Assembly: GCF_002020135.1 (NCBI RefSeq)
Contig: NZ_MPZS01000003.1
Coordinates: 248,001-312,000 of the forward strand
Length of the DNA: 64,000 nucleotides
Origin: Thioclava marina
GTDB taxonomy: Bacteria > Pseudomonadota > Alphaproteobacteria > Rhodobacterales > Rhodobacteraceae
Direction: 5' to 3'
The notes under the pieces are model-generated. The model had not been told where the DNA came from, did not search any database, and saw only the letters and a program-made list of their open reading frames with translations. This document shows, in pieces, positions 1 through 64,000 of the stretch. A program made the translations under genes and the position numbers. The stretch's first letter is position 1; every line of letters begins with the position of its first letter.

Positions 1-1
1 T

Positions 2-637
2 CCGGCTCGAGGGAGCCCCCAGACTATCGAGATAGAGCGCGGCAAGCGCCTGCGCATTGCGCGCGAAACTTGGGTCGCGGCTGTGCTGGGCTGCAACGAT
101 GGCCCCGTCGATCAGCACCGCGAAGCTGCGTGCGACCTCGGCCACGTCGCGCGCCTGCAACTCGATCGCCTGCGCCTTGAGCCAGGTGATCAAGTGCTCC
201 TTGTGCAATTCGGCCGCGCGGCGCACCGCGTCATTTCCGGTATCGAACTCGGCCACCGCGTTGATGAACGGGCAGCCGTAGAAGCCGGGATCCGCGAACC
301 AGTCCTGAAGCACGTCAAAGACGGCGAGAAGCCTGTCGCGCGCCGAGCCCTCAACTTGTGCGAGCCGACCGAAGAACCATTCGCGCCATGTCTCGCCCTC
401 GGCCTGCAGCACCGCGGCGATCAGCTCTTCCTTCGAGGCGAAGTGATTATAGAGCGTGGCTTTCGCCGTCTCCGCGCGTGCAAGGATGGTGTCAATGCCG
501 GTCGCGGCGAAGCCGTGATTGCAAAACAGGTAGGAAGCGGCGCGCATCAGGCGCTCGCGTGCATTTTTCGAAGGACGAGCGGCAAAACTCCAACTCAGGC
601 TGCCATTGGGGCAGAGATTTTGCAGACCGTCTTCCAT
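2..637 (-). CDS. TetR/AcrR-family transcriptional regulator (3' end cut by window edge)
   Basis: Read on the minus strand from an ATG at 637; the frame is open to the window edge, about 212 codons, so only the last residues may be missing. The N-terminal third is a TetR helix-turn-helix: a helix with RERLMRAASYLF, then GFAATGIDTILARAETAKATLYNHF (split here only by description), ending in the YNHFASKEEL recognition helix typical of the family. The rest is a helical ligand-binding domain with the FINAVAEF and IDGAIVAAQ segments seen in TetR_C proteins. It diverges from the cyanase operon starting at 937, so it is the likely repressor of that operon and of itself. The effector is unknown. No stop codon is visible. 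Confidence 0.85.
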   Translation of the reverse strand, partial: MEDGLQNLCPNGSLSWSFAARPSKNARERLMRAASYLFCNHGFAATGIDTILARAETAKATLYNHFASKEELIAAVLQAEGETWREWFFGRLAQVEGSARDRLLAVFDVLQDWFADPGFYGCPFINAVAEFDTGNDAVRRAAELHKEHLITWLKAQAIELQARDVAEVARSFAVLIDGAIVAAQHSRDPSFARNAQALAALYLDSLGAPSSR

Positions 638-936
638 GACATCACCTTATCGCTTGGATGCAATTCATAATAACTCTGTGTTTGGCTCGCACGACTCACA
701 AAAAATTGCAAGACAGATTGGTCCATTTTGTCGCAGGGAAACCCTGCCTGGAAACCGCTGAATTTTCGCAGAACGCGGTATCAGCCGCCCGAATGCGGTC
801 AGTCTACCACAATTTTTGCTCATATTTTTTGCATTCCATGTTTCTTGCGGCCGAGTGCTTCACTTCGATTGACGATCCTGTCTCACGGTGCGGTGAATAG
901 ACAGACCTGTTCGTTTTTGTCCTGGAAGGAGATCCG
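638..936. promoter_or_regulatory. divergent control region between tetR and the cyanase operon
   Basis: About 300 bases with lower GC than the flanks and no supported gene. A dyad at 878-904 has perfect 6-bp arms CTGTCT and AGACAG with an inner CACGGTG; it lies just after a TTGACG -35-like hexamer at 869-874. This is a plausible operator for the adjacent TetR protein, but it is inferred from symmetry and position only. A GGAAGGAG-like ribosome site precedes the ATG at 937. Confidence 0.4.
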
Positions 937-1806
937 ATGGCCATGACGCTCACCCTGTCCGACAGCGCTGCGCAAGGCGCACAAGACGCCCCGCATCGCC
1001 GCGCTGTTCCGGTCGGGGCCCATGTCGCGATCAAGGGGCTGAGCCATGCCTATCGCCGCCACGACGGCAAGGTGCTGGACGGGATCGACTTCGAGATCAA
1101 GGCCGGCGAGATCGTGGCGCTGCTGGGCCGGTCGGGCTGCGGCAAGTCCACGCTGCTGCATATGCTATCGGGCCTGACCCACCCGTCCGAGGGCGAGGTC
1201 GTTATCAACGGCAACAGGATCCATGAGCCCTCGCCGAAATGGGTCATGATGTTCCAGGCGCCTTCGCTGTTTCCGTGGATGACCGTGGCCCAGAACGCGG
1301 CGCTCGGGCTGAAATTCACCCGTCGCAATGACCAGATCGCGAAGCGCATCCCCGAGATCCTCGAGCTTGTCGATCTTGGCGCCTTCGCCGATCGCAATGC
1401 GCAAGAGCTCTCCGGCGGCCAACAGCAGCGCGTAGCACTGGCCCGTTCTCTCGCCCCCAAACCCGAGATGCTGCTGCTCGACGAGCCGTTCTCGGCGCTC
1501 GACGCCTTCACCCGGCGCAACCTCCAACGCGATGTGCGCCAGATCGCCCGCGATCTCGGGCTGACGCTCGTTCTGGTGACCCATGATGTGGGCGAGGCTG
1601 TCCGCATGGCCGACCGCGTCATCGTGCTCAAGGCCAATCCGGGTCGGGTCTTCGAGGACACCGTGATCACGCTCTCGGAGGAGGAGCGCAGCGGCGGCTC
1701 CGACGAATTCCAGGCCGAACACAGCCGCCTGATGAACATCTACTCGCAGGCCGCGGACGCGCCGGGCGAGGAGACCGAAACCCCCAATGACTTCACCCAG
1801 ATCTGA
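937..1806 (+). CDS. ABC transporter ATP-binding protein, nitrate/sulfonate/taurine type
   Basis: 289-residue ATPase of the NrtD/SsuB/TauB subfamily that energises import through the permease at 3093. Visible motifs: Walker A GRSGCGKST (about residue 68), Q-loop region MFQAPSLFPW typical of this subfamily, signature LSGGQQQR, Walker B LLLDEPFSALD and switch His in VTHDVGEA. A Gly/Ala-rich 25-residue N-terminal tail precedes the ABC core. The start ATG at 937 follows a good ribosome site (ggaaggagat). It is first in a run of ten same-strand genes ending at 8802; the next gene starts 15 bases downstream. Substrate cannot be read from the ATPase. Confidence 0.92.
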   Translation: MAMTLTLSDSAAQGAQDAPHRRAVPVGAHVAIKGLSHAYRRHDGKVLDGIDFEIKAGEIVALLGRSGCGKSTLLHMLSGLTHPSEGEVVINGNRIHEPSPKWVMMFQAPSLFPWMTVAQNAALGLKFTRRNDQIAKRIPEILELVDLGAFADRNAQELSGGQQQRVALARSLAPKPEMLLLDEPFSALDAFTRRNLQRDVRQIARDLGLTLVLVTHDVGEAVRMADRVIVLKANPGRVFEDTVITLSEEERSGGSDEFQAEHSRLMNIYSQAADAPGEETETPNDFTQI

Positions 1807-1821
1807 ACGGAGACGCGACCG

Positions 1822-3096
1822 ATGACGAAGAAAACCTGCTCTCATAATCACCCTCACGACCTGCACGCCGCCTGCTGCGGTGGCGAGGAAGGGTTTGATC
1901 CGGGCCGCCGTCAGACGCTCGATCTGTTGGCCAAGGGCGGGCTCGCGGCCATGCTGGGCGGGGTGGCCGCTGGCCTGCCGCAGATGGCGCGCGCGCAGTC
2001 CGATGATGTTCTACGCATCGGCTACCTTCCGATCACCGACGCGACGCCGCTGCTGGTCGCTCATGCCAAGGGGTTCTTCGAGGAAGAGGGCATCAAGGCC
2101 GAAAAGCCGACGCTGATCCGGTCGTGGCCTGCGCTGATCGAGGGCTTCGTCGCGGGCAAGTTCAACCTCGTGCACTTCCTCAAACCGATCCCGGTCTGGA
2201 TGCGCTACAACAACAATGTACCGGTCAAGATCATGGCCTGGGCGCATACCAACGGCTCGGCGCTGGTGGTCGGCAAGCATACCGACGTGACCGATTTCGC
2301 GGGCCTCGGCGGCAAGCAGGTCGCGGTGCCGTTCTGGTATTCGATGCACAATATCGTGCTGCAATACGCGCTGCGCGCCAATGGCATCAAACCGGTGATC
2401 AAGGCGCAGGGCGAGGCGCTGGCGCCCGACGAGTGCAACCTGCAGGTTCTGCCGCCGCCGGACATGCCGCCCGCGCTTGCGGCGAAGAAGATCGACGCCT
2501 ATATCGTGGCTGAGCCGTTCAACGCGCTGGGTGAGCTGAAGGCGGGCGCGCGGATGCTGCGCTTCACCGGCGATATCTGGAAGAACCACCCCTGCTGCGT
2601 CGTGTGCATGCACGAGGAAGACACCGCCGCCAAGCCCGAATGGACGCAAGGCGTGATGAATGCCGTGGTCAAGGCCGCCATCTATGCCAGCCAGAACAAG
2701 GCCGAGGTGGCCGAGCTTCTGTCGAAGGATGGCGCAGGCTACCTGCCCGCGCCGGCCCCGGTCGTAACGCGCGCGATGACACTCTATGCCGATCATCCCG
2801 AGTATATCGAGGAAGGCGCGATCAAGAACGAGGCGGAATTCCATAACGGCCGGATCGACTTTCAGCCCTGGCCCTATCCCTCCGCGACCAAGCTGATCGT
2901 CAAGGCGATGAACGAGACAGTCGTGGCGGGCGAGACCACCTTCCTCGAAGGGCTCGACCCGGAGTTCGTGGCCAATGACCTCGTCAACTACGACTACGTA
3001 AAAGCCGCGCTCGAGAAATACCCCGAGTGGAAGGCCGACCCGTCCGTTGCGGGCGGCGCGGATCCCTACACCCGCGAGGAGATCTTCAAGCTATGA
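1822..3096 (+). CDS. Tat-exported ABC substrate-binding protein, NMT1/NrtA-CmpA-like
   Basis: 424-residue periplasmic binding protein of the nitrate/bicarbonate/sulfonate class (NMT1-like fold). Residues about 30-60 carry a twin-arginine signal: RRQTLDLLAKGG followed by a hydrophobic stretch and an ARAQ cleavage site. Unusually, about 29 residues precede the RR, rich in Cys and His (CSHNHPHDLHAACCGG). The mature part starts DDVLRIGYLPITDATPLLVA, the usual opening of the family, and contains a second Cys cluster CCVVCMH. Tat export implies folding, perhaps around a cofactor, before export. Stop and the permease start overlap (ATGA). The ligand is unknown; gene context suggests a C-N-S or cyanate-yielding anion rather than nitrate, because no nitrate reductase is nearby. 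Confidence 0.88.
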   Translation: MTKKTCSHNHPHDLHAACCGGEEGFDPGRRQTLDLLAKGGLAAMLGGVAAGLPQMARAQSDDVLRIGYLPITDATPLLVAHAKGFFEEEGIKAEKPTLIRSWPALIEGFVAGKFNLVHFLKPIPVWMRYNNNVPVKIMAWAHTNGSALVVGKHTDVTDFAGLGGKQVAVPFWYSMHNIVLQYALRANGIKPVIKAQGEALAPDECNLQVLPPPDMPPALAAKKIDAYIVAEPFNALGELKAGARMLRFTGDIWKNHPCCVVCMHEEDTAAKPEWTQGVMNAVVKAAIYASQNKAEVAELLSKDGAGYLPAPAPVVTRAMTLYADHPEYIEEGAIKNEAEFHNGRIDFQPWPYPSATKLIVKAMNETVVAGETTFLEGLDPEFVANDLVNYDYVKAALEKYPEWKADPSVAGGADPYTREEIFKL

Positions 3097-3914
3097 GTGA
3101 CGCGGTCCAGCTCCCTTCCACGATCCTGCGCATCCCGCGCCTCGGCTCGGCGCGCAGCCTGATCAACGCGCTGATCGGTATTGCCGCGCTGATGGGCGTC
3201 TGGTGGCTCGGCGGCTTCATCGTCGAGAACGATCCCGACCTCTATGCCTTCTCGGATTTCGCGCCGGCCCCCACGCTCGAGCGGCTCTGGGAGATGATCG
3301 TCTCCGGCGAGGTGCTCACGATGTCGGGCCCGTCGCTGCAACGGGTGGGGCTGGGCCTTCTCTTCGCCGCAGCGTTCGGGGTGCCGGTCGGCATCCTGAT
3401 CGGCCGGGCGCCGAGGATCCACGAGGTCACCAACGTGCCGTTCCAGTTCCTGCGGATGATCTCGCCGCTGAGCTGGATGCCGATCGCCGTCATGGCGTTC
3501 GATACCTGGGACGGGGCGATCGTGTTCCTGATCGCGATGGCCGCGGTCTGGCCTATCCTGTTCTCGACCGCCGCGGGCGTCCGCCGGATCGATCCGGCCT
3601 GGCTCAAGGTCGCCCGTAACCTCGGGGCGGGTCCGCTGCACCTCTTGGGCACGGTGATCCTGCCCGCAATCGCGGTCGACGTGATGCAGGGGATCCGGCT
3701 CGCGCTGGGTGTGGCCTGGGTGGTGCTTGTGCCTGCCGAATATCTCGGCGTCACCTCGGGTCTTGGTTTCGCGATCAACGATGCTCGCGACACGCTCGAC
3801 TATTCCCGTCTGGCCGCAACGGTCGTGGTGATCGGGGTGATCGGTTTCGCCCTCGACGCCGCCATCGGCCAGCTCGTCAAGAAGTTCAACTGGGTCCGCG
3901 CCGCCGCGCACTGA
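3093..3914 (+). CDS. ABC transporter permease, NrtB/SsuC type
   Basis: 273-residue inner-membrane permease of the importer whose ATPase and binding protein are immediately upstream. The ATG at 3093 overlaps the stop of the binding-protein gene by four bases, which decides the start over longer upstream frames. About six membrane helices are visible, beginning LINALIGIAALMGVWWLGG, with the cytoplasmic EAA loop KVARNLGAGPLHLLGTVILP contacting the ATPase, as in SsuC/TauC/NrtB. The central MISPLSWMPIAVMAFD segment is typical of the subfamily. It acts in the cytoplasmic membrane. Confidence 0.92.
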   Translation: MSDAVQLPSTILRIPRLGSARSLINALIGIAALMGVWWLGGFIVENDPDLYAFSDFAPAPTLERLWEMIVSGEVLTMSGPSLQRVGLGLLFAAAFGVPVGILIGRAPRIHEVTNVPFQFLRMISPLSWMPIAVMAFDTWDGAIVFLIAMAAVWPILFSTAAGVRRIDPAWLKVARNLGAGPLHLLGTVILPAIAVDVMQGIRLALGVAWVVLVPAEYLGVTSGLGFAINDARDTLDYSRLAATVVVIGVIGFALDAAIGQLVKKFNWVRAAAH

Positions 3915-3949
3915 CCTGCAATTCACAGACAGCAACAGGAGGTATTCCC

Positions 3950-4513
3950 ATGTCTGAACCCGCCACCGCACTCACCGGCTGCCTTGCCCCCACCGCCGAG
4001 ACCTCGTGCCTCGCGCCGATCTCGAAGGAAGGTCTCGATGACCTGATCGCCAAGGGCAAAGCCGATCCGAAAGCCGTCAAGACGCTCAAGTGCAAGACCG
4101 TCGCCGAGGGCCGTTTCCGTCACGCGAACTATATCCGCAACCTCGAGCCCTACATCGTCGACGAACCGCCGGGGCTGCTGGGCGACGATACCGCGCCGAA
4201 CCCTTCCGAGGCCTCGCTGGCCGCGCTCGGCTCCTGCGTCGCGGTGGGGCTGCACGCCAACGCCATCGCCCGCGGCATCACGATCCAGAAGCTCGAACTG
4301 GAGCTGGAAGGTGACCTGAACATCACCGCCGTCTGGGGCACGGGCGACGTGTCCGAGAAGCCGGTCGGTTTTACCGACGTGCGCATCAAGGTCGATATGG
4401 AGGCGGATTGCCCGCAAGAAGAGATCGACGCGCTGATCACCCATGTGACGCAGTGGTCGCCGGTCTTCAACACCTTCTCGCGCCCCGTGAACATGGTCGC
4501 GGAATCCGTCTGA
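3950..4513 (+). CDS. OsmC-like protein
   Basis: 187-residue cytosolic protein with an OsmC/Ohr fold, about 40 residues longer at the N terminus than typical OsmC. The core NPSEASLAALGSCVAVGLHANA matches the helix that carries the first reactive Cys in OsmC family proteins (here in GSC). In Ohr/OsmC two cysteines reduce organic hydroperoxides; the second conserved Cys in the C-terminal part is less clear here (MEADCPQEE is the candidate). N-terminal cysteines in LTGCLAP and TSCLAP are extra. Ribosome site aacaggaggt lies before the ATG. In this operon it may handle persulfide, peroxide or thiol intermediates; that is inference. Confidence 0.85.
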   Translation: MSEPATALTGCLAPTAETSCLAPISKEGLDDLIAKGKADPKAVKTLKCKTVAEGRFRHANYIRNLEPYIVDEPPGLLGDDTAPNPSEASLAALGSCVAVGLHANAIARGITIQKLELELEGDLNITAVWGTGDVSEKPVGFTDVRIKVDMEADCPQEEIDALITHVTQWSPVFNTFSRPVNMVAESV

Positions 4514-4546
4514 TCCGGCGTAGGGAAACGCGCTTTGATACAAGGC

Positions 4547-4573
4547 GCCGCGCCCTCTTCGGGCGGGCGCGGC
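4547..4573 (+). other. intercistronic GC hairpin, OsmC-like / flavoprotein gap
   Basis: A perfect 9-bp stem, GCCGCGCCC pairing GGGCGCGGC, around a 9-base loop in the 91-base gap inside the operon. No U-tract follows, so it is more likely an mRNA-stabilising or processing element than a strong terminator. A similar hairpin sits after the cyanase gene. Confidence 0.5.
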
Positions 4574-4604
4574 CCTCCTCTCCATCAACCAAGGACCCGA
4601 ACCG

Positions 4605-5714
4605 ATGAATGTTGCAGCCCCCATCACCGCCTATGATCCCGCCGAGGTCGAGCGCGTCTCGGTCGAGATGCTGGCCCCGCTCGCACGCAAGATCGATGAT
4701 GAGCGGATCTATCCCGAGGATGTCGTGCGCGCCTACGGCGCGGCAGGCGCCTATGGCACGCATATCGGCGGCAAGGACGCGGATGTCGACCTGACGACAG
4801 CGGTGCTCGCGATGGCGCGCGCCTCCGAGGAATGCCTTTCCACCGGCTTCTGCCTCTGGGCGCAGGATACGCTGGCTTGGTATATCGCGAGCTCCGACAA
4901 CGACCACCTCAAGTCCGAACTGCTGCCCCAGGTTGCGCGCGGCGAAGCCCTGGGCGGCACCGGCATGTCGAACCCGATGAAGGCGCTCGGCGAAATCGAG
5001 CCGATGCGCCTGAAGGGCGAGCGCGTCGAGGGTGGCTACAAGGTCAAGGGCCTGCTGCCCTGGGTCTCGAACCTGCCCGAGGACGGCTATTTCGGCACGA
5101 TGTTCCATGTCGAGGTCGAAGGCCAGGTCCAACCGAAGCGGGTGATGGCGATCATCCATGCGGGTTGGGAGGGCATCAAGCTCAAGCTCGACCACGAATT
5201 CGTCGCGATGGGCGGCACCGCGACCTGCAATGTGCAGTTCCGCGATGTCTTCGTCTCCGATGACTGGGTGCTCGCTGATCCGGCCGAGCCCTTCGTCAAG
5301 CGGATGCGCTCGGGCTTCACCCTGCTGCAATGCGGGATGGCCGCCGGGATCATCAAGAACTGCATTGACCTCATCAAGCAGGTCGAAACCCCGCTCGGTC
5401 ACGTCAACAAATATCTGCCGACGCAGGCCGCCGATCTCGAGGCCGAGTATGACGCGTTGGTCGCCGAGGTCGTCGAGCTCTGCGCCACGCCCTACGATGA
5501 GAGCGACGCCTTTTACCTGCGCGTTCTCAAGGCCCGCCTTGCGGGCGGGGAACTGGCGATGAAGGCGGCGCATTGGGCGCAGCTGCATCAGGGTGCGCGT
5601 GGCTATGTCACCCATGGCGCGGCACAGCGCCGCCTGCGGGAAGCCTATTTTATCGGCATCGTGACACCCGCCACCAAGCATTTGCGGATGCTGATCGATC
5701 AACTCGAAGCCTGA
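4605..5714 (+). CDS. acyl-CoA dehydrogenase-fold flavoprotein (possible monooxygenase)
   Basis: 369-residue protein of the acyl-CoA dehydrogenase superfamily. It shows the N-terminal helical domain (residues 1-120), a middle beta domain with GGTGMSNPM and GYKVKGLLPWVSNLPEDGYFG (flavin-contact region), and a C-terminal helical domain ending in QLHQGARGYVTHGAAQRRLREAYF, equivalent to the GGxGY motif region. No acyl-CoA ligase, enoyl hydratase or thiolase is nearby, so fatty-acid oxidation is unlikely. Members of this superfamily such as DszC and SfnC are flavin-dependent monooxygenases in sulfur scavenging; such a role would fit the sulfur and cyanate genes around it. The true reaction is unknown. 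Confidence 0.8.
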   Translation: MNVAAPITAYDPAEVERVSVEMLAPLARKIDDERIYPEDVVRAYGAAGAYGTHIGGKDADVDLTTAVLAMARASEECLSTGFCLWAQDTLAWYIASSDNDHLKSELLPQVARGEALGGTGMSNPMKALGEIEPMRLKGERVEGGYKVKGLLPWVSNLPEDGYFGTMFHVEVEGQVQPKRVMAIIHAGWEGIKLKLDHEFVAMGGTATCNVQFRDVFVSDDWVLADPAEPFVKRMRSGFTLLQCGMAAGIIKNCIDLIKQVETPLGHVNKYLPTQAADLEAEYDALVAEVVELCATPYDESDAFYLRVLKARLAGGELAMKAAHWAQLHQGARGYVTHGAAQRRLREAYFIGIVTPATKHLRMLIDQLEA

Positions 5715-5828
5715 CACGACCGGACGTGGCGCGGGGAGAATTTCACGCGTCACTCCACTCTCGCGATTGTCCGACGATCCAACAACAAGGCGCCGTTCAG
5801 GGACGGCGTGAACAGGGAGTATTGTCCA

Positions 5829-6686
5829 ATGGAAACGACACTTGTTACCCCCGCGGAACTTCATGCGTTGAACGAAGCCGGTCTGGCTGTCGTGATCGAC
5901 ACGCGCGATGCCGACAGCTTTGCCGCCGGCCACATTGCGGGTGCTGTGAACATGCATGACATCTTCACCTTCCTCGCCACCTCGGATGCCGCCGGCATGC
6001 AGACGCTCAAGGAGAAGTTCGCCGCCGAATTCGCGGCGGCCGGGCTGGATGGCGAAAAGACCGCCGTGATCTACGAGGCATCGATGAATACCGGCTTCGG
6101 CCAGTCCTGCCGCGGCTTCTTCCTGCTGTCCTTCCTCGGCTATCCGAAGGTGAAGGTTCTGCATGGCGGCTTTGCCGCCTGGGCCGCGGAAGGGCTGCCG
6201 ATCTCGACCGCGCCCGTCGCGCCCACACCCGGTGGGTTCGAGATAGGCCCGGCCGCCGCCGCGATCATGATGGATGTCGCCGACATGAAGGCCGCGATCG
6301 ACGACCCCGAGGCGGTGATCCTCGACGAGCGGGACATCGACGAATGGATCGCCGAAAGCTCCTCGCCCTATGGCAAGGATTTCTGCCCGCGCAAGGGTCG
6401 CATTCCCGGCGCGGTCTGGATCGAGTGGTATCGCATGATGAAACCCGGCCCCCATGGCCCGCAGATGAAATCGGGCGCCGAGGTTCTGGCCGAATGCGCC
6501 ACCGTCGGCATCACTCCCGATACACCGGTCAAGCTCTATTGCTTCAAGGGCGCCCGCGCCTCGAACACCTTCCTCGCGCTGAAAGAGGCCGGGGTGAAGG
6601 ATGTCGCGATCTATTTCGGCTCGTGGAACGAATGGTCCCGCGATCCGTCCCTGCCAATCGAGGAAGGGCTGCCCTACGGCGCCTGA
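5829..6686 (+). CDS. two-domain rhodanese-family sulfurtransferase
   Basis: 285 residues with tandem rhodanese domains. Domain 1 (about 1-135) has VVIDTRDADSFAAGHIAGAVN and lacks a clear active-site loop. Domain 2 (about 150-285) has VILDERDIDEW and carries the catalytic loop CFKGARAS, with the Cys at residue 238. This layout is that of thiosulfate or 3-mercaptopyruvate sulfurtransferases, which move sulfane sulfur to cyanide or a thiol. The ATG at 5829 follows an agggag ribosome site and is preferred to an ATG 21 bases upstream. It sits directly before cyanase, which suggests sulfur is removed or accepted in the same pathway that releases cyanate. Confidence 0.88.
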   Translation: METTLVTPAELHALNEAGLAVVIDTRDADSFAAGHIAGAVNMHDIFTFLATSDAAGMQTLKEKFAAEFAAAGLDGEKTAVIYEASMNTGFGQSCRGFFLLSFLGYPKVKVLHGGFAAWAAEGLPISTAPVAPTPGGFEIGPAAAAIMMDVADMKAAIDDPEAVILDERDIDEWIAESSSPYGKDFCPRKGRIPGAVWIEWYRMMKPGPHGPQMKSGAEVLAECATVGITPDTPVKLYCFKGARASNTFLALKEAGVKDVAIYFGSWNEWSRDPSLPIEEGLPYGA

Positions 6687-6723
6687 CCCTGCAATCCCCA
6701 TCATCTGACAAGGAGATATCAAG

Positions 6724-7176
6724 ATGACCACCCGTGCCGAACTCACCGAGAAGATCGTCGCTCACAAGACCTTCAACGACATCAAGTGGAGCGATGTCGC
6801 TGCCGCCGTCGGCCAGTCCAAGGAATGGACCACCGCCGCGCTGATGGGCCAGATCTCTCTGTCCAAGGAGCAGGCTTATGCCGCGGGCAACGCGCTTGGA
6901 CTGAATTTCTCGGACGAGGAGATCGCGCTGCTGATGACCGTGCCCTATCGCGGCTCGCTGCCGACCGCGGTGCCGACCGATCCGCTGATCTATCGCCTCT
7001 ACGAAGTGGTGAACGTCTACGGCACCACTATGAAGGCGCTGATCGAGGAAGAATTCGGCGACGGCATCATGTCGGCGATCGACTTCACCATGGACATCAC
7101 CCGCAAGGCCGATCCCAAGGGCGACCGCGTGCAGATCGTGCTCGACGGCAAGTTCCTCGGCTACAAGATGTATTGA
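6724..7176 (+). CDS. cynS: cyanase (cyanate hydratase)
   Basis: 150-residue cytosolic enzyme converting cyanate and bicarbonate to ammonia and two CO2. Length and sequence match the CynS family throughout: an N-terminal helical domain (KWSDVAAAVGQSKEW) and the C-terminal catalytic domain with PLIYRLYEVVNVYG and GIMSAIDF. The three catalytic residues known from the E. coli enzyme correspond to Arg91, Glu94 and Ser117 here. Ribosome site aaggagatatcaag precedes the ATG. The product ends the nitrogen branch of the operon by giving assimilable ammonia. No cynT carbonic anhydrase or CynR LysR regulator is adjacent, unlike E. coli. Confidence 0.96.
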   Translation: MTTRAELTEKIVAHKTFNDIKWSDVAAAVGQSKEWTTAALMGQISLSKEQAYAAGNALGLNFSDEEIALLMTVPYRGSLPTAVPTDPLIYRLYEVVNVYGTTMKALIEEEFGDGIMSAIDFTMDITRKADPKGDRVQIVLDGKFLGYKMY

Positions 7177-7184
7177 CCGGCAAG

Positions 7185-7209
7185 GGGGCGGGCCTTTGCT
7201 GCCCGCCCC
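7185..7209 (+). other. intercistronic GC hairpin after cynS
   Basis: Perfect 9-bp stem GGGGCGGGC / GCCCGCCCC with a 7-base loop, in the 58-base gap between cynS and the reductase gene. There is no U-tract. It could protect the upstream message or lower expression of the two downstream redox genes. Confidence 0.5.
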
Positions 7210-7234
7210 GATCGCCCCTGAAAAGGCATAATCC

Positions 7235-8482
7235 ATGAAACCGATCGTCATCATCGGCGCAGGGCAGGCAGGCCTCGCCCTGGCCGCGAAGCTGCGCGCC
7301 CTTGGCTGCGAGACGCCGATCAAGCTGATCGGGGCCGAGCCCGCTCCGCCTTACCAGCGCCCGCCGCTGTCGAAGAAATACATGTTCGGAGAGCTCGACC
7401 GCGAGCGTCTCTACCTGCGCCCCGAAACCTTCTACGCCGAGAACGCGATCGAGCTGATCACCGGCACATGCGTCGCCGCCATCGAGGCTGCCGAAAAGAT
7501 CGTCGTGCTGGATGACGGCACCCGGATCGCAGCTTCGCAGATCGCGCTTTGCACCGGGGCCGATCCGATCCGGCTGCCTGCGGCGATCGGCGGTGATCTG
7601 GCGGGCGTCTACACGATGCGCAACCTCGCCGATGCCGATGCGATGGCCGATGAATTCCGCCCCGGCGCGCGCGTCCTGATCGTCGGCGGGGGGTATATCG
7701 GCCTCGAGGCCGCCGCGGTCGCTGCCGCGAAAGGCTTGCAGGTGACGTTGGTCGAAATGGCGCCCCGCATTCTCGCACGGGTCGCCTGTGCCGAAACCGC
7801 CACCTGGTTCAAGGCCCTGCACCAGAGCCATGGCGTCGATATCCGCGAGGGGATTGGCCTGTCGGAACTGACCGGGAAGGGCGGTCGCGTCGCGCGCGCA
7901 CGCTTGTCGGATGGCTCCGATATCGAAGCCGATTTCGTTGTCGTCGGGATCGGTGTGCGTCCTGGCGTAGCGCTTGCCGAAGCTGCGGGGCTGGCTATCG
8001 AGAACGGGATCCGCACCGATGCGTTCGGCGCGGCCTCGGCCCCAGGTATCTGGGCAGCGGGCGATTGCGCTTCCTTCCCGTTTCAGGGCTGCCGAATCCG
8101 GCTGGAATCCGTGCCCAACGCGATCGATCAGGCAGAGGCCGTGGCTGCGGCGATGCTGGGTCAGGGCGCGCCCTATGTCGCAAAGCCGTGGTTCTGGTCG
8201 GACCAGTTCGACGTGAAACTCCAGATCGCGGGGCTGAACACCGGCCATGACCGGGTGATCGTGCGGCAAGGCGACAAGCTTGGCACGGTTTCGCATTGGT
8301 ATTTCGCAGGCACGCGCCTTTTGGCCGTCGACGCGATGAACGATCCGCGCGCTTACATGACCGCTAAACGCTGGATCGAGGCCGGCCAGTCGCCCGAACC
8401 CGCGTCGCTGGCCGATCCCGCAATCCCGCTCAAATCCGTGCCGCTCGCGGCGCCGCAAACCGAACTTGCAGAGGCTCCATGA
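7235..8482 (+). CDS. FAD-dependent ferredoxin reductase (putidaredoxin-reductase type)
   Basis: 415-residue NAD(P)H:ferredoxin oxidoreductase. An N-terminal FAD-binding GxGxxG (VIIGAGQAGLALAAKL, residues 4-19), PPYQRPPLSKKY typical of oxygenase-coupled reductases, a second dinucleotide fold for NAD(P)H (VLIVGGGYIGLEAAAVAAAKG) and the FAD motif GIWAAGDCASF are all visible. These reductases pass electrons to a [2Fe-2S] ferredoxin, here encoded next with a 4-base overlap. The pair normally feeds a P450 or Rieske oxygenase; none is in the operon, so the electron acceptor is either a neighbour of unfamiliar type or encoded elsewhere. Confidence 0.93.
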   Translation: MKPIVIIGAGQAGLALAAKLRALGCETPIKLIGAEPAPPYQRPPLSKKYMFGELDRERLYLRPETFYAENAIELITGTCVAAIEAAEKIVVLDDGTRIAASQIALCTGADPIRLPAAIGGDLAGVYTMRNLADADAMADEFRPGARVLIVGGGYIGLEAAAVAAAKGLQVTLVEMAPRILARVACAETATWFKALHQSHGVDIREGIGLSELTGKGGRVARARLSDGSDIEADFVVVGIGVRPGVALAEAAGLAIENGIRTDAFGAASAPGIWAAGDCASFPFQGCRIRLESVPNAIDQAEAVAAAMLGQGAPYVAKPWFWSDQFDVKLQIAGLNTGHDRVIVRQGDKLGTVSHWYFAGTRLLAVDAMNDPRAYMTAKRWIEAGQSPEPASLADPAIPLKSVPLAAPQTELAEAP

Positions 8483-8802
8483 TCACCGTGACTTTCGAGG
8501 GAGCCGACGGCTCCCGCATCACCACAAAAGCCCGGCCGGGCACCACCTTGATGGAAGCCGCCCGCGCGGCCTCGGTGCCGGGCATTCTTGCTGAATGCGG
8601 TGGGGCGTGTTCGTGCTCTACCTGCCATGTCTACGTGGCTCCGGATTTCTTCGACCTGCTGGAACCGGCGGGCGAGATGGAGCTGGATCTTCTGGATTTC
8701 GCCTGGGAGCCCGATCCTGCGAGTTCGCGACTGTCCTGCCAAATCGTGCTGAACGAGGCGCTCGAGGGGCTCGTCGCACGTGTTCCGGAGCGGCAGGGTT
8801 AG
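8479..8802 (+). CDS. [2Fe-2S] ferredoxin, adrenodoxin/putidaredoxin type
   Basis: 107 residues. Cluster ligands are Cys40, Cys46, Cys49 and Cys87 in the pattern C-x5-C-x2-C...C, within CGGACSCSTCHVYV and LSCQIV; Cys44 is extra. Length matches the vertebrate-type ferredoxin family. The ATG at 8479 overlaps the stop of the reductase gene by four bases, so the two are translationally coupled. Last gene of the ten-gene operon. Confidence 0.94.
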   Translation: MITVTFEGADGSRITTKARPGTTLMEAARAASVPGILAECGGACSCSTCHVYVAPDFFDLLEPAGEMELDLLDFAWEPDPASSRLSCQIVLNEALEGLVARVPERQG

Positions 8803-9149
8803 ATCCACGCCCCTTCATTCGGCTGATGGCCGACCTGTCGGCGTCTCTCGTGCTCCACGCTGCCACCAATTTTCGCCCAAAGCTTCCCGGTTCGCTGATT
8901 GGGGGCGGTCCAGAGAGCTTATCCTGAGAACTGCGCTTCGAATGACTTCGCCGCATGGAGCTTGCCGCCATCCCTTTCGACTATGGCTACCCGAAGTTCC
9001 TGGTTATGAAGTGCCGCGATCACCAAAAAAGGCGGTCGTTCCCCGCGCCGTGCTGAAACGTCCACTATTCGAGATAGAGGGCAAAAATCGAGACAACATC
9101 GCTTGGAGCACCCACGATATAGGGGGCTTTCCAATGGTTGGGCTTTGCG
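8803..9149. other. convergent intergenic region, no gene recognised
   Basis: 347 bases between the stop of the ferredoxin gene and the stop of the ROK gene. Only short frames with no family resemblance and uneven third-position bias are present. No hairpin with U-tract was seen by eye. It may be decayed coding sequence. Confidence 0.5.
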
Positions 9150-10379
9150 TCACCGAGCCAGTTGAGCGGAGGGTTCTCTGCGCAACAACGTGTTTTGGTC
9201 GATCATGAAGTCATTGGAAATCGGGTAGGCCGCAGCGCCCAAGGCACGAATGATCGAGCCGAAATGACCGGCGCAAATATCGGGCTGATAGATCCCTCTG
9301 AGATCCAGGCGATGGAAATGCCGGTCGACCTCGGCGACGAGGCGGTCGCGGACGGCGTTGGGAAGGGCGCCGTCTATGATCACGGCTTCGAAATCGATCA
9401 CGGCTTGTGCCGAGACGATAGCGTGAGCGAGACTTCTGGCTGCTCGGGTGATCCAGTGCGAAAGTGTGGGTTCGAATGCCGACCAGTCCGCATTGTCGTC
9501 ATATAGCAGGTTTGTGTCGAGGTTTTGCTCGGTCAGAAGATTTGCGAAGACGGAGAGTGAAGCATGGTCGATCAGGCGATGGCCGCCGGGTTCGTCGGGA
9601 ATCCGTAGCGGCCCGAAGCCGCCTGAATTCCCCCATCGCCCCGGAAAGACGCTGCCATTGAGAACGACACCACCCCCGATGAATGTGCCGATGAAGAAAT
9701 AGATGAAATCCTGCTTTTCGGTTGGTGGGCCGAATACAAGCTCGCCACGGCAGGCGGCGGTGCCGTCATTCTCTACGGAGATCGGGCCGGGGAGAAGAGC
9801 GGCTAGCTCGACATTGACGTCGAAGGTGCGCCATTTCTCTAACTCTTCGCGTGGCGCGACGAAATCCTCGGCCCAGTGCCAGAGTTCCGAGGGCATCGCG
9901 ATTCCGCTCGCCGCCAGATCTTCGCGTTTGAGCTTGGCCGAACGAAGCAGCGGTCGAAAACTTTCCTTGATGAAGGCGATCAGGCCTTGCGGGCTGGGGT
10001 ATTCGTGTGTTGCCGTGCGTCGCGCGGCAACCCCGCCTATGAAGTTTATAACGACCATGTCAAAGCTTCGCCGGCCAATTTTCAGGCCGAGGTAGTGCCT
10101 TGCTTCGGGATTGAGGCGCATCGGCACGGACGGTTGGCCAACGCGTCCCCGAATAGGGGCTCCGCGGAGCAGTAGTCCGTCATTCTCCAGCGCCTTGAAT
10201 ATCTCTGATACTGCGTTTGCCGACAGCCCGGTGGCGCGGGTTGCCTCAGCTTTGGTGAGCGTGCCGTGGCGACGAATTAGATGGAGCACGAGGCGCTCGT
10301 TTACGTCTCTAACGGTCGATTGGTTGGAACCCTTGAGGGGCACGGATTTCAGAGGGCTTTCTCGGCGTCTTGGGGTCAT
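9150..10379 (-). CDS. frcR: ROK-family transcriptional repressor of the fructose operon
   Basis: 409 residues. Residues about 20-85 are a winged helix-turn-helix (NERLVLHLIRRHGTLTKAEATRATGLSANAVSEIFKAL is the region; key turn TGLSANAVS). The rest is a ROK sugar-kinase-like domain: YLGLKIG, the ATP-site relic GTFIGGGVVLNG, then GNSGGFGPL. The usual Cys-rich zinc motif of ROK kinases is not evident. It is divergent from frcB with about 320 bases between, the arrangement of FrcR in rhizobial frc loci. Two matched inverted repeats upstream of frcB are its likely operators. The symbol rests on synteny. Confidence 0.85.
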   Translation of the reverse strand: MTPRRRESPLKSVPLKGSNQSTVRDVNERLVLHLIRRHGTLTKAEATRATGLSANAVSEIFKALENDGLLLRGAPIRGRVGQPSVPMRLNPEARHYLGLKIGRRSFDMVVINFIGGVAARRTATHEYPSPQGLIAFIKESFRPLLRSAKLKREDLAASGIAMPSELWHWAEDFVAPREELEKWRTFDVNVELAALLPGPISVENDGTAACRGELVFGPPTEKQDFIYFFIGTFIGGGVVLNGSVFPGRWGNSGGFGPLRIPDEPGGHRLIDHASLSVFANLLTEQNLDTNLLYDDNADWSAFEPTLSHWITRAARSLAHAIVSAQAVIDFEAVIIDGALPNAVRDRLVAEVDRHFHRLDLRGIYQPDICAGHFGSIIRALGAAAYPISNDFMIDQNTLLRREPSAQLAR

Positions 10380-10493
10380 CGTTCACCATTTTGGAGATCG
10401 GCGCGGAGGTGCGGCGTCGCGTGGCTCAAGGGTGCCCGGATGCTACGCGGCGGGCGTTTCGGGTGCAAGCGTTCTGGAAAATTCTATCGCAAT

Positions 10494-10546
10494 AAAACTT
10501 CATTCGGAAGTTTTTATTGACAGATTGAAGTTCGGGAGAGTAGTGC
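10494..10546 (+). promoter_or_regulatory. frc promoter with upstream operator O1
   Basis: Inverted repeat AAAACTT-N7-AAGTTTT at 10494-10514, directly followed by a perfect TTGACA at 10517-10522 and a weak TAGTGC at 10541-10546 (18-bp spacer). A repressor bound here would touch the -35 region. The same arms and spacer recur at 10637-10657. The rest of 10380-10697 holds no gene. Confidence 0.65.
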
Positions 10547-10636
10547 TTTTTCAGCTTCGGGAAGGGGAGGAGGGTCCAGTCATCGCGGCGCATCGGTCAG
10601 GATGCTGATGCTTCGATCGAATCGATTGGACGGAAA

Positions 10637-10657
10637 AAAACTTTTCCATGAAGTTTT
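10637..10657 (+). promoter_or_regulatory. second operator O2 upstream of frcB
   Basis: AAAACTT-N7-AAGTTTT, identical arms and spacer length to O1, with centre about 143 bp from that of O1 and about 40 bases before the frcB start. Two such sites flanking a promoter suggest cooperative binding or looping by the ROK regulator; binding itself is inferred. Confidence 0.65.
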
Positions 10658-10697
10658 CATCGATTGCTCAGGATGCTTAACAGCAAGGGAGAAGGTA

Positions 10698-11723
10698 ATG
10701 AAATTCGCAAAGAGATGCGTCGTCGGTCTTTGTGCTTCAGTCGCTCTGGTCGGTGTCGCCAGCGGGGCTTCAGCTCAGACATCCGCCTGTCTGATTACGA
10801 AGACTGATACGAATCCGTTCTTCGTGAAAATGAAGGAAGGTGCTGTCGCGAAGGCCAATGAGCTGGGCATAAAGCTGAACACCTATGCCGGTAAGCTCGA
10901 CGGCGATGTCGAGAGCCAGGTCGCAGCGGTCGAAAGCTGCATCGCTGCCGGTGCCAAGGGGATCTTGATTACCCCCTCCGACAGCCGGGCGCTCGCACCC
11001 GTCGTAGAGAAGGCCCGCGCCGCGGGTGCGCTGGTGATTGCGCTCGATACCCCGTTCGAACCGGCCAGCGTGGCCGACGCGACCTTTGCCACCGATAACT
11101 TCAAGGCGGGCGAACTGATCGGAGAATGGGCCAAGGTGAAGCTCGGCGACAATGCAGCCAACGCAAAGATCGGCTTCCTCGATCTGAACGCGAGCCAGGT
11201 CTCGGTCGATTATCTGCGTGATCAGGGCTTCATGAAAGGCTTCGGCATCGACATCAAGGATCCCAAGAAGATCGGTGACGAGGACGATCCGCGCATCGTT
11301 GGTCATGACGTGACCAACGGCAATGAAGAGGGCGGCCGCACTGCGATGGAAAACCTTCTGCAGAAGGATCCGGGTATCAACGTCGTCTACACGATCAACG
11401 AGCCTGCCGCCGCCGGTGCCTATGAGGCGCTCAAGGCTGTTGGCCTCGAAAACCAAGCGACGATTGTCTCGGTCGACGGTGGCTGCCCCGGCGTTCAGAA
11501 CGTCAAGGACGGCGTGATCGGTGCGACCTCGATGCAGTTCCCGCTGCTGATGGCCTCGAAAGGGGTGGAGGCAATCGCCGCTTTCGCCAAGGACGGCACC
11601 AAGCCGCAGAACTCTGACGGGCTCGACTTCTACAATACCGGCGTCGAGCTGATCACCGATCAGCCGGTCGACGGCATTCCCTCGATCTCCTCGGAAGAGG
11701 GTCTCAAGAAGTGCTGGGGCTGA
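10698..11723 (+). CDS. frcB: fructose-type ABC substrate-binding protein
   Basis: 341-residue periplasmic sugar-binding protein (RbsB/PBP type 1 fold). Signal peptide [19 protein letters not shown]... ending ASAQT. Mature part has [14 protein letters not shown], the alternating ITPSDSRAL and IALDTPFEP loops, and [16 protein letters not shown], all resembling FrcB of Sinorhizobium. The ATG at 10698 with ggagaaggta ribosome site is chosen over longer frames. Followed by permease, ATPase and kinase in the rhizobial frcBCAK order. Fructose as ligand is inferred from this similarity and order. Confidence 0.87.
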
Positions 11724-11740
11724 ACCTCGGTAAACCGATC

Positions 11741-11767
11741 GGAAGGGCCGCAGCGTGTGGCCCTTCC
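11741..11767 (+). other. frcB-frcC intercistronic hairpin
   Basis: Perfect 9-bp stem GGAAGGGCC / GGCCCTTCC with a 9-base loop and no U-tract. Such hairpins after binding-protein genes commonly keep the binding-protein message in excess over the membrane components. Confidence 0.55.
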
Positions 11768-11812
11768 CGCATTGGTGCCGTCTGACGGCCTGACACACAT
11801 CGGAGAAAGAGG

Positions 11813-12898
11813 ATGACGGACATGACTCAGACCGTACCGCCGCGCGGGCAGTCCTTCGAACACGACCTCGACAAGAGCGACAAGACGGTTGCCGCCTTTG
11901 AGAAAAAGAAGCGCGGACTGATCGGTTCGATCCAGCACGGGTTGCATGGCAATCCGACACTGGTCCCGGTGATCGTCCTGTTGCTCTCGGTTGCGGCTTT
12001 CGGGCTGATCGCGGGTGGCAAGTTCTTCTCGGCATTCAACCTGACCCTGATCATGCAGCAGGTCTCCATCATCGGGATTCTCGCCGCGGCGCAGTCGCTG
12101 ATCATCCTGACCGCGGGCATCGATCTGTCGGTCGCGGCGATCATGGTGCTGATGTCGGTGATCGCGGGCAATCTCGCCGTCTATATGGGCGTGCCCGCGC
12201 CGCTGGCGCTTTTGGTGGCCTTCGCGGGCGGCACCGGAGCGGGGCTGATGAACGGCTTCCTGGTGACCAAGGTGAAGCTGCCGCCCTTCATCACGACGCT
12301 GGGCACCTGGTCTATCTTCTATGCACTGAACCTGTGGCTGTCGGGCGCGCAGTCGATACGCTCGCAGGATATCGACAAGGCCGCGCCGCTGCTGAAATTC
12401 TTCGGCAATACGATCGCCATCGGAAATGCGCGGCTTACCTACGGTTCGATCCTGATGGTCGTGGTATTCCTTGCGCTCTGGTATCTGCTGAACAAGACCG
12501 CCTGGGGCCGCCATGTTTACGCCGTGGGCGATGACAAGGACGCGGCGGAGCTTGCCGGTATCCGCACCGATCGCACGCTTCTGTCGGTCTATGGCTTGGC
12601 TGGTCTGGTCTGCGCCATCGCGGCCTGGGCCTCGATTGGTCGCGTCGGTTCGATCTCGCCGCAGGCCTTCTACGAGGCGAACCTGCATTCCATCACCGCC
12701 GTGGTGATTGGGGGGATATCGCTCTTCGGTGGGCGCGGCTCGATCCTCGGCGCACTCTTCGGCGCGCTCATCGTGGGCGTGTTCCAATCTGGGCTGCGGC
12801 TTGCGGATGTAGACGTGCTTTGGCAGGTCTTCGCGATCGGCTGGCTCATCATCATCGCGGTCGCGATCGACCAATGGATCAGAAAGGTGTCGGCATGA
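11813..12898 (+). CDS. frcC: fructose-type ABC transporter permease
   Basis: 361-residue inner-membrane protein of the RbsC family, the same length as rhizobial FrcC. A 45-residue charged N-terminal tail precedes eight to ten hydrophobic helices starting PTLVPVIVLLLSVAAFGLIA. Family motifs include ILTAGIDLSVAAIMVLMSV, YAVGDDKDAAELAGI and ISLFGGRGSILGALFGALIVG. A ggagaaagagg ribosome site precedes the ATG. The stop overlaps the start of frcA by four bases. Confidence 0.92.
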   Translation: MTDMTQTVPPRGQSFEHDLDKSDKTVAAFEKKKRGLIGSIQHGLHGNPTLVPVIVLLLSVAAFGLIAGGKFFSAFNLTLIMQQVSIIGILAAAQSLIILTAGIDLSVAAIMVLMSVIAGNLAVYMGVPAPLALLVAFAGGTGAGLMNGFLVTKVKLPPFITTLGTWSIFYALNLWLSGAQSIRSQDIDKAAPLLKFFGNTIAIGNARLTYGSILMVVVFLALWYLLNKTAWGRHVYAVGDDKDAAELAGIRTDRTLLSVYGLAGLVCAIAAWASIGRVGSISPQAFYEANLHSITAVVIGGISLFGGRGSILGALFGALIVGVFQSGLRLADVDVLWQVFAIGWLIIIAVAIDQWIRKVSA

Positions 12899-13677
12899 AA
12901 CGCGAACCCATCCTTACCGCGCGCGGTCTGGTCAAGCGCTATGGCCGCGTCACGGCCCTCGACAATTGCGATTTCGACCTCTACCCGGGCGAGATTCTGG
13001 CGGTAATCGGCGATAACGGAGCGGGGAAATCCTCGCTGATCAAGGCGATTTCCGGAGCCGTGCAGGTCGACGAGGGCGAGATCCGGCTCGAAGGTCAGAA
13101 AATCAGCTTCAAATCTCCGCTTGAGGCGCAGGATGCAGGGATCGCGACCGTTTATCAAACACTTGCGCTCTCTCCGGCACTGTCGATCGTCGACAACATG
13201 TTCGTGGGTCGTGAGCTGCGCAAGCAGGGCGTGATGGGGCAATGGTTCCGGATGCTCGATAAGCCTGCGATGCGCTCTTTCGCGCGTGAAAAGCTCAATG
13301 ATTTGGGGTTGATGACGATTCAGGACATCGATCAGGCGGTCGAGACGCTTTCGGGCGGTCAGCGCCAAGGCGTGGCGGTCGCCCGCGCTGCCGCTTTCGG
13401 CTCGAAGGTGATTATCATGGACGAGCCCACCGCCGCGCTCGGCGTGAAGGAGAGCCGACAGGTTCTCAACCTGATCCTCGATCTCAAGGCCAAGGGGCTG
13501 CCGATTATCCTGATTTCACACAATATGCCCCACGTCTTCGAAGTCGCCGACCGGGTTCATGTCCACCGGCTCGGCAAGCGCTTGTGCACGATCGATCCGA
13601 AGAAACACACAATGTCGGATGCGGTGGCCTACATGACCGGCGCCAAGCAGCCCGATGACGTGAACGAGGCCGCCTGA
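12895..13677 (+). CDS. frcA: fructose-type ABC transporter ATP-binding protein
   Basis: 260 residues, a single ABC domain, unlike the fused double ATPases RbsA/MglA; this is the hallmark length of FrcA. Walker A GDNGAGKSSLIKAISGA, signature LSGGQRQGVAVARA, Walker B VIIMDEPTAALGV and switch ISHNMPHVFE are visible. The ATG at 12895 overlaps the permease stop. The next gene begins two bases after its stop. Confidence 0.92.
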   Translation: MKREPILTARGLVKRYGRVTALDNCDFDLYPGEILAVIGDNGAGKSSLIKAISGAVQVDEGEIRLEGQKISFKSPLEAQDAGIATVYQTLALSPALSIVDNMFVGRELRKQGVMGQWFRMLDKPAMRSFAREKLNDLGLMTIQDIDQAVETLSGGQRQGVAVARAAAFGSKVIIMDEPTAALGVKESRQVLNLILDLKAKGLPIILISHNMPHVFEVADRVHVHRLGKRLCTIDPKKHTMSDAVAYMTGAKQPDDVNEAA

Positions 13678-13679
13678 AA

Positions 13680-14366
13680 ATGGAGGTGCTCGCGGCCCAT
13701 AAACAGGCGGTGCTCGATCTGGTCGATCGTGTCCATCGGACGGCGTCGCGCACGGTCATTGGGATCGCGGGCCCGCCCGGCTCGGGCAAGTCGACGCTCG
13801 CCGAACTGGTCGTCGAGGCGCTCAACGCCCGGGCGGACCCAGCCTGTTCGGCGCGGTTGGTGCCAATGGATGGTTTCCACCTCGACAATGCCGAGCTAGA
13901 CGCGCGCGGCTGGCGTATGGTTAAGGGCGCGCCCGAAACTTTCGATGTCGAGGGTTTCGTGGATCTGGTGACGCGGTTGCGCGACGACAGCGCCGATATC
14001 GCCTATCCGCTGTTCAGCCGCGCCAAGGATCGCACCCTGCCGGGCGCGGGATCGGTTGCCGCAGCGACGCGGGTCGTCGTGGTCGAGGGGAATTACCTGC
14101 TGCTAAGCGATGGGGGATGGTCGAAGCTCAAGGCGCTTTTCGACGCGACCGTGATGCTTGCACCGCCAATGGACGTGCTTGAGCGACGGCTCATCGCTCG
14201 CTGGCTCGAGCATGGGCTCGCCCCCGATCAGGCCCGCAGCCGCGCCCGCGGCAACGACCTGACGAATGCCCGCCGGGTGTTCGAGCAGAGCGCTCGGGCC
14301 GACCTCATCCTGACGCTGCCCGAGGCCGAAGTCGCGGCCGAGATGGAAAGGAGCAACCAGACATGA
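13680..14366 (+). CDS. frcK: P-loop kinase of the uridine kinase/pantothenate kinase-like family
   Basis: 228 residues. P-loop [17 protein letters not shown] (residues 23-39), [16 protein letters not shown] and [14 protein letters not shown] are typical of the nucleoside/sugar phosphate kinase group containing FrcK. It lies two bases after frcA and overlaps the following gene by four bases, so it is translated with the transporter. It probably phosphorylates the imported sugar or a derivative; in rhizobia FrcK was named by position and its substrate was not settled as far as I know. ROK fructokinases are unrelated. Confidence 0.83.
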
Positions 14367-15019
14367 AGATCTTCGCAGATACCGCCGATATCGCGGCCAT
14401 CCGATCACTCGCCGAGGCTGGGCTGATCGACGGCGTGACCACCAATCCGAGCCTGATCGCCAAGGCCGGCGCCCATATCCTCGCGGCGGTCGCCGAGATC
14501 GCCGCGATCGTGGACGGACCGGTTTCCGCCGAAGTCGCCGCGACCGATTACGACACCATGATGCGCGAGGCAGCGGTGCTCGGAAAAATCGCACCGAACA
14601 TTTGCATCAAGCTACCGCTAACGATGGACGGGCTTCGCGCTTGTCGTACGCTGCGGGAAGAGGGCCGCGAGACCAACGTGACGCTTTGTTTCTCGGTCAA
14701 TCAGGCGATGCTCGTAGCGAAGGCGGGTGCGACCTATGTCTCGCCCTTCGTTGGCCGACTCGATGATATCAATCTCGACGGCGCGCAGCTGTTGCGCGAT
14801 ATCCGCACGGTGTTCGACAATTATCCCGAGCTTGATACGCAGATACTCGCAGCTTCCCTGCGCTCGGCAAATCATGTGACAGAAGCGATGCTGGCGGGCG
14901 CGAATGCCGCAACGCTCCCGCCTGGTGTGATCGAGGCGCTCGTTGCGCACCCTTTGACCGACAAAGGCCTGCAGGGTTTCATGGCTGACTGGGCTTCGAC
15001 GGGGCAAAGCATTCTTTAG
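14363..15019 (+). CDS. transaldolase / fructose-6-phosphate aldolase-like protein
   Basis: 218 residues, the short class of transaldolases (TalC/FSA). Schiff-base Lys83 lies in [28 protein letters not shown] and [13 protein letters not shown] at the N terminus and [23 protein letters not shown] further on are family motifs. Members either transfer dihydroxyacetone or split fructose 6-phosphate to dihydroxyacetone and glyceraldehyde 3-phosphate; sequence alone does not decide. Its overlap with frcK suggests it acts on the product of that kinase. Confidence 0.88.
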
Positions 15020-15345
15020 GTACGGTGGCCCCCGCCGAACCAAACCCGCTTCAAGAAATCGGTTCGTGACCTTCGGCTTTCTTGGCTTCTGAGCGCATTG
15101 CCCATTTCCCTCTCGGGAAGGTCTTCCGATGCTCGCCGATCGAGAGCGCATGGTGGGCGTGCTGAACGTCGGAACCTGACCAATTGTCGGAGTGCCTCAG
15201 GTTCCACTTCGCGTAGAGGAGCCTTTCCGCGCTCGGGGAGGGGAGCTGTCATCCGACGGGGGGCGGAATTTTACCTCTGCACCGTGTATCTGAGGCCAAG
15301 CGAAATGCGCGAGCAAAGTGCTCGCGCATAGCTGGCCAAGTCTGC
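15020..15345. other. convergent intergenic region
   Basis: 326 bases between the frc operon and the minus-strand Rbs-type operon. Frames present are short and unrecognised. It contains the long hairpin at 15305-15329. Confidence 0.5.
15305..15329 (-). terminator. hairpin downstream of the minus-strand pxp/ABC operon
   Basis: Perfect 11-bp stem ATGCGCGAGCA / TGCTCGCGCAT with a 3-base loop, 17 bases past the stop of the last gene. Only a weak T-rich tail follows on the minus strand (ttcgctt), so it is a probable but not canonical terminator and could work in both directions. Confidence 0.5.
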
Positions 15346-16353
15346 TTACCCCTTCACGATCATCCGGTAGCGAAGCTGGTCGAAGATCACCGCGAGGATC
15401 AGCAACAGCCCAATCAGCACCATCTGCATGTAGGAGCTGACCTGCGCGAGGTTCATCCCGTTTTGCACGAGGATGATGAAGAAGGCGCCAAGCACCACAT
15501 TCTCCACCCGGCCGATCCCGCCGCGCAGCGATACCCCGGCGATGACGCAGGCCGCGATGCTCTCCATCGCGATCGTGCCGCCGAGGTTTGCGTCGCCGCT
15601 CTCGACGCGGGCGGTCAGCAGCAGGCCGGTCAGCGCCGCGATCACCGCGCAAAGGCCGTAGACGAGGATCAGAACGCCGCGGGTGTTGATCGCCGAGAGA
15701 TGCGCCGCCTTGATATTGCCGCCCACGGCATAGATCCGGGCGCCGACGCGGGTGCGCGCCATCAGTACCCACATCGCAAGGATCGCGATTACGGCGATCA
15801 CCACGGGTACGGGCACACCGAACACCCGACCGAAGCCGAACGTGTCCCCGAAGGCGAAGGGCAGGCCCGAGACAGGCACGCCACCGGTCAGGAACAGCGC
15901 CAGCCCGGTCCCCACCGACGATACGCCCAGCGTCATGATGAAGGGCGAGACGTCGAAGAGCGCGACGCCGATCCCGTTGACCGCCCCCACGATCAGCGCT
16001 ACCGCAAAACCCGCGGAGGCACCGATCAGGATCACGAGCCAGACAGTATCGGGAAAGATCTGCGCCGCCCATGTCATCGCCAGCGCCGAGACGACGGAAC
16101 TCAGCGCGATCACCGTGCCCACTGACAGATCGAACCCCCCCGAGATCAGCACCAGCATCTGACCCAGCGACACCAGCACCAGGTAGACGGATTGCCGTGC
16201 CACGTTGATCAGGTTCTGCGGCGAGAGGAAATTCGGCGCGGCGATCGTGAAGATCACGATGGCGGCGATGAGGAAGAACGGCAGCACGCCGAGCTTGATG
16301 AAGATACGCAGCGGCAGCGCCGCCAGCGACGGCTTGGAATTGGCCTGCATCAT
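15346..16353 (-). CDS. ABC transporter permease, RbsC family
   Basis: 335-residue membrane protein with about ten helices, starting LRIFIKLGVLPFFLIAAIVIFTIA. Family motifs: LISGGFDLSVGTVIALSSV, IYAVGGNIKAAHLSAINTRG, VSLRGGIGRVENVVLGAFF. Two consecutive ATG codons begin the gene; the first overlaps the stop of the ATPase gene by four bases. It is the last gene of an eight-gene minus-strand operon that begins with pxpA. Works with the ATPase and binding protein upstream; substrate unknown. Confidence 0.9.
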   Translation of the reverse strand: MMQANSKPSLAALPLRIFIKLGVLPFFLIAAIVIFTIAAPNFLSPQNLINVARQSVYLVLVSLGQMLVLISGGFDLSVGTVIALSSVVSALAMTWAAQIFPDTVWLVILIGASAGFAVALIVGAVNGIGVALFDVSPFIMTLGVSSVGTGLALFLTGGVPVSGLPFAFGDTFGFGRVFGVPVPVVIAVIAILAMWVLMARTRVGARIYAVGGNIKAAHLSAINTRGVLILVYGLCAVIAALTGLLLTARVESGDANLGGTIAMESIAACVIAGVSLRGGIGRVENVVLGAFFIILVQNGMNLAQVSSYMQMVLIGLLLILAVIFDQLRYRMIVKG

Positions 16354-17876
16354 GCGGGGCTTCCTTCTGTGTCTTTTTGTGTCTGTTGGGAGGCGCCGGG
16401 CTGGTCGAAGAAATAGCGCAGGACGATGTCCTCGCGCAGATCCTCGCGCGGCAGCTCGGCGGTGATCTTGCCATTGGCGAGCACGATGGCGCGATGCGCG
16501 AGGTTCATCACCTCGGGCAGATCCGACGAGATCACCACGACGGCTTTCCCGGCCTCGGCCAGTTCCGCGATCAGCCGGTAGAGCGCCGCGCGGGTGCCCA
16601 TGTCGACGCCCACGGTGGGCTCATCGAAGATGTAGAGGTCGGCCTCATGCCCGAATGCCTTGCCGAAAAGCACCTTCTGCTGATTGCCGCCCGAGAGCTT
16701 GCCCACGACGCGCGCGCGATAGCTTTCGGGCAGTTCGACGTGACCGAAGATTTCGGCCGCGCGGGTGCCTAGTTGGCGCAGGCGCAGCAGGGGGCCGCCC
16801 TCGGCCATCAGGTCCATAACGAGATTGACCTGCGGCGTCTCGGCGAGGATCAGCCCCTCGTGCTTGCGGTCGGGCGAGAGATACCATGCGCCCGCCTTCA
16901 CCAGCTTGCGCGTCTGCGCACCCGTGACGTCCTGGCCCTTGAAGCGGACCTGTCCGGCGTGGGTCGGGTTGAGCCCCATCACCGAGCGAAACAGCCGTGA
17001 CTTGCCCGAGCCCACGAGGCCCGCGACGCCCAGAACCTCGCCGCGCCGCACCTGGAACGAGGCGTGCTCTATGCCCGGCGCGCCGAGGCCTTGCACATCG
17101 AGGATGACCTCGCCGGGCCGATGGGCAATGGTCGGGTAGATGTCGCGGATTTCGCGCCCGGCCATCATGTCCACGAGCGACTGCTCGGTCATGTCAGCCA
17201 TCGGCGCGGTGCCGATATGCGCTCCGTCGCGCAGCACCGTCACGCGCTCGGCGATGCGCTCGAATTCATGCACGCGATGCGAGATGTAGATGATCCCCAC
17301 GCCCTCGGATTTGAGCCGCGCGATCACCTCGAAAAGCTGATCGACCTCGCGATCGGTCAGCGAGGCGGTGGGCTCGTCGAGGATCAGTACCGACAGATCG
17401 CCCTGCATCGCTTTGGCGATCTCGACCATCTGCTGCTGAGCGCGCGACAGGCGCGCCACGGTCATGTCCGGGTCGATGTCGAAGCTCAGATCCGAAAGGA
17501 TCTTCTTTGCCCGCTGGCGCATCGCGCGGGGCGAGAGGAACGGGCCCAAACCCGGCTCGTGGCCGAGAAACATGTTCTGCGCCACGCTCATCGTCGGGAT
17601 CAGCGAGAATTCCTGAAAAACGGTATGGATGCCCTTGGCCTGCGCATCGGCCACCGATGCGAACTGGACCGGCTCGCCGCGTATCTCGATCGTGCCGGAG
17701 GTCGGCGTGTTGGCGCCCGCCAGAAGCGAGATCATCGTCGATTTGCCGGCGCCGTTCTCGCCGAACAGCACATGCAGCTCGCCCGCGTAGAGGTCGAAAT
17801 CGACGGCATCGAGGGCGAGAACGCCCGGATAGGCCTTGCTCAGCCCGCGCGCCTGCAGAAGCGGTTTGCTCGTCAT
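16350..17876 (-). CDS. ABC transporter ATP-binding protein, RbsA/MglA type (double)
   Basis: 508 residues with two ABC domains. Domain 1: Walker A GENGAGKSTMISLLAG, a degenerate signature LSRAQQQMVEIAKAM, Walker B VLILDEPTAS, ISHRVHEFERIAERV. Domain 2: GLVGSGKSRLFRSVMG, LSGGNQQKVLFGKAF, LYIFDEPTVGVDMGTR. Length is normal for the monosaccharide/autoinducer importer class. It overlaps the permease gene and follows the binding-protein gene by 60 bases. Confidence 0.92.
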   Translation of the reverse strand: MTSKPLLQARGLSKAYPGVLALDAVDFDLYAGELHVLFGENGAGKSTMISLLAGANTPTSGTIEIRGEPVQFASVADAQAKGIHTVFQEFSLIPTMSVAQNMFLGHEPGLGPFLSPRAMRQRAKKILSDLSFDIDPDMTVARLSRAQQQMVEIAKAMQGDLSVLILDEPTASLTDREVDQLFEVIARLKSEGVGIIYISHRVHEFERIAERVTVLRDGAHIGTAPMADMTEQSLVDMMAGREIRDIYPTIAHRPGEVILDVQGLGAPGIEHASFQVRRGEVLGVAGLVGSGKSRLFRSVMGLNPTHAGQVRFKGQDVTGAQTRKLVKAGAWYLSPDRKHEGLILAETPQVNLVMDLMAEGGPLLRLRQLGTRAAEIFGHVELPESYRARVVGKLSGGNQQKVLFGKAFGHEADLYIFDEPTVGVDMGTRAALYRLIAELAEAGKAVVVISSDLPEVMNLAHRAIVLANGKITAELPREDLREDIVLRYFFDQPGASQQTQKDTEGSPA

Positions 17877-17936
17877 TGCCTGTCTCCCAAGGCAGGAAAT
17901 CGCGGCGCCGGAGGGGTTGACCGGCGCCGCGCGTCG

Positions 17937-19007
17937 TCAGTTCACCGAAAAGACCGGCTGGAAACCGTCCGGCGGCAGCACAGCCGAGCGGGGCGTGTCA
18001 CCGATATTGTCCTTGGTGATGACGAAGATCTTCGGACCCACATGTTTGACATAGTCCTTGCCTTCGAGGATCCGCACCGCCTGATCGACCGCAATGCGGC
18101 CTTGGATCACCATCGAGTCCGCCGGGGCCGCCTCGATGAAGCCGCGCTGGATGCCGCTATAGACACCGGGCGTCAGGTAGAATGCGAGGTTGCCGACCTT
18201 GTCGGTCAGGCCGCGCTCGCGCAGCAGGCCCTGCGCCACTTCCGCCGTCACTGCGGTGCCCGCGATATATTTGATCTCCGGATTGGCCTGCAGCACGTCC
18301 TCGACCAGCTTGAGCTGGGCTTCCTTGCCGGTATCGCCGTAGCGCGGCTCGAGCACCTTCACGGCCGAGCCCTTCACGGCTTCCATGAAGCCCTTGTTCG
18401 CGGCTTCCACCCAGCCCGCGCCAGCAGGCCCCGGGAACCAGCCGACGGTCACTTCGTCGGTGCCTGCCGGGTGCTTCTTCGCAAGATAGGCGCCAATTTC
18501 CTTGCCCATCGTCTCGAAGGAGACGAGCGATTTGGCCGCGATGTCGGGCGAGGACATGCCATTGACGAGATCGACCACCGGGATGCCCTTGTCATGCAAC
18601 TCCTTCACCACCGAGTTCAGCCCGTCATAGGAGATCGCGCCGATGATCACGGCTTGCGCGCCACCAGCGGCACAGTCCTCGATCTGGCTGATCTGCTTGG
18701 CGAGGTTGGTGTAGCCACCGGCCTCGACCACGTTCAGGCTGACGCCTTCGCGCTTGGCTTCCTCCGTCACGCCGTAATCGACGCCCAGCCAATAGGCATC
18801 CTTCATATGCGGGAAGGAGACGCAGATCTTGTAATCCTTGTCGGCCTTGGCCAGCGCCTCGTATTGGATCGGCTGGGTGGTGCCATCGGCGGAGAACGGC
18901 GGCACGACCTCCTCGGCGGGGTAAGGGAACCACGCGTCTTCGGCCATGGCCGGAAGCGCGGCAAGCGAAGCGCCCAGAAGCGCGACGGATGTCAGGACAT
19001 GTTTCAT
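17937..19007 (-). CDS. periplasmic binding protein, TorT-like sugar-binding fold
   Basis: 356 residues with a signal peptide (MKHVLTSVALLGASLAALPAMAED). The mature N terminus (DAWFPYPAEEVVPPF) and the core YKICVSFPHMKDAYWLGVDYG and IIGAISYDGLNSVV recall the TorT branch of type 1 periplasmic binding proteins rather than classical RbsB. It is followed by the ATPase and permease genes of an Rbs-type importer, so a transport role is more likely than the two-component sensing role of TorT. The operon context (pxp and biotin genes) suggests a lactam, amide or small polar nitrogen compound as ligand; that is inference. Confidence 0.8.
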   Translation of the reverse strand: MKHVLTSVALLGASLAALPAMAEDAWFPYPAEEVVPPFSADGTTQPIQYEALAKADKDYKICVSFPHMKDAYWLGVDYGVTEEAKREGVSLNVVEAGGYTNLAKQISQIEDCAAGGAQAVIIGAISYDGLNSVVKELHDKGIPVVDLVNGMSSPDIAAKSLVSFETMGKEIGAYLAKKHPAGTDEVTVGWFPGPAGAGWVEAANKGFMEAVKGSAVKVLEPRYGDTGKEAQLKLVEDVLQANPEIKYIAGTAVTAEVAQGLLRERGLTDKVGNLAFYLTPGVYSGIQRGFIEAAPADSMVIQGRIAVDQAVRILEGKDYVKHVGPKIFVITKDNIGDTPRSAVLPPDGFQPVFSVN

Positions 19008-19088
19008 CGTTCAGAGACCTCTCTGTTGCTTGGTTTGATCGCGGGTTGATCCCGCTTGTGGTGGTAATTCGGCGCGGAGCGCCCGGGA

Positions 19089-20057
19089 TCACCCGAGCGC
19101 TGCGCGTATCTTGTCGAGCCGTTCGCGGCGCGCGGTGCGTGCGGCGAGCGCCTGTTCCATCGTCACCTCGACGAAACGAACCTTGGTGTTGGGTTGCAGT
19201 TGTCCGATCAGGTCCATATCGGCCGAGATCACCGCGCCGAGGGTGAAGTAGCCCCCGCCCGAGACCGCGTCGCGATGCAGCACGATCGGCTCCTGCCCGC
19301 CCGGCACCTGGATCGAACCGTAGGAGTAGCAGCCGTCGACGATGTTCGACGGGTCGGAGCCCGCGCCGAAGGGCTGGTCGCGTGCGACGAATTCCATCGG
19401 CGCGCCACCGCGGAAGCGATAGCCCATCCGGTCGGCCTCGGGGGCGACGGTCCATTCATCGGCGAAGAACTGCGCCTGCGAGGCCGGGGTCAGCCGGTGC
19501 CAGTAGAGGTCGGGCAACACGCGCAGGCTGACCGGGGTCTCGACCGGGGCGAGTAGAGCCTTGTCGAGGCTGCGTTCGGTCATGTCCGTGGCTTTGCCCA
19601 CCGGGATCACGTCGCCCGCCGCGATGGCGCGGCCCTCGACCCCGCCAAGCGCGCCGATCGGATAGGTCGAGCGCGAACCAAGCGCGCTCGGCGTCGCGAT
19701 CCCACCGCCAAAGGCGATGTAGATCCGCGCGCCGGATTTCAGGAAGCCGAAACTGAGCACCTGCCCCGCCTTCACGACGAAGGAGGTCCAGCTCTCGCGC
19801 GGCTCGCCATCGACCAGGATCGGCATCTCGCCCCCGGTGACGGCGACAAGCGTGTCGTCCTCGAAACTCAGCTCGGGCCCCATGAAGACGGCTTCCAGAC
19901 CGGCCTCGGCCTCGTCATTGCCGACCAGCATATTGGCGACCCGCATCGCGAAGCGATCCATCGCGCCGCCTTCGGGAATGCCGAGATGGAAATAGCCCGG
20001 ACGACCAAGATCTTGGATCGTCGTCGACAGGCCTGGTTTGACAACCTTAAACGCCAT
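19089..20057 (-). CDS. pxpC: 5-oxoprolinase subunit C / biotin-dependent carboxyltransferase family (KipA/AHS2)
   Basis: 322 residues of the AHS2/KipA family. The opening VKPGLSTTIQDLGRPGY, PEGGAMDRFAMRVANMLVGN and later FGGGIATP and GSDPSNIVDGCYSYGSIQVPGG are typical. AHS2 pairs with AHS1 (the next gene, overlapping by 11 bases) either in PxpABC 5-oxoprolinase or as the carboxyltransferase half of urea carboxylase. Because biotin carboxylase and BCCP are in the same operon, the carboxyltransferase reading is attractive here. Confidence 0.86.
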   Translation of the reverse strand: MAFKVVKPGLSTTIQDLGRPGYFHLGIPEGGAMDRFAMRVANMLVGNDEAEAGLEAVFMGPELSFEDDTLVAVTGGEMPILVDGEPRESWTSFVVKAGQVLSFGFLKSGARIYIAFGGGIATPSALGSRSTYPIGALGGVEGRAIAAGDVIPVGKATDMTERSLDKALLAPVETPVSLRVLPDLYWHRLTPASQAQFFADEWTVAPEADRMGYRFRGGAPMEFVARDQPFGAGSDPSNIVDGCYSYGSIQVPGGQEPIVLHRDAVSGGGYFTLGAVISADMDLIGQLQPNTKVRFVEVTMEQALAARTARRERLDKIRAALG

Positions 20058-20922
20058 TGAGGGCCTCCATCAGTTTCGCATTGGTGCTCGCCATATCGGC
20101 ATTGAACGCTTCGAGATCGAAGGTCACTTGGGCAATGCGGGGGGTATAGCTGCCGTCTTTCACGGCGGCCTCGATCCGGTCGAACTCGGCGCGGTCGATC
20201 GGTTTCCATTTCACGATGTCGCCGGGTTTGAAGAAGACCATGAAGTCTTGGAGATAGGAGACGGTCTGGGTGGGATCGAAGATCGTCATCGGGGTGATGC
20301 CGAACATCTGGTAGCCGCCCGCGCCGCGCACCGAGTAGATGCAGCCGAAGCAGCCGCCGATGCCGACCGTGTGCTTGGGCGTGTCGGTCCGGGGCCGCAG
20401 GTATTTCGGCACCTCGATCTGCTTTTCCCGCTCGACGAGTTGGTAGAGGAAGGGCAAGCCCGCCACGAAACCCACCATCGACACGAACCAGGGCTGCCCG
20501 TGGAAGGCTTCGATGAAGGCCTCGACGCTGTCATAGCCGTTGATCCGCGCGGCATATTCGAGATCGGTCGCCTCCGGGTCCTGATGACGTTCGCGGAACC
20601 GCATCAGGGTCTCGTGGGTCCAGGGATCCTGGAAATAGACCGGGATCTCGATGATCCGCGTGTCGAGGCGCTTCTCGCCCGCCTCGGCCTTGTGCTCGAG
20701 CTCCTTGATGCGCGCCATCATCTCGTCGGGCGAGATCACATCGGGGTTGAAGCGCACTTCGAAACTGGCATTGGCCGGGCAGATCTCGGTCACGCCGGGA
20801 ATGTTCGCCTCGGCCACGGCGTTGCGCAGAGACAGTGCTACGAAGAAGGCTTCGAGCGACATCTCTTCGTCGACCTCGACATAGACATGCTCGTCGCCGC
20901 CAAAGGAATACCTTGTCTTCAT
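20047..20922 (-). CDS. pxpB: 5-oxoprolinase subunit B family (KipI/AHS1), long form
   Basis: 291 residues, about 60 longer than typical PxpB/KipI. AHS1 motifs: RYSFGGDEHVYVEV at the start, FVAGLPFLYQL, VGIGGCFGCIYSVRGAGGYQMFGITP and IFDP. Extra length lies mainly between residues 85 and 140. A ribosome site ataggagatc precedes the ATG. Partner of the AHS2 protein encoded next. The extended length and neighbouring biotin genes set it apart from the standard PxpB of E. coli or B. subtilis. Confidence 0.84.
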   Translation of the reverse strand: MKTRYSFGGDEHVYVEVDEEMSLEAFFVALSLRNAVAEANIPGVTEICPANASFEVRFNPDVISPDEMMARIKELEHKAEAGEKRLDTRIIEIPVYFQDPWTHETLMRFRERHQDPEATDLEYAARINGYDSVEAFIEAFHGQPWFVSMVGFVAGLPFLYQLVEREKQIEVPKYLRPRTDTPKHTVGIGGCFGCIYSVRGAGGYQMFGITPMTIFDPTQTVSYLQDFMVFFKPGDIVKWKPIDRAEFDRIEAAVKDGSYTPRIAQVTFDLEAFNADMASTNAKLMEALNGV

Positions 20923-20931
20923 GGGGATCTC

Positions 20932-22305
20932 CTATGCTGCGTCGGTTGCGGTGAGATTGCCGGCATCGAGCCAGGGCTCGAGCCATTGCGTGTGGAAGTC
21001 GCCGGCGCGCACGCCCGGATCGGCGGCGAGCGCCAGATGCAGGGGCGCGGTGGTCTTGAGGCCGCCGATGTCCAGATCCTTCAGCGTCTCGGCCATCAGC
21101 TCGATCGCCGCTTCGCGGTCGCTCGCATGGACGATCATCTTGCCCAGAAGCGAGTCGTAGAAGGGCGGGATCTGGTAGCCTTCGTAAAGGAAGTGATCGA
21201 AGCGCAGACCCTCGCCTTCGGGGATCGAGAGCGACGCCACCTTGCCGGGGAAGGGCAGGAATTGCATCAGCGGGTCTTCGGCATTCAGCCGCACTTCGAT
21301 CGCGTGGCCCGAACAGGTGATCTGGTCCTGCGTGACGGGCAGCGTCTCGCCGCCCGCGATGCGCAGCATCATCACGACCAGATCGAGCCCGGTAATCATC
21401 TCGGTCACCGGATGTTCGACCTGAATGCGGGTGTTCATCTCGATGAAGTAGAACTCATCGGCCGCCGCATCGTAGAGATATTCGATCGTGCCCGCGCCGC
21501 GATAGTTCACGGCTTGAGCCAGAGCCACCGCCGAGTTGCACAGGGCTTCGCGCGTCGCTTCGGGCAGGCCGAAGGCGGGGGCTTCTTCCCAGACCTTCTG
21601 ACGGCGGCGCTGCAGCGAGCATTCGCGCTCGTAGCAATGAACCGCGGCCCCTGTGCCATCGCCGAGGATCTGCACCTCGATATGGCGCGGATTGACGATC
21701 ACCTTTTCCAGATAGAGCCCGCCATCGCCGAAAGCCGCCTCGGCCTCGGCGCGGGCCTGCGGAGCGAGACGGGCCAGCTCGGCCGCGTCCTGCGCGATCC
21801 GGATGCCGCGACCGCCGCCGCCGGCTGCGGCCTTGATCATCACCGGATAGCCGATCTCTTCGGCCACGCTCAGCGCCTCGTCCGCCGAGATGCGCCCGTC
21901 AGAGCCGGGCACCGTCGGCACGCCCGCCGCCTTTGCCGCGATCCGGGCCGCAACCTTGTCGCCCATCCGCTCGATCGTCTCGGCCGTGGGGCCGACGAAG
22001 ATCATCCCCGCCTCTTCCACGGCGCGCGCGAAATCGGCGTTCTCGGCCAGAAATCCGTAGCCCGGATGAATCGCATCGGCGCCCGCCTCTTTCGCGGCGG
22101 CGACCACGGCGGCGATGTTCAGGTAGGATTTGGCAGCCGGGGCAGGGCCCACGCAGACTGCCTTGTCCGCAAGCCGCACCGCCAGCATCTCGGCGTCGGC
22201 CTCGGAGTGGGCCTGCACCGTCTTAAGCCCGAGCGACTGCGCGGCGCGGATGATCCGCACGGCGATCTCGCCCCGGTTCGCGATGAAAAGCGTTTCGATC
22301 GCCAT
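20932..22305 (-). CDS. biotin carboxylase (AccC-like)
   Basis: 457 residues with ATP-grasp fold. Start LFIANRGEIAVRIIRAAQSLG, glycine-rich ATP loop IKAAAGGGGRGIRIA, ERECSLQRRRQKVWEEAPA, and catalytic FIEMNTRIQVEHPVTE are all present. The enzyme carboxylates biotin on the carrier protein using ATP and bicarbonate. The ATG at 22305 is chosen over an upstream one because it aligns with AccC and leaves a 4-base gap to the carrier gene. With no accA/accD here, its target is probably the AHS1/AHS2 pair, not acetyl-CoA. Confidence 0.9.
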   Translation of the reverse strand: MAIETLFIANRGEIAVRIIRAAQSLGLKTVQAHSEADAEMLAVRLADKAVCVGPAPAAKSYLNIAAVVAAAKEAGADAIHPGYGFLAENADFARAVEEAGMIFVGPTAETIERMGDKVAARIAAKAAGVPTVPGSDGRISADEALSVAEEIGYPVMIKAAAGGGGRGIRIAQDAAELARLAPQARAEAEAAFGDGGLYLEKVIVNPRHIEVQILGDGTGAAVHCYERECSLQRRRQKVWEEAPAFGLPEATREALCNSAVALAQAVNYRGAGTIEYLYDAAADEFYFIEMNTRIQVEHPVTEMITGLDLVVMMLRIAGGETLPVTQDQITCSGHAIEVRLNAEDPLMQFLPFPGKVASLSIPEGEGLRFDHFLYEGYQIPPFYDSLLGKMIVHASDREAAIELMAETLKDLDIGGLKTTAPLHLALAADPGVRAGDFHTQWLEPWLDAGNLTATDAA

Positions 22306-22309
22306 CGGA

Positions 22310-22543
22310 TCAGCCCATCTTCGCGAGCACATCGCCCGCCGAAACCGGTGAGGCGTCGGGGGCTACATAATCGGCGAAGGTACCCTCGGCCTCGGCCTTC
22401 ACCTCGATGAAGGTCTTCATCACCTCGATCAGCCCTATTGTATCGCCAACCGCGACCGTATCGCCTGCGGATTTGAAGGGCGCCGAATTCGGGTCGGGCT
22501 TGTGGTAGAAAGTTCCGGGAAGGGGGGAAACGATATCGGTCAT
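22310..22543 (-). CDS. biotin carboxyl carrier protein, stand-alone
   Basis: 77 residues, essentially only the biotinyl/lipoyl domain. Biotin attachment site is Lys43 in IEVMKTFIEV; the usual family sequence is EAMKM, so Val and Thr replace Ala and Met around the lysine. Preceding SPLPGTFYHKPDPNSAPF is the typical BCCP lead-in. No N-terminal AccB domain, so it is not the fatty-acid synthesis carrier. It lies between pxpA and the biotin carboxylase gene. Confidence 0.9.
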   Translation of the reverse strand: MTDIVSPLPGTFYHKPDPNSAPFKSAGDTVAVGDTIGLIEVMKTFIEVKAEAEGTFADYVAPDASPVSAGDVLAKMG

Positions 22544-22555
22544 GGTTCTCTCCTG

Positions 22556-23344
22556 TCAGGCTTTTTCATTTTCGGCGAGAACCATGGCCGCGGGGGCAAT
22601 GGTCACGCCGTTTTCTTGTAGGGCAGTCTTGATGGTCTGGCCGATTTCCAGCGCGCCCGGCGTGTCGGAATGGAAACAGATCGACTCGAATTCCACGGTG
22701 ATCGTCTTTCCGGTGACCGTCTCGACCTTGTTTTCGAGGCAGGCACGCACGCATTTCGCGGCGAGCTTCTTCGGATCGGGCGCGGAGACATGGCGGGCGA
22801 ACACGATCGAGCCGCTGTCGTCGTAGTCGCGATCGGCATAGAACTCGCGCACGACGGGCTGACCGAGGCGCTTGGCGACCTCATAGGTCTTCGAGATATC
22901 CATGCAGAACAGGATCAGCCCCGGCGCATAGCGTTGTAGCGTCTCGACCAGATGGCGCGAGAGATCCTCGTTGCGCGCGGCTTCCATGTAGAGCGCCCCA
23001 TGCGGCTTGATGTGCTGCAGCGGCACCCCGTAGCGGCGGCCGAATTCGCGCATCGCGCCCACCTGATAGATTATGTCATTCACCAGTTCCTCGGAGGTCG
23101 CGTGGATGTGGCGGCGGCCGAACCCGACCAGATCGCGATAGCCGGGATGCGCGCCGAGACCTACGGAATGCTGGTGGCAGAGCTTCGCGACCCGGTTCAT
23201 CTGCATCGGATCGCCTGCATGAAAACCCGTCGCGACATTGGCCGAGGAGATCAGCGGCATCAGCTGGTCATCGGGTGCGCCCGTCATGGCCCAATGGCCG
23301 AAGCCTTCTCCGAGGTCACAGTTCAGGTCGATGAGTTTCGGCAT
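22556..23344 (-). CDS. pxpA: 5-oxoprolinase subunit A (LamB/YcsF family)
   Basis: 262 residues. LamB/YcsF motifs: IDLNCDLGEGFG at the N terminus, ISSANVATGFHAGDPMQM, VGLGAHPGYRD, IKPHGALYMEA and FESICFHSDTPGALEIG. In PxpABC this subunit, with PxpB and PxpC, opens 5-oxoproline to glutamate using ATP. First gene of the minus-strand operon, 225 bases from the divergent LysR gene. In this operon it probably opens or hydrolyses a ring after activation by carboxylation; that step is inferred. Confidence 0.9.
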   Translation of the reverse strand: MPKLIDLNCDLGEGFGHWAMTGAPDDQLMPLISSANVATGFHAGDPMQMNRVAKLCHQHSVGLGAHPGYRDLVGFGRRHIHATSEELVNDIIYQVGAMREFGRRYGVPLQHIKPHGALYMEAARNEDLSRHLVETLQRYAPGLILFCMDISKTYEVAKRLGQPVVREFYADRDYDDSGSIVFARHVSAPDPKKLAAKCVRACLENKVETVTGKTITVEFESICFHSDTPGALEIGQTIKTALQENGVTIAPAAMVLAENEKA

Positions 23345-23408
23345 GTCTCTTTCCAGATCTCTGTTTCTCGATCAGCTTTCGACAATGTGACCATCATGTA
23401 AAATTCTA

Positions 23409-23435
23409 ATATCGCGCACAGCATTATCGTGATAT
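23409..23435. promoter_or_regulatory. dyad in the pxpA/lysR divergent region, candidate LysR site
   Basis: ATATCGCG at 23409-23416 and CGTGATAT at 23428-23435 form a 27-bp imperfect dyad (7 of 8 positions) in a distinctly AT-rich 225-base region between divergent genes. LysR regulators usually bind such T-N11-A type dyads near divergent starts. Binding is inferred. Confidence 0.35.
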
Positions 23436-23569
23436 CCGATGGAGTTGTGTTGCAGGTAATGTCGCAAGTCTATGAAAAATATGAATATGCTTGCGATCTA
23501 TGCGAATTGCGAACCTTTGCTATCTGAAATTCCGTATCGACATTATCGGAAAATCCGAAAGGAGGAGGC

Positions 23570-24475
23570 ATGAACTTCCGTCAGATCAAGTATTTCGTGG
23601 CCACCGCCGAGACCGGGCAGGTCAGCCGTGCGGCCAACGAACTCTCGATTTCGCAGTCTTCCGTGACGACCGCGATCCGCGAGCTCGAGGCCGAGATGGA
23701 TACCGAGCTTTTCACCCGCACGTCGCACGGGATGGAGTTGACCCAGTCCGGGCGCGAGCTGTTGGGCCTCTCCTACGAGATCCTGACCAAGCTCGACGAG
23801 GCGGTGAATATCCGCGAGCGCAGCAGCGGCGTGACCGGGCGCGTGACGGTGGCGACCACCTATACGGTGATCGGCTACTTTCTGCCCTATCATCTGGGGC
23901 GGCTCGCGCGGCTGCATCCCAATCTCGACATCCAGCTACACGAGCTGAACCGCGAGGCCGTGGAAGAGGGGTTGCTGTCGAACCGCTTCGACATCGCGAT
24001 CCTGCTGACCTCCAACGTGATGAACCCCGAGCTGGAGAGTGAGACGCTGATGCGCTCGCCCCGCAGGCTCTGGCTTCCGCAGGGCCATCGGCTGGCGCAT
24101 CTGCGCAGCGTCGATTTCAAGGAGATCGCCGACGAGGACTATATCATGCTCACCGTGGATGAGGCGGCGAACACGACGATGAAATACTGGAGTTTCGGCT
24201 CGACCCAGCCACGCGTGAAGCTGCGCACCTCCTCGATCGAGGCGGTCCGATCGCTGGTGGCAAACGGGCAGGGGGTGACGGTGTTGTCCGACATGGTTTA
24301 TCGACCATGGTCGCTCGAGGGCAAACGCATCGTCACGGTCGAAACCGACCCGCCGGTTCCGACGATGGATGTGGGTCTCGCCTGGCGTCGCGGAGGCGAA
24401 CTTTCTCCGGGTGCGGTCGCGCTATACGATTATTTCAGGCTTACATTCGACAGTTCGTTGTCACTGAACGGCTAA
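23570..24475 (+). CDS. LysR-family transcriptional regulator of the pxp operon
   Basis: 301 residues. N-terminal winged helix: FRQIKYFVATAETGQVSRAANELSISQSSVTTAIRELE region with the recognition helix QSSVTTAIRELE; then a two-lobed effector-binding domain from about residue 90 (RVTVATTYTVIGYFLPYHLG). An aggaggaggc ribosome site lies before the ATG. Divergent placement makes it the probable activator of the pxpA operon. Effector may be the transported lactam or amide. Confidence 0.9.
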   Translation: MNFRQIKYFVATAETGQVSRAANELSISQSSVTTAIRELEAEMDTELFTRTSHGMELTQSGRELLGLSYEILTKLDEAVNIRERSSGVTGRVTVATTYTVIGYFLPYHLGRLARLHPNLDIQLHELNREAVEEGLLSNRFDIAILLTSNVMNPELESETLMRSPRRLWLPQGHRLAHLRSVDFKEIADEDYIMLTVDEAANTTMKYWSFGSTQPRVKLRTSSIEAVRSLVANGQGVTVLSDMVYRPWSLEGKRIVTVETDPPVPTMDVGLAWRRGGELSPGAVALYDYFRLTFDSSLSLNG

Positions 24476-24532
24476 GCGGACTCGACCGGCGGACCGTTGT
24501 GGGGACTTTGAGCGGGCGGCTCCTGACATCAA

Positions 24533-24548
24533 CAATGGCATGCCATTG
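24533..24548. repeat. 16-bp perfect palindrome
   Basis: CAATGGCATGCCATTG is perfectly self-complementary and lies alone in the 214-base gap between the convergent LysR and cysteine-cluster genes. It could be a protein-binding site or chance; no U-tract follows. Confidence 0.3.
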
Positions 24549-24689
24549 GATGGTCTTCCTGCCCGTTCTCCTGCCAATCGCGCGTCCGCGTTCCCGGTTT
24601 CCAAATCAGGCTTGATCCTCGGTGAAGTGGCTTGGGGCAGGGCGCGTCATTGGGGCCGTCACACCAGCGCAACCCATTACGTTGCAAGG

Positions 24690-25211
24690 TCACTTCTCGT
24701 AAGAGGCTGCGGTTAGATACTTGCTGATTCCGTGCAAGAAGATGTCTATTTCCAGTGCCAGCCCGAACTCGAACTCATTGAGCTCGGTTCCGCTCCAGTG
24801 GTGCTGTTCCAGGTGGTCGAGGAAGTCCCTCCGCGTCTGATCTTCCTGCTGCTCCAGCGGCAGGATCTCGGCGGCACGCAGCAGATCGATCCGCTTGTGG
24901 ACCTCGCGCATGGCGGAAAACGCTTCCATCATCACCGGTATCAGCCTCGGCTCGTCCTGCCAGGACTGACCTGCGAAGACCTCCTGAATGACACGGTTGC
25001 CAGCGCCCAGGCAATCATAGGCGACGCATCCGGGAAACCCTTCCTGCGTCAGCTTGTCGTGGATCGTGCAACTGTGTCTCGAGAGGTTCCGACAGGCTTC
25101 GCACGGGTTCTTGTCGAACGCGAAATCCTTGCCCTTGTCGAAGGCCAGCATGATACAGCAAAGGGCCGCGCATTTCGAACAGTCAGTCTTGAGACGGTCG
25201 GGCTGGGGCAT
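24690..25211 (-). CDS. YkgJ/UPF0153-type cysteine-cluster protein
   Basis: 173 residues. The N-terminal 70 residues hold nine cysteines: CSKCAALCC, CEACRNLSRHSC, GCVAYDC. This matches the cysteine-cluster family (YkgJ, distantly the FliB/Fe-S type proteins), thought to bind a metal or Fe-S cluster. The C-terminal 100 residues are helical with no recognised motif. It is the third of three minus-strand genes after the AraC regulator; function unknown. Confidence 0.8.
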   Translation of the reverse strand: MPQPDRLKTDCSKCAALCCIMLAFDKGKDFAFDKNPCEACRNLSRHSCTIHDKLTQEGFPGCVAYDCLGAGNRVIQEVFAGQSWQDEPRLIPVMMEAFSAMREVHKRIDLLRAAEILPLEQQEDQTRRDFLDHLEQHHWSGTELNEFEFGLALEIDIFLHGISKYLTAASYEK

Positions 25212-25226
25212 CGTGGCTTTCGATTA

Positions 25227-25694
25227 TCAATGGACGTTTCGCGCGAAGTCGTCGGATCGCCATCTCCCGCGAAACGCCCCCGAATTGCAACCCTCGGGCC
25301 GTCTGTCGCGGTCTTCGCTACTCTCGAACATTTCGGCGAAATCCTCGGCCATCTCGTTGAAAGACCGACGACAGGTCCTGGCGCGTCGTTTGGGCAATGG
25401 CATCGGGATAGCGCGCCGAAACCCGTCTCCGCCATATATTTGGAAATATCGTCGCCCGAGTTCGTGGCCGGTCACCTGGAACGCACCGAGGGTGAGAGCA
25501 TCGCTTTCGCAAATGAGACTGCCGTGCATCGCATCGCGCGGCCAGACGGTCAGCAAACGGGGCAGGTGCTCCATCATCACCCGCTTGGGGGGCGAAGAAA
25601 TCGACCGGGGGGGCAAGATGGTCGAATGTCCCAAGCCGACCGGCTCGGTGCACAGCGTGGCGTGAGACCCGCAAACGCTCAGGACGCGCTCCAT
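25227..25694 (-). CDS. hypothetical protein
   Basis: 155 codons between the AraC and cysteine-cluster genes, overlapping the AraC stop by 16 bases and ending 15 bases before the next start. Third codon positions in its first third are almost all G or C, as in real genes here, which favours this frame over the competing frame starting at 25743. An internal start at the ATG pair before EHLPRLLTVWP is possible. No signal peptide, helix in membrane or recognised domain. Confidence 0.45.
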   Translation of the reverse strand: MERVLSVCGSHATLCTEPVGLGHSTILPPRSISSPPKRVMMEHLPRLLTVWPRDAMHGSLICESDALTLGAFQVTGHELGRRYFQIYGGDGFRRAIPMPLPKRRARTCRRSFNEMAEDFAEMFESSEDRDRRPEGCNSGAFRGRWRSDDFARNVH

Positions 25695-26638
25695 TCCCGT
25701 TGTTGCGCACGGAAAGCCGAGGGCGTCTGATCAAACTTGCCACGAAACAGGCGGGAAAACTGCGCCTGATCCGAGAAGCCGAAACGATAGGCGACGTCCG
25801 CGATCGGCAGGTGCGGCGCGGCCTGTAGCGCGTCGCGCGCCGCGATCAGCCTTTCTTCCCTGATGAAGCGCGAGACGGTGGTGTTCCAGCCGTTGAACAA
25901 CTCGTGCAAGTATCGTTTCGAAATGCCACAGGCCTCGGCGACCATCTCCGGATCGAGCGCCGGGTTCGCGAGATTGTCCCGGATCACCGTTTCCGCGCGG
26001 CGCAGATGCGCAGCCTGAACGGCGCTTTGCACCTGCGCGTTGTTTCCCGTCTCCTGCTCGAGCGCGAGCGCCAAAAGCTCGACCAATTGCCGCCCGAGGA
26101 TCGCCGCCTCGCGTCCCGCCCCAAAGGGCAGGCTCTCGAGTTGCCGAACGGTCTCGGAAAACAGATGCGCTATTCCCGTGCGCGCATCGATGACCTGGGC
26201 GCAAAAACTGTCGGGATTGCGCAATTTCTCCGACAGCACCCGCTTCGGCAGTTTGAGGACATAGAGTTCGTTGGTCGTGGCGTAGGAGAAGCGATAGGGC
26301 TCGTCGCCGCGCTCCAGGATGAAGCCGCCGGGATCACAGCGCACCTCGCGCCCGAGCTGATGAAACTCGACGGGGCTGAGGGAGGGAATGGCGACGAGAT
26401 ATTCCTCTTCCCCGGCCGTGCGCAAATGCTGCTCCAGCCGTTCATAGAGCAATGCCTCGGTGTTCAGTCGAGAGAGCGAGATCGCGCCGATGTCTCGGCA
26501 CTTGAGACGACCGTTGAAGGCGGCAGGGTCGCGAAAGGTCAGGCTGAGCGGAAAATATGTCTCCGCGATCGCTCGCTTCCAGTAGGCGGCGCGGGCTTCC
26601 GGTGCGATCTGGTCCGTTCTGTGGGCGCTACTCTCCAT
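25679..26638 (-). CDS. AraC-family transcriptional regulator
   Basis: 319 residues. C-terminal AraC/XylS domain with two helix-turn-helix units: PEMVAEACGISKRYLHELF and PIADVAYRFGFSDQAQFSRLF, ending FDQTPSAFR. The N-terminal 200 residues resemble the ligand-binding domain of FeaR-like regulators (HQLGREVRCDPGGFILERGDEPYRF). The ATG at 26638 has a strong aagggaggcacc ribosome site and is preferred to a start 61 codons upstream. It is divergent from the hydantoinase operon, so it is its likely regulator. Confidence 0.9.
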   Translation of the reverse strand: MESSAHRTDQIAPEARAAYWKRAIAETYFPLSLTFRDPAAFNGRLKCRDIGAISLSRLNTEALLYERLEQHLRTAGEEEYLVAIPSLSPVEFHQLGREVRCDPGGFILERGDEPYRFSYATTNELYVLKLPKRVLSEKLRNPDSFCAQVIDARTGIAHLFSETVRQLESLPFGAGREAAILGRQLVELLALALEQETGNNAQVQSAVQAAHLRRAETVIRDNLANPALDPEMVAEACGISKRYLHELFNGWNTTVSRFIREERLIAARDALQAAPHLPIADVAYRFGFSDQAQFSRLFRGKFDQTPSAFRAQQREWSAS

Positions 26639-26954
26639 GGTGCCTCCCTTGAGCCCATTTCGAATCGATAGCGGGCGCGCGCCGCATGGAGCAAGACATT
26701 TTCGCACGAAGGGACTGCCCGGTGCGCTCAGTAACAAATATTGGCGCACGGATTCGCAAAACGCCTGATTTTCCGCGCTTGGAAACAAATTTTTCCACGC
26801 CGCCGTGCAAGATCGCCTCACCGGATTCGGGCCACGCTCATCCCTTATAACGTGAGGCCGGACAGCGGCTCGCAGAACAGGGAGACATCAAACAACCGCC
26901 CCGGCGGCCCTGTCGTTGCGACCCGTCTGTCCCTGAAAAAAGGACCGATAGGGA
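26639..26954. promoter_or_regulatory. divergent araC / hyuB control region
   Basis: 316 bases, no gene supported. It contains two AT-rich patches (aacaaatatt and aacaaatttttcc) about 60 bases apart that may be regulator half-sites, but no clean promoter could be assigned by eye. Confidence 0.4.
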
Positions 26955-28703
26955 ATGACGAAACGCAAGGTGGACCCGATCACGCTCTCCGTGGTGCGCG
27001 GTGTTCTGGAAACCACGCAGCGCGAGATGACGCTCGCGCTCGAGCAGACGGCACGCAGCTCCGTCTTCAATCTGGCGCATGACTATTCGACAGCGCTGTT
27101 CGACCACACGCCCGAGATGATCCTGCAGGGGCAGGACATCCCGATTCACCTCGGCTCGCTGATACCGGCGATGAAGTCGGTGGCGGATTTCTTCGAAGGG
27201 GACATTCACGAGGGCGACCTGATCTTGCACAACGATCCGGCCTATGGCGGATCGCATATCATCGACACTTGCATGTATTACCCGGTCTTCTACGAGGGCG
27301 AGCTGGTATTCTGGACGGTTTGCAAGGGCCACCTGACCGACGTGGGTGGTCCGGTGCCCGCGGGCTACAACCCCAATGCGACCGAGATCTTCGCCGAAGG
27401 CCTGCGGATCCCGCCGGTCAAGCTGTGGGATCGGGGCACGCCGCGGCGTGACGTGATGAACATGATCCTGACCAACATGCGCGCCCGCCGCGACCAGGAG
27501 GGCGATTTCAACGCGCTGATCGGAGCGTGTCAGGTCGGCGCGCGTAACCTGAAGAACCTGATGGACAAATACGGCAAGAACGTCGTTCAGGATTGCATCG
27601 CCGAGCTTCTGGACATGGCCGAAGTGCATATGCGCAAGCTGATCTCGGACGTGCCTGACGGAACCTATACGGGCACGGCCATTCTTGAGGATGCAGGCCA
27701 CGGCTTGGGTGACTTCGAGATCACCGCGACGCTGACGATCGCGGGCGACGGCTGCCACATCGCGATCTCCTCGCCGCCGCAGGTGCCCTATTTCATCAAT
27801 TCCTACGAGGGCAACAGCCATTCGGGCGTCTATCTCGGGCTGATGATGTTCGCGCAGCTCCCGCCGCCCTATAACGAGGGGCTCTATCGCTGCGTGACGA
27901 CGGACATGGGCCCCAAGGGCACGCTGTGCAATGCGCAAAGCCCCGCGCCGCACATGAACTGCACGACGACCCCGATGGAGACGTTGACCGATGCGGTGCG
28001 TCTGGCCTTCGAACAGGCGGCGCCGGCCAAGGTCGCGGCCAGCTGGGGCCATGCGAACGGCTGCAACATCGCGGGCTGGGACAAGCGTCACGAAGAAGAA
28101 TACGTCACCATGGTGCTTGCCTCGATCATCTCGGGCGCGGGCGCCACGGCGACGCAGGACGGCTGGCACGCCTGCGGGCCCGAATGCTGTTTCGGGGCGC
28201 TGCATTCGGGCGATATCGAGATGCTGGAGCACAGCTATCCGATCATCATCCATGAATACGGGCTGATGGAGGATTCGGGCGGTGCCGGACGCAATCGCGG
28301 CGGCTCGGGCACCCGCTGGGAGGTCGAGCCGCTCGAAACGCCGATGACGCTGATCACCTTCGGCGAGGGGCGGCGGATCCCGGCGATGGGGGCCTCGGGT
28401 GCGCACTCTGCGCTGGTTCAGCCGAAGGTCGGTCGGCTCGAGGTGACGCGCAATGGCGCGACCCAGATCATCACCGACAACGTGATCGAGACGATCCGCC
28501 CCGGCGAGCGTGCCGCCAACATGAACCCCGGCGGGGGCGGCTATGGCCACCCCTTCGAGCGCGACGTCTCGCGCGTGGTCGAAGACGTGCGCAACGGCCT
28601 CGTCAGCCTCGAAGGCGCGCGGCTCGATTATGGCGTCGTCATCTCCGACCGCGAGACGCTTGCCGTCGATGCCGAGGCGACGCGCGCGCTGCGCTCGGCC
28701 TGA
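26955..28703 (+). CDS. hyuB: hydantoinase B / 5-oxoprolinase family subunit
   Basis: 582 residues, normal for HyuB/AcxB-type subunits. Motifs: DPITLSVVRGVLETTQREMTLAL opening, FNLAHDYSTALFDH, DLILHNDPAYGGSHIIDT, and the Gly-rich end GERAANMNPGGGGYGHPFERD. Works with the HyuA subunit encoded 77 bases downstream in ATP-dependent opening of hydantoins, N-methylhydantoin, 5-oxoproline or carboxylation of ketones (acetone carboxylase family). Substrate not decided by sequence; the NCS1 permease downstream favours a hydantoin or related N-heterocycle. Confidence 0.92.
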   Translation: MTKRKVDPITLSVVRGVLETTQREMTLALEQTARSSVFNLAHDYSTALFDHTPEMILQGQDIPIHLGSLIPAMKSVADFFEGDIHEGDLILHNDPAYGGSHIIDTCMYYPVFYEGELVFWTVCKGHLTDVGGPVPAGYNPNATEIFAEGLRIPPVKLWDRGTPRRDVMNMILTNMRARRDQEGDFNALIGACQVGARNLKNLMDKYGKNVVQDCIAELLDMAEVHMRKLISDVPDGTYTGTAILEDAGHGLGDFEITATLTIAGDGCHIAISSPPQVPYFINSYEGNSHSGVYLGLMMFAQLPPPYNEGLYRCVTTDMGPKGTLCNAQSPAPHMNCTTTPMETLTDAVRLAFEQAAPAKVAASWGHANGCNIAGWDKRHEEEYVTMVLASIISGAGATATQDGWHACGPECCFGALHSGDIEMLEHSYPIIIHEYGLMEDSGGAGRNRGGSGTRWEVEPLETPMTLITFGEGRRIPAMGASGAHSALVQPKVGRLEVTRNGATQIITDNVIETIRPGERAANMNPGGGGYGHPFERDVSRVVEDVRNGLVSLEGARLDYGVVISDRETLAVDAEATRALRSA

Positions 28704-28780
28704 TCCCCCGCGGCCCTTGGCCGCCAACTGCCCGGCCCTCGTGGTCGGGCCCCTTATCCCTTCATTCGCAGGACAGACCC

Positions 28781-30907
28781 ATGCAGAACCAATATCGTCT
28801 TGGCATCGATGCCGGCGGCACGTTTACCGATTTCATTCTTGCAGACCGCAGCGGCGGCGTGCGGATCTTCAAGGCGCTCTCGACGCCGCAGGACCCGACG
28901 CTTGCCATCCGCAACGGCCTCGCGCTGATCGAGGAAGAGACCGGCATCTCGCCGCGCGAGATCGTCTCGAACGCCGATCTGTGCATCAACGGCACGACCG
29001 TCGGTCTCAACGCACTGATCCAGCACAAGGGCGCGCGCACCGGGCTGATCGCCACCAAGGGGCATGAGGACAGCATCGAGATCCGTCTTGGCCACAAGGA
29101 AGACGGCTACCGCTACGACCCCGATTATCCGCCCGCGACGATGCTGGTGCCGCGCTACCTGCGCCGCGGCGTGCACGAGCGCGTCCTGTCGACGGGCGCC
29201 GTCCACACGCCTCTGAACGAAGAGGACGTGCGCGAGGCCTGCCGCCATTTCATAGCCGAAGGCGTCGAGTCGGTCGCGATTTCCTTCGTCTGGTCGGTGC
29301 TGCACCCCGAACATGAGGCGCGCGCGGCTGCAATCGTGCGCGAGATGATGCCCGGTATCCGGTTGACGGTCGGCAGCCAGCTCTATCCGCAGGTGCGCGA
29401 ATACACCCGCACCTCGACCGCGATCGTCAACGCCTATCTCGCGCCGATCCTGTCGAACTATGTCGAGAGGGTCGACGGCTACTTCCAGTCGCTCGGGGCC
29501 CGCGCGCCGGTGCGCTACTTCCAGTCGAACGGCGGGCTCGCGCTGGGCCGCGTGGTCTCGGACCAGTCGGTCTATGCGATCAATTCCGGCCCGGCCTCGG
29601 CACCGCAGGCGGCGCTTTACCTCGGTGCGCCGTGGAACATGAAGGACATCATCACCGTCGACATGGGCGGCACCTCCTTCGACATCACGCTGACCCATTA
29701 CGGGCGGGCGAATGTGTCGAAGAACATCGACTTCCTGCGCTACCGGATCGGGATTCCGATGATCCAGGTGGAAACGCTGGGCGCGGGCGGCGGGTCGATC
29801 GGCTGGATCGACTCGATGGGGCTGATGCAGATGGGGCCGCAATCGGCGGGCTCGGAACCCGGTCCGGCCTGCTACGACCAGGGTGGCGACCGGCCCACCA
29901 CGACAGATGCGAACCTCGTGCTGGGCTATCTCAATCCCGATGGGCTCGTCGGCGGGCGGCTGCCGCTGAATGTCGAGAAGGCGCGCAGCGCGATCGAGAC
30001 GCATCTGGCCAAGCCTCTGGGCATCAGCGTCGAGAAGGCCGCCTATGGCATGTTCACCATCGTCAACAACAACATGGTCAACGCGATCCGGCGCGTCTCG
30101 GTCGAGCGTGGCTATGACCCGCGCGATTTCGTGCTGAACTGTGCGGGCGGGGCGACCTCGGCCCATATCACGGCGCTGGCGCGCGAGATGGGAATTCGCA
30201 AGATCCTGATCTCCAAGCTCGCCTCGGGGCTTTGTGCCTTCGGCCAGATCATCTCGGACGTGAAATACAACTACATGGCACCCGCGCCTGTGCGCCTTGA
30301 GGGCGCCGAGGCGGCGTCAAAGCTGGATGCGCTCTTCAACGGGCTGGAAGATCGCGGCCGCTCGGATCTGGCGGAAGACGGTTTCACCCCCGAGCGCATC
30401 GGTGTGCGGCGCGCGCTGGACATGCGCTATGTCGGGCAGGTGCATGAATGCACCGTCGATGTCGATCCCTTCACCGTCGACGAGGCTGCGCTCGAAACGC
30501 TCAAGGCCGCGTTCCACGCCCGCCATGAAGAGCTCTACACCTATTCCGAGCCCAACAGCACGGTCGAGGTGGTGAATGTCGAAAGCGCGCTGACCGGCGC
30601 TGTGGACAAGCCCGAGCGGATGCTAATCGCGCCCGGCAAGGGCGCGCATTCGGCGCTCAGCGGCACGCGCGAGATGATCTTCACGGCGGACGGCACGCGC
30701 CAGGACACGCCGGTCTATGACGGCGCAGCCCTTGGCGCGGGCGACCGGATCGCGGGTCCGGCGGTGATCCAGGAGGTCACGACGACGATCGTGATCGAAC
30801 CCGGCTGGCATGCCGAGCTCGACGCGACGGGCGTCTATGTCCTGACCCAGCATGTCACGGCTGGCGCGGATGCGGCCGACGCGCTCGCGCAAACCGAGGA
30901 CGCCTGA
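28781..30907 (+). CDS. hyuA: hydantoinase A / 5-oxoprolinase family subunit
   Basis: 708 residues. N-terminal ASKHA-type phosphate loop RLGIDAGGTFTDFILAD, then NGTTVGLNALIQHKGARTGLI, a second motif ITVDMGGTSFDITL, and GAGGGSIGWIDSMG, all typical of HyuA. This subunit binds ATP and activates the substrate. Ribosome site aggaca precedes the ATG. Partner of HyuB upstream. Confidence 0.93.
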   Translation: MQNQYRLGIDAGGTFTDFILADRSGGVRIFKALSTPQDPTLAIRNGLALIEEETGISPREIVSNADLCINGTTVGLNALIQHKGARTGLIATKGHEDSIEIRLGHKEDGYRYDPDYPPATMLVPRYLRRGVHERVLSTGAVHTPLNEEDVREACRHFIAEGVESVAISFVWSVLHPEHEARAAAIVREMMPGIRLTVGSQLYPQVREYTRTSTAIVNAYLAPILSNYVERVDGYFQSLGARAPVRYFQSNGGLALGRVVSDQSVYAINSGPASAPQAALYLGAPWNMKDIITVDMGGTSFDITLTHYGRANVSKNIDFLRYRIGIPMIQVETLGAGGGSIGWIDSMGLMQMGPQSAGSEPGPACYDQGGDRPTTTDANLVLGYLNPDGLVGGRLPLNVEKARSAIETHLAKPLGISVEKAAYGMFTIVNNNMVNAIRRVSVERGYDPRDFVLNCAGGATSAHITALAREMGIRKILISKLASGLCAFGQIISDVKYNYMAPAPVRLEGAEAASKLDALFNGLEDRGRSDLAEDGFTPERIGVRRALDMRYVGQVHECTVDVDPFTVDEAALETLKAAFHARHEELYTYSEPNSTVEVVNVESALTGAVDKPERMLIAPGKGAHSALSGTREMIFTADGTRQDTPVYDGAALGAGDRIAGPAVIQEVTTTIVIEPGWHAELDATGVYVLTQHVTAGADAADALAQTEDA

Positions 30908-30918
30908 AACGCATGACC

Positions 30919-30942
30919 GCGCGGGGCCGACCGGCCTCGCGC
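30919..30942 (+). other. hairpin between hyuA and the NCS1 permease gene
   Basis: 10-bp stem with one G-T pair, GCGCGGGGCC / GGCCTCGCGC, and a GACC tetraloop, directly after the hyuA stop. No U-tract; a message-stability or attenuating element inside the operon. Confidence 0.5.
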
Positions 30943-30991
30943 AAACGACTTCCAGATGAAAACAAAGTCCAGAACCAACAGGGAGACAAAA

Positions 30992-32338
30992 ATGGCTGGA
31001 ACCATGGAAACTACGGAAGATCTCGAATTCTCCGACCGTCCCGTCCCGCATGATCAGAGGATGGGGCGATTGCCCCTGACGATGGCGTGGTGGTCGGTCT
31101 GCTCGGCGATGTTCTATCTCGTCGTCGCGGCCTCGCTGGCGCTGGCCTATGGCTCGCGCAACGCGATCATCGGGCTTGTGCTGTCGGTGATCGCCTATGG
31201 CGCGGTCAACGCGGTCCTGTCGCGTCACGCGATCCGCACCGGATTGAGCGTGTCGCTGTTCTCGCGCATCCTCTTGGGGCGTTCGGGGGCGGCGGTCGCC
31301 ACGCTGATCTTCTTCGCCACGGCGATCTATTACGCCGTCTTCGAGGGCTCGGTAATCGCGCTCGCGCTTCAGGATTACGCCGGGCTGTCCTATCCGCTCG
31401 CGGCAGCGATCGTGGTCGTCTATTCGGTCGCGCTGATCTTCGGCTCGATCCAGAACTGGCTCGACAAGTTCAACGGCGTCCTTCTGCCGTTCTATCTGAT
31501 CGGTCTGTTTGCCGCGATCGGCCTCGCGATCGCGGAATACGGCTATTCGAGCGCCTGGCTCGAGCTTGGCCCCGAGAACGGCGCCACCGCCTCCGGCTGG
31601 AGGCACTGTTTCGTCGCCTATATGGGGGTCTGGGTGCTGATGATGTACACCTATGACTATGCGCGTTTCGGCCGCGAAGAGGACATCACCTATCACGCCA
31701 CCTTCAACTTCGGCGCGCCGTTCTATGCGGTTGCTTTCCTGTTGAACGGGCTCGCGGGCATCTTCCTCGCCGCGAGCCTGCCCACCGAGGGCGGGGTGAC
31801 CGAGGTTTCGGTGGTTCTCGCGCTGATCAAGCTCATGGGGCTTGCGGGGCTCGTGTTCGTCTGGATTTCGCAGACCCGGATCAACACGGCAAATTATTAC
31901 CTCGCAGCGGTCAACATGGAGAGCTTTGCGGAAACCACCTTCCGGCTGCATCTGCCGCGCTTCCTCTGGGCCTGCGTTGTCGGCGTGGCGGTCTATCTGC
32001 TCATGATGGCCGATGTCTTTGCCTATATCCTTCAGGCTCTGGCGTGGCAGGGGATCTTCGTCGTCGCATGGGTGGCGGTCGCGCTGACCCATATCCTGAG
32101 CGAAGGGAAGAACGACGCCAGCTATGATGGTGCGCATTCCGGCCTCGCCGAGACGCCCAACGTGAACGGGGCAGGCATGGGCGCTTGGCTTTTGGGTGCC
32201 GGGATTGGACTTGTCCTGCACGTCCTCGGCGGCAGCTTGGCCTCGTTCTCGGCGCCTGCGACCTTCGTTGTCGCCGCCGTTACCTATCGTATCCTTTGTC
32301 CCCGTTTTCGCATTCGGACCCCGATCGGTAACGCCTGA
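30992..32338 (+). CDS. NCS1-family permease (purine/cytosine/hydantoin type)
   Basis: 448-residue integral membrane protein with about 12 helices. N-terminal DLEFSDRPVPHDQRMG followed by LTMAWWSVCSAMFYLVVAASLALAYG is typical of NCS1 transporters (CodB, Mhp1). IQNWLDKFNGVLLPFYLIG is also seen in the family. The ATG at 30992 with agggagacaaaa is preferred to one 36 bases earlier. Its position after hyuBA points to uptake of their substrate by cation symport. Confidence 0.88.
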   Translation: MAGTMETTEDLEFSDRPVPHDQRMGRLPLTMAWWSVCSAMFYLVVAASLALAYGSRNAIIGLVLSVIAYGAVNAVLSRHAIRTGLSVSLFSRILLGRSGAAVATLIFFATAIYYAVFEGSVIALALQDYAGLSYPLAAAIVVVYSVALIFGSIQNWLDKFNGVLLPFYLIGLFAAIGLAIAEYGYSSAWLELGPENGATASGWRHCFVAYMGVWVLMMYTYDYARFGREEDITYHATFNFGAPFYAVAFLLNGLAGIFLAASLPTEGGVTEVSVVLALIKLMGLAGLVFVWISQTRINTANYYLAAVNMESFAETTFRLHLPRFLWACVVGVAVYLLMMADVFAYILQALAWQGIFVVAWVAVALTHILSEGKNDASYDGAHSGLAETPNVNGAGMGAWLLGAGIGLVLHVLGGSLASFSAPATFVVAAVTYRILCPRFRIRTPIGNA

Positions 32339-32442
32339 CATCAACGCCGCGTCCCAAGGGCCGCAGCGCTCTTGCTTGTCCCCATGCCCGACAGATCGTG
32401 CAGGGGGAGGGGAGCGAGACATTGCGGCCATCGGGCCTTTTC

Positions 32443-32475
32443 AAAAAAGAGCGGGGCGCACCTGTGCGCGCCCCG
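32443..32475 (-). terminator. intrinsic terminator of the minus-strand copper oxidase operon
   Basis: On the minus strand, an 8-bp stem CGGGGCGC / GCGCCCCG with an 8-base loop is followed by CTC and six Ts. It lies 45 bases past the stop of the terminal cytochrome gene. Confidence 0.75.
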
Positions 32476-32520
32476 GTCCGTCACGGCAACACACGCCGCG
32501 CCGAGATGCGGCTGCACGTT

Positions 32521-32955
32521 CTAATTCCCGTCGCGCGCCGCTTGCACCGCCTGCATCCGCTCTGGCCAAGTCGAGCGGATATATCCAAGGATATCGAGGA
32601 TCTCCGCATCATCGAGCGTTCCGCCAAATCCGGGCATGCCGCTTGCAAAGTCGCTGACCCCGCGTGCGGCCAGAGCGGCCGCGCCCCCTTGTTTCACATA
32701 GTCGAAGAGCAGGGCCGTATCGTGGTGCCAGGTATGGCCGGTTCCGTCATGCGGCGGTGCGGGCAGGACCCCATCTGGTCCCGGCTCGCGCCAGTCGGGC
32801 TGACCTTCGAGATCGGCGCCGTGGCAACTCGCGCAATTCTCAGCGTAAAGCCTCTCGCCGCGCGCGATGTCGCGACCGTCGAGAGGGTTGGCAGATGCCT
32901 GTAAAAGGCCAGCAGTGAGAGCGATCAGAGCACCGCAGAGTAATTTCCGGTTCAT
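32521..32955 (-). CDS. secreted c-type cytochrome
   Basis: 144 residues: signal peptide MNRKLLCGALIALTAGLLQASA, then a single haem site CASCH near residue 44 (NCASCHGADLEGQ) and a distal Met candidate in SGMPGFGG. Typical class I cytochrome c (cbb3/alcohol-dehydrogenase type). The ATG at 32955 overlaps the stop of the multicopper oxidase gene (TGATG), so the two are coupled. It probably passes electrons to or from the oxidase in the periplasm. Confidence 0.9.
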   Translation of the reverse strand: MNRKLLCGALIALTAGLLQASANPLDGRDIARGERLYAENCASCHGADLEGQPDWREPGPDGVLPAPPHDGTGHTWHHDTALLFDYVKQGGAAALAARGVSDFASGMPGFGGTLDDAEILDILGYIRSTWPERMQAVQAARDGN

Positions 32956-34319
32956 CACGCCACCTCGATCCAGGACGTCATCCCCGCCGCCGCATGGGCC
33001 AGCATATGGCAGTGCAGCAGCCATTTGCCGGGATTTTCGGCGGTGAAGGCGATCTCGTGACTCGCCCCGGCATCGGTCAGAAACGTGTCGCGCATGGGAC
33101 CAAGCTGCCCCTCCGCCAGCACCTCGCGGAAATGCATCCCGTGCAGGTGCATCGCGTGCGGGAAAGCCGTGTCATTGATCATCCGCAACCGCACCGGCTC
33201 GCCCTGCGAGAGCCGCGCGAAGGGGGCGGCGGCGGGACCGGCCTGACCGCCGAGGGTCCAGAACTTGCCGTCCTGCATCATCCCGCGCATCCGGCTCATC
33301 GGCATCCGGCCCATCGCGCCGCCCTCGATCTTCATCTCGAGCGCGCGTGCCTGTGCGAGAACGGGCGCGTCCATATTCGGGTTCGCTGGGAGCGAAGCGG
33401 GCGCCGCGCGGCGTGTTCTGCTGGCTTGGCCGGAAATCTCGAGCCCGACCTGCCGGTGCCATTCCTGGTCATTGCCGAGCTGTTCGATCGCGGCATCCTC
33501 AGCGATGACATCGACGATCAGGTCGACACGTTGCGCGGGCGCAAGCACGAGCTCTTGCGGAACAGGCTCCGGCGCGGGCAGCGGCATCCCGTCCAGCGCT
33601 ACCTGCCAGCCCGACAGACCCGCCAGACGCAGCACGAAGATCCGCGCGTTCGCGGCGTTGATCAGGCGCAGCCGCAAGCGCTCGTTACGTTTCGCGGTGA
33701 GGGTCAGGGCATAGTGCCCGTTCGTCCCGATCAGGTTGCCGAACCGCCCGCCATGGCTGAGATCCATCGGATGGTTGAAATCCGGTGCGATCTGCGCCGT
33801 CTCGGGATCGAGCAGCCAATCGTCGAGCATCAGCACCTCGTCGCGATCGACATCCGGCGCGTGCCGTTCCTCGACGACCAACGCGCCCGACAACCCGCGC
33901 GCGACCTGCTCCATCGAGTTCGTATGCGCGTGATACCAATAGGTGCCCGCATCCGGCACGAGGAAGTCGTAATCGAAGCTCGCGCCGGGCGGCACGGCGT
34001 CCTGCGTCAGCCCCGCCACGCCATCCATCGCGTTGTCGATGCGGATGCCGTGCCAATGCACCGTACTGGGCACGTCGAGCTGATTGACGAAACGCCGCTG
34101 CAGGCGCGTGTCTTGCGCAAGGCGCAGCTCCGGCCCCGGCAGAGTGCCGTCATAGGACCAGACCTCGGTTTGCGGGTAACCTTCGGGGGCGATCTGCGCC
34201 ATCGCGCGCTGCGCGGTGAGCGGGATCGGCACGGTCTCGGCAAAGCCCGCGCGGGCCGTAAGCGCGCTCGCGCCCATCCCGGCAAGAACGGCGCGGCGGG
34301 TCGGTTGGAAGCTCTGCAT
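32955..34319 (-). CDS. multicopper oxidase, CueO-like
   Basis: 454 residues. Tat signal QPTRRAVLAGMGASAL. Four copper motifs: TVHWHGIRIDN (His88, His90), YWYHAHTNSM, HAMHLHGMHF and WLLHCHMLAHAAAGM, giving the T1 and trinuclear centres. A Met-rich stretch (MGRMPMSRMRGMM) resembles the CueO Cu(I)-binding insert. It likely oxidises periplasmic Cu(I). The start at 34319 is chosen because it gives the Tat signal; the frame extends about 98 codons further upstream through the preceding cytochrome gene. Uncommonly it sits between two cytochrome c genes. Confidence 0.92.
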   Translation of the reverse strand: MQSFQPTRRAVLAGMGASALTARAGFAETVPIPLTAQRAMAQIAPEGYPQTEVWSYDGTLPGPELRLAQDTRLQRRFVNQLDVPSTVHWHGIRIDNAMDGVAGLTQDAVPPGASFDYDFLVPDAGTYWYHAHTNSMEQVARGLSGALVVEERHAPDVDRDEVLMLDDWLLDPETAQIAPDFNHPMDLSHGGRFGNLIGTNGHYALTLTAKRNERLRLRLINAANARIFVLRLAGLSGWQVALDGMPLPAPEPVPQELVLAPAQRVDLIVDVIAEDAAIEQLGNDQEWHRQVGLEISGQASRTRRAAPASLPANPNMDAPVLAQARALEMKIEGGAMGRMPMSRMRGMMQDGKFWTLGGQAGPAAAPFARLSQGEPVRLRMINDTAFPHAMHLHGMHFREVLAEGQLGPMRDTFLTDAGASHEIAFTAENPGKWLLHCHMLAHAAAGMTSWIEVA

Positions 34320-34320
34320 C

Positions 34321-34755
34321 TCAGTTGATCCCGTTGGCGCGCTGCAATTCGCGCACGTAAGCCACGATATTGGCAACGTCAGAGCGCGTGAGACCTTCCT
34401 GCGGCGGCATGTTCCCGAATGACCAGTGATGGGCGCGCACGCCCGCCTGAACGGCGGCGAGGAAGGCCATGTCGCCATGATGCGACGGCTCGTAGATCTT
34501 GTGAACGAGGGGCGGGCCGAACCCCATCTTGCCGGTGGCATTCGCGCCGTGACAGGTCGCACAGGTCGCGTCGAAGGCGCGCTTGCCCATCTGTGCCTGT
34601 GCCGAAAGCGCACCCGGCAGGGAGATCGAGACGAGTGGATCGCCCTGGGCAGGCGTTGCGGCCTCGGCGGTGTCCAGGGTGTCAGGACGCATCGCGAGCC
34701 ATCCGCCCGCAGCGAGCGCCGCGACGACGGCGGCGGAAAGAATATAGCGTTTCAT
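34321..34755 (-). CDS. secreted or membrane-anchored c-type cytochrome
   Basis: 144 residues from the ATG at 34755; an ATG at 34776 in frame would add seven residues. N-terminal hydrophobic segment YILSAAVVAALAAGGWLAM is a signal or anchor. Single haem site CATCH in FDATCATCHGANATGKMGFGPPL, and a Met ligand candidate in FGNMPPQEGLT. It ends one base before the multicopper oxidase start, so the pair is co-translated. Same fold class as the cytochrome at 32521 but a different sequence. Confidence 0.9.
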   Translation of the reverse strand: MKRYILSAAVVAALAAGGWLAMRPDTLDTAEAATPAQGDPLVSISLPGALSAQAQMGKRAFDATCATCHGANATGKMGFGPPLVHKIYEPSHHGDMAFLAAVQAGVRAHHWSFGNMPPQEGLTRSDVANIVAYVRELQRANGIN

Positions 34756-34846
34756 TATCGTATCCAGTTTGATCATGCGCCCGGCTCGCGGGTGCGACAG
34801 ACGGGCCCCGACGCCACTTGGGCGGGGCCTGCGACGGTGCGATCAA

Positions 34847-35179
34847 TCAGATACGGGGTGGTGGCAGATCGAGCTGCGGCTCGTGCGCCAATGGCGCGGG
34901 CGTATTCGCGGGCCGAAGCGATAGCGAGAGGTCGGCACGGCTCAGGGAGAATTCCGGCGCGTGATCGAGCGTGGCCGAGACCATCATCTGCGCATGGGGA
35001 CAGGACTGGTCCTGCATCGGGCCTGCATCGTGATGGCTGTCGGGGCAGGCCGCGCAATCGCTCATCACATCCGCATCCATCGCGCGGGCATGGGCCATCG
35101 CGGCAGCGGGCGCGCTCAGCTGCGAAAGTCCGATCAGCAGGACCAGCCCGGTCATGAAGATATGCAGCGCCTTGCGCAT
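34847..35179 (-). CDS. small secreted Cys/His/Met-rich protein
   Basis: 110 residues: signal-like MRKALHIFMTGLVLLIGLSQLSAPAAAMA, then a short segment rich in potential metal ligands (CAACPDSHHDAGPMQDQSCPHAQMM), then a Pro/Leu-rich tail. It lies 50 bases after cueR and before the cytochrome gene on the same strand. A periplasmic copper-binding role is inferred from composition and neighbours; no family was recognised with confidence. Confidence 0.7.
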   Translation of the reverse strand: MRKALHIFMTGLVLLIGLSQLSAPAAAMAHARAMDADVMSDCAACPDSHHDAGPMQDQSCPHAQMMVSATLDHAPEFSLSRADLSLSLRPANTPAPLAHEPQLDLPPPRI

Positions 35180-35229
35180 GGCTCTCCCGTTTTTCGCTCT
35201 CTTCTATCTGGTGGGTGCGCGCGCGGCTG

Positions 35230-35625
35230 TCAATTCCCGCGCAGCCCCATCAGGTCGTCGAGGATCGCGCAATCGGGATCATCATCGCCATGACATTGCG
35301 CGATCAGCCCTTCGAGCTGGGTCTCGAGCGCGGTCAGCGACGCGATCTTCTCGCGCACGGCTTCGAGGTTTTGCTGCGCCAGCGCCCGCACGTCGCGGCT
35401 CGCCCGCCCCTCATCGGCGCTGAGGGCAAGCAGGCGGCGGCATTCCTCGAGCGAGAAGCCGAGGTGCCGCGCCTGCGCCAGAAGCCGCAATTGCTCCACG
35501 CAGGTATCGGAGAAATCGCGATAGCCGTTCGCGCGCCGATCCGGCGTGACGAGGCCGATCTCCTCGTAATAGCGAATGGTCTTGACCGGCAGCCCGGTCT
35601 GCGTCGCGGCGGTTCCGATATTCAT
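35230..35625 (-). CDS. cueR: MerR-family copper-responsive regulator (CueR)
   Basis: 131 residues. MerR winged helix NIGTAATQTGLPVKTIRYYEEIGL, a dimerisation helix, and the C-terminal Cu(I)-binding loop CHGDDDPDC (two Cys separated by seven residues, as in CueR/HmrR). The ATG at 35625 gives the family N terminus and follows an aggaggc-like ribosome site; a longer frame starts 57 bases upstream. It activates promoters with 19-bp spacers; two such promoters flank its gene. Confidence 0.93.
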   Translation of the reverse strand: MNIGTAATQTGLPVKTIRYYEEIGLVTPDRRANGYRDFSDTCVEQLRLLAQARHLGFSLEECRRLLALSADEGRASRDVRALAQQNLEAVREKIASLTALETQLEGLIAQCHGDDDPDCAILDDLMGLRGN

Positions 35626-35646
35626 CTGCGCTTGCCTCCTGTGCGC

Positions 35647-35677
35647 AAGATAAACCCTCCAGCCACGGGAGGCAAAA
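35647..35677 (-). promoter_or_regulatory. CueR-type promoter for cueR and the oxidase operon
   Basis: On the minus strand, TTTTGC (35677-35672) and TATCTT (35652-35647) are separated by 19 bases. A 17-bp partial dyad with CCTCC and GGAGG ends fills 35656-35672. The over-long 19-bp spacer is the signature of MerR-family activation. Confidence 0.7.
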
Positions 35678-35748
35678 GTCACGCTTGCGTGAGCGTCGCG
35701 GGAACAGCCCGGCGTGGAGTCAGGTTAAAGAAAATATCGGCCCAACGC

Positions 35749-35779
35749 TTGACCCTCCAGCGGCTGGAGGCCCTATCTG
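35749..35779 (+). promoter_or_regulatory. CueR-type promoter for copA
   Basis: TTGACC at 35749-35754 and TATCTG at 35774-35779 with a 19-bp spacer. The spacer holds a perfect 17-bp dyad CCTCCAGC-G-GCTGGAGG at 35754-35770, very close to known CueR sites at copA promoters. Confidence 0.85.
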
Positions 35780-35809
35780 ATCGGGCGACGTTACCGAAAG
35801 GATGACCGG

Positions 35810-38278
35810 ATGACATCGCACCACGCCCATGGCACGGCCCGTAACGCGGCCCATGACGCCCCCGACACGATCACGCGCGACCCGGTCTGCGGGATGACCG
35901 TGGACCCGAATGCCGACAAGCCCAGCCATGACCATGACGGGCATCGTTACCACTTCTGCTCACAGGGTTGTCACGACAAGTTCGTGGCCAAGCCTGACGC
36001 CTACATCAAGGCGACCGATCCGGTTTGCGGCATGTCGGTCGAGCGCGCCACGGCGAAGCATATGGGCAAGCTCGACGACGAGCGGTTCTATTTCTGCTCC
36101 GCCGGGTGCCAGCACAAGTTCGAAGCGCGGCCCGAGGATTATCTGGGCGTCCGTCCTGTGGCGAAGCCGATGCCCGAGGGCACGCAATATACCTGCCCGA
36201 TGCACCCCGAGATCATCGAAGACAAGCCCGGTGATTGCCCCAAATGCGGCATGGCGCTGGAGCCGATGAGCCCCACGGCCGATGCGGGCCCGAACCCCGA
36301 GCTGGTCGATTTCCGGCGCAGGCTGAAGATCATGGGGCCGCTCGCGGCGGCGGTCTTCGTGCTCGAGATGGGCGCGCATATCGGGCTGCCCTTCGCCGAG
36401 TGGGTCGGGCCGAAAGCCTTCCTCTGGCTGCAATTCGCGCTGGCGACGCCGGTGCTGTGGTTCGCGCGGCCCTTCTTCGTGCGGGGGTGGAAATCGGTGG
36501 TCAACGTCTCACCCAACATGTGGACGCTGATCGCGCTCGGCACGCTTGCGGCTTACCTGTTCTCGCTCGCGGGTCTGCTGGTGCCGGGCGTCTTCCCGGC
36601 CGAGATGCTGAACGCGCACGGCCTGCCGCCGGTCTATTTCGAGGCTTCGGCCGTGATCCTCGTGCTGGTGCTGGTCGGCCAGATCATGGAGCTGACGGCG
36701 CGCGAGAGAACCGGCGATGCGATCCGCGCGCTGATGGATCTCGCGCCGAAGACCGCGCGCCGGGTGGGCGAGACCGGCGACGAGGATGTGCCGCTCGACC
36801 TCGTGCAGACCGGCGACAAGCTGCGCGTGCGCCCGGGCGAGACAGTGCCGGTGGATGGCGTGGTGTCTGAGGGCTCTTCGTCCATCGACGAGAGCATGAT
36901 CACCGGCGAGCCGGTACCGGTCGAGAAATCCCAAGGCGATGCGGTCACCGGTGGCACGCTGAACAAGCAGGGCAGTTTCGTGATGGAGGCACAGGCGGTG
37001 GGCGCGGAAACCACACTGTCGCGCATCGTCGAGATGGTCGGCAAGGCACAGCGCTCGCGCGCGCCGATCCAGGGGCTGGCAGACCGGGTGTCGCTTTACT
37101 TCGTGCCTGCCGTGGTGATCTGCGCGCTGCTCGCCTTCCTCGCATGGCTGGCCTTCGGGCCGCCGCCGGCGCTGGGCTATGCGACGGTCGCCGCGGTCTC
37201 CGTCCTGATCATCGCCTGTCCCTGCGCCTTGGGCCTCGCCACGCCGATGTCGGTGATGGTCGGTACCGGACGGGGCGCGAGCGCGGGCGTGCTGATCCGC
37301 GACGCCGAGGCGCTGGAGCGGTTCGCCAAGGTCGACACGCTGATCGTCGACAAGACCGGCACTTTGACCGAGGGCAAGCCCGCGCTGACCGATGTGATCG
37401 CGGACGAGGCCTCGGAGGAAGAGGTCAAGTCGCTCGCCGCCGCGCTGGAGCGCGGCTCGGAGCACCCGCTGGCCGAGGCCATCGTGCAAGGCGCGGAGGA
37501 TGCGCCGAAGCGCGACGTGGATGGCTTCGAGGCGGTGATCGGCAAAGGCGTCACGGGGCGCGTGGACGGCGCGCAGATCGCGCTCGGCAACGCCGCCCTT
37601 ATGGCGCAGATCGGTGCGGATGTCGCGCGTCAGTCCGAGACGGTCGAGCGCCTGCAATCGGACGGCAAAACGGCGATGTATCTCGCCCGCGACGGGGCGG
37701 TGATCGGCGTGATCGCGGTGGCCGACCGGATCAAGGAAACGACGCAAGAGGCGATCCGCGCGCTTCATGCCGAGGGGTTGCGCATCGTCATGGCCACCGG
37801 CGACAGCGAGGCAACCGCGCGGGCCGTCGCACGCGAGCTGGGCATCGACGAGGTCCATGCCGGGGTCTCGCCCGAGGACAAGGCCGCACTGGTCGAAACA
37901 CTGCGCAAGGGCGGCGCCTCGGTCGCGATGGCGGGCGACGGGGTGAACGACGCCCCCGCGCTGGCTGCCGCCGATGTCGGGATCGCCATGGGCACCGGTG
38001 CCGATGTGGCGGTGGAAAGCGCGGGGCTAACGCTGGTCAAGGGCGACCTGACCGGGATCGTGCGCGCCCGTCGCCTGGCCGAAGGGGTGATGCGCAACAT
38101 ACGCCAGAACCTGTTCTTCGCCTTCGCCTATAACTCGGCGGGCGTGCCGATTGCGGCGGGCGTGCTTTACCCCGTCTTCGGTGTGCTGCTCTCGCCGGTG
38201 ATCGCGGCGCTTGCAATGAGCTTTTCCTCGGTCTCGGTGATCGGGAACGCCTTGCGGTTGCGGAGGCTGAAGCTGTGA
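35810..38278 (+). CDS. copA: Cu(I)-exporting P-type ATPase with two YHS domains
   Basis: 822-residue P1B ATPase. N-terminal region is unusual: two YHS domains ([10 protein letters not shown]...CSQGCHDKF at about 24-66; [11 protein letters not shown]...CSAGCQHKF at about 68-110) then a heavy-metal-binding YTCPMHPEI...[11 protein letters not shown] module (about 125-155) in place of classical CxxC HMA domains. The core has TGEPVPVEK, the transmembrane CPC metal site (Cys470, Cys472), phosphorylated Asp514 in DKTGTLTEG, and [10 protein letters not shown]. It pumps Cu(I) to the periplasm, where the multicopper oxidase acts. CueR-type promoter lies just upstream. Confidence 0.94.
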
Positions 38279-38325
38279 CGCGCGCTCGTCGAGATGCTAG
38301 GCTGAACCAAAAGCCTGGAGATCAC

Positions 38326-38952
38326 ATGAAACGCCATCTTGCTATCGCCGCGCTGATTGCGGCCCCGGTTCTCGCCCCCGCCATCTCCCATGCGCAGACC
38401 ATGGACGGTCACGACATGATGTCGGGCGATCATGCGATGATGCATGGCACGGATATGGTGGGCCACGAGGCGATGATGAGCGAAACCCAACCCGGAGGCG
38501 CCGGGGATGCCATCACCGAACCGGGTCAATCCGCCTTCGCGGCGATACAGGAGATCGTGGCGCATCTGCTCGCCGATCCCGAGACGGACTGGGGACGCGT
38601 CGATATCGAGGCCCTGCGCCAGCATCTGATCGACATGGACAACGTCACCCTGCACGCACGGGTCGCCGAGCGCGACAGTCCCGGCGGCGCGCGCTTCGAG
38701 GCAACCTCCGACGATCCAGCGGTCACTGCCTCGATCCGTGCAATGGTGCGCGCCCATGTCGCGACGATGAACGGGGTCGAAGGCTGGACCATGAGCGCCG
38801 AGGAAATCCCCGGCGGCAGCGCCCTGACCGTGACCGGGGCGGATGCGCAGAAGATCCGCGCGCTCGGGTTCATCGGTGTGTTGACGGTCGGCGCGCATCA
38901 TCAGGCGCACCATCTGGCGATTGCGACGGGCGACGCGATGCACGGTCATTGA
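38326..38952 (+). CDS. secreted His/Met-rich protein downstream of copA
   Basis: 208 residues: signal peptide KRHLAIAALIAAPVLAPAISHAQ, a His/Met-rich segment (MDGHDMMSGDHAMMHGTDMVGHEAMM, in two parts by eye) likely to bind Cu, then a compact domain with HLLADPETDWGRVDIEALRQHL and LTVGAHHQAHHLAIATGD. No family assigned. The ATG at 38326 follows ctggagatcac. It starts 47 bases after the copA stop and is probably co-transcribed, suggesting a periplasmic copper carrier or sponge. Confidence 0.75.
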   Translation: MKRHLAIAALIAAPVLAPAISHAQTMDGHDMMSGDHAMMHGTDMVGHEAMMSETQPGGAGDAITEPGQSAFAAIQEIVAHLLADPETDWGRVDIEALRQHLIDMDNVTLHARVAERDSPGGARFEATSDDPAVTASIRAMVRAHVATMNGVEGWTMSAEEIPGGSALTVTGADAQKIRALGFIGVLTVGAHHQAHHLAIATGDAMHGH

Positions 38953-39648
38953 GGCCTTGAGGAGCGCCGATGAATTGCCGCGTCGGGTCGGCGTGAGGGC
39001 AGACCTGATTGTTCAGATGCCGAACTTTCCGGGATCACGCGCGCTTTCACAAACTCGACATTTGGATGGGACACAGCGTTTTAGAGCGCCTCGCGCCTGA
39101 GGCGAGCCGAAATGGCTCGCGCAATCCCCGTCTTTTGTAGATTGGCGCCCTTGGTGCGACGTTTGAAAATGGGGAGCGAGCGCGAGAACGGCGGGGCGCG
39201 CACACTCCCGCGCCAGGCAGACATATTGCCGCTTCGCCAAGGGGAGGCGTTCGAGAAATCGGTCGGGCCGAATGCCGACCGGGCCGATCATCGGCTGCGC
39301 GTCTCTCAATCGCCGAGCTGATCTGCGTATTTGCACCGTGATTGCGATGTGCGTGGGCTGGTCGGCCTTGCGGTCGATTACGAGCCTGAATGGCGTGGGC
39401 GAGCGATGAGCGCATTGCGCGCCTCTTGCGAGGTCACACCAGAGCGTGACGCAATTGGTTCGCTCGGTTCCGGGACTGTAGATCGGGGTGCAACCTGCCG
39501 ATGCGGTCCGGCTGCCTTGCCGCTTCACGAAGGCCTTGCCTTATCGGAGGTGCTCGATAGAACCGCTTGAGGGGTGAAAGCGGGTCACCGATAGCCGCGA
39601 TGGCGCGACAGCGCGGACCGCATTTTGGTCAAGATCGCGCGCGATAGC
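38953..39648. other. about 700 bases without a recognisable gene
   Basis: Short frames on both strands show no family resemblance or consistent third-position bias. Two small GC hairpins lie near 39085-39120 (GCCTC/GAGGC and GCGAGCC/GGCTCGC) and may terminate the copA transcript. The remainder may be decayed coding sequence. Confidence 0.5.
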
Positions 39649-39864
39649 CTATCGAAAATTCGGGACAAGCTGAGAGACGCGATGGGACAGGCGAGGGCGC
39701 AGGGACGCCACCGCGTAGAGCACCATCGCGGCGCACAAAGTCCCGAGCGATCCCGAAACGCTGTAGATGAGTATCGCAAGCCATATCGGGGCGCCCGCGA
39801 GTATTGCTGCCAATGTCACAGAAAAACCGACCACCATACCGATAGTAATATATGCGATGACCAT
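39649..39864 (-). CDS. small two-helix membrane protein
   Basis: 71 residues with two hydrophobic segments (VIAYITIGMVVGFSVTLAAILAG and WLAILIYSVSGSLGTLCAAMVL, described by position about 2-24 and 28-50) and a basic C-terminal tail (RPRLSHRVSQLVP). A good ribosome site (ggaagagg) lies six bases before the ATG. Function unknown; stands alone in a gene-poor stretch. Confidence 0.6.
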   Translation of the reverse strand: MVIAYITIGMVVGFSVTLAAILAGAPIWLAILIYSVSGSLGTLCAAMVLYAVASLRPRLSHRVSQLVPNFR

Positions 39865-40441
39865 GCGAGCCTCTTCCGAGCGAACAGGGACTCAACCCTG
39901 AGTGGTAGCCTTGCGCGCAATTGTGTCGAAAATGAGGCATGGAAGTTTTTTGCGAGATCTTGGTTGAGTAACAGTTGAAATGGATTGCGATGGTCTTTGA
40001 CCTGCGCGTCTCGTCCTCCATTCGAAGGACTGCGATGAGCGGCGCCGACCGAACGCTGCCCTCGCGCGCGATCGCAACTGTCTGCTTTGGCATGACGCTC
40101 GGATTCGCGGCACGGCACGGCCCGGAGCCGGCGGGCCGCACCCGGGGATGAAACGTCTTCGCGGCGAATGCTTGGGAAAGGTTGTCGTGGCGGTTTGAAA
40201 GCCGCTCGGTCGCGCAGCGTTCCTGCAACAGCGCAGGGGACGACGTGCAAGTAATTGACAGAAATCAATGAAGCTCGGCGCGGGGCGCGTCAGATCGCCT
40301 CTACAAACCGCGCGAACGAAACTTCTGAAGAAAAGCACCGTGGCAAACGCTTGGGCGTGTCGCCGCTAAAGATTGAGTGAAGATCTTTTTTTGAACGTTG
40401 AGTTCGTTTTGTCGATCAATTTTGGGGCATAGGGGGACACA
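39865..40441. other. intergenic region upstream of the autotransporter
   Basis: 577 bases with no supported gene. AT content rises in the last 80 bases before the autotransporter ATG, where a TTGAAC at 40391-40396 could be a -35 element, but no good -10 was found. Confidence 0.45.
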
Positions 40442-42664
40442 ATGCCTACGACACTTCTTGCAAACCTGAAACGAACCGTCGCGCCTGCCACATTGGTGCT
40501 GTGCATGGGGCAGGCGGCCTGGGCCGGAACATTCGACGATGCTCCTGTCATCAGCGTCACCGGTGACGGCTATATCTTTGCTGATCCAGCGGAAGGGGTT
40601 GAGCCCCCCGGTCTCAAGGCGGTCACGGGCGAGGTGAATGCCGATTTTCCGAACACCTCAAATCCCAGTGGCATTACCAACTGCCTGATGGCCAACACGC
40701 CGGATTTCATTTGCACCGCCCCTTCGGGCTCGGGCAAGCGGGTCAAGACGCGGCTCACCGGACCGACCCCGTTGGAGATCCTGCTCTCGACGCAGGCAAG
40801 CAACGGCATCACGGAATACTACACCTACGGCAAGACCTCGAACCTCACGGGAGCCCGTATCCTGGGATTCGAGGTGGCACTCGGGACGGGGACGGGGGAC
40901 AGTTTCACGGCGTTTGACCCGAACGATCCGTCGACCGCGGCGCTCTTTGACGCCGATTACAATCCGAAGTTCAACCTCCCCGATGGCCTCTTCGGCGATG
41001 GGGGGCAGGAAGGCGCGGGTGTCGGTTTCTTCGACAGCAGCTCGGCCGAGATGACGATCACGAATTCGCTCATCACGCTGGATGCGACCAACCTGTCGAA
41101 TTCCGTTCTTGGAACCTATTTCGGCAATTCGCTGATCGACGACAGCATGCTGCCCCAGGCTTTCTTCTGGGACGCGACGGGCACGCCGGTCGCCTCGGAT
41201 GAAGACCTGCTCGTGGCCTGGTACAACGTGAGCACGGATCAATGGCAGTATGGGAACCTGGGCGTCAGCGGCGACCAATATCTGACCGACAAGCTTCAGG
41301 CGCTGGCCGACACGCTTGGCGTTTCGGTGGCCGATCTCGGCTATACCTCGGGCGGTGACACGGTGCCTGCCGATATCGTCGCGGCGATGCAGGCCAACGG
41401 TCTCTTCGCGGAAGACGTGATCGAGGACCTGCGGAACCTGAACCTGAACTACATGATCGATCTCGGAGATGTGGCGGGCAACAGCGTGACCATGCGCCTC
41501 ACGCCCATCTTCGCCCCGATCGTTGCGGAAACCCTGACGCCCTATCAGTTCACGACGGCCGGTCGCCTCGATTCCGCGGCCAACATTCCCTATCTCGATA
41601 TCGGGAATGCGGGCACCTACCAGACCGCGATCGCTGATATCCTGGCGGTCGAGGATCCGGTGGCGCAAAACGAGTTGCTTGAAACCACGGGCTTCAGTTT
41701 CCTGCCCGCGTTCAAGGCTGTCGGCTTCGAGTTCGGGCAAAGCATCACGAACGGGATCGGCAAGCCGGTGGCACAATCGCAGAATGGATCGGTCACGATC
41801 TCCACGATGGGCGGGCCCACGACCTGGAAGATTGGGGACAATACCTATGCCTTCGTCTCCACCGGCGCGCAGCAAGCCAGCTATGATCGCACGGTCAATG
41901 CGATCGGGTATGACGTCAACGCCTACTACCTCATGTTCGGTGCAGAAAAGCATGTCGGCTCTCTCTTCTCGGTCGGCCTCTTCGGTGGCTATGCGAGCGG
42001 GACCTCTGACGCGAACCAGGATCGCGGAAGCATCGACGGCTCCGGCGGCTTCATCGGCGGCTTCGCGCGCGCGGCCTTCGGGACGGGGGGGGCCGCACAG
42101 TTCGTGCTGGGCTATCAGGACCTCTCCTACGACATGAAGCGCAACGTCATGGGCGAGACCGCCAAGGCGAGCACGAGCGGCCATCAGGTCTTCGCGGCGC
42201 TCGATGCGGAATACATGTTCGGGAAGAACCGGTTCCGCTTCGGGCCGACGGGGTCGCTCGAAATGTACCACCTGTCGGTTGACGGTTTCGACGAAACCGG
42301 AGCCGGCGCCTGGAATCTGTCTGTCGGGGATCAATCCGGGAATGTGGTTGTCGCCTCCGCCGGGATGCGCGGCGAATACGCGCTTTCCTCCGGCCCGCAG
42401 GCACCGACCCTGTCCGGAACGATCAAATACAACAAGGTCAGCGGAGACGACGAACTGGTGCAGGTGGCTTTCGTCGGCCTGCCGTCCAGCGCAAGTCCGG
42501 CCGATGGTTTCGACATGAACTGGGTGAGCGCCGATCTCGGGATCGACGTGCCGCTTGGCCAGACCGGAAAGTTCGTTTCCAGTCTTCATGCCGGGATCTC
42601 GGGTTCGTTCTCGAGCGACTACGAAAACCACGCGGTGCAGTTCTCGTTCAACGCGAAGTTCTGA
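40442..42664 (+). CDS. autotransporter with choice-of-anchor-type passenger
   Basis: 740 residues: signal peptide ending GQAAWAG, a passenger of about 430 residues rich in Asp, Thr and Gly with no repeats (choice-of-anchor F-like region: KTRLTGPTPLEI...GFEVALGTGTGDSF), and a C-terminal beta-barrel from about residue 465 with alternating hydrophobic strands, ending in Phe (FSFNAKF), as outer-membrane barrels do. The passenger is presented at or released from the cell surface. No neighbouring gene is co-oriented within 500 bases, so it is monocistronic. Passenger function unknown. Confidence 0.8.
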   Translation: MPTTLLANLKRTVAPATLVLCMGQAAWAGTFDDAPVISVTGDGYIFADPAEGVEPPGLKAVTGEVNADFPNTSNPSGITNCLMANTPDFICTAPSGSGKRVKTRLTGPTPLEILLSTQASNGITEYYTYGKTSNLTGARILGFEVALGTGTGDSFTAFDPNDPSTAALFDADYNPKFNLPDGLFGDGGQEGAGVGFFDSSSAEMTITNSLITLDATNLSNSVLGTYFGNSLIDDSMLPQAFFWDATGTPVASDEDLLVAWYNVSTDQWQYGNLGVSGDQYLTDKLQALADTLGVSVADLGYTSGGDTVPADIVAAMQANGLFAEDVIEDLRNLNLNYMIDLGDVAGNSVTMRLTPIFAPIVAETLTPYQFTTAGRLDSAANIPYLDIGNAGTYQTAIADILAVEDPVAQNELLETTGFSFLPAFKAVGFEFGQSITNGIGKPVAQSQNGSVTISTMGGPTTWKIGDNTYAFVSTGAQQASYDRTVNAIGYDVNAYYLMFGAEKHVGSLFSVGLFGGYASGTSDANQDRGSIDGSGGFIGGFARAAFGTGGAAQFVLGYQDLSYDMKRNVMGETAKASTSGHQVFAALDAEYMFGKNRFRFGPTGSLEMYHLSVDGFDETGAGAWNLSVGDQSGNVVVASAGMRGEYALSSGPQAPTLSGTIKYNKVSGDDELVQVAFVGLPSSASPADGFDMNWVSADLGIDVPLGQTGKFVSSLHAGISGSFSSDYENHAVQFSFNAKF

Positions 42665-42685
42665 GCCAACGCACGAAACCGAATG

Positions 42686-42715
42686 GCACTACGGCGTTTT
42701 TCAGCGCCGTGGTGC
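42686..42715 (+). terminator. hairpin after the autotransporter gene
   Basis: 11-bp stem GCACTACGGCG / CGCCGTGGTGC with one G-T pair and an 8-base loop, 21 bases past the stop. The T-tract is in the loop rather than after the stem, so termination is plausible but non-canonical. Confidence 0.45.
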
Positions 42716-43086
42716 ATCGCTATAGCTCACCCCGGATCCGCGCCATCCGCCGTGAGGGAAGACCGGACCTCACGATCTCGCGCGAGTGGCCGCCGAAAAG
42801 CAAATGGCAAAAGCGAAATCCAGCGGTCACGTCTCTGCCCGCACGAGATGGTTTTCACGGCTAGTCTCGAAAGGATCGCTGTTCCCGCCGGTAGTGTCGT
42901 GGCTTCGGCGCCCTTCAGTGACGGTGATTCTTGTCGCAACATGACTGAATTTTGCTTTTGATCCGGGATTTGTGCTCAAAATTTGTGCAAAATTCCGTGA
43001 TGGACTGTCGTTGAGCGCATGAGCCGGAAGGATGGCAAGTTTTATTCTTGTCGACCGCCACCCCGCGCTGCAATTCTTCCAGCACA

Positions 43087-43114
43087 TCGGAACGACCCGA
43101 ATGGCAATCACGCC
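43087..43114 (+). promoter_or_regulatory. ANTAR-type hexaloop hairpins in the amiC leader
   Basis: Hairpin 1: stem TCGG/CCGA at 43087-43100 around the hexaloop AACGAC, with A at loop position 1 and G at position 4, the bases conserved in known ANTAR target RNAs. Hairpin 2: stem GGC/GCC at 43103-43114 around hexaloop AATCAC (A at 1, but C at 4). The 3' arm of hairpin 2 is also the 5' arm of the terminator, so forming it would block termination, as expected for AmiR-type control. Confidence 0.6.
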
Positions 43115-43165
43115 TCGCTTTGACACCGCGCATCTGCGGCCCGTCAGCGAGGCGTTTTGCGTTTT
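43111..43165 (+). terminator. attenuator terminator before amiC
   Basis: 9-bp stem CGCCTCGCT (43111-43119) / AGCGAGGCG (43146-43154), an inner stem GAC/GTC and a further CCGC/GCGG hairpin, followed by TTTTGCGTTTT. It ends 28 bases before the amiC start. A strong intrinsic terminator placed upstream of the operon it belongs to indicates attenuation. Confidence 0.8.
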
Positions 43166-43192
43166 GGGCCCGAAATGTCTGCCGGAGTGAAA

Positions 43193-44299
43193 ATGAAAAA
43201 ACGGATCGAACTTGGCCTGCTCTATTCTCGCTCGGGGAGTTATTCGTTGATCTCCGAGGCGTGCCGGACAGGGGCGCTGAGTGCGATTGCCGAGATCAAC
43301 GCCATCGCGGACTTTCCCTTGAGCCTGATCCCCGTCGAGCGCGATCCGCAGGGCAATATCGACGCCTATGGCCCGCTTTGCGAGGAAATCCTGCGCGACA
43401 GCAGTGCCCGGCACGTGATCGGCTGTGTGACCTCGTGGAGCCGCAAGGAGGTCATTCCGACGCTCGAGAAGGCGGGTGGGACGCTCTGGTATGCCGTGCC
43501 CTATGAGGGGTTCGAGGCTTCCGATCACATCGTCTACACCCATGCCTGCCCGAACCAGCACCTGCTGCCGCTGCTGGGCTGGGCCTTCGCGCGGCTCGGG
43601 CGCCGGGGCTTCCTGACCGGGTCGAACTATATCTGGGGCTGGGAGATGAACCGGCTTGCACGCGATGTGATCTCGACGGCGGGAGGGGAGGTTCTGGGCG
43701 AACGCTATCTGCCGCTCGGCTCGCTCGAGATCGACCGGATGATCGACGAGATCCGCGCCACGCGCCCCGATTTCGTGCTCAACAACCTGATCGGTCCGTC
43801 GCAATACGCCTTCCTCGAAGCCTATCACCGCCTCGGTCAGGAAGACCCGCATTTCCGCCCCGAGACCTGCCCGATCCTGTCGTGCAATCTCACCGAATGC
43901 GAAGTGCCGGCGATCCATCCGGCGGCGGCCGAGGGGCTGGTCGCGGCGGGGCCCTATTTCCGGGGGGCTACGGGCTGGCCCGACGCCGTGAACCGGAATT
44001 TCGGCTCCTCGCACGAGGCGGCCGCCTGGTCCTCGGTCTATCGTCTGGCCCGATTGCTTTCTGGCCATGAAGGCGCACCCGAGCAAAGCCTCGCGCAGCT
44101 TCTGGCCGAGGCGCCCGCAGGCAGCGAGGGCATCGATCTTGCGACCCACCACACCGCTCTGCCCGTGCTGATCGCGCAGGTCGAGAACGGCGCTTTCAAG
44201 GTTCGCGAGAGCTTCGCGCCGGTGGCCGGCGATCCTTATCTCGCGCATGGCCGCGAAGCGGTCGCACCCGGGGCGCCGCGTCTGAAGGTGGTGTCATGA
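43193..44299 (+). CDS. amiC: AmiC-like amide-sensing protein (cytosolic periplasmic-binding fold)
   Basis: 368 residues of the branched-chain amino acid/amide-binding fold (AmiC/UrtA group) with no signal peptide, so it stays in the cytosol. IELGLLYSRSGSYSLISEA, the Gly/Ser-rich GSNYIWGWEMNRLARD and GPYFRGATGW segments match the family. In Pseudomonas AmiC holds AmiR inactive until an amide binds. The ATG at 43193 has a ggag five bases upstream, unlike two earlier in-frame starts. Stop overlaps the next start by four bases. Confidence 0.88.
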   Translation: MKKRIELGLLYSRSGSYSLISEACRTGALSAIAEINAIADFPLSLIPVERDPQGNIDAYGPLCEEILRDSSARHVIGCVTSWSRKEVIPTLEKAGGTLWYAVPYEGFEASDHIVYTHACPNQHLLPLLGWAFARLGRRGFLTGSNYIWGWEMNRLARDVISTAGGEVLGERYLPLGSLEIDRMIDEIRATRPDFVLNNLIGPSQYAFLEAYHRLGQEDPHFRPETCPILSCNLTECEVPAIHPAAAEGLVAAGPYFRGATGWPDAVNRNFGSSHEAAAWSSVYRLARLLSGHEGAPEQSLAQLLAEAPAGSEGIDLATHHTALPVLIAQVENGAFKVRESFAPVAGDPYLAHGREAVAPGAPRLKVVS

Positions 44300-44904
44300 A
44301 GCGCAAGATCCGCATCCCGAACCTCGGCGGCGCACACGCCTATATCCTGCATCGCCCGCACCCGACCTTGCAGGCGCTTGACCGGCAATTGCGCGCGATC
44401 GGCCTGACGGTCGTTCATTGCTGGCCCGAACTGCCTGCCGAGGCGCTCTCGGGCGATTTCATCTTCTTCGATGCCGATCAGGGCTATGACGAGCAATTCC
44501 CGTGGAAACCGGGTCAGAGCCCGATGCCGATGATCGCACTGATCGGCTCGGAAGCACCGGGGCGGATCGAATGGTCGCTCGAGGCGGGGGCGCATGCGCA
44601 GCTTCTCAAGCCGGTGGGCGATGGCGGGGTCTACTCGGCGCTGCTGATCGCGCGGCTCGCGTTCGAGGCGCGCCAGTCGCTCTCGGCCGAGATCGCGGAT
44701 CTGCGCCGCAGGCTCGATGAACGCCAGACGGTCGTGCGCGCCGTCACGCTTCTGGCCGCGCGCGGCAAGACCGAAGCCGAGGCCTATGACCAGCTGCGTC
44801 AGATGGCGATGGCCTGGCGCGTCAGTTTCGAGGATGCCGCGCGCCGCATCGTCGCCAACCACGAAGAGCAGGGGGGCTCCGATGACCGACGCGACCTTGG
44901 CTGA
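44296..44904 (+). CDS. amiR: AmiR-like ANTAR antiterminator
   Basis: 202 residues. A pseudo-receiver domain at 1-125 (no clear phospho-Asp set), a coiled-coil helix (ADLRRRLDERQTVVRAVTLL) and a C-terminal ANTAR RNA-binding three-helix domain, GKTEAEAYDQLRQMAMAWRV...AARRIVA. It pairs with AmiC encoded just upstream. The leader before amiC contains a matching hexaloop hairpin and terminator, so this protein likely controls its own operon by antitermination in response to amides. Confidence 0.9.
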   Translation: MKRKIRIPNLGGAHAYILHRPHPTLQALDRQLRAIGLTVVHCWPELPAEALSGDFIFFDADQGYDEQFPWKPGQSPMPMIALIGSEAPGRIEWSLEAGAHAQLLKPVGDGGVYSALLIARLAFEARQSLSAEIADLRRRLDERQTVVRAVTLLAARGKTEAEAYDQLRQMAMAWRVSFEDAARRIVANHEEQGGSDDRRDLG

Positions 44905-45769
44905 GGGGCCGACCCGCCCGCAAAGCGCGTTGCGCCGTCTGCTGCGGCGCAAGCTCGCGATCCTGGGGATGGCGATCATCGCGATCGTGACGCTCGGGGC
45001 GATTTTCGCACCCTGGATCGCGCCCTTCGCTCCGCAGGAACAGATGTTCGACGGGCTGACGCTGGAAGGCGCACCGATGCCGCCGGGCGAGAAGTTCTGG
45101 CTGGGCACCGACCTGCTCGGGCGCGACCTGTTCTCGCGCATCCTTTATGGCGCGCGGACCTCGCTGATCATCGGGGTCGTGGCGAACGGGCTGGCGCTGA
45201 TCATCGGCACGCTGATCGGAGTCACGGCGGGTTATTTCCGCGGCTGGATCGGCGCGGTGCTGATGCGCTTCACCGATCTGATGATGGCGTTTCCGGCGCT
45301 CTTGCTGGCGATCTGCCTTGCCGCGATCTTCACGCCTTCGCTGTGGATCGTCGCGATGGTGATCGCGCTGGTGAACTGGGTGCAGACGGCGCGGGTGGTC
45401 TATACCGAGACCTCGGCGCTGGCCGAGCGGGAATTCGTCGCCGCCGAGAAGACGCTGGGGGCAGGGACCGCGCGCATCCTGTTCCGCCACATCCTGCCGC
45501 ATCTGGTGCCGATGATCATCGTCTGGGGCACGCTGGGCATCTCGACCACCGTGCTGCTCGAGGCGACGCTGAGCTATCTTGGTGTGGGCGTTCAGCCCCC
45601 GACGCCGAGCTGGGGCAACATCATCTTCGAGAACCAGACCTATTTCCAGGCGGCCCCGTGGCTCGTCTTCATTCCGGGCGCCGCGATCCTGGCTCTGGCG
45701 CTGTCCTTCAACCTCGTGGGCGACGCGCTGCGCGACGTGCTCGACCCGACGCAAAGAGGGCGTGAGTGA
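44882..45769 (+). CDS. dipeptide/amide ABC transporter permease, DppC type
   Basis: 295 residues. Start LRRKLAILGMAIIAIVTLGAIFAPWIAPF and LGTDLLGRDLFSRILYGARTSL are hallmarks of DppC/OppC; the EAA loop is EFVAAEKTLGAGTARILFRHILPHL. Five to six membrane helices. The ATG at 44882 overlaps the end of amiR by 23 bases. Partner of the DppB permease encoded next. Confidence 0.92.
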   Translation: MTDATLAEGPTRPQSALRRLLRRKLAILGMAIIAIVTLGAIFAPWIAPFAPQEQMFDGLTLEGAPMPPGEKFWLGTDLLGRDLFSRILYGARTSLIIGVVANGLALIIGTLIGVTAGYFRGWIGAVLMRFTDLMMAFPALLLAICLAAIFTPSLWIVAMVIALVNWVQTARVVYTETSALAEREFVAAEKTLGAGTARILFRHILPHLVPMIIVWGTLGISTTVLLEATLSYLGVGVQPPTPSWGNIIFENQTYFQAAPWLVFIPGAAILALALSFNLVGDALRDVLDPTQRGRE

Positions 45770-46689
45770 TGCTGGCCTATCTGATCCGTCGCCTGATCCA
45801 GGCCGCCCTGATCCTGCTGGGCGTGTCCTTCATCACCTTCTTCCTGCTCTTCGTGCTGCCGGCCGACCCGGTGCGCCAGATCGCGGGCCGTTCCGCCACG
45901 CCCGAGACGGTGGCCAATATCCGGCATCAGCTTGGCCTCGATCAGCCCTTCGTGGCGCAATACTGGCGCTACCTGACGGGGCTCTTCCAGGGCGACATGG
46001 GCCGCAGCTACCTGCAGAAGACGGAAGTGGCCACGCTGATCACCGCGCGTCTGCCCGCGACGCTTTTGCTGATGCTGGGCGCGATCGTGGCCGAGCTGGT
46101 CATGGGGCTCACACTGGGCATCGTGGCTGCGATCCGGCGCGGGGGCGCGCTCGATCAGTCGCTGATGATCACCTCTTTCGTCGCGGTCTCGGCGCCGCAA
46201 TTCGTGGTCGGCCTGCTGCTGCTCTATGTCTTCGCGGTCAAGCTGAGCTGGTTCCCGATCGGCGGCTACGGCAGCTTCTCGAACCTTGTCCTGCCCGCGC
46301 TCACGCTCGGGATCATGGGCTCGGGCTGGTATAGCCGGATGATGCGCTCCTCGATGATCGACGTGCTGCGCTCGGACTATATCCGCACCGCGCGCGCCAA
46401 GGGGCTGCGCCGCGCCCGCGTGCTGGCGCTGCACGCGATGCCCAACGCCATCCTGCCGATCATCGCGATGATCGGGATCGATATCGGCATCTTCATGTCG
46501 GGCATCGTCGTGGTGGAAAGCGTCTTCGGCTGGCCGGGCATCGGGCAACTGGCGTGGCAGGCGATCCAGCGCGTCGACATCCCGATCATCATGGGCGTCA
46601 CGCTGGTCTCGGCCTGCGCGATCGTTCTGGGCAACCTGCTCGCCGATCTGATCACCCCCTTCATCGACCCGCGCATCAAGCTGCGCTGA
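45769..46689 (+). CDS. dipeptide/amide ABC transporter permease, DppB type
   Basis: 306 residues. MLAYLIRRLIQAALILLGVSFITFFLLF at the start, GLDQPFVAQYWRYLTGLFQGDMGRSY, and the EAA loop DYIRTARAKGLRRARVLALHAMPNA are characteristic of DppB/OppB. The ATG at 45769 shares one base with the DppC stop (TGATG); a GTG three bases earlier is an alternative. Confidence 0.92.
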   Translation: MLAYLIRRLIQAALILLGVSFITFFLLFVLPADPVRQIAGRSATPETVANIRHQLGLDQPFVAQYWRYLTGLFQGDMGRSYLQKTEVATLITARLPATLLLMLGAIVAELVMGLTLGIVAAIRRGGALDQSLMITSFVAVSAPQFVVGLLLLYVFAVKLSWFPIGGYGSFSNLVLPALTLGIMGSGWYSRMMRSSMIDVLRSDYIRTARAKGLRRARVLALHAMPNAILPIIAMIGIDIGIFMSGIVVVESVFGWPGIGQLAWQAIQRVDIPIIMGVTLVSACAIVLGNLLADLITPFIDPRIKLR

Positions 46690-46763
46690 TCGCAACCAGA
46701 TACCCTGGGCCAACCGGGGAGCAAACGAAAAGAAAAATTCAACAGACGGAGAGAAAACTCAAA

Positions 46764-48404
46764 ATGAGCCTGATGAAAAACATCCTTGCCACCAGCGCGC
46801 TGTCGCTCTCGCTTGGCCTTGCGAGCCTCGCCTCGGCGCAGGACTACCAGCCCGACCCGAACGCCAAGTCCGGTGGCAATATCATCGTCACCTACAAGGA
46901 CGATGTGGCCACCCTCGACCCGGCAATCGGCTATGACTGGCAGAACTGGTCGATGATCAAATCGGTCTTCGACGGGCTGATGGATTACGTCCCCGGCACC
47001 ACCGAACTGCGCCCCGGCCTCGCCGAGAGCTACGAGATTTCCGAGGATGGCACGACCTTCACCTTCAAGCTGCGCGAGGGCGTGAAGTTCCACAACGGCC
47101 GCGAGATGACCGCCGAGGACGTGAAATACTCGCTCGACCGCGTGACCACCCCGGCCACCCAGTCGCCCGGCGCGGGCTTCTTCGGCTCGATCAAGGGCTA
47201 TGACGCGATGGCGGATGGCTCGGCCACCAGCCTCGAAGGCGTTACCGTGGTCGATCCCTATACCGTCAAGATCGAGCTCTCGCGCCCCGACGCGACCTTC
47301 CTGCACGTGATGGCGCTGAACTTCGCCTCGGTCGTGCCGAAGGAAGCGGTGGACGAATACGGCGCCGATTTCGGCAAGCATCCCGTGGGCACCGGCGCGT
47401 TCAAGCTTGCCGACTGGACCATCGGGCAGAAGCTCGTCTTTGAAAAGAACGCCGATTACTGGCGTCCGGGCGTGCCGTACCTCGACAGCATCACCTTCGA
47501 GGTCGGCCAGGAACCGATCGTGGCGCTCCTGCGTCTGCAGAAGGGTGAGGTGGACGTGCCCGGCGACGGCATTCCGCCCGCGAAGTTCAACGAGGTGATG
47601 GGCAATCCCGACGAGGCCAAGCAGGTCGTCGTGGGTGGCCAGCTGCATACCGGCTACATCACGCTCAACGTCGAGATGGCGCCCTTCGACAAGGTCGAGG
47701 TGCGTCAGGCGATCAACATGGCGATCAACAAGGATCGCATCGTGCAGATGATCAACGGCCGCGCGACCCCCGCGACCCAGCCGCTGCCGCCCTCGATGCC
47801 GGGCTACACCAAGGATTACGCGGGCTACCCCTTCGACCCCGCGAAGGCCAAGGAGATGCTTGCCGAGGCCGGTCTGCCTGACGGGTTCGAGACCGAGCTT
47901 TACGTGATGAACACCGATCCCAACCCGCGCATCGCGCAGGCGATCCAGCAGGATCTGGCGGCGATCGGCGTGAAGGCCGATATCAAGGCGCTGGCGCAGG
48001 CCAACGTGATCGAGGCGGGCGGCACGCCGAAGACCGCGCCGATGATCTGGTCGGGCGGCATGGCCTGGATCGCGGATTTCCCCGATCCGTCGAACTTCTA
48101 CGGCCCGATCCTGGGCTGCGCCGGTGCGGTCGAGGGCGGCTGGAACTGGTCGTGGTATTGCAACAAGGATCTCGACGCGATGGCCACCGAGGCGGACTCG
48201 ATCACCGATCCGGCCAAGCAGGACGAGCGCCTGCAGAAATGGTCGGACGTCTACATGAAGGTCATGGAAGACGCGCCCTGGGTCCCGGTGTTCAACGAGA
48301 ACCGCTACACGATGAAGTCGACCCGCATGGGCGGCGCCGATGCGCTCTATGTCGATCCGGTTTCGATCCCGGTGAACTACGATTACGTCTACGTGACGGA
48401 GTAA
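46764..48404 (+). CDS. ABC substrate-binding protein, DppA/OppA family
   Basis: 546 residues: signal peptide SLMKNILATSALSLSLGLASLASAQ, then the class C binding-protein fold with DVATLDPAIGYDWQNWS, GLAESYEISEDGTTFTFKLREGVKFHNG and DVKYSLDRV. It delivers ligand to the DppBC permeases. Though the family is named for peptides, the AmiC-AmiR control and the formamidase next door suggest an amide or N-acyl compound. Confidence 0.92.
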   Translation: MSLMKNILATSALSLSLGLASLASAQDYQPDPNAKSGGNIIVTYKDDVATLDPAIGYDWQNWSMIKSVFDGLMDYVPGTTELRPGLAESYEISEDGTTFTFKLREGVKFHNGREMTAEDVKYSLDRVTTPATQSPGAGFFGSIKGYDAMADGSATSLEGVTVVDPYTVKIELSRPDATFLHVMALNFASVVPKEAVDEYGADFGKHPVGTGAFKLADWTIGQKLVFEKNADYWRPGVPYLDSITFEVGQEPIVALLRLQKGEVDVPGDGIPPAKFNEVMGNPDEAKQVVVGGQLHTGYITLNVEMAPFDKVEVRQAINMAINKDRIVQMINGRATPATQPLPPSMPGYTKDYAGYPFDPAKAKEMLAEAGLPDGFETELYVMNTDPNPRIAQAIQQDLAAIGVKADIKALAQANVIEAGGTPKTAPMIWSGGMAWIADFPDPSNFYGPILGCAGAVEGGWNWSWYCNKDLDAMATEADSITDPAKQDERLQKWSDVYMKVMEDAPWVPVFNENRYTMKSTRMGGADALYVDPVSIPVNYDYVYVTE

Positions 48405-48410
48405 ACGCGC

Positions 48411-49370
48411 ATGTGCAAAGCCTGTGATTACACGATCCACGGCGCACAGCACCATTTCGGCTGGGACAACTCGCTTGTCCCGGCCGAGACGGTCGCTCCC
48501 GGATCGACCATCGAGTTCCATTGCCACGACAGCTCGGCCGGACAGCTCGGGCCGTCCTCGACGGTGGAAGATGTGAAGACGCTCGATTTCGGCAAGATCA
48601 ATCCGGTTTCCGGGCCGATCTATGTCGAAGGCGCGCAGCCCGGCGATGTTCTGAAAGTCACCATCGACAGCTTTACCCCGCGCGAGCAGGAGGGCTCGGC
48701 CTGGGGCTGGACCGCGAATATCCCCGGCTTCGGTCTGCTGGCGGATCAGTTTGAAGATCCGGCGCTGAACATCTGGAAATACGATGCCACCTCGCCCGAC
48801 AAGGCGCTCTGGGGCTCCGAGGGCAAGGTCGCGCTCAAGCCCTTCTGCGGCACGATCGGCGTAGCCCCTGCCGAGGCGGGTCTGCATTCCATCGTCCCGC
48901 CGCGCCGCGTCGGCGGCAATCTCGATATCCGCGATCTGGCGGCGGGCACCACGCTCTACCTTCCGGTCGAGGTCGAGGGCGCGTTGTTCTCCGTAGGCGA
49001 CACCCATGCCGCGCAGGGCGATGGCGAGGTTTGCGGCACCGCGATCGAGAGCCCGATGAACTGCGTGCTCAGCTTCGATCTGATCAAGAACGAGACGCTG
49101 AAATTCCCTCGCTTCACCACGCCGGGGCCGGTCACGCGCCATCTCGATACGGCGGGCTACGAGGTCACCACGGGCATCGGCCCGGATCTGATGTCGGGCG
49201 CGCGCGATGCGGTTTCCGGCATGATCGACCTGCTGTGCAAGACGCGCGGCATGTCGGCGGTCGATGCCTATATGCTGGTCTCGACCTGCGGCGATCTGCG
49301 GATCTCCGAGATCGTGGACATGCCGAACTGGGTCGTCAGCTTCTATTTCCCGAGAAACGTGTTCGAATGA
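48411..49370 (+). CDS. fmdA: acetamidase/formamidase
   Basis: 319 residues of the FmdA_AmdA family, cytosolic, hydrolysing formamide or acetamide to the acid and ammonia. HHFGWDNSLVPAETVAPGSTIEFHCHDSSAGQL spans the metal-binding N terminus (His, Asp and His residues), with VEGAQPGDVLKVTI and GDTHAAQGDGEVCGTAIE further on. It begins six bases after the binding-protein stop and overlaps the ATPase start by four bases. This is the only catabolic enzyme of the operon and gives the assumed inducer class. Confidence 0.93.
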   Translation: MCKACDYTIHGAQHHFGWDNSLVPAETVAPGSTIEFHCHDSSAGQLGPSSTVEDVKTLDFGKINPVSGPIYVEGAQPGDVLKVTIDSFTPREQEGSAWGWTANIPGFGLLADQFEDPALNIWKYDATSPDKALWGSEGKVALKPFCGTIGVAPAEAGLHSIVPPRRVGGNLDIRDLAAGTTLYLPVEVEGALFSVGDTHAAQGDGEVCGTAIESPMNCVLSFDLIKNETLKFPRFTTPGPVTRHLDTAGYEVTTGIGPDLMSGARDAVSGMIDLLCKTRGMSAVDAYMLVSTCGDLRISEIVDMPNWVVSFYFPRNVFE

Positions 49371-51190
49371 TCGAAGTGAAAGAAATAAACGCCGGGGCCG
49401 ATATGGCCCCGGAGGCGTCCCAGCCGGTGCTGTCGGTCGACGGGCTCACGATCTCGGTGCGCTCGGAAGGGCGCGAACGACCGCTGGTGCGCGACCTCAG
49501 CTTCACGCTCGCGCGCGGGGAAACCATCGCGATCGCGGGCGAGAGCGGGTCGGGCAAGTCGCTGACCTCTCTGGCGATCATGGGGCTGTTGCCGCCGCCC
49601 GCGCTGCGCGTCAGCGCCGGGGCGATCCGGTTCCACGACGAAGATCTCACGCGCCTGCCCGAGAGCCGGATGCGCGCCATTCGCGGCAATCGCATCGCAA
49701 TGATCTTTCAGGAGCCCATGACCTCGCTCAACCCGGTTCTGACCATCGGCCTGCAACTGGCCGAGGCGATCCGCGCCCATGAGCCGGTCTCAAAACGCGA
49801 GGCCCGCGCCCGCGCGCTCGAGGCGCTGCGCCGCGTGCGGATCTCCGAACCCGAACGACGGATGGGCCAGTATCCTCACGAGCTTTCGGGCGGGATGCGT
49901 CAGCGCGTGATGATCGCGATGGCGCTCGCGCTGCGCCCCGACGTGCTGATCGCGGATGAGCCCACGACCGCGCTTGACGTGACGGTGCAGCGCGAGGTGC
50001 TCGACCTGCTGCGCGATCTGCAAGCGGAGATGGGCACCGCGATCATCCTGATCACCCATGACATGGGCGTCGTGGCCGAGATGGCCGAGCGGGTGATCGT
50101 GATGAAACAGGGGCAGGCCGTCGAGACGGGCAAGGTTGCGCAAATTTTCACTGCCCCGCGCGAGGCTTACACGCAGGATTTGCTGGCAGCGGTACCGCGC
50201 ATGGGCGACGGCAGCGGCGCGCCCGTGGCCGATCCACAGGCAAAACCGGTCGCGAAGCTGCGTGACGTGCAGGTGCGGTTCGACATTCGTGGCGGGATCC
50301 TCTCGCAGGTGACGCACCGGGTCCACGCGGTCGAGGGCGTCAGTTTCGACATCATGGAGGGCGAGACCTTCTCGCTCGTCGGCGAAAGCGGCTGCGGGAA
50401 GTCCACGATCGCGAAGGCGCTCACGGGGCTCGTGCCCCATCAGGGCCGGATCGAGGTCGCGGGCCATACGATGGGCGGCTTGAGCGGCGCGAAGATGAAA
50501 GAGATGCGGCGCGACGTGCAGATCGTGTTCCAGGACCCGATGGCCGCGCTCGACCCGCGGATGCGGGTGGGTGATCTCGTGGCCGAGCCTTTGGTCATTC
50601 ACGGCATCGGCACGCCCGAGGAGCAGCGCGAGAAGGTCGCGGGCCTCTTCGAGCGGGTGGGGCTCACCCGCGATCAGCTCGACCGCTATCCGCACGAGTT
50701 CTCGGGCGGTCAGCGTCAGCGGATCTGCATCGCGCGTGCGCTGGCGCTGCAACCCAAGCTGATCGTCGCGGATGAAAGTGTCTCGGCGCTTGACGTTTCG
50801 GTTCAGGCGCGGGTGCTGGAACTGCTCGACGCCCTGAAACGCGAGTTTGGCATCGCTTACCTGTTCATCAGCCATGACATGGCCGTGGTCGAGAATATCT
50901 CGGACCGGATCGCGGTGATGTATATGGGCCAGATCGTCGAGATGGGGACGCGGGCGCAGATTTTCGGCGCGCCGCAGCATCCCTATACCAAGCGCCTGAT
51001 GGCAGCCGTACCGATCCCCGATCCCGACAGGGTTCGCGCCCCTACACCGCGCCTGTCCGGCGAGGTGCCAAGCCCGGTCTACAAGTTCGGAGAGCAACCG
51101 CAACGTCTGGCCTTGCGCAACATCGGGAACGGCCATCTCGTGGCGGATCCCAATGTCGAGGCGACGGCTCCTGGCAGCATCGCCCATTGA
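49367..51190 (+). CDS. fused DppD-DppF-type double ATPase
   Basis: 607 residues with two full ABC domains of the peptide-importer class. Domain 1: AGESGSGKSLTSLAIMG, LSGGMRQRVMIAMAL, VLIADEPTTALD. Domain 2: VGESGCGKSTIAKALTG, FSGGQRQRICIARAL, LIVADESVSALD. Each ends with the oligopeptide-transporter C-terminal extension. The GsiA-like fusion replaces separate dppD and dppF. The ATG at 49367 overlaps the formamidase stop. Last gene of the operon. Confidence 0.93.
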   Translation: MIEVKEINAGADMAPEASQPVLSVDGLTISVRSEGRERPLVRDLSFTLARGETIAIAGESGSGKSLTSLAIMGLLPPPALRVSAGAIRFHDEDLTRLPESRMRAIRGNRIAMIFQEPMTSLNPVLTIGLQLAEAIRAHEPVSKREARARALEALRRVRISEPERRMGQYPHELSGGMRQRVMIAMALALRPDVLIADEPTTALDVTVQREVLDLLRDLQAEMGTAIILITHDMGVVAEMAERVIVMKQGQAVETGKVAQIFTAPREAYTQDLLAAVPRMGDGSGAPVADPQAKPVAKLRDVQVRFDIRGGILSQVTHRVHAVEGVSFDIMEGETFSLVGESGCGKSTIAKALTGLVPHQGRIEVAGHTMGGLSGAKMKEMRRDVQIVFQDPMAALDPRMRVGDLVAEPLVIHGIGTPEEQREKVAGLFERVGLTRDQLDRYPHEFSGGQRQRICIARALALQPKLIVADESVSALDVSVQARVLELLDALKREFGIAYLFISHDMAVVENISDRIAVMYMGQIVEMGTRAQIFGAPQHPYTKRLMAAVPIPDPDRVRAPTPRLSGEVPSPVYKFGEQPQRLALRNIGNGHLVADPNVEATAPGSIAH

Positions 51191-51275
51191 AGCGGCGGTC
51201 TGATCGCGGCGAACGGAAGGGGCGTTCCGGCCCCACGCTGCGCCCCGAGCTTTCGGCCTGAAGGTGGCCCGACGC

Positions 51276-51950
51276 TCAGTCCTCGGCGGCCTGCCGCGTA
51301 GCACTGTAGAGCACCTGACCGCGCGGCAGTATCACCGCGTGGCGCGCCACCTGCCATCCGGTGCAGCGGGCGAGATGTTCCACGTCGTCGGCCAGCACAT
51401 GATAGGGCGGTCGGATGTCATGGGTGACCACCCCGTCGGGCTGGCGATAGGGGTGCGCGGCCTGCACGGCGTCGGGGGCAAGGAACACGGTGAAGAGAAA
51501 CCGCTCCAGCCGCTCGAACTGGCGCAGGTTGGTGAGCGCGCGGCGCAGGTAAGCCATCGGCAGATGCGGGAAGACCGCGAAGGCGATCGCATGGGTGATG
51601 GTCTGCGGGATACCCGGAAACTCGAAACGGGGATCCTCGATCAGCTGGGCGGGATCGAGCCTTTCCGGCTCGGCCAGTTCTTCGCGATGGCCCGCGAGCA
51701 TGATCGCACGCGAGGCGTCGGTGGCCCAATAGTGACCGGGCTCGAGATAGGGCACCGCCTTGCAGCCCAGCCGCAGCGATCCGGCCCCGATATCGAGAAG
51801 GTAATGATGTGGCTGCAATCCGGCGGCGCGCAGCACCTCCATCTGGATGCGCCCGGTCTCGTCCCAACGTCCGCCCACCACGGCGCGATGACGCCCCGCG
51901 GCAATGGCCGCATCGTAGAAACCGGCCGCTTCGTAAGGGTTGTGGGACAT
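51276..51950 (-). CDS. class I SAM-dependent methyltransferase-like protein
   Basis: 224 residues from the ATG at 51950; a TTG 63 bases upstream could extend it. SAM-binding motif YLLDIGAGSLRLGCKAVPYL and an acidic ATDASRAIM after the second strand fit the class I fold. The C-terminal half (HAIAFAVFPHLPMAYLRRAL) recalls small-molecule methyltransferases. It is the last of three minus-strand genes after an M24 peptidase-family and a racemase-family gene. Substrate unknown. Confidence 0.75.
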   Translation of the reverse strand: MSHNPYEAAGFYDAAIAAGRHRAVVGGRWDETGRIQMEVLRAAGLQPHHYLLDIGAGSLRLGCKAVPYLEPGHYWATDASRAIMLAGHREELAEPERLDPAQLIEDPRFEFPGIPQTITHAIAFAVFPHLPMAYLRRALTNLRQFERLERFLFTVFLAPDAVQAAHPYRQPDGVVTHDIRPPYHVLADDVEHLARCTGWQVARHAVILPRGQVLYSATRQAAED

Positions 51951-52031
51951 CGTGCGGCGCTTTCGGGCAAGGACCAGATGGCGTCCAATGCGCGCCTTGC
52001 GCTGTTGCGTCAAGGCTGATCACGCGCCGGG

Positions 52032-52772
52032 TCAAGTCGCAAGCAGCCTTCCATGACCCGCCGCCGCGATCCGTGCGCCCGACAGGTGCGCCATGTGCCA
52101 GCCGAGCACCTGGTTCGAACTGAGCACCGGCATTCCCAGCTCGGCCTCGAGCGGGGCGATGATATCGAGCGTGCGCAGGTTGGTGCAGGACAGGAAGACC
52201 CCGTCGATCCTGTTGCGACGGGCGAGGGTGCGCGCGGCCTCGGCAATCGAGGCGGGCGCGATCCGGGCCACGCGGGCCTCCACCTCTTCACCGAAGGAGA
52301 GCGTGTCGGGGACGGTCAGCCCCGCCGCCTCGAAGGCCTGCCGGATCGGCCCCGCGACCGGGGCGATATAGGGTGAGACGATCCCCACACGCTCCAGCCC
52401 CAGCGCGTGGCAGGCCGCCAGCGCGGCGCTGAGCGGATCGGTCACGGCGCGGCTTTGCACTGCACCCGAGACAAGCTCCGCCACACGCGCGGCCCCGATC
52501 AGCGTCGTGCCGGAGGTGCAGGCATAGCCCACCGCATCGAACCGGGCGGCCGGGGGCAGTAGCGCGGCCGCCGCAGGTAGCGTGGCCTCCATCTCGGCGA
52601 TCGTGTCGGGGGTCAGCTCGGCCCCCGAAGGCACGCGGCTGACATGGATCCGCGCCGCTTCGGGCGGAAAGAGACGGCGGAAATCCTGTTCGATCGTCTC
52701 ATCGACCTGAAGCACCACAAGACCGAGCCGGGGCAGGGCCTCTTCGAACAACTCATAGGGAAAGGCGCTCAT
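52032..52772 (-). CDS. Asp/Glu racemase-superfamily protein, maleate isomerase-like
   Basis: 246 residues. Two cysteines in the expected catalytic positions: GYACTSGTTLIG and FLSCTNLRTLD, as in maleate isomerase, arylmalonate decarboxylase and the EutA protein of ectoine degradation. Overlaps the stop of the upstream M24 gene by four bases. The EutA-EutD pairing (racemase-like plus M24 hydrolase) is suggestive, but the remaining ectoine-degradation genes are not in the window. Confidence 0.83.
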   Translation of the reverse strand: MSAFPYELFEEALPRLGLVVLQVDETIEQDFRRLFPPEAARIHVSRVPSGAELTPDTIAEMEATLPAAAALLPPAARFDAVGYACTSGTTLIGAARVAELVSGAVQSRAVTDPLSAALAACHALGLERVGIVSPYIAPVAGPIRQAFEAAGLTVPDTLSFGEEVEARVARIAPASIAEAARTLARRNRIDGVFLSCTNLRTLDIIAPLEAELGMPVLSSNQVLGWHMAHLSGARIAAAGHGRLLAT

Positions 52773-53935
52773 CCGACGATCTCCGGCAATTCTGCGGGCG
52801 CGCGGCGCGACAGAAGCTCGACCCCGTCCTCGCGCAGCACGATGTTTTCTTCATGCACGAGGATATGCCCGTCGCGCGTCTCGCAGCCCGGCTCCAGCGT
52901 AAGCACCATGCCCGCGCGCAGCGGCGTCGTGTCGAGAGGCGTGAAGGAGGGCCATTCGGTCAGAGTGATCCCGAGCCCGTGGCCGAGCCTGCCGCCCGAG
53001 GGCGTGGCACCATGGCGGCGCAGCCCGGCGCAGAGCATCGCATGGACGTCGCAGGCCCGGTGACCCGGGCGCAGGGTGGCGATCACCTCTTCGGTCGCCT
53101 GCCAGAGCGCGTCATTGGCGCGCCGGGCGCAATCCGAGGCGGGACCGATCGCCCAGTTGCGGTCGAAATCGCAGAAATAGCCCTCGCGCACCGCGCCGGT
53201 GTCGAGCATCAGCACATCGCCGGGGCGCAAGGGCTCTGGGCCGGCGGGCGAGATCACATCGCCATAACCATCGCACCCGGCTCCGCCCGCGACATAGCTC
53301 ACCCAATCCGCGCCCTCGTCGAGCAGTGCGATCTGGAAATCGCGGAACACGGCGTCGAGCTTCCGCCCCGCTCGGGCAAATTCCGGCACCCGATCGAACG
53401 CGCGCGCAGCGATTTCGCAGCTCGTGCGGATCTTCGCGATCTCGGCTTCGGACTTGATCTCGCGCACCCGCTGCACGCAGGCGGTGGCGTCCACGAGGGC
53501 GCGCGGGGCGAGGCGGGTGCGCAGGGCCTCGAAATCGGCCAAGGGCATGCGCAGATGCGTCTCCAATCCCATCGGCAGACCAATCCGTCCGCTTTCGGGC
53601 ACCAGATCCGCCAGCGTCCCGGCCAGCAGGCTCACCCCGTCATCACGCGGATCGGGGGCGTCCCATGTGCGGATCTGCGGGATCCAGCAGCGCCCCATCA
53701 GCTCGGCCCCGATCGCTGGGATCACCGCCACGGGCTCGCCCGATTGCGGCACAACGACGAACCACGGACGGGCGGGGCTCTCCCAGAAACGGGTGAGAAA
53801 CCCGGCCGTGTAGAAAATATCGGCGGGCGCGCTCAGCAATAGCGCGTCGAGCCCGCCCGCAGCCATCCCCGCTTGCAGCCGCGTGACGCGGTCGCGATAT
53901 TCCTGCGCGGGAAAGATCAGGGATTTCTCGGTCAT
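52769..53935 (-). CDS. M24-family metallopeptidase (Xaa-Pro dipeptidase / ectoine hydrolase-like)
   Basis: 388 residues: N-terminal creatinase domain (1-150) and a pita-bread M24 domain. Metal ligands of the family are visible: MLDTGAVREGYFCDFDRNWAIG (two Asp), GHGLGITLTEWP (His), TLEPGCE (Glu) and ILVHEENIVL (Glu). Possible roles are Xaa-Pro cleavage, creatinase-like hydrolysis or opening of a cyclic amidine such as ectoine. First gene of the three-gene minus-strand operon. Confidence 0.86.
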   Translation of the reverse strand: MTEKSLIFPAQEYRDRVTRLQAGMAAGGLDALLLSAPADIFYTAGFLTRFWESPARPWFVVVPQSGEPVAVIPAIGAELMGRCWIPQIRTWDAPDPRDDGVSLLAGTLADLVPESGRIGLPMGLETHLRMPLADFEALRTRLAPRALVDATACVQRVREIKSEAEIAKIRTSCEIAARAFDRVPEFARAGRKLDAVFRDFQIALLDEGADWVSYVAGGAGCDGYGDVISPAGPEPLRPGDVLMLDTGAVREGYFCDFDRNWAIGPASDCARRANDALWQATEEVIATLRPGHRACDVHAMLCAGLRRHGATPSGGRLGHGLGITLTEWPSFTPLDTTPLRAGMVLTLEPGCETRDGHILVHEENIVLREDGVELLSRRAPAELPEIVG

Positions 53936-54122
53936 GCCGTCGCGCCTTTCGCTGTCACCCCGCGAACCCTAGCGCGGATCACGCGACTGTGTGTGTGCTT
54001 TTCGACCTCTTCGGTAGAGAGACTGCCTCCAAAGGCTTGCCATTGCCCGTTTACGCGCCACGATAGCGCATCGCGACAGCGGGCCGTGCCCGCGACCGTC
54101 GGGCTCATGGAAAGGAGCGCGC

Positions 54123-55346
54123 GTGAGAAATCCACACGCATCGGACAAAAGGTCATTGCCCGCAGGGATCTGGGCGCTCGGCTTCGTCTCGCTTTTCATG
54201 GATGTCTCCTCCGAGATGATCCACGCGCTTTTGCCGGTCTATCTGACGGTGGGGCTTGGCGCCTCGACACTGGCGGTCGGCGTGATCGAGGGGATCGCCG
54301 AGGCGACTGCCGCGATCACCAAGGTCTTCTCCGGCGCGCTGTCGGACAGGATCGGGCAGCGCAAGCTGCTCGCGGCGCTGGGCTACGGGCTTGCCGCCGT
54401 GACGAAACCGATCTTTCCGCTCGCGCCCAGCTTCGGCTGGCTGGTCGCGGCGCGCTTCATCGACCGCGTCGGCAAGGGTATTCGCGGCGCGCCGCGCGAC
54501 GCGCTGGTGGCCGATCTCGCGCCCGAGGGGCTGCGCGGCGCGGCCTTCGGGCTGCGCCAGTCGCTCGACACGGTCGGCGCCTTCGTGGGCCCGCTCGCCG
54601 CGATCTTGCTGATGTGGCTGTTCTCCGACAATTTCCGTGCCGTGTTCTGGGTTGCGGTGATCCCGGCCTTCCTCTCGCTGGGGCTGATCCTGTTCGCGGT
54701 GAAGGAGCCCGCGCGCCCCGAGGGGCTCCGCCGGGTGCGCAACCCGCTCGCGCCTTCCGAGCTGAAACTCCTGGGCGGGGTCTACTGGTGGGTCGTGGTG
54801 GTGGCGACGCTCTTCACGCTGGCACGTTTCAGCGAGGCCTTCCTGATCCTGCGTGCTGAGGGCGAAGGCGTGCCGATCATGCTGGTGCCGCTGGTCTTCG
54901 TGGGGATGAATTTCGTCTATTCGCTCACCGCTTATCCGGTCGGGGTGCTCTCAGACAGCATCGGTCGGGTCTGGCTTCTGATCGTGGGTCTTTGTCTGTT
55001 GATCGCGGCCGATGTCGTGCTGGCACTCTCGAGCGGGATCACGAACCTTGCGGTTGGCGTGCTGCTCTGGGGTGTGCATATGGGGTTCACGCAGGGGCTG
55101 CTCTCGACGCTGGTGGCCGAGGCGGTCCCGGCCGAGCTGCGCGGCACCGCGTTCGGCATGTTCAACCTCGTTACCGGGATCGCGCTTCTGGTGGCAAGCG
55201 TGGTCGCGGGCGCGCTCTGGGAGGTGTGGGGCCCGCAATGGACCTTCCTTGCCGGAGCGGGGTTCGCGGGAATGGCGCTTCTGAGTTTGCTGCCGCTGCG
55301 CCATCGCCTCGACGGAAAGGCCGCAGCCAAGGCGCCGGCCAGGTAA
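54123..55346 (+). CDS. MFS transporter
   Basis: 407 residues, 12 predicted helices. Start IWALGFVSLFMDVSSEMIHALLPVYL and the loop GALSDRIGQRKLLAALGYG (MFS motif A) with DRVGKGIRGAPRDALVADLAP place it in a family of uncharacterised drug/metabolite exporters. The start is GTG at 54123, preceded by gaaaggagcgcgc. It is divergent from the M24 operon, so it may share a control region of about 190 bases with it. Confidence 0.88.
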   Translation: MRNPHASDKRSLPAGIWALGFVSLFMDVSSEMIHALLPVYLTVGLGASTLAVGVIEGIAEATAAITKVFSGALSDRIGQRKLLAALGYGLAAVTKPIFPLAPSFGWLVAARFIDRVGKGIRGAPRDALVADLAPEGLRGAAFGLRQSLDTVGAFVGPLAAILLMWLFSDNFRAVFWVAVIPAFLSLGLILFAVKEPARPEGLRRVRNPLAPSELKLLGGVYWWVVVVATLFTLARFSEAFLILRAEGEGVPIMLVPLVFVGMNFVYSLTAYPVGVLSDSIGRVWLLIVGLCLLIAADVVLALSSGITNLAVGVLLWGVHMGFTQGLLSTLVAEAVPAELRGTAFGMFNLVTGIALLVASVVAGALWEVWGPQWTFLAGAGFAGMALLSLLPLRHRLDGKAAAKAPAR

Positions 55347-55507
55347 TCCGGGTTTTCAGCCATTCGCTGGGAACATACCTTCTATTCAAGACTAAGTTGT
55401 TCTGCCTCAATGCGTTCGTGCTGCGACGGAGCTCTGATTGTCACACGTATCAATCCAGAGCATCGTTCAGGATGCGGCGATGGCGCGACGAGTGAAGGAC
55501 GACCCAG

Positions 55508-56758
55508 ATGGCGGATCGAAGCAGCGAAGAGATCGAACGGATGCTCGCAGGGGCCAAGCACCGCAAGAGGGGCTGGCTCTGGGCGGTCGTTGTGGTCGCA
55601 GTGCTCGGCGCGGCGGGGGCCTGGTTCTGGCTCGCGCGTTCCCAGCAATCGGGGGGCGTGACTTACGTGACCGAGGCCGTCACGCGCGGTGACCTGACGG
55701 TGACGGTGACCGCAACCGGCACGGTCGAGCCGACGACCGAGGTCGAGGTTTCTTCCGAGCTTTCGGGCACGCTCGCGAGCATCGAGGTCGATTACAACGA
55801 TGCGGTCGAGGTGGGGCAGGTTCTCGCCCGTCTCGACGACACGAAATTCAATGCGCAGGTCGCGAATGCCGAGGCCGCTCTGGCCGCGGCGAAGGCAGAG
55901 CTTTTGCAGGCCGAAGCCACGCAGCGCGAGGCAACCGAGCTTTACGACGCGCAGGCCGAGCTTGAGCGGCGTGGGGTGGTGAACCACAGCGATTTCGTGG
56001 GCTACGTTGCCACGCGTGACCGGGCGGTGGCCGCGGTTCAGGCGGCGCAGGCCTCGCTCACCCTGGCCGAAGCCAATCTCGCGATGGAAAAGGACGATCT
56101 GGAAAAGACGGTGATCCGTTCCCCGATCAAGGGCGTGGTGCTGGATCGCGACGTTTCGGCCGGGCAGATCGTGGCGGCGTCGCTCTCTGCCCCGACGCTT
56201 TTCACGTTGGCCGAGGATCTGAGCAAGATGCAGCTTCTGGTCGATATCGACGAGGCCGATATCGGGCAGGTCGAGGTCGGCAACCGGGCCAGCTTCACCG
56301 TCGACGCCTATCCCGGAGAGATCTTTCCCGCGACGATCACTCAGGTGCGCTATGCGCCAGAAACCACCGATGACGTGGTCACCTACAAAGGCGTTCTTGC
56401 CGTGGATAACGGCGAGATGATGCTGCGTCCCGGCATGACCGCCACCGCGACGATCACCGTCGATGAAGAAACCGGCGCGCTTCTGGTGCCCAATGCGGCC
56501 TTGCGCTACGCGCCGCCGCAGGTGGTCGAGGATACGGGCAATGGCGCGGGCGGACTGATCGGGCTGATCATGCCGTCCCGGCCCGGATCGGACAGCGCGA
56601 CCGCGACGGGCAAATCCGTCTGGGTGCTGCGCGACGGGACCCCGGTCGAAGTGGCGGTCACGCCCGGAGCGTCCAACGGCAAACTCACGATCATCACCGA
56701 GGGGGATCTGGCCGAGGGCGATCAGGTGATCACCGACCAGCGGGACGGCGCGCAATGA
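55508..56758 (+). CDS. MacA-like periplasmic adaptor (HlyD/RND type)
   Basis: 416 residues. One N-terminal membrane helix (WLWAVVVVAVLGAAGAWFWLA), a barrel-sandwich (lipoyl) half VTATGTVEPTTEVEVSSELSG, a coiled-coil hairpin at about 110-200 (AEAALAAAKAELLQAEAT) and beta-barrel and membrane-proximal domains. It links the MacB-type ATPase and permease downstream to an outer-membrane channel; no TolC gene is in the window. Stop overlaps the next start by four bases. Confidence 0.9.
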   Translation: MADRSSEEIERMLAGAKHRKRGWLWAVVVVAVLGAAGAWFWLARSQQSGGVTYVTEAVTRGDLTVTVTATGTVEPTTEVEVSSELSGTLASIEVDYNDAVEVGQVLARLDDTKFNAQVANAEAALAAAKAELLQAEATQREATELYDAQAELERRGVVNHSDFVGYVATRDRAVAAVQAAQASLTLAEANLAMEKDDLEKTVIRSPIKGVVLDRDVSAGQIVAASLSAPTLFTLAEDLSKMQLLVDIDEADIGQVEVGNRASFTVDAYPGEIFPATITQVRYAPETTDDVVTYKGVLAVDNGEMMLRPGMTATATITVDEETGALLVPNAALRYAPPQVVEDTGNGAGGLIGLIMPSRPGSDSATATGKSVWVLRDGTPVEVAVTPGASNGKLTIITEGDLAEGDQVITDQRDGAQ

Positions 56759-57459
56759 GCCCGCCTCTGATCGAGCTGGAAGGCATCACGCGAACCTATG
56801 GCTCGGGTGAGGCGCTGGTGCGCGCGCTCGACGGGGTGGATCTGACCGTGGAGAAAGGAGAGTTCGTCGCGATCATGGGGCCCTCGGGGTCGGGCAAGTC
56901 GACGGCGATGAACATCATCGGCTGTCTCGACCGTCCGAGTGGCGGGCATTACCGCTTCAACGGGGTCGAGGTGGCGACGCTCGATCAGGACCAGCGCGCG
57001 CTCTTGCGCCGCAACTACCTCGGTTTCGTCTTTCAGGGCTACAACCTTCTGCCGCGCACAACCGCGATCGAGAATGTCGAACTGCCGCTGATCTACAAGG
57101 GCCAGCGCAAGGCCGAGCGGCTGGTGCGGGCGCGTGAGGCGCTGCAGCGCGTCGGGCTCGAAGGGCGCGAGCATCATACGCCCTCGCAGCTCTCGGGCGG
57201 TCAGCAACAGCGGGTGGCGATCGCGCGGGCGCTCGCGGGAGAGCCGATGGTGATGCTCGCCGACGAGCCCACGGGCAACCTCGACACGAAACGCAGCGTC
57301 GAGATCATGGAACTGATGCAGAAGCTCAATCGCGAGGCGGGGCTGACCATCGTCATGGTGACCCACGAGGAAGACATGGCCGCCTATGCCTCGCGGCTGG
57401 TCGTCTTCACCGATGGCAAGGTCGTGCGTGACGAGTTGATGCAGGAAAGGGCGTCGTGA
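56755..57459 (+). CDS. MacB/LolD-type ABC ATP-binding protein
   Basis: 234 residues. Walker [16 protein letters not shown], the MacB-specific Q-loop region [22 protein letters not shown], signature [15 protein letters not shown] and Walker [13 protein letters not shown]. Energises the permease encoded next; the coupling to a MacA-like adaptor indicates export from the periplasm. Confidence 0.93.
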
Positions 57460-58664
57460 TGCTTTGGGAAACGGTTCGCCTTGCACTCACCGCGATCACC
57501 CGCAATGCGCTGCGCTCCTTCCTGACGGTGCTCGGCGTGGTGATCGGCGTCGCGGCGGTGATCGCGATGGTGACGGTGGGGCAGGGCTCGTCCGAGCAGG
57601 TTTCGGCCAATGTGGAATCGCTCGGCACAAGCGTTCTGGTGCTGCGTCCCGGTGCGCAGATGATGGGGCCGGGGGCGCGCGACAACGCCCCGTCCTTCAA
57701 GCTCGCGGATGTCGAGGCGCTTCAGGATCTGACCTCTCTCTCCGCGGTCGCTCCGACTGTTTCGAGTTCGGAAACCGCTGTTTACGGCAATTCAAACCGC
57801 TCCACCACGATCACCGGCACGACCTCGGCCTATCTCGAGATCGGCGGCTGGGAGATCGCACGCGGACGCAGCTTTTCGACCGCCGAGGATCGTAGCGGAG
57901 CGAATGTCTGCATCATCGGCGAGACGGTGCGCACCGCGCTGTTCGGCTCGACAGATCCCACGGGCGAGAAGATCCGCATCAAATCCATCTCCTGTGAGGT
58001 GATCGGCCTTCTGGTCGCCAAGGGGGCGGGCTCTTTCGGGCAGGATCAGGATGATCTGGTGATCATGCCGGTGCGCACCGTGCAGCGTCGACTTCTGGGC
58101 AGCCAGGACGTGTCCTCCATTTCGATGACGGTCGCCTCCGGTGTGTCTTCCGAGCGCGCGATCTCGGACATCAAGACCCTGATGCGCGACCGCCGCCGCA
58201 TCGCCATCGGCGAGGAGGATGATTTCTCGGTCAATGACATGAAGGAACTCGCCTCGATGCTGAACTCGGTCAACTCGGTGTTGACGGGGCTGCTGTCCTC
58301 GGTCGCGGCGGTGAGCCTGCTTGTGGGGGGCATCGGGATCATGAACATCATGCTGGTCTCGGTGACCGAGCGTACCCGCGAGATCGGCATCCGCCTTTCG
58401 GTGGGCGCACAGGCAAGCCAGGTGCTGATGCAGTTCCTCGTCGAGGCGGTGGTGCTCTCGCTTCTCGGGGGCGTGATCGGCATCCTTGCGGGGCTCGGGC
58501 TCGCCTATGTCGCGGCGCAGATCATGGCGATCCCGTTCTCGCCCAGCCTCGACGTGATTGCGCTGGCCTTCGGTTTCTCGGCGGTGGTGGGCATGGTCTT
58601 CGGCTATTTCCCGGCCCGTGCGGCGGCCCGGCTCGATCCGATCGAGGCGCTGCACTACCAGTGA
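57459..58664 (+). CDS. MacB-type permease (FtsX-like)
   Basis: 401 residues. One N-terminal helix (FLTVLGVVIGVAAVIAMVTVGQG), a large periplasmic MacB_PCD domain, then three C-terminal helices with the FtsX motif GGIGIMNIMLVSVTERTREIGIRLSVGA. In MacB of E. coli the ATPase and permease are fused; here they are separate genes with a one-base overlap (ATG at 57459; a GTG lies three bases upstream). Confidence 0.92.
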   Translation: MLWETVRLALTAITRNALRSFLTVLGVVIGVAAVIAMVTVGQGSSEQVSANVESLGTSVLVLRPGAQMMGPGARDNAPSFKLADVEALQDLTSLSAVAPTVSSSETAVYGNSNRSTTITGTTSAYLEIGGWEIARGRSFSTAEDRSGANVCIIGETVRTALFGSTDPTGEKIRIKSISCEVIGLLVAKGAGSFGQDQDDLVIMPVRTVQRRLLGSQDVSSISMTVASGVSSERAISDIKTLMRDRRRIAIGEEDDFSVNDMKELASMLNSVNSVLTGLLSSVAAVSLLVGGIGIMNIMLVSVTERTREIGIRLSVGAQASQVLMQFLVEAVVLSLLGGVIGILAGLGLAYVAAQIMAIPFSPSLDVIALAFGFSAVVGMVFGYFPARAAARLDPIEALHYQ

Positions 58665-58673
58665 GGCGCGCGC

Positions 58674-59957
58674 TCAGCGCCGCTTCTCGCCCAGCGTCCA
58701 GACGCCGGCGATGGCACGGTCATCGCCCATCATGATCGTCGGGAAGATCGCTTCCCAGATATCCTCGGCACGCGCCGCGCGTTGGGCGATGGCGGGGGTC
58801 GAGGCGAGATCGACGGCGATGAAATCGGCTTCCATGCCGGGCGCCAGCGCGCCGATCCTGTCGCCCATCCGTATCGCCTGCGCCGAGCCTTGGGTGGCGA
58901 GCCACCAGAGCTGGGCGGGATGGAGCGGCTTGTGCGTGAGCTGGCCGATCTCATAGGCCGCAGCCATCGTGCGCAGCATCGAAAAGCTCGACCCGCCGCC
59001 GGTATCGGTCGCAAGTCCGATCCGCTGCCCCTCCGCCAGCCTCTTGGGCCAATCGAAGAGCCCCGAGCCGATGAAGGTGTTCGAGGTCGGACAATGGATC
59101 AGCGCCGCGCCCACCTCCTGGATCCTGTCGGCCTCGCGCGGCTCGAGATGGATCGCGTGGCCGTAAAGCGCGTTCGGGCCGAGAAGCCCATAGGTCTCAT
59201 AGGTGTCGAGATAGTCGCGCGCGGTCGGGTAAAGCTCGTGTACCCAGGCGATCTCGTCCACCTGCTCGGACAGATGGGTCTGCATCAGGCAGTCGGGGTG
59301 TTCGGCCCAAAGCGCCCCGAGCGCGGCCAGTTGATCGGCCGAGGAGGTGGGCGAAAAGCGCGGCGTGATCACATAGGACAGCCGGTCCACCCCGTGCCAG
59401 CGCCCCAGCAGCGCCTTGCTGTCGTCATAGGCCGATTGCGGCGTGTCGCGCAGGCCGTCGGGGGCGTTGCGATCCATGCAGGTCTTGCCCGCCGCCACCC
59501 GCATTCCGCGCGCCTGTGCGACGGTGAAGAAGGCGTCGACGCTGCCCGGATGGATCGTGCAATAGCTGCACATCGTCGTGGTGCCGTTCTCGAGCGCGAG
59601 ATCGAGATAGAGATTGGCGATCTGCGTCGCATGGGCGGGATCGGCGAAGGAGATCTCCTCGGGGAAGGTGTAGTGATTGAGCCAGTCGATCAGTCGCTTG
59701 CCCCAGCTCGCGATGATCGCCGTCTGCGGATAATGCACATGCGCGTCGATGAACCCCGGCGAAAGGAGATTCGCTCCGTGATCGGTAACGCGCGCTTGGG
59801 GGTGGGCCGCGCGCAGTTCATCGGCCTCGCCGACGACCGCGATCTTGCCGCCCTCGATGAGCAGCGCGCCATGGCGGCGATGGGTGACCGCCTCGGGCCC
59901 CTCGACCAGCGCATCTCCGCGATATTCCAGAACCTGACCCAGATGCAGCTCAGCCAT
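58674..59957 (-). CDS. guaD: guanine deaminase
   Basis: 427 residues of the amidohydrolase superfamily; deaminates guanine to xanthine. Zinc and catalytic residues are visible: PGFIDAHVHYPQTAI (HxH), MQTHLSEQVDEIAW (His), YGHAIHLEPREA (His) and ATDTGGGSSFSML (Asp). CTIHPGSVDAFF and GKTCMDRNAPD are GuaD-specific. Convergent with the MacB permease gene, ten bases from its stop. No other purine-degradation gene is adjacent. Confidence 0.92.
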   Translation of the reverse strand: MAELHLGQVLEYRGDALVEGPEAVTHRRHGALLIEGGKIAVVGEADELRAAHPQARVTDHGANLLSPGFIDAHVHYPQTAIIASWGKRLIDWLNHYTFPEEISFADPAHATQIANLYLDLALENGTTTMCSYCTIHPGSVDAFFTVAQARGMRVAAGKTCMDRNAPDGLRDTPQSAYDDSKALLGRWHGVDRLSYVITPRFSPTSSADQLAALGALWAEHPDCLMQTHLSEQVDEIAWVHELYPTARDYLDTYETYGLLGPNALYGHAIHLEPREADRIQEVGAALIHCPTSNTFIGSGLFDWPKRLAEGQRIGLATDTGGGSSFSMLRTMAAAYEIGQLTHKPLHPAQLWWLATQGSAQAIRMGDRIGALAPGMEADFIAVDLASTPAIAQRAARAEDIWEAIFPTIMMGDDRAIAGVWTLGEKRR

Positions 59958-60101
59958 TACTCTCTCCTGTCCGACGCACCATGCTAGGGCGACGCCGCGA
60001 CAAGGTAAATCTCTGGCGGAGCGGACCGGTTTTTTCCGCGCGCCCCCTGTCCATCCGCGCGAATTCGTCTATGTTTTCCGCGCGATCGGAATGGGGGCGA
60101 C

Positions 60102-61487
60102 ATGGCCGAAGCACTTGCCGAAGAACATGACCGCGAGGAAGAGGACTACCGGCTTGACGGGGAGGTCGTCGAGGCGATCCTCGATGCCGCCGAGCAGGGT
60201 GACGCGGAGAGGCTGAGCGCACTGCTCGAACCGCTCCACGCGGCCGATATCGCCGACCTTCTCGAACAGGTCTCCGGCAGCGAGCGTCGCGCGATCCTGC
60301 GCCTTTGGGGGCGCGAGATCGACGGTGAGATCCTCACCGAGATCGACGAGGGCATTCGCGAAGAGGTGCTTGAAAGCCTGCCGCCGGAAGTTCTGGCCGA
60401 GGCGGTGCGCGAGCTCGACTCCGATGACGTGGTCGATCTCATCGAAGACCTCGAAGAGCCGCAGCAGGAGGCCATCCTCGAAGCGCTCGACGAGCCGGAC
60501 CGTGCCGCGGTCGAGAAATCGCTCGCCTATCCCGAATATTCCGCCGGCCGCCTCATGCAGCGCGAAGTCGTCACCGCGCCCGAACATTGGACGGTGGGCG
60601 AGACGATCGACTATCTGCGCTCGGCCGAATGGCTGCCCGACCAGTTTTACCATGTGATCCTTGTCGATCCGGCCTATCATCCGCTGGGCAATATCACCCT
60701 CGGACGGATCCTCTCGGCTCCGCGCGCCTCGAAGCTGATCGATATCTGCGAAGAGGAATTCCGCACGATCTCGGCCTATCAGGAAGAGGGCGACGTCGCC
60801 TATGCGTTCAACCAGTATCACCTGATCTCGGCCCCGGTCGTGGACGAGGATGACCGGCTCGTCGGCGTCATCACCATCGACGACGCGATGTCCGTGCTCG
60901 ACGAAGAGCACGAGGAAGACATCCTGCGTCTGGCCGGTGTGGGCGAGGAATCGGCAATCTCGGATACGGTGATGGAGACCGTTCGCCAGCGACTGCCCTG
61001 GCTCTTCGTGAACCTGCTGACGGCGATTCTGGCCTCGGGGGTCATTTCGCTTTTCGAGGGCACGATTCAGCAGCTCGTGGCGCTGGCGGTGCTGATGCCG
61101 ATCGTGGCCTCGATGGGGGGCAATGCGGGCACGCAGACCCTGACCGTTGCGGTGCGCGCGCTCGCGACGCGTGACCTCACCGAGAGCAACGTCTGGCGCG
61201 TTGTGCGACGCGAGGCGGTCGTGGGGCTGTTGAACGGGCTGGCATTTGCGCTGGTGATGGGGATCGTGGCCGCCTTCTGGTTCTCGGGCGCGCAGCTCGG
61301 GATCGTGATCGGGCTGGCGATGGTGATCAATCTCGTCGTCGCGGCGCTCTCGGGTATTCTGATCCCGTTGGCGCTGGAGAAACTGGGGGCTGACCCGGCG
61401 CTGGCCTCGGGGACGTTCGTGACCACGATGACCGATGTGGTGGGCTTCTTCGCCTTCCTCGGGCTCGCCTCGGTCCTGCTGCTGTGA
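60102..61487 (+). CDS. mgtE: MgtE-family magnesium transporter
   Basis: 461 residues: acidic N domain of helical repeats (ALLEPLHAADIADLLEQV), two CBS domains at about 140-260 (GETIDYLRSAEWLPDQFYHVILVD and VDEDDRLVGVITIDDAM), and a C-terminal five-helix channel domain with PIVASMGGNAGTQTLTVAVRALA, the conserved pore motif. Cytosolic domains gate the channel by Mg. Stop overlaps the GTG start of the next gene. Confidence 0.94.
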   Translation: MAEALAEEHDREEEDYRLDGEVVEAILDAAEQGDAERLSALLEPLHAADIADLLEQVSGSERRAILRLWGREIDGEILTEIDEGIREEVLESLPPEVLAEAVRELDSDDVVDLIEDLEEPQQEAILEALDEPDRAAVEKSLAYPEYSAGRLMQREVVTAPEHWTVGETIDYLRSAEWLPDQFYHVILVDPAYHPLGNITLGRILSAPRASKLIDICEEEFRTISAYQEEGDVAYAFNQYHLISAPVVDEDDRLVGVITIDDAMSVLDEEHEEDILRLAGVGEESAISDTVMETVRQRLPWLFVNLLTAILASGVISLFEGTIQQLVALAVLMPIVASMGGNAGTQTLTVAVRALATRDLTESNVWRVVRREAVVGLLNGLAFALVMGIVAAFWFSGAQLGIVIGLAMVINLVVAALSGILIPLALEKLGADPALASGTFVTTMTDVVGFFAFLGLASVLLL

Positions 61488-62020
61488 GCAAGGACCTCGC
61501 CCGCAAGGATGCCTTCGCCGCGCGAAAGGTGGCGCATGCGGCGGATGATGGCGCGGCTACGCGAGCGCTGACGGCGGCGCTGGAGCCCTTTGCGGGCAAG
61601 GTTCTGGCAGGATACTGGCCGATCCGAACCGAGCCCGATCCGCGCCCGGCGATGGTGGCCCATGGCGGGCCGCTCTGCCTGCCGGTCGTGATGGGGCAGG
61701 GGCAGCCGCTGGTCTTTCACCGCTGGAGCCCCGAAACCGAGATGATCGAAGGCGCTTATGGCGCGCATGTCCCGGCCAATGGCGAGGAGATCATCCCCGA
61801 GGTGCTGATCGTGCCGCTCCTGGCCTTCGATGCGCTCGGTTATCGCTTGGGCTATGGCGGCGGCTTTTACGACCGCACGCTGGAGGGCCTGCGCGCCCGC
61901 GGCCCGGTCACCGCGATCGGCTTTGCCTTCGCGGCGCAGGAAGTGCCGCAGGTGCCGACCGAGCCGACCGACCAGCCGCTCGACATGATCGTGACCGAGG
62001 CGGGCGTGCGCCGCTTCTGA
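61484..62020 (+). CDS. 5-formyltetrahydrofolate cyclo-ligase
   Basis: 178 residues. Family signature GYGGGFYDRTLEGL near residue 125 and FHRWSPETEMIEGAYG, VLIVPLLAFDALGYRLG. It converts 5-formyl-THF to 5,10-methenyl-THF using ATP. The start is GTG at 61484 overlapping the mgtE stop. It abuts the stop of purU on the other strand; both proteins belong to one-carbon folate metabolism. Confidence 0.93.
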   Translation: MSKDLARKDAFAARKVAHAADDGAATRALTAALEPFAGKVLAGYWPIRTEPDPRPAMVAHGGPLCLPVVMGQGQPLVFHRWSPETEMIEGAYGAHVPANGEEIIPEVLIVPLLAFDALGYRLGYGGGFYDRTLEGLRARGPVTAIGFAFAAQEVPQVPTEPTDQPLDMIVTEAGVRRF

Positions 62021-62917
62021 TCAGCCCATCCGCTCGGAGGCGTAGGCGCCGGGCGAAGCCGGGAAGACCACCGTCTTGTTGCCATTGAGGAAGACGCGGC
62101 TTTGCACATGGGCGTGGATCGCGCGCGCCAGCACCTGCGCCTCGACATCGCGACCCAGCGAGACGTAATCCTCGGGGCTCTGCGCATGGGTGACGCGCAC
62201 GGTGTCCTGCTCGATGATCGGACCCTCGTCGAGATCGGCGGTCACGTAGTGCGAGGTCGCCCCGATCAGCTTCACGCCGCGCTCATAGGCCTGCTTGTAG
62301 GGGTTCGCGCCCTTGAAGCTCGGCAGGAAGGAGTGGTGGATGTTGATGATCCGGCCCGACATCTTCTGGCACAGCGCATCCGAGAGGATCTGCATGTAGC
62401 GCGCCAGAACGACCAGCTCGGCGCCGCTCTCGTCGACCACGTCGAGCAGGCGCTTTTCGGCCTCGGGCTTGTTCTCCTTCGTCACTTTGATGTGGTGGAA
62501 GGGCAGGTCGTGGTTCACGACGACCTTCTGATAGGTCATGTGGTTCGAGACCACGCCCACGATCTCGATCGGCAGCGCGCCGATGCGCCAGCGATAGAGC
62601 AGGTCGTTCAGGCAATGGCCGAAATTCGACACCATCAGCAGGACCTTCATCTTCTCGGTGGCATCGCGCACCGCCCAGTCCATCTGGAAATCCGTTGCGA
62701 CGGGCTCGAAGGCGGCGCGGATCGCGTCCGCATCGGCACCCTTTTCCGACACGAAGCTCACACGCATGAAGAACTGCCCGGTCTTCGGGTCGTCATATTG
62801 ATGCGAGTCGGTGATGTTGCAGCCCTGATCGGCCAGCACATTGGCAATGCCCGCGACGATCCCCCGCGTCGAGGGGCAGGCAACGGTGAGAACGTAGGCT
62901 TTGGCGGTCTCGGTCAT
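62021..62917 (-). CDS. purU: formyltetrahydrofolate deformylase
   Basis: 298 residues. N-terminal ACT domain (1-80, YVLTVACPSTRGIVAGIANVL) and a formyltransferase-fold C-terminal domain with IINIHHSFLPSFKGANPY and IGATSHYVTADLDEGPIIEQD. It hydrolyses 10-formyl-THF to formate and THF. Ribosome site aaagga before the ATG. Convergent with and directly touching the cyclo-ligase gene. Confidence 0.94.
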   Translation of the reverse strand: MTETAKAYVLTVACPSTRGIVAGIANVLADQGCNITDSHQYDDPKTGQFFMRVSFVSEKGADADAIRAAFEPVATDFQMDWAVRDATEKMKVLLMVSNFGHCLNDLLYRWRIGALPIEIVGVVSNHMTYQKVVVNHDLPFHHIKVTKENKPEAEKRLLDVVDESGAELVVLARYMQILSDALCQKMSGRIINIHHSFLPSFKGANPYKQAYERGVKLIGATSHYVTADLDEGPIIEQDTVRVTHAQSPEDYVSLGRDVEAQVLARAIHAHVQSRVFLNGNKTVVFPASPGAYASERMG

Positions 62918-63113
62918 GGCTGGCGTCCTTTCGCATCTTCGCGCGTTGGCTTACCCCGCGCGGGCTGGAGGCACAATCGGGGTTTGCACGCCCGCAAGCT
63001 GACGGGAAAGCGACGGCGCGGGGGGAAAAAGCGGCGTGGTGCGAGAGTGATGCGAGATTTTGACCCAAGGGCGCAGGCGCGCTAGATTCGCGTGATCGGC
63101 GCAGGAGGCGTTC

Positions 63114-63383
63114 ATGGCAGGCGGCTGGGCGAAAGACGGAGCGGTGAGCGAGCAGATCGAAGCCTCGATCCGCGACGAGCTTGACCGGCTGAAGGCGCGG
63201 CGCGGCCCGGTGGGCGAGAGCCTCACGGAATGCGCCGATTGCGGCGAAGAGATTCCGCAGGCGAGGCGCGAGGCGATCCCCGGGGTGAAGCTGTGCGTGG
63301 AGTGCGCCTCCGAGCGCGATGCGCGCCGCGCCCCGCATGCGGGCATCAACCGGCGCGGCTCGAAGGACAGCCAGCTGAAGTGA
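63114..63383 (+). CDS. DksA/TraR-type zinc-finger protein
   Basis: 89 residues. C4 zinc finger CADCGEEIP...LCVECASERDAR at about 40-70, preceded by a short helix. Too short for full DksA (about 150 residues); resembles the YbiI/TraR branch that can act on RNA polymerase. Ribosome site ggaggcgttc. Convergent with the partial gene to its right, with stop codons adjacent. Confidence 0.85.
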   Translation: MAGGWAKDGAVSEQIEASIRDELDRLKARRGPVGESLTECADCGEEIPQARREAIPGVKLCVECASERDARRAPHAGINRRGSKDSQLK

Positions 63384-64000
63384 TCAGAGCGCGCAGGCCA
63401 TCGCCTTGTCGAAGGCGGCGGGCGAGGTGTCGGACCCGAGGCTTTTCCATATCACATTGGCCTCGGCATCCAGATGGATCGCGCGCAGCTGCGACCAGTC
63501 GAAGCTCGCCACGATCATTTCAGGGCCTTCGCCGCAATCTCGCACGCCGCCCATGATCCGGTCCGCGCCGAAACGGTGATTGGTCAGCTTGCCGCCCGAG
63601 AAAACCTCGCGCAGCGTGCCATTCTCGAACTGGTAGAGGCGCAGGATGCCCAGCCTGTGCGGGGCGTCGATCAGCGCGATCTCCTGATGGCCGTCGCCGT
63701 TGAAATCCGCGATCCCGATGGGGGCGACCCAATGGTTCGGCTCGCCGACGAAGGGGGTGGAGGCGAGATAGGCAGGCGCGCCGTCCTTCGCGCTCAGGAC
63801 CAACACGCGCGAACCTCGTTTCAGGTTGGACTGCACCACGACCACATCGGGAAGCCCGTCGCCATCGAGATCGGCGATGCGCGGCGCGGTGTCCTCAAAG
63901 ACCATGTCCGCATCGGCGGGCAGGCGATAGGTGAGGGTGCTCCGACCCCTGAACAGCCCGCCTTCCGGTCCCGCCTTGCGGGCAATCTCGATGAAGAGCG
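63384..64000 (-). CDS. VCBS/FG-GAP repeat protein (5' end beyond window)
   Basis: The minus-strand frame is open from the window edge to a stop at 63384; about 205 codons are visible. FG-GAP/VCBS-like repeats: IADLDGDGLPDVVVVQ and IGIADFNGDGHQEIALID, each with a DxDGDG or DFNGDG calcium-binding-type loop, consistent with a beta-propeller. A Cys pair (DCGEGPE, AMACAL end) is present. An internal ATG at 63905 is not taken as the start since homology-like sequence (TLTYRLPADADM) continues upstream. Function unknown, probably exported. Confidence 0.8.
   Translation of the reverse strand, partial: LFIEIARKAGPEGGLFRGRSTLTYRLPADADMVFEDTAPRIADLDGDGLPDVVVVQSNLKRGSRVLVLSAKDGAPAYLASTPFVGEPNHWVAPIGIADFNGDGHQEIALIDAPHRLGILRLYQFENGTLREVFSGGKLTNHRFGADRIMGGVRDCGEGPEMIVASFDWSQLRAIHLDAEANVIWKSLGSDTSPAAFDKAMACAL

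What the first reader, a model, noticed from the sequence alone, without database searches (positions are those of the whole stretch)
43087..43165. ANTAR antitermination leader controlling an amide importer-formamidase operon
A hexaloop hairpin with A1/G4 (AACGAC), a second hexaloop whose 3' arm overlaps a 9-bp terminator stem, and a TTTTGCGTTTT tail lie just before amiC-amiR. The operon would be self-controlled: amide binds AmiC, AmiR is freed, binds the leader and lets transcription run into its own genes, transporter and formamidase. The second loop has C instead of G at position 4, a possible variant of the ANTAR RNA motif.
Basis: partly seen in the sequence, partly recalled or inferred. 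Interest (0 to 1): 0.7.

Follow-up and report, generated by a model that had tools for sequence, protein, structure and literature searches.

The report
Amide-operon RNA switch, variant ANTAR loop
A short RNA leader before a probable amide-uptake operon can fold either into a stop signal or into a tiny hairpin that the operon's own regulator probably grips; across relatives that hairpin lacks a base thought important for this regulator family, and in many the usual partner hairpin is missing, so the textbook rule for such switches may be too narrow.

Summary
A P2 match occurs in all 82 distinct orthologous leaders (79 also pass a terminator rule), and the terminator covaries. The non-G base at P2 position 4 is a family trait: C 61, U 15, A 3, G 0 of 79. 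P1's G4 is not conserved: 4 of the 14 closest leaders; an A1/G4 hexaloop upstream of P2 in 7 of 79. P1 is lineage-specific (by eye 45 present, 25 absent, 9 unclear). Where a promoter can be read in P1-less leaders, the predicted start lies about 5-11 nt before P2, leaving no room for P1. All 79 AmiR orthologs carry V, I or A in place of EutV Lys149, one of three residues that hydrogen-bond G4. Best reading: AmiC-AmiR antitermination acting on one non-canonical hexaloop (A1-Y4-R5), a new variant of a known kind. AmiR binding, transcript starts and the amide signal were not tested. 'Formamidase' and 'amide importer' are family-level guesses.

The parts
43048..43053 (+). putative -35 element TTGTCG (one mismatch to TTGAC in its first five letters), 55 nt before P2
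   Evidence: Read by eye against close leaders; exact TTGAC upstream of P2 in 48 of 79 orthologous leaders vs 3.3 in shuffles, not in the window itself.
43072..43077 (+). putative -10 element AATTCT, 18-nt spacer (weak match)
   Evidence: prediction by eye only. The promoter scan found nothing here.
43084..43090 (+). predicted transcript 5' end (ACATCGG)
   Evidence: 7 nt after the -10; an ACATA-like anchor lies 34-38 nt after exact TTGAC in 28 leader-anchor pairs, other distances in a minority
43087..43100 (+). P1 hairpin TCGG-AACGAC-CCGA (A1, G4)
   Evidence: hairpin at this place in 31 of 59 non-redundant leaders vs mean 6.7 in shuffles; G4 in 4 of the 14 closest loops
43103..43114 (+). P2 hairpin GGC-AATCAC-GCC (A1, C4, A5), probable AmiR-binding antiterminator
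43111..43154 (+). intrinsic terminator, arms 43111-43119 and 43146-43154; excludes P2
43155..43165 (+). U-rich tail TTTTGCGTTTT
43193..44299 (+). amiC-like sensor (Peripla_BP_5)
   Evidence: Pfam 264.9 bits; best PDB hit P. aeruginosa AmiC 1pea, E 6.6e-41
44296..44904 (+). amiR-like antiterminator (AmiR_N + ANTAR)
   Evidence: AlphaFold model pLDDT 88.9, best Foldseek hit AmiR 1qo0 E 4.2e-11, then EutV-RNA 6ww6
44870..45769 (+). OppC/DppC-type ABC permease (start uncertain)
45766..46689 (+). OppB/DppB-type ABC permease
46632..48404 (+). SBP_bac_5 solute-binding protein (start uncertain, probably further 3')
48411..49370 (+). acetamidase/formamidase-family enzyme (substrate unknown)
   Evidence: Pfam FmdA_AmdA 214.2 bits; FmdA equivalog 135.6 bits vs cut-off 500
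49382..51190 (+). double-domain ABC ATPase (GsiA/OppDF type; start uncertain)

Best explanation
The leader is a transcription attenuator worked by the operon's own AmiC-AmiR pair. Without inducer, AmiC holds AmiR and the transcript folds the 9-bp terminator. With inducer, AmiR is freed, grips the P2 mini-hairpin (GGC, hexaloop with A1, pyrimidine at 4, purine at 5, GCC) as it leaves RNA polymerase, keeps its 3' arm out of the terminator, and transcription runs into amiC, amiR, the Opp-type transporter and the acetamidase/formamidase-family enzyme. The recognition element in this clade is one hexaloop that has lost G4. P1 is a lineage-specific accessory hairpin, not an obligatory second A1/G4 hexaloop. 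SHOWN by sequence comparison: P2-terminator overlap, conservation, covariation, operon content, uneven presence of P1, absence of G4 in P2 and of Lys149. INFERRED: AmiR binds P2, AmiC holds AmiR, the inducer is a small amide, the transcript starts.
For: P2 plus overlapping terminator in 79 of 82 distinct orthologous amiC leaders by script, with a P2 pattern match in the other 3 too (one of the 3, L131, has GCA for GCC). Loop position 4: C 61, T 15, A 3, G 0; position 5: G 59, A 20; same trend among the 37 distinct loops (C 28, T 6, A 3). Terminator covariation: 61 cells changed on both sides vs 25 in shuffles, score 0.427 vs 0.237, 0 of 500 shuffles reaching either; 90.1% paired vs 42-54% when slid. 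P1 present 45, absent 25, unclear 9 (set by eye) on the AmiR tree, 3 changes vs 20.8 for shuffled labels (quick tree). TTGAC-to-P2 distance 43-47 nt in the 9 P1-less leaders outside the rhizobial group with exact TTGAC, 53-63 in the 31 with P1, no overlap. In all 79 AmiR orthologs EutV K149 is V 76, I 2 or A 1, while R142 (79), E/D160 (77), Y164 (76) and M172 (78) are kept. The genome's own NasT keeps K149, and the leader I read by eye before the nitrate-transporter-like genes has an A1/G4 loop, AAAGCC. Eight of eight annotated plasmid relatives among the ten fetched have the same seven-gene order (two records, carry no annotation). In its own genome, 1 of 20 P2-pattern hits is followed by a terminator, this one.
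Against: No binding, transcript-start or read-through data. R5 pairs with the first U of the tail in 54 of 54 rows, so R5 may serve the terminator, not AmiR. The K149-G4 link is loose: three paralogous AmiRs with V at 149 (L022-L024) have G4 loops, and NmPAL keeps the Lys yet binds a single hairpin with loop AGCAGC. One paralogous leader (L027) may lack even A1 (by eye). In the characterised EutV system P1 deletion ablates induction and changing G4 of either loop reduces it. The in-genome NasT contrast rests on my eye: its P2 stem has a G-U pair, and my scan, which forbade G-U, did not flag it. Nearly all leaders come from two alphaproteobacterial orders, so rows are not independent.
Confidence: 0.72

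Rival explanations
1. Canonical dual-hexaloop ANTAR leader: P1 (A1/G4) is the recruiting hexaloop and P2 a tolerated variant.
For: The window's P1 has A1 and G4 and both hairpins fold; A1 is kept in all 14 closest P1 hexaloops.
Against: G4 in 4 of those 14; A1/G4 hexaloop upstream of P2 in 7 of 79 leaders; P1 absent in 25 of 79 by eye; linker of 2 nt where cutting the EutV linker to 3 nt sharply reduced induction.
Confidence: 0.14
2. P2 is conserved only as the 5' arm of a terminator; AmiR acts elsewhere in the leader or on another RNA.
For: R5 and loop position 6 pair with the tail side in the terminator; GCC is its 5' arm.
Against: GGC and A1 take no part in the terminator helix, yet every one of 82 leaders has a match to GGCA.....G[CT][CA], at the terminator in 79, against 8 of 79 with a match elsewhere upstream; position 4 is never G in 79; most paralogous amiCR leaders with a terminator that I read repeat GGC-A.....-GCC with other letters at 4-5.
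Confidence: 0.07
3. Insulation code: paralogous ANTAR proteins of one cell use different letters at loop positions 4-5 so as not to read each other's leaders (NasT G-C, AmiR1 C-A, AmiR2 A-C in this genome).
For: Loops AAAGCC (L155), AATCAC (window) and ATTACC (L053) in one genome.
Against: One genome read, loops assigned by eye for two of three; no binding data; three loops could differ by drift.
Confidence: 0.25
4. A constitutive attenuator or a leftover terminator with no AmiR control.
For: No functional data exist for this operon in the calls.
Against: The exact overlap of a conserved mini-hairpin with the terminator in 79 leaders before amiC-amiR.
Confidence: 0.03

Closest known systems
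AmiC-AmiR / amiEBCRS of Pseudomonas aeruginosa
   Same: Same sensor and antiterminator families; regulator genes inside the operon they control; terminator in the leader (PMC3369931 passages and section 7; PMC3795266 passages).
   Different: Here amiC-amiR come first, an Opp-type transporter and an FmdA_AmdA enzyme follow, and the seven genes include no amiE, amiB or amiS; EutV-K149 equivalent is V, where P. aeruginosa AmiR has K; P2 loop has no G4, whereas the amiE leader is described as A1/G4 (I did not read that leader).
EutV / eut leaders of Enterococcus faecalis (dual hexaloop ANTAR RNA motif)
   Same: Mini-hairpin P2 overlapping a terminator; E160, Y164, R168, M172 equivalents kept in the window AmiR.
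   Different: Linker 2 nt not 5-12; P2 lacks G4; P1 lineage-specific and mostly not A1/G4 in relatives.
NasS-NasT nitrate system (own genome; Paracoccus in PMC3795266)
   Same: Ligand-binding partner plus ANTAR protein; leader with terminator.
   Different: Own NasT keeps K149; own-genome loop AAAGCC, read by eye, has G4.
NmPAL and its RNA aptamers
   Same: An ANTAR protein that binds a single hairpin; motifs 2 and 3 share loop letters AGCAGC, i.e. no G4 but A1 and G5 (PMC10966536, passages).
   Different: Selected aptamers and a genome-mined candidate, light control; not an antitermination leader; keeps the Lys.

Membership tests
ANTAR dual-hexaloop RNA motif (Ramesh 2012) | Two hairpins, each at least 3 bp with a hexanucleotide loop | tested here: met
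   In the window; not in 25 of 79 orthologous leaders, scored by eye as lacking P1
ANTAR dual-hexaloop RNA motif (Ramesh 2012) | A at loop position 1 | tested here: met
   Both loops in the window; P2 79 of 79 (the search pattern demanded it, but all 82 leaders had a match)
ANTAR dual-hexaloop RNA motif (Ramesh 2012) | G at loop position 4 of both loops | tested here: not met
   P1 yes in the window, P2 no; P2 G4 in 0 of 79 orthologs; P1 G4 in 4 of the 14 closest
ANTAR dual-hexaloop RNA motif (Ramesh 2012) | Inter-hairpin linker (5-12 nt in eut) | tested here: not met
   2 nt in the window; an actinobacterial survey accepted 2-25 nt (PMC8164766 passages)
ANTAR dual-hexaloop RNA motif (Ramesh 2012) | P2 overlaps a mutually exclusive intrinsic terminator | tested here: met
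ANTAR antitermination (mechanism) | Cognate ANTAR protein binds the leader and permits read-through | not testable with these tools
   Needs binding and transcription assays
AmiC-AmiR regulator pair | AmiR_N pseudo-receiver + coiled coil + ANTAR | tested here: met
   Pfam above cut-offs; AlphaFold model with one long helix 112-154 before the last two helices, best hit AmiR 1qo0
AmiC-AmiR regulator pair | AmiC-type binding protein encoded next to AmiR | tested here: met
   1pea E 6.6e-41; amiC and amiR overlap by 4 nt
AmiC-AmiR regulator pair | Small aliphatic amide as inducer | not testable with these tools
   No ligand data
FmdA formamidase | NCBIfam FmdA equivalog cut-off (500 bits) | tested here: not met
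   135.6 bits; family-level FmdA_AmdA is met

The most novel reading that the evidence does not exclude
A whole clade of AmiR antiterminators has changed the ANTAR recognition code: it reads one hexaloop placed at or near the very 5' end of the transcript, with A1, a pyrimidine at 4 and a purine at 5 instead of G4, using an ANTAR domain whose G4-contacting lysine became valine. The upstream hairpin that is obligatory for EutV is lost or replaced by an unspecific structural hairpin, and loop letters 4-5 keep paralogous ANTAR systems in one cell apart.
Probability: 0.3. Interest if true: 0.62.

Novelty: new variant of a known kind. Interest (0 to 1): 0.45.

Why it matters
If AmiR really antiterminates on one Y4 hexaloop, the minimal ANTAR target is smaller and looser than assumed. 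The P1-less leaders would then be natural test cases for the open question of why EutV needs two hairpins when a dimer seems able to hold only one at a time (PMC8934654, sections 21, 22 and 26 read).

Tried and rejected
Rfam at two thresholds gave nothing, so no Rfam family could be used as a test. The sigma-70 and terminator scanner reported nothing. A covariance model found only the window leader in its own genome at E up to 1 (the window is in the model). A class-wide search with it over 385 genomes at E up to 0.001 found only the window genome; only 13 candidates per genome were scored and it missed G055, whose leader (L015) shows P2, so I draw no absence from it. A P. aeruginosa AmiR query over 398 phylum genomes (E up to 1e-12) and over plasmids (30 of 200 records listed) brought no AmiR above 36% identity among the rows shown, so the amiE leader itself was not read; its A1/G4 loops are quoted from PMC3369931. 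The idea that K149 loss dictates G4 loss was weakened by L022-L024 and NmPAL. The idea that R5 is an AmiR contact was weakened by its pairing with U in the terminator. The P1 per-sequence shuffle test was weak for single leaders (21 of 79 at 4 or fewer of 200; for the window 16 of 200); the set-level test was used instead, where windows 40-140 nt further upstream in the same leaders gave 6 to 14 hairpins against 31 of 59 at P1. One fold (L013) was cut two bases short of P2's end by my coordinates and says nothing.

Rows left out of counts: 28 leaders with AmiC identity under 45%, mostly paralogs, read separately; L002 and L003, without enough upstream DNA; duplicates over -150..+30 (112 distinct entries kept). 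Three leaders missed by the terminator script: L015, L087, L131. Rows L008, L017, L130 (doubtful arms) and near-duplicates were dropped from alignment A1 (54 rows). Nine leaders with unclear P1 were not counted on the tree. P1 states were set by eye.

Full report
WHAT IS THERE. The window lies in an alphaproteobacterial genome (G000:C3:248001-312000), most like Thioclava: T. pacifica AmiR is 97% identical. Upstream of an amiC-amiR pair lie P1 (43087-43100), a 2-nt linker, P2 (43103-43114), and a terminator (43111-43154) with U-rich tail (43155-43165). RNA folding of 43084-43114 gives exactly the two mini-hairpins, and 43111-43165 gives the terminator. A longer stretch, 43075-43172, folds the terminator inside a longer helix that also takes up the 3' arm of P1. 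The operon reads amiC (43193-44299), amiR (44296-44904), two Opp-type permeases, an SBP_bac_5 protein, an FmdA_AmdA enzyme and a double ABC ATPase. I fetched ten plasmid relatives out of 264 records with a match (40 listed). Eight are annotated and all eight show the same seven-gene order, four of them with the ATPase cut by the end of the stretch (the Roseateles record is marked UNVERIFIED_ORG). Two carry no annotation there.

IS IT CONSERVED. Relatives of AmiR were fetched from 198 family genomes, 16 genus genomes and a collection of 84,980 species genomes (70 loci). The DNA upstream of amiC was extracted. Of 82 distinct leaders with AmiC at least 45% identical to the window's, 79 have GGC-hexaloop-GCC whose 3' arm opens a terminator by the script's rule; the other 3 have a pattern match but failed that rule, one of them with GCA for GCC. 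The pattern demanded GGCA and the first G of the 3' arm; no leader failed it, and 8 of 79 have a match elsewhere upstream. In an alignment of 54 leaders (A1) GGCA and GCC are invariant. The terminator helix is paired in 90.1% of cells, with 61 cells changed on both sides (25 in shuffles) and a covariation score above all 500 shuffles and all slid versions; the number of pairs with a double change (6) is not above shuffles (89 of 500 reach it).

THE LOOP. P2 loop letters in 79 leaders: position 1 A 79 (demanded by the pattern); position 4 C 61, T 15, A 3, G 0; position 5 G 59, A 20. Among 37 distinct loops position 4 is C 28, T 6, A 3. RNAalifold extends the terminator by one pair: position 5 with the first U of the tail in 54 of 54 rows. 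That offers a plain reason for R5, but none for avoiding G4. Paralogous amiCR leaders, read by eye, mostly keep GGC-A.....-GCC with other letters: AATTCC, AATTTT, ATTTCC, ATTACC in the second Thioclava system (L048-L053); AATCGG (L020), AACAGC (L021), AATAGC (L153), AGTTTC (L151, L152), AGTATG (L154), ACTTGG (L149), ATCTGG (L150); and G4-G5 loops in L022-L024; L027 may begin with G.

P1. In the 14 closest leaders (AmiC over 80% identical; 11 from the window's genus) the P1 hexaloop has A1 in 14 and G4 in 4. Over all 79 leaders an A1/G4 hexaloop within 12 nt upstream of P2 occurs in 7: the same 4 and three with weak A/T-rich stems. In a non-redundant set, 31 of 59 leaders have a hairpin of score 10 or more within 4 nt of P2, against a mean of 6.7 (maximum 14) in shuffles and 6 to 14 in windows further upstream (loops of 3-7 nt searched). 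By eye I scored 45 present, 25 absent, 9 unclear; on the AmiR tree this takes 3 changes, against 20.8 for shuffled labels (quick tree, many open forks). An exact TTGAC lies upstream in 48 of 79 leaders, against 3.3 in shuffles. Its distance to P2 is 43-47 nt in the 9 P1-less leaders outside the rhizobial group that have it and 53-63 nt in the 31 with P1 (7 unclear ones 51-58; the rhizobial row L132, 68 nt, not counted). With ordinary sigma-70 spacing (recalled knowledge) the start falls about 7-11 nt before P2 in those P1-less leaders. In Pseudochrobactrum L107, by eye, TTGCGG-17-TATAAT puts it about 7 nt before P2. A 12-nt hairpin cannot fit there. All starts are predictions.

THE PROTEIN. 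The AlphaFold model of AmiR (pLDDT 88.9) matches P. aeruginosa AmiR best (1qo0, E 4.2e-11), then EutV bound to RNA (6ww6) and Rv1626. In EutV, G4 stacks on Tyr164 and is held by Arg142, Lys149 and Glu160 (PMC8934654, section read). Among 79 orthologs, position 142 is R 79, 160 is E 67 or D 10, 164 is Y 76, 172 is M 78, but 149 is V 76, I 2, A 1. In NasR the matching K347R change (by my numbering shift) weakened binding about 10-fold (PMC7496416 passages). The window genome's own NasT keeps K149, and the leader before the nitrate-transporter-like genes has a G4 loop, AAAGCC, read by eye with a G-U pair in its stem; my scan, which forbade G-U, did not flag it. Against a strict rule: L022-L024 have V149 with G4 loops, and NmPAL has the Lys but binds a single hairpin with loop AGCAGC at about 3.5 nM (PMC10966536 passages).

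HOW IT PROBABLY WORKS. As in the statement of the best explanation. The antitermination logic follows from the families and the P2-terminator overlap; AmiR binding, AmiC release and the identity of the inducer are inferred. In the genome, 20 places match a P2 pattern and only this one is followed by a terminator, and the covariance model finds only this place (built partly from it). By these two searches AmiR controls only its own operon.

COMPARED WITH WHAT IS KNOWN. It probably works like P. aeruginosa AmiC-AmiR, and the proteins belong to that family. The RNA does not meet the published A1/G4 dual-hexaloop definition (G4 not met in P2; linker 2 nt). In EutV, deleting P1 ablates induction, changing A1 or G4 of either loop reduces it, and a 3-nt linker sharply reduces it (PMC3369931, section read). 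NasR binds P2 alone at about 12 uM against about 1 uM for P1P2 (PMC7496416 passages). A natural P1-less, G4-less leader would therefore be a real departure. Single-hexaloop sites were raised as a possibility, for settings without the time limit of a transcribing polymerase, in PMC8934654. My open-access searches listed no report of this variant.

Noticed in passing
G000:C3:118000-128000 (L156, minus strand): A second amiC-amiR pair with leader loop ATTACC sits before what look, by eye, like branched-chain/urea-type ABC transporter genes; its AmiR also has V at the EutV-149 position.
   Followed up: partly
G000:C3 about 88,060-88,220 (L155 10,060-10,220): NasT-type leader between nasS-like and nitrate-transporter-like genes, with loop AAAGCC (A1, G4) overlapping a terminator; an in-genome contrast. 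Gene names and hairpin by eye.
   Followed up: partly
L022, L023, L024: Paralogous AmiR leaders with G4-G5 loops although their ANTAR domains carry V at the EutV-149 position; L020-L022 also have Leu in place of Tyr164.
   Followed up: partly
window 52035-53935, minus strand: An arylmalonate decarboxylase-family gene and a creatinase-type M24 peptidase gene lie beside the amide operon on the other strand; possibly linked amide or nitrogen catabolism.
   Followed up: no
window 40442-42664: 740-aa secreted-looking ORF upstream of the leader, on the same strand, ending in a beta-rich, autotransporter-like part (by eye only).
   Followed up: no
window 35810-38278: Heavy-metal P-type ATPase (copper type by eye) with a histidine-rich start.
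   Followed up: no
L030, L033, L026, L028 and relatives: Another AmiC-AmiR group keeps the Lys (AKF motif, seen and, for L026 and L028); I see no terminator before amiC, which starts right after what looks like a Clp-type ATPase gene, so its RNA target probably lies elsewhere.
   Followed up: no
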